Positions 1-6,560 of a stretch of 6,560 nucleotides of DNA are shown here, in pieces. The position numbers were made by a program, and so were the translations under genes. The notes beneath the pieces were generated by a model, which had not been told where the DNA came from, searched no databases, and worked only from the letters and a program-made list of their open reading frames with translations. The stretch is from Candidatus Mcinerneyibacteriota bacterium (GTDB lineage Bacteria; AUK180; JAQVHJ01). Within the stretch, counting starts at the first letter, position 1. The number at the start of each line of letters is the position of its first letter. The DNA lies in assembly GCA_030630935.1 (NCBI GenBank), contig DAOVMD010000178.1, positions 1 to 6,560 on the forward strand, in the 5' to 3' direction.

Positions 1-114
1 AAGTGAATTCGGGATAAACTCCACGTATCGGGAGACTTTAAATAGACTTGTAATAGACTTACTTATGTGGGTTGTTTTTGTTTAGAGCTTTTGATGCTAT
101 TATCTTCAATCAGG

Positions 115-137
115 GTCAAGGTCAAACTGACCTTGAC
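115..137. repeat. Perfect 10-bp hairpin
   Basis: GTCAAGGTCA (115-124) pairs perfectly with TGACCTTGAC (128-137) around an AAC loop. Outside it, CTTCA (104-108) can pair with TGAAG (138-142) if the bases between are bulged out. No T-run follows on either strand, so it is not a typical intrinsic terminator. It may be the 3' structure of an upstream transcript or a dispersed repeat. Confidence 0.6.
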
Positions 138-181
138 TGAAGGGTAGTACTTTGATAAGTATTACAATTAGCCATAACAAT

Positions 182-194
182 GGGGTTTTACCCC
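182..194. repeat. Small GGGG/CCCC hairpin
   Basis: GGGG (182-185) and CCCC (191-194) flank the loop TTTTA. The stem is short, and CTTAAGG follows instead of a T-run. It adjoins the left arm of the larger inverted repeat and may belong to the same palindromic element. Confidence 0.35.
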
Positions 195-297
195 CTTAAG
201 GATACGATTGAATGTTTTTTTACATGAAGGATATTTGAAATATCAGTAGGGGCGACCGGCCGGGCGCCCTTATCGTTTGAAATAAGTATCCCGTAAG
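195..297. repeat. GC-rich palindromic repeat element within an inverted repeat
   Basis: The core at 246-273 is a near-perfect palindrome centred on CCGGCCGG (256-263). Its arms GGGGCGA and GCGCCCT pair except at 255/264, allowing one G-T pair, and the pairing continues through TA/TA. The GC content stands out sharply from the AT-rich surroundings. A small palindrome GATATTT-G-AAATATC (230-244) lies just to its left. The whole is flanked by CTTAAGGATAC (195-205) and GTATCCCGTAAG (286-297), which are inverted repeats with one mismatch and one extra base. It resembles REP-like palindromic units built on GTAGGGGCGACCGGCC that I recall from many bacterial genomes. Confidence 0.6.
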
Positions 298-386
298 ATT
301 CAATATGTTCGACATGAGAGAACTATGAAAACAATAAAAATAGTGGTCTCCTTTTATCTTGCTAATAACCACCAGTGATTATTTAC

Positions 387-415
387 TTGATTTTCGATGG
401 AGCTTGTAGTATAAT
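387..415 (+). promoter_or_regulatory. Sigma-70-type promoter of the TonB-domain lipoprotein gene
   Basis: TTGATT (387-392), a 17-base spacer and a perfect TATAAT (410-415) form a good housekeeping promoter. Transcription would begin near 421-423, which argues against initiation at the GTG at 421 and supports the ATG at 448. Confidence 0.75.
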
Positions 416-447
416 TAAATGTGAATTATTTTAATTGGAGGTGTTTT

Positions 448-1158
448 ATGAGACGGAAGTATTTTTATCTGATTAGGGTGATTGTTTTTATTTGTTTTTG
501 TGCATCTCTTTATTTATCTGCGTGTACTTCTGTTCCTGTACTGGAAGAGGTCGATTTTTCAGGAAAGGAATCAGGGGTATATTTAGGATCGTTTGAGTTT
601 TCAAATATGAAATTTTTTGCTAATACAACTGTAATAGATGGGAAGTTGACAAATATTGAGTTATTTGATAAATTGGGTAATAATATCAGTACGAAATACT
701 GGGATTTATTAGAAGAAGTAATTGATAAGCAGACCTGTCATATTGATAATGTTGAGAATAAAGAAACTTATAAAATAATTTTAAGGGCGATTGATGAATC
801 GTTACGAAGTAAACATAATTATGGAAAAATTATGTCCGGCAAATTATATAAAAGAACCCAGGTAATTTACAAATATAGACCCCGTTATCCTGAGGATCTA
901 CGGTTATATGGGATTGAAGGTAGAGTAACATTAGGGATAGTAGTGGATAAGAATGGGAAACCAAGCGATATTCATTTGAAAAAATCTTCCGGTTCAGATG
1001 AATTAGACGATGTAGCGGTGGAAGCGGGATGGGACTGCCGGTTTTCTCCTATGGTTAAAGCTGGAGAGAAAGTAGAATCAAAAGTTCTCATGCATTATAA
1101 TTTCATATTAAAAGGTGAAGAACATATAGACGAAGTTCACGATTTGAATGTTTATTAG
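448..1158 (+). CDS. Lipoprotein with FMN-binding-like domain and TonB C-terminal domain
   Basis: The start is ATG 448 with GGAGGT at 437-442; an upstream GTG at 421 lies at the predicted transcription start and would spoil the signal peptide. The 236-residue product opens with a basic, hydrophobic signal peptide and a lipobox LSAC with Cys26, so it should be a lipidated envelope protein. Thr27 at +2 would favour the outer membrane under the enterobacterial Lol rule. Residues about 40-122 follow the FMN-binding domain pattern of RnfG/NqrC-type proteins (GVYLGSF 43-49, VIDGKLTNIEL 62-72, QTCHIDNV 95-102, AIDESL 114-119), but the flavin-linking SGAT motif is replaced by ENKET, so covalent FMN is unlikely. 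Residues about 143-222 are a clear TonB C-terminal domain: RPRYPEDL, IEGRVTLGIVVDKNGKP, SSGSDELDDVAVEA, FSPMVKAGEKV. There is no Pro-rich linker or membrane helix of classical TonB. TonB_C is near certain; the first domain is inferred from the pattern only. Confidence 0.88.
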   Translation: MRRKYFYLIRVIVFICFCASLYLSACTSVPVLEEVDFSGKESGVYLGSFEFSNMKFFANTTVIDGKLTNIELFDKLGNNISTKYWDLLEEVIDKQTCHIDNVENKETYKIILRAIDESLRSKHNYGKIMSGKLYKRTQVIYKYRPRYPEDLRLYGIEGRVTLGIVVDKNGKPSDIHLKKSSGSDELDDVAVEAGWDCRFSPMVKAGEKVESKVLMHYNFILKGEEHIDEVHDLNVY

Positions 1159-1216
1159 ATAGGGTGCCTGCTTATGACTTATGATTCGTTAATTAAATAA
1201 ATTGGGATTTCAGATA

Positions 1217-1242
1217 TTTTATTTTAATTTTTCAGATTGAGA
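1217..1242 (-). repeat. 26-base dispersed repeat, copy 1 (inverted relative to 3353-3378)
   Basis: This block on the minus strand equals 3353-3378 on the plus strand over all 26 bases (begins TCTCAATCTGAAAAATTAAA). In both places it follows the TTGTTTCC-type hairpin: about 70 bases after it here and 11 bases after it at 3322-3341. The second copy therefore looks like the same element with an internal deletion. Confidence 0.8.
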
Positions 1243-1310
1243 TTGAGTACGAGACCAAGTATTGTTAGCATTTATTACTGTCTCGATCTGATATCTCGGT
1301 CTTGATACTG

Positions 1311-1330
1311 TTGTTTTCCAGAGGAAACAA
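1311..1330 (-). terminator. Hairpin directly after tRNA-Glu (family copy 1)
   Basis: On the minus strand TTGTTTCC (1330-1323), loop TCT, GGAAAACAA (1319-1311) forms an 8-bp stem with one bulged A, beginning at the first base after the encoded CCA. There is no T-run, so it may be a processing or 3'-end-protecting hairpin rather than a true intrinsic terminator. The same hairpin recurs at 1866-1886, 3322-3341 and 6008-6026. Confidence 0.55.
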
Positions 1331-1406
1331 TGGCGTCCCCAAGGGGAGTCGAACCCCTATTGCCGCCGTGAAAGGGCAGTGTCCTAAACCATTAGACGAT
1401 GGGGAC
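1331..1406 (-). tRNA. tRNA-Glu (anticodon TTC)
   Basis: The complete 76-base cloverleaf is on the minus strand, with CCA encoded at 1333-1331. The acceptor stem GTCCCCA pairs with TGGGGAC and the discriminator is G. The D arm is GTCT/GGAC. The anticodon stem CTGCC/GGCGG holds the loop CTTTCAC, giving anticodon TTC (1372-1370), which reads GAA/GAG. The T arm contains GGTTCGACT. It lies 18 bases after tRNA-Lys and is probably cotranscribed with it from the promoter at 1523-1551. Its 3' end (bases 1321-1343 including flank) is repeated exactly at 5995-6017 on the other strand. Confidence 0.97.
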
Positions 1407-1424
1407 GTGTGGGATGTAAAATAA

Positions 1425-1501
1425 TGGTGAGCCGCGAAGGATTTGAACCTTCGACCCACGCCTTAAAAGGGCGTTGCTCTACCAGGCTGAGCTAGCGGCC
1501 C
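1425..1501 (-). tRNA. tRNA-Lys (anticodon TTT)
   Basis: This is a 77-base cloverleaf on the minus strand with encoded CCA at 1427-1425. The acceptor GGGCCGC pairs with GCGGCTC, including one G-T pair, and the discriminator is A. The D arm is GCTC/GAGC. The anticodon stem ACGCC/GGCGT holds the loop CTTTTAA, so the anticodon is TTT (1467-1465). The T arm is GAAGG/CCTTC with loop TTCAAAT. It is first in a two-tRNA unit with tRNA-Glu, about 15 bases after the predicted transcription start. Confidence 0.97.
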
Positions 1502-1522
1502 ACAAAAAAAACATTAATGATA

Positions 1523-1551
1523 AATATAACATAAATAACTTTAAAAGTCAA
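1523..1551 (-). promoter_or_regulatory. Promoter of the tRNA-Lys/tRNA-Glu unit
   Basis: On the minus strand TTGACT (1551-1546), a 17-base spacer and TATATT (1528-1523) form a strong promoter. Transcription would start near 1516, giving a roughly 15-base leader before tRNA-Lys. Confidence 0.85.
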
Positions 1552-1811
1552 GTAATTTTCATAAAAACGTTTCTCGATATTCGTTATTTGTTGTTCGTGT
1601 TCTTTTTCTTTGAGACTGAGAACGAGACCAAGTCGGTTAACTCTGTTAACCTCACCGAGAGCAGAGAGCAGAGAACAGAGAGCCGAAAACAGATACCATA
1701 AAAAGAATTTATTTTAATTTTCTTGTTTAGAGGAGCAAATGTTTTTTAGTAATAAGTGTATAAAAAATATCCAATATTCCAGTAAGAGTAAGAGTTCGAG
1801 TTTGAGACGTC
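1552..1811. other. Intergenic repeat region between tRNA-Lys and tRNA-Gln
   Basis: No gene is visible; open frames here run through purine-rich repeats. In order it holds GAGACTGAGAACGAGACCAA (1614-1633), which resembles 1241-1259; a TCT-loop hairpin (1635-1651); a GAGAGCAGAGAACAG-rich string (1657-1684); GTTTAGAGGAGCAAA (1725-1739), matching 1829-1843 at 14 of 15 bases; and the left end of the tRNA-Gln-associated repeat (from 1775). Confidence 0.6.
1635..1651. repeat. TCT-loop hairpin followed by GAGAGC-rich tract
   Basis: GGTTAAC (1635-1641) pairs perfectly with GTTAACC (1645-1651) around TCT. A purine-rich tract of GAGAGCAGAGAAC type follows (1657-1684). The same hairpin-plus-tract order, with the same AAC-TCT-GTT core, occurs at 2160-2244 in the opposite orientation. 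Confidence 0.55.
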
Positions 1812-1813
1812 AT

Positions 1814-1839
1814 AAATAAAAACTCCCCGTTTAGGGGAG
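1814..1839 (-). terminator. Intrinsic terminator of tRNA-Gln
   Basis: On the minus strand the stem CTCCCC (1839-1834), loop TAAAC and stem GGGGAG (1828-1823) are followed by TTTTTATTT (1822-1814). This is a GC stem with a T-run and fits rho-independent termination about 48 bases after the tRNA. Confidence 0.85.
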
Positions 1840-1865
1840 CAAACTCAAACTGATTACTCAAACAG

Positions 1866-1886
1866 TTGTTTTCCGAAGGGAAACAA
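1866..1886 (-). repeat. Hairpin directly after tRNA-Gln (family copy 2)
   Basis: On the minus strand TTGTTTCC (1886-1879), loop CTTC and GGAAAACAA (1874-1866) form a stem that begins at the base after CCA. Its placement relative to the tRNA is exactly that of the tRNA-Glu copy. Confidence 0.7.
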
Positions 1887-1960
1887 TGGCTGGGGAGGAA
1901 GGATTCGAACCCTCATCGACGGAGCCAGAGTCCGTTGTCTTACCATTGGACGACTCCCCA
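1887..1960 (-). tRNA. tRNA-Gln (anticodon CTG)
   Basis: This is a 74-base cloverleaf on the minus strand with encoded CCA at 1889-1887. The acceptor TGGGGAG pairs with CTCCCCA and the discriminator is G; the U1-A72 pair and G73 are glutamine identity features in bacteria. The anticodon stem ACGGA/TCCGT holds the loop CTCTGGC, so the anticodon is CTG (1928-1926), which reads CAG only. A TTG isoacceptor must lie elsewhere. The T arm GAGGG/CCTTC contains TTCGAAT. It has its own promoter and terminator. Confidence 0.97.
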
Positions 1961-1977
1961 ACATTGAATTGAAAGTA

Positions 1978-2006
1978 ATTATAACAAAAATACTTAATTT
2001 TGTCAA
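1978..2006 (-). promoter_or_regulatory. Consensus promoter of tRNA-Gln
   Basis: On the minus strand TTGACA (2006-2001), a 17-base spacer and TATAAT (1983-1978) match the sigma-70 consensus at all 12 positions. The start near 1971 leaves a leader of about 10 bases. Confidence 0.9.
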
Positions 2007-2195
2007 TAGAAAAAAAACAGTTTCGCCTTGCTCCACATTTTAGATTTATGATTGTTAATTGATAATTGTTTTGCATTAAATATTACAATGCAGTAGTTTA
2101 GAACGATATTTCTTAATATAAAACTTTTTAATTATCCTTAATTACCAAATGAATGTAAATTTGTTTCTGCTCTCGGTTCTCTACTTTCAGCTCTC

Positions 2196-2210
2196 TGCAG
2201 CAAAGCTGCA
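2196..2210. repeat. Small hairpin TGCAGC/GCTGCA
   Basis: TGCAGC (2196-2201) and GCTGCA (2205-2210) pair around AAA. It is embedded in the minus-strand purine tract and sits eight bases before the longer hairpin. Confidence 0.45.
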
Positions 2211-2217
2211 AGTTCTC

Positions 2218-2244
2218 TTCTCAAGCAACTCTGTTGCTTGAGAA
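2218..2244. repeat. Perfect 12-bp hairpin upstream of the TPR gene promoter
   Basis: TTCTCAAGCAAC (2218-2229) pairs perfectly with GTTGCTTGAGAA (2233-2244) around TCT. It ends four bases before the -35 box at 2249. No T-run follows. The AAC-TCT-GTT core repeats the hairpin at 1635-1651, so this is more likely a dispersed repeat than a gene-specific operator. Confidence 0.6.
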
Positions 2245-2248
2245 TATC

Positions 2249-2277
2249 TTGACTTATTTTGTTCTTAGTGATATAAT
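2249..2277 (+). promoter_or_regulatory. Promoter of the TPR gene
   Basis: TTGACT (2249-2254), 17 bases and TATAAT (2272-2277) match the consensus at 11 of 12 positions. Transcription would begin near 2284, giving a leader of about 23 bases before ATG 2307, with only a weak ribosome site (GATAGG, 2297-2302). Confidence 0.85.
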
Positions 2278-2306
2278 CATAATGCAACTTCAAAAAGATA
2301 GGTTCA

Positions 2307-3320
2307 ATGGAAAGTTTTATTAAGTTTCCCCAGCAATTTTTTAATAATATTCCTAAACATAATAGCACTTTGGACCAATTTGATGATGGCTTGCAGTTGC
2401 TTAAATATTTATTAAGGCTAAGCATTTATTTTAATGAAGTAGAGATTTTAATCTCAACTAATGACTGGTTAAGGGCAAGAAAAATATTAGATAAATCCGA
2501 GGAACAATTAAAGAAATCAAAGCACTTCTTAGTTTATCTACCCAGGATAAAGAAATTAAGTGCTTGGGTTCATAATGTTAAGTCGGAATTTTCAGAATCT
2601 GAATCCGAGTTAAATCTTGGTTTAATTATAGCCAAGGAACTTCAAAATAAAAAAACCTATTCTGAGTTACTTCTTCATTTGGGTAATTGTTATTTTTATC
2701 AGACCAAATATGATAAGGCCCTGGATTGTTATAACCAGGTAAAGGAAATCACCTTAAAAACCATGAAGAATAACCCTGATGATCTTGAGTATTTAAAGTT
2801 GCATGCCAGTATTCTAAATAATATCGGGATGATTTACTAAAATAAAAATGATTTGCAGAATGCCCTGGAATTTTTAAATCAATCTGTAGAGATAAATTCT
2901 CAAATCAGCAACAAGGATAAAAACATTGGTGTTGTCTTTTTAAATATCTCAGAAATCTTATTGAATCAGAAAAATTATACCAGCTCTCTCCAGTACCTGA
3001 AAAAAGCTATCAAGATATTTAATCGGTACCATGATAAACTTTGGCAAGCAGAAGCATTGCTTCGAAGAGGTAAAATTTATCTTGCCCGGAATAAATTTTC
3101 CAAAGCATTAATTTTCATAAAAGATTGTATTAAAATAAAAACAAAAGTAAAGGATAAATTGGGTGTGATAAAAGGGTATGATATGTTAGGTGATTTATAT
3201 TTGAAGCAGGATTTAAATCGAAAAGCAATCAGATCTTTTAAGAAAGCTTTAGAAACCGCTCATATAATTCACCACGAATTCTATATTAAAAAATTCCAGG
3301 AGAAACTGGAAACCCTCTGA
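2307..3320 (+). pseudogene. TPR-repeat protein interrupted by one in-frame TAA
   Basis: A single frame encodes 177 residues, a TAA at 2838-2840, then 159 more residues to TGA at 3318-3320. Both halves are tetratricopeptide repeats, with helical pairs around residues 120-149 (LLLHLGNCYFYQTKYDKALD), 168-200 and three more after the stop (SEILLNQKNYTSSL, GKIYLARNKFSKAL, GDLYLKQDLNRKAI). The TAA falls inside a repeat, GMIY-stop-NKNDLQNALEF, exactly where the sister repeats carry Leu, Phe or Leu after the same position, and the spacing to the conserved Ala is unchanged. One T-to-A change of a TTA Leu codon would explain it. The downstream part has no plausible start or ribosome site; its first possible initiator is TTG 2853. 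There is no signal peptide, so the ancestral product was cytoplasmic, probably a protein-interaction scaffold. A sequencing error or a truncated functional 177-residue protein remain possible. Confidence 0.8.
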
Positions 3321-3321
3321 A

Positions 3322-3341
3322 TTGTTTCCTCTCGTAAACAA
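3322..3341 (+). terminator. Hairpin after the TPR gene (family copy 3)
   Basis: TTGTTT (3322-3327) pairs with AAACAA (3336-3341) around CCTCTCGT, starting two bases after the TPR stop codon. The sequence ATTGTTTCCTCT...AAACAACAG matches the tRNA-Glu hairpin. There is no immediate T-run. It is the only copy of this hairpin in the window that follows a protein gene. Confidence 0.5.
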
Positions 3342-3352
3342 CAGTAATTAGT

Positions 3353-3378
3353 TCTCAATCTGAAAAATTAAAATAAAA
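3353..3378 (+). repeat. 26-base dispersed repeat, copy 2
   Basis: Identical over 26 bases to the reverse complement of 1217-1242. Together with the hairpin at 3322-3341 it reproduces the downstream region of tRNA-Glu with about 60 bases missing from the middle. Read on the minus strand it is T-rich and could also assist termination of the WG-repeat gene, whose stop codon is 20 bases away. Confidence 0.8.
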
Positions 3379-3397
3379 AAAGTAAAAGGTCGCCACC

Positions 3398-3835
3398 CTA
3401 CTCTTTATTTAGTAGCGGGACTAATAATTTTCCATTTTTATCTATATAATTATCCTTACCATTTAATTTCACTCTAGCTAAGCCTTCGGAAAAAGGACCT
3501 GCTTCATCGAATTTACAAGAAATTACTATCTTACCCTGCTTATTAATATATCCATATTTGCCTTTTAATTCAACCATAGCTAAACCTTCTGAAAAATGAC
3601 CCGCTCCATCAAATTTACAAGGAATTACTATCTTATCCTGTTTATTAATAAAGCCATATTTACCATTATTCCCTTGAATTGGAAGTAATTGATATACTGT
3701 ATTTGATTCATTTTTATCTATCTCATTGATTTTATCTTTATTTTGAGAAGTAACTTTAGAATTATTGATTGATGAAGTAAATCCTACTATAGATAGAAAT
3801 AAAATACAAATAGAACAAAATAATAATTTCTTCAT
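3398..3835 (-). CDS. Secreted WG-repeat protein
   Basis: The 145-residue product starts at ATG 3835 with CGGAG at 3848-3844 on the minus strand, eight bases upstream. Residues 1-22 form a signal peptide (MKK, then a hydrophobic run); its cysteines at 7 and 10 lie inside the hydrophobic core and do not make a lipobox. After a polar linker (23-55) come WG-type repeats with a 34-residue period: 57-90 (NGKYGFINKQ...FSEGLAMVEL), 91-124 (KGKYGYINKQ...FSEGLARVKL), and a partial third at 125-145 in which the YG pair has become DN. The first two repeats are also very similar at DNA level, implying recent duplication. WG repeats build beta-rich surface or adhesion-like modules of unknown ligand; most family members carry more copies. 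It should act in the periplasm or outside the cell. It is monocistronic with its own promoter, and converges with the TPR gene. Confidence 0.85.
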   Translation of the reverse strand: MKKLLFCSICILFLSIVGFTSSINNSKVTSQNKDKINEIDKNESNTVYQLLPIQGNNGKYGFINKQDKIVIPCKFDGAGHFSEGLAMVELKGKYGYINKQGKIVISCKFDEAGPFSEGLARVKLNGKDNYIDKNGKLLVPLLNKE

Positions 3836-3857
3836 TATACTAACTCCGTTTTAATAT

Positions 3858-3887
3858 ACTATAACATATTACTACTAAATTTGTCAA
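3858..3887 (-). promoter_or_regulatory. Promoter of the WG-repeat gene
   Basis: On the minus strand TTGACA (3887-3882), an 18-base spacer and TATAGT (3863-3858) form a promoter. The start near 3851 leaves a leader of about 15 bases that includes the CGGAG ribosome site. Confidence 0.8.
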
Positions 3888-4021
3888 ATTATATTGTCTC
3901 CGAATCAGTGTAGAATATCTTCATTTATTCATTTGTTTATTCTTGATTTATTTCATTTTCCAACTCACTAAATACTTGGAATTCTTTAAATATTTAGTTC
4001 GGAATACCAGTGTTTAGGGAC

Positions 4022-4046
4022 GCCAATCTGCTTCTAGCAGATTGGC
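4022..4046. repeat. Perfect 10-bp hairpin at the left edge of the GCATTTGAA element
   Basis: GCCAATCTGC (4022-4031) pairs with GCAGATTGGC (4037-4046) around TTCTA. In the second copy of the element the same place holds a different small hairpin, ATTGC-GTCA-GCAAT (6167-6180). A hairpin before GGCAGAGC is therefore kept in position while its sequence differs. Confidence 0.6.
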
Positions 4047-4168
4047 AGAGCATTTGAAATTAGAACATTTGAACAGTAGAGCAAAGAACAAAATGTTTGG
4101 ACAGGTAATCATATTTGAGTGGACTTATCACTTCAAATGCGGTCTAATGATCTAATGCTCAAATTTCT
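4041..4168 (+). repeat. GCATTTGAA element, copy 1
   Basis: The left end ATTGGCAGAGCATTTGAAAT and the four bases after it (4041-4064) are identical over 24 bases to 6179-6202. The right end TCAAATGCGGTCTAATG (4133-4149) is identical over 17 bases to 6247-6263, and TCAAATTTCT follows in both. The ends carry a 9-bp inverted repeat, GCATTTGAA (4050-4058) and TTCAAATGC (4132-4140). The middle differs between copies. This copy has an 8-9 base duplication, TCTAATGA/TCTAATGC, near the right end. There is no coding capacity; it looks like a MITE-like or palindromic interspersed element. Confidence 0.75.
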
Positions 4169-4251
4169 TCTTTAAAATTTAATTTTCAACTATTAACTCT
4201 CAAATATCAACTTTAAAGTAAAAAGTAAATGACCGGTATTTTATGTATATA

Positions 4252-5754
4252 TTAATCAATAGATCCATCCGATTTTGTTTTTAGTAATATCGCGTAACCT
4301 TCTGAATTCCTTCCTAAGATTAAGAACCCTTTATCTTCTGTTTGAATAACAAATAATCCTTCTAAAGAATCTTCTAAATTATATTCCTTAAACATCTGTT
4401 CTTCAAGATTTTCATTGAATTTATATAAAATAATATTTTTTCTTGAATTAGTCTCTTTAAAACCACATGCAATATAAGTATTGTTTCCAATAGAAATAAT
4501 ATGATTAATAATTATTCCTTTATCGAATTTTTTGACGGACTCTTCTTCTAATTTATTATTAAGCTTAATTAAAACAGAAGAATTGCTATCAATAAGTGTT
4601 CCGTTAACCAGGACATGATTATCTGACATTGAAATAATTGATTTACCAATTGAGTTCTCTTCTTCAAATACATATTTACCTTTACGCCAACCATATTTGC
4701 CAAACTTCACTAATAATAATGATTTTGATGTACTTCTTCCTTTAGTAAAACCTGTAACATAAACATCTTCTAAAATTTCCGTCATATTAATAGGAACATT
4801 TTCTTTTTCCAATGCAAAAGCATTAGTCCATTTTTTCGGTCTTGATATAAATATTGATTCTTTTTTATTTAATTTCAACCTTTTAAAGAATGACATCCTA
4901 TTATGAACAAAAATTGGTTCAACATAAAAAGCTAAAGGTTGGAAGAGGAATTCTATATAAAATATTTTGAATCTTGCTGTTCCTGAAAAAAGCATTTTAT
5001 TATTTGATGTTATAATTGCATTCTTAACTTTTGGTTCCTTATAGAACCACATTAGAGGATACAAAATTTCAAAAGATGATGTTTTCTTCTCAACATAGTT
5101 AGTTTTTGTATCAATTTTTAATGTGTCCAATGCAATTTTTGTTGTAGTATTTATGAAGTTGTAATCATAAATAAATATTAAAATTTCATTTGAATAAATT
5201 CTTTTTTGAATTGAATAGATGAATTCAATTTTAGAACTATATAGCACCTCCTCTTTTATAATATTTCCAAAAAAATCTGTCGATATAATTTCGATGGAAT
5301 TACTTTTATTAATTTCATCAAATGTAGATATTATAAAATTATAGTACTCTCCACTAATATAAATATTATTCTTTTCGTTAATAATTTTTTTATTAATTTT
5401 TTGTATAAAAGTAATATCTTGGTTTTTCATATATAAATATTGTTCTATATTTTCTTTTGAAAACTTACTTATTTTAGGTTCATAATTTTTATTAAGAAGT
5501 ATTAATTTATATATATGCTCTTTTTTTAGTTTATCATTATTTTTATGTTTATATATTTCCGCCATAAACATATAAGCATCGCATCTGTCATTAACCGGTA
5601 TTGATTCATCTTCAACTATCTTCTTGAACTCGGTTAATGCCTTGTCATACTTACCAGCCACATATAGGTTTTCCGCTTCCTTGAGCGTGGCAGAAAATAT
5701 TGTAATACTTGAAAAAATCAAAAACACTAAAAAGACAAATATCTTCTTGTACAT
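4252..5754 (-). CDS. Secreted protein with N-terminal TPR and C-terminal propeller-like repeats
   Basis: The 500-residue product starts at ATG 5754 with AAGGGAG (5768-5762, minus strand) seven bases upstream. Residues 1-21 are a signal peptide (MYKK, long hydrophobic run, ending FSA), so it is exported. Residues 25-75 form a TPR-type hairpin (EAENLYVAGKYDKALTEFKK, then DAYMFMAEIYKHKNND). Residues 110-320 are rich in Lys, Asn, Ile and Phe, and I do not recognise them. From about 331 there are beta-rich units of roughly 46-50 residues resembling propeller blades: VYVTGFTKGRSTSKSLLLVK, HVLVNG...SSVLIKLNN, TYIACGFKE...NIILYKFNE, GFLILGRNSEGYAILLKT. The chain stops at TKSDGSID, the point where such a blade normally continues with an aromatic residue and another strand, so the propeller seems incomplete. 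It is very AT-rich and has its own promoter. Function unknown; an envelope binding or sensing role is a guess. Confidence 0.82.
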   Translation of the reverse strand: MYKKIFVFLVFLIFSSITIFSATLKEAENLYVAGKYDKALTEFKKIVEDESIPVNDRCDAYMFMAEIYKHKNNDKLKKEHIYKLILLNKNYEPKISKFSKENIEQYLYMKNQDITFIQKINKKIINEKNNIYISGEYYNFIISTFDEINKSNSIEIISTDFFGNIIKEEVLYSSKIEFIYSIQKRIYSNEILIFIYDYNFINTTTKIALDTLKIDTKTNYVEKKTSSFEILYPLMWFYKEPKVKNAIITSNNKMLFSGTARFKIFYIEFLFQPLAFYVEPIFVHNRMSFFKRLKLNKKESIFISRPKKWTNAFALEKENVPINMTEILEDVYVTGFTKGRSTSKSLLLVKFGKYGWRKGKYVFEEENSIGKSIISMSDNHVLVNGTLIDSNSSVLIKLNNKLEEESVKKFDKGIIINHIISIGNNTYIACGFKETNSRKNIILYKFNENLEEQMFKEYNLEDSLEGLFVIQTEDKGFLILGRNSEGYAILLKTKSDGSID

Positions 5755-5897
5755 AAGACAACTCCCTTATATTTAACATGATTCACAAATAGCGAATTAA
5801 ATTTTACGAATCATTAGTAATTATTAACTATAAAAACCATATTCTTTGAAATGAAATCAAATCAAAACCCTTATCATATTCACACCTCTTTTTTGTT
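5755..5897 (-). promoter_or_regulatory. Long leader of the propeller gene
   Basis: Transcription from the consensus promoter should begin near 5891, leaving a 5' untranslated region of about 135 bases. It contains a six-codon frame with a good ribosome site (5877-5857), a five-codon frame (5814-5797) and a 7-bp inverted repeat ATGATTC (5778-5784)/GAATCAT (5808-5814) that ends 23 bases before the start codon. I recognise no known riboswitch. Confidence 0.45.
5857..5877 (-). CDS. Possible six-codon leader peptide
   Basis: On the minus strand GAGGTG (5888-5883) precedes an ATG at 5877 by five bases, and the frame reads MIRVLI then TGA (5859-5857). The ribosome site is as good as that of the main gene. 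A second frame 43 bases on, MIRKI (5814-5797), has a similar start but no ribosome site. It could be an upstream ORF that modulates translation, or chance. Confidence 0.25.
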   Translation of the reverse strand: MIRVLI

Positions 5898-5926
5898 ATT
5901 ATACCACTCTATCTCTGAAATGTCAA
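5898..5926 (-). promoter_or_regulatory. Consensus promoter of the propeller gene
   Basis: On the minus strand TTGACA (5926-5921), a 17-base spacer and TATAAT (5903-5898) match the sigma-70 consensus at all 12 positions. This suggests strong expression of the downstream gene unless the leader limits it. Confidence 0.88.
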
Positions 5927-5994
5927 ATTAAACTAACTTTAGAATATCTGAAATCTTAATTAAATCTTCAATAATTTGGTTCGAATTTTGTAAA

Positions 5995-6026
5995 CTTGGG
6001 GACGCCATTGTTTCCTCCGGAAACAA
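5995..6026 (+). repeat. Orphan tRNA-Glu 3' end with hairpin (family copy 4)
   Basis: Bases 5995-6017 equal the reverse complement of 1321-1343 over 23 bases: the last 13 bases of tRNA-Glu including CCA, plus the start of the hairpin. The hairpin is perfect here, TTGTTTCC (6008-6015), loop TCC, GGAAACAA (6019-6026). Upstream, GGTTCGAAT (5978-5986) resembles a tRNA T-loop, but no D arm, anticodon arm or 5' acceptor strand can be found, so this is a fragment and not a gene. Confidence 0.8.
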
Positions 6027-6117
6027 CAGTTTGTGTAATCAGTTTGTGTTTGCTCCTGTAAACAGGAGTATCTTATTAATAACGTCTCAAACACGAACCC
6101 TTACTCTTACTGAAATA
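6005..6117 (+). repeat. 115-base tRNA-associated repeat, copy 2
   Basis: It matches the region after tRNA-Gln (1889-1775, minus strand) along its whole length with only substitutions and one- or two-base gaps. The internal stem CTCCTG (6053-6058)/CAGGAG (6063-6068), loop TAAA, differs from CTCCCC/GGGGAG by two paired changes. The T-run after the stem has decayed to TATCTTATT, so termination here is probably weaker. Confidence 0.85.
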
Positions 6118-6178
6118 AATGTCTTTAAAAACTAAAATTCTATAAAACAACTGCTATCTGATATCTATTGCGTCAGCA

Positions 6179-6273
6179 ATTGGCAGAGCATTTGAAATTA
6201 GAGGAGACATTATAACATCTGGGAGATTTTAATTAAGGGTAAAGAATCAAATGCGGTCTAATGTTCAAATTTC
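6179..6273 (+). repeat. GCATTTGAA element, copy 2
   Basis: It shares the 24-base left end (6179-6202) and the 17-base right end (6247-6263) with copy 1 in the same orientation. Its middle is shorter and unrelated (6203-6246). A small ATTGC-GTCA-GCAAT hairpin (6167-6180) precedes it. It ends about 40 bases before the -35 box of the AbiEi-like gene. Confidence 0.75.
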
Positions 6274-6307
6274 TGAGACAGAAGACAGAGGCCGGCACCA
6301 CAAAAAA

Positions 6308-6355
6308 AACACTTGACTTTTCTGTATAAATCATATATACTTATTTATAAGTGTT
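6308..6355 (+). promoter_or_regulatory. Promoter and candidate operator of the AbiEi-like gene
   Basis: TTGACT (6313-6318), 17 bases and TATACT (6336-6341) form a strong promoter. Two symmetric elements overlap it: AACACTT (6308-6314) with AAGTGTT (6349-6355) flanking the promoter, and a perfect palindrome ACTTAT-TT-ATAAGT (6339-6352) from the -10 box into the transcription start. AbiEi antitoxins are known to repress their own promoters through inverted repeats, so an operator role is plausible. Confidence 0.65.
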
Positions 6356-6376
6356 AATAAAATATACGGAGGTTAT

Positions 6377-6560
6377 ATGCAGCGAAAACCAGATAAACTT
6401 GTGAATTTCTTCAAGAGAAATGGAGGAATAGTCCGGTTCTCGGAGATTCTGGAAGCTGGATTTCATCCGGATTCTCTCCAAATTCTTGAGAAAGAAAATA
6501 GAGTTGAAAAGATTTCATGGGGGCTTTACAAACTATCTGATTATGAATTTGGGGAACATT
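6377..6560 (+). CDS. AbiEi-family antitoxin / transcriptional regulator, 5' part only
   Basis: The ATG at 6377 follows GGAGGT (6368-6373) by three bases, and the frame stays open for 61 codons to the window edge. The residues match the N-terminal winged-helix domain of AbiEi-type antitoxins: a helix from DKLVNFFKRNGGIVRFSEI, then LEAGFHPDSLQILEKENRVE, and the closing SWGLYKLSDY, where family members usually have a RGLY- or RGVY-like turn. This domain binds promoter DNA; in the type IV toxin-antitoxin and abortive-infection system AbiE, the full antitoxin is roughly 200-280 residues and is followed by the nucleotidyltransferase toxin AbiEii. Whether a toxin follows cannot be seen. Stand-alone regulators with this domain also exist. 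Codon use is less AT-rich than in the propeller gene, consistent with an acquired cassette. Confidence 0.82.
   Translation, partial: MQRKPDKLVNFFKRNGGIVRFSEILEAGFHPDSLQILEKENRVEKISWGLYKLSDYEFGEH

What the first reader, a model, noticed from the sequence alone, without database searches (positions are those of the whole stretch)
1775..1889. 115-base element after tRNA-Gln recurs inverted at 6005-6117 with paired base changes in a stem
The two copies align over their full length. The stem CTCCCC/GGGGAG in one is CTCCTG/CAGGAG in the other: two stem positions changed with their partners. Flanking bases also vary, yet the hairpin at the start remains pairable in both. Paired change suggests selection on an RNA structure, so this may be a mobile or duplicated 3' module for tRNA transcripts, or a small RNA, rather than a neutral repeat. 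Only two copies are visible, so the covariation evidence is thin.
Basis: partly seen in the sequence, partly recalled or inferred. Interest (0 to 1): 0.6.

Follow-up and report, generated by a model that had tools for sequence, protein, structure and literature searches.

The report
Dispersed double-hairpin repeat behind tRNA genes
The element is one of about a hundred copies of a two-hairpin palindromic repeat, found only in one small lineage of uncultured bacteria, that has repeatedly ended up directly behind tRNA genes; its paired base changes are real but look like upkeep of a DNA palindrome rather than of a dedicated tRNA-linked RNA.

Summary
In detail: window 1775-1889(-) and 6005-6117(+) are copies of one element (84% over 115 bases, E 5.5e-28), with the stated paired stem changes. 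Genome-wide it is a dispersed repeat: a short hairpin A joined to a long hairpin B flanked by CAGT...ACTG. B has two classes, with about 44 and 52 hits in the window's genome and 16 and 5 in a relative of another genus. None was found in the five other genomes of the class. Paired changes recur: hairpin A has at least eight stem types, almost all fully paired. Opposite arms of B fit their own partner better than swapped ones. But G.U pairs do not exceed A.C mismatches, and the opposite strand pairs better, so an RNA role for this strand is unsupported; palindrome upkeep in DNA suffices. Orientation to the upstream gene is random (35 same, 41 opposite), against a general 3' module. At tRNAs placement is strict: the element starts 0-2 bases after CCA at five tRNA genes in one genome and three in the other, lineage-specifically. 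Best reading: a REP/MITE-like repeat that docks behind structured sequences, tRNA genes and REP hairpins included. The mobiliser was not identified.

The parts
1887..1960 (-). tRNA-Gln(CTG) with encoded CCA; the element begins at the next base
   Evidence: ARAGORN; Rfam
1978..2006 (-). sigma-70-type promoter of the tRNA-Gln unit (TTGACA-17-TATAAT, 12 of 12)
   Evidence: consensus scan; inferred function
1866..1886 (-). copy 1, hairpin A (TTGTTTCC cttc GGAAAACAA)
   Evidence: sequence; family of stems
1780..1865 (-). copy 1, hairpin B class I (CTGTTTGAG...CTCTTACTG), arms pair over about 25 bases
   Evidence: covariance model hit 1780-1886
1823..1839 (-). apical stem CTCCCC/GGGGAG followed by TTTTTATTTAT: intrinsic-terminator-like, the first one behind tRNA-Gln
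5995..6007 (+). 13-base relic of a tRNA-Glu 3' end (CTTGGGGACGCCA); a GGTTCGA match at 5978-5984 may be decayed T-arm
   Evidence: I3; sequence comparison with tRNA-Glu 1331-1406
6008..6026 (+). copy 2, hairpin A (TTGTTTCC tcc GGAAACAA)
6027..6112 (+). copy 2, hairpin B class I, apical stem CTCCTG/CAGGAG
1331..1406 (-). tRNA-Glu(TTC), second gene of a Lys-Glu pair
1233..1330 (-). class II copy (hairpin A + CAGTATCAAGACC...CAATCTG) starting at the base after the CCA of tRNA-Glu
3321..3362 (+). deleted copy: hairpin A + CAGTAATTAGTTCTCAATCTG, beginning at the base after the TGA of the TPR gene
   Evidence: I6

Best explanation
A dispersed, non-coding, REP/MITE-like palindromic repeat. Its core is hairpin A (8-bp stem, 3-5 base loop) plus hairpin B (about 85 bases, imperfect inverted repeat CAGT...ACTG, class I or II). 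Shown: high copy number, precise left boundary, paired evolution of both hairpins, nesting with other repeats, lineage-specific presence and absence at orthologous tRNA loci. Inferred: it spreads as DNA, probably as single-strand hairpins handled by a transposase in trans (the genomes carry RAYT/IS200-type Y1 transposases, and one of them is flanked by a REP type that often sits directly in front of this element), and it joins preferentially to the 3' side of structured sequences: the acceptor end of tRNA genes and the ends of other REP hairpins. Paired changes are maintained because both arms must match for transposition and/or because quasi-palindromes are corrected by template switching. 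Behind tRNA-Gln the class I apical stem plus T-run may by accident act as the transcription terminator.
For: 47 matches in the own genome; nhmmer on the fetched loci gives 44+52 hits in G000 and 16+5 in G001. Left boundary constant at hairpin A behind quite different sequences: GTAGGGG-type REP, CGTCCC-type REP, the G001 ATCCCTCCGG repeat, CGGCAATCTC-type repeat, tRNA CCA. Hairpin A stems in 76 copies: 588 Watson-Crick pairs against 21 others, with TA/AT/GC exchanges at stem positions 1, 2, 3 and 7 in several combinations. Apical stems CCCC/GGGG, CCTG/CAGG, CCTA/TAGG, CTCTCC/GGAGAG. Arms of B: cognate mean -17.5 against -15.9 kcal/mol for swapped partners, 11 of 5000 permutations. Orientation to the upstream ORF random, 35 against 41. 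Presence/absence: tRNA-Leu(GAG) and tRNA-Pro(GGG) carry it in G000; in G001 Leu has an ordinary intrinsic terminator and Pro another REP-like inverted repeat. Classes swapped at Glu and Gln between the genomes. About a dozen nearly identical copies in G001 with different flanks. The RAYT-like gene L070 is flanked by the CGTCCC-type repeats that often precede the element.
Against: No Y1 or other transposase gene was found flanked by the complete A-B element; the one hairpin A beside an IS200-type gene (L068) is partial and that gene has its own repeats. No clear target-site duplication was seen, and at the occupied sites part of the neighbouring sequence (terminator, REP 3' half) is missing rather than displaced. 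The 3' boundary is variable. Strict placement at tRNAs could also reflect selection there.
Confidence: 0.68

Rival explanations
1. It is a functional RNA 3' module: hairpin A protects or guides 3' processing next to the CCA end and the class I apical stem terminates transcription of tRNA units; non-tRNA copies are decayed duplicates.
For: Starts 0-2 bases after CCA at Gln, Glu(TTC), Glu(CTC), Pro(GGG), Leu(GAG) in G000 and Glu, Gln, Arg(CCG) in G001, always in the sense direction; terminator-like stem with T-run behind tRNA-Gln; it took the place of an intrinsic terminator at tRNA-Leu.
Against: Most copies are elsewhere with random orientation yet have equally well paired stems; A.C mismatches are at least as common as G.U; opposite strand more stable; most tRNAs of the two genomes do without it; tRNA-Glu and tRNA-Leu carry class II, in which no terminator was found at tRNA-Glu.
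Confidence: 0.17
2. The compensatory changes arise without selection, by template-switch correction between the arms of quasi-palindromes during replication, acting on an otherwise neutral repeat.
For: Strand-neutral mismatch spectrum; whole-block arm changes (TTTGAG/CTCAAA to TAAGAG/CTCTTA) rather than single steps; the mechanism is described for hairpins in PMC8794818. Compatible with, and partly contained in, the best explanation.
Against: Hairpin A keeps 8 perfect pairs in widely differing contexts while the loop and linker vary, which also suits a requirement for the hairpin.
Confidence: 0.35
3. The tRNA-linked copies arose by retrocopying (SINE-like): read-through tRNA-element transcripts were reverse transcribed and inserted with 5' truncation, leaving tRNA 3' ends in front of new copies.
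For: Copy 2 carries 13 bases of the tRNA-Glu 3' end; copy 2 is the best match of the tRNA-Gln copy; a sequence resembling a group II intron 3' end, hence a possible reverse transcriptase, lies in the genome (L068).
Against: Only one clear tRNA relic among about 90 copies; other copies begin at the hairpin A foot rather than at scattered truncation points; no poly(A)-like constant 3' end across genera.
Confidence: 0.08

Closest known systems
REP / BIME elements, GTAG and CGTC superfamilies (PMC3733652), mobilised by RAYTs (PMC2817692, PMC3116915)
   Same: Short dispersed extragenic palindromes, multiple families per genome, paired stem changes between family members, clustering with other REPs, RAYT-like genes present; GTAGGGG- and CGTCCC-type repeats sit directly in front of many copies
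   Different: Two consecutive hairpins of about 107 bases; no GTAG or CGTC tag of its own (tRNA-linked copies lack it); no transposase gene flanked by it; recurrent abutment on tRNA CCA ends
Bacterial MITEs
   Same: Small, non-coding, terminal inverted arms, many copies, intergenic
   Different: No parental insertion sequence with these ends was found and no target duplication was seen
tyrT repeats / rtT RNA of E. coli (from memory; a paper search gave nothing useful)
   Same: Repeat following a tRNA gene and containing a piece of the tRNA 3' end
   Different: That is a tandem repeat at one locus; here copies are dispersed, behind many different tRNAs, and only one carries a tRNA piece; no Rfam match
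BOX and similar mosaic repeats (from memory)
   Same: Modular, mosaic composition with interchangeable parts
   Different: Not compared computationally; listed as an analogy only

Membership tests
GTAG/CGTC-tagged REP | Palindrome of 20-40 bp with an unpaired GTAG or CGTC tag at one end | tested here: not met
   About 25 G000 copies have GTAGGGG-type and 15 CGTCCC-type sequence in front, but the same modules occur without the element and tRNA-linked copies lack them
GTAG/CGTC-tagged REP | Association with a RAYT gene in the genome | tested here: inconclusive
   RAYT/IS200-type Y1 genes: 3 in G000, 7 in G001 (the two RAYT-like proteins score below the NCBIfam cut-off); none flanked by the complete element
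MITE | Terminal inverted repeats and high copy number without coding capacity | tested here: met
   CAGT...ACTG arms, about 100 copies, no element-encoded protein recognised
MITE | Target-site duplication and a parental IS with the same ends | tested here: not met
   No duplication seen in flanks; no parental element found in the Y1 loci examined; other transposase families not screened
Structured RNA / tRNA 3' module | Constant orientation to transcription units | tested here: not met
   35 same, 41 opposite to the upstream ORF; constant only at tRNAs
Structured RNA / tRNA 3' module | Compensatory changes with the RNA-specific excess of G.U over A.C on the sense strand | tested here: not met
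   Hairpin A: A.C 13 (about 5 are bulge artefacts), G.U 5; apical stem A.C 5, G.U 2
Structured RNA / tRNA 3' module | Stable transcript | not testable with these tools
   No expression data
Known Rfam family | Match at gathering score | tested here: not met
   Only tRNAs match

The most novel reading that the evidence does not exclude
A mobile palindromic repeat with a specific affinity for the 3' end of tRNA genes, recognising the folded acceptor end (in single-stranded DNA or RNA) as a docking site, which takes over the terminator region of tRNA units and is independently re-acquired in sister genera.
Probability: 0.3. Interest if true: 0.6.

Novelty: new variant of a known kind. Interest (0 to 1): 0.4.

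Why it matters
It shows that compensatory base changes between paralogous copies, the usual signature of a functional RNA, can come from a DNA palindrome family, and gives a simple control (G.U against A.C mismatches; opposite-strand stability). If the tRNA preference is target choice, tRNA ends are a natural landing site for hairpin transposition as well as for integrases.

Tried and rejected
Rfam at gathering and relaxed thresholds: only tRNA. RNAalifold on the whole element: weak covariation term (-0.3), because the periodic arms (GAGTTTGAGTTTG) misalign between copies; replaced by an arm-swap energy test. A general terminator for upstream genes: rejected on orientation. Integration by a tRNA-targeted integrase with two att copies: the tRNA-Glu 3' end copy at 5995 is inverted relative to tRNA-Glu and no integrase was recognised among the window's ORFs. 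Integron attC site: no obvious match to the core-site consensus by eye; not tested further. Presence in viral contigs: none with the degenerate pattern. Wider distribution: no hits in 39 of 41 genomes by BLAST and in none of the five other genomes of the class by covariance model. A loose regex scan gave noise only. A paper search for the sampling site of the named relative found nothing.

Full report
Observation. Apical stems CTCCCC/GGGGAG and CTCCTG/CAGGAG are as described. Copy 1 begins at the base after the encoded CCA of tRNA-Gln(CTG). Copy 2 follows 13 bases identical to the 3' end of tRNA-Glu (CTTGGGGACGCCA, 5995-6007), the end of a longer shared stretch (29 bases, 97%).

Extent and anatomy. 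A BLAST-type search of the window's own genome (G000, 3.16 Mb, 471 contigs, 80% complete) gives 47 matches. Aligning them shows a core of two hairpins. Hairpin A has an 8-bp stem and 3-5 base loop. Hairpin B, about 85 bases, runs from CAGT to ACTG with arms of about 25 bases and, in class I, an apical CTCCCC/GGGGAG-type stem followed by T-rich sequence. The repeat behind tRNA-Glu in the window (1233-1330, minus) has the same hairpin A but another B (class II); searching with it gives about 40 places in G000 and five in G001. Iterated nhmmer on the fetched loci gives 60 class I and 57 class II hits, of which 92 are non-overlapping at 40 bits or more.

Distribution. Of 41 genomes searched (the own genome and its nearest relatives) only G000 and G001 (same family, other genus) have it. 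A covariance model finds 43 and 16 places in these two and none in the five other genomes of the class. The only named public record found is JAQVHJ010000352.1, 'bacterium isolate STE_202'; it and G001 contig C464 have the same length (3317 bases) and show the same sequence around the element. IMG/VR has no match to the pattern.

Paired changes. In 76 copies of hairpin A, 588 of 609 stem pairs are Watson-Crick; positions 1, 2, 3 and 7 exchange TA, AT, GC and CG in several combinations, giving at least eight fully paired stems. Position 7 changes on three different backgrounds (TTG.., AAG.., AGA..), so compensations occurred more than once. The apical stem has at least four paired types. For B the arms are periodic and standard column-wise covariation is weak, but each left arm pairs on average better with its own right arm than with others: mean -17.5 against -15.9 kcal/mol, 11 of 5000 permutations as low, 6 of 5000 within G000 and no effect within G001, where copies are near-identical. 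Relatedness of copies is not removed by this test.

RNA or DNA. An RNA tolerates G.U but not A.C on the transcribed strand. Here non-Watson-Crick pairs are A.C 13 and G.U 5 in hairpin A (about five A.C are bulge misassignments) and 5 to 2 in the apical stem; as RNA the opposite strand would be more stable (-19.2). Orientation to the upstream ORF is 35 same, 41 opposite (crude ORF calls). Palindrome upkeep for hairpin-based mobility, or template-switch correction (PMC8794818), explains the data.

tRNA link. In G000 the element or its deleted form begins 0-2 bases after CCA at Gln(CTG), Glu(TTC), Glu(CTC), Pro(GGG) and Leu(GAG); in G001 at Glu(TTC), Gln(CTG) and Arg(CCG). About 100 copies, 30 tRNA genes and a 3-base tolerance on one strand would give about 0.001 by chance (own estimate, uniform placement; restricting to intergenic DNA raises it only several-fold). 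In two other genomes of the class, 0 of 53 tRNAs have a stem directly behind the 3' end, 1.05 expected from shuffles (the G000 line there includes one G001 contig). The link is lineage-specific: at the orthologous Leu(GAG) unit G001 has an ordinary terminator hairpin with T-run, G000 has class II and further repeats in its place, and a similar downstream promoter and gene start follow in both; at Pro(GGG) G001 has another REP-like inverted repeat. At Glu and Gln the two genomes carry opposite classes. So the position behind CCA has been occupied repeatedly, or exchanged by recombination.

Neighbours. The other copies mostly sit directly behind other repeats: about 25 in G000 behind a GTAGGGG-type module, 15 behind a CGTCCC-type module, 14 in G001 behind an ATCCCTCCGG repeat (the Leu copy is counted in the CGTCCC group because the tRNA itself contains CGTCCCC). 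The GTAGGGG modules recall the GTAG superfamily of REPs (PMC3733652). Y1 transposase genes of RAYT and IS200 type are present (3 and 7); the RAYT-like gene L070 is flanked by CGTCCC-type repeats. No gene flanked by the complete A-B element was found, so the mobiliser remains an inference.

Verdict. The tRNA 3'-module or small-RNA interpretation is not supported as a general role; a REP/MITE-like repeat with recurrent docking at tRNA 3' ends is the best reading. Behind tRNA-Gln the element supplies the first terminator-like site detected in that unit, so a local, secondary role there is plausible and testable.

Noticed in passing
window 2307-3320: A TPR-repeat gene is split by one in-frame TAA (2838-2840) into two ORFs of 177 and 155 aa, both with TPR matches; it looks like a recent pseudogene or a sequencing error.
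   Followed up: no
window 4041-4156 and 6179-6270: Another dispersed pair: ATTGGCAGAGCATTTGAAATTAGA (24 of 24 identical) and TCAAATGCGGTCTAATG repeated in the same order (D10 and D13).
   Followed up: no
window 6286-6300 and Y1 loci L072, L075, L076: The module GGCCGGCACC in the window also flanks the RAYT-like genes at L072, L075 and L076 in variant form: a candidate REP of that RAYT.
   Followed up: partly
L068:300-350: Sequence resembling the 3' end (domain V) of a group II intron (recognised by eye, not tested) upstream of an IS200-type transposase; that gene's 3' part carries a 25-base tandem repeat whose copies are inverted repeats of the hairpins in front of it.
   Followed up: partly
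G000 copies at C276, C36, C62:7845, C461, C242; G001 copies at C128, C185, C236: In these copies the element is lengthened by about 30-60 bases; in several a second hairpin of the type AGCCCTGAACCC...GGTTCATGGGTGCT is nested in the left arm of hairpin B.
   Followed up: partly
L014, L016, L019, L021, L026, L027, L028, L030: In these copies the right arm of hairpin B is interrupted by another repeat (GCGTTTCACAAACGAAGTG...GATCCCGATCAATTTC...GAAATTAAATCGGGA) with its own inverted arms.
   Followed up: no
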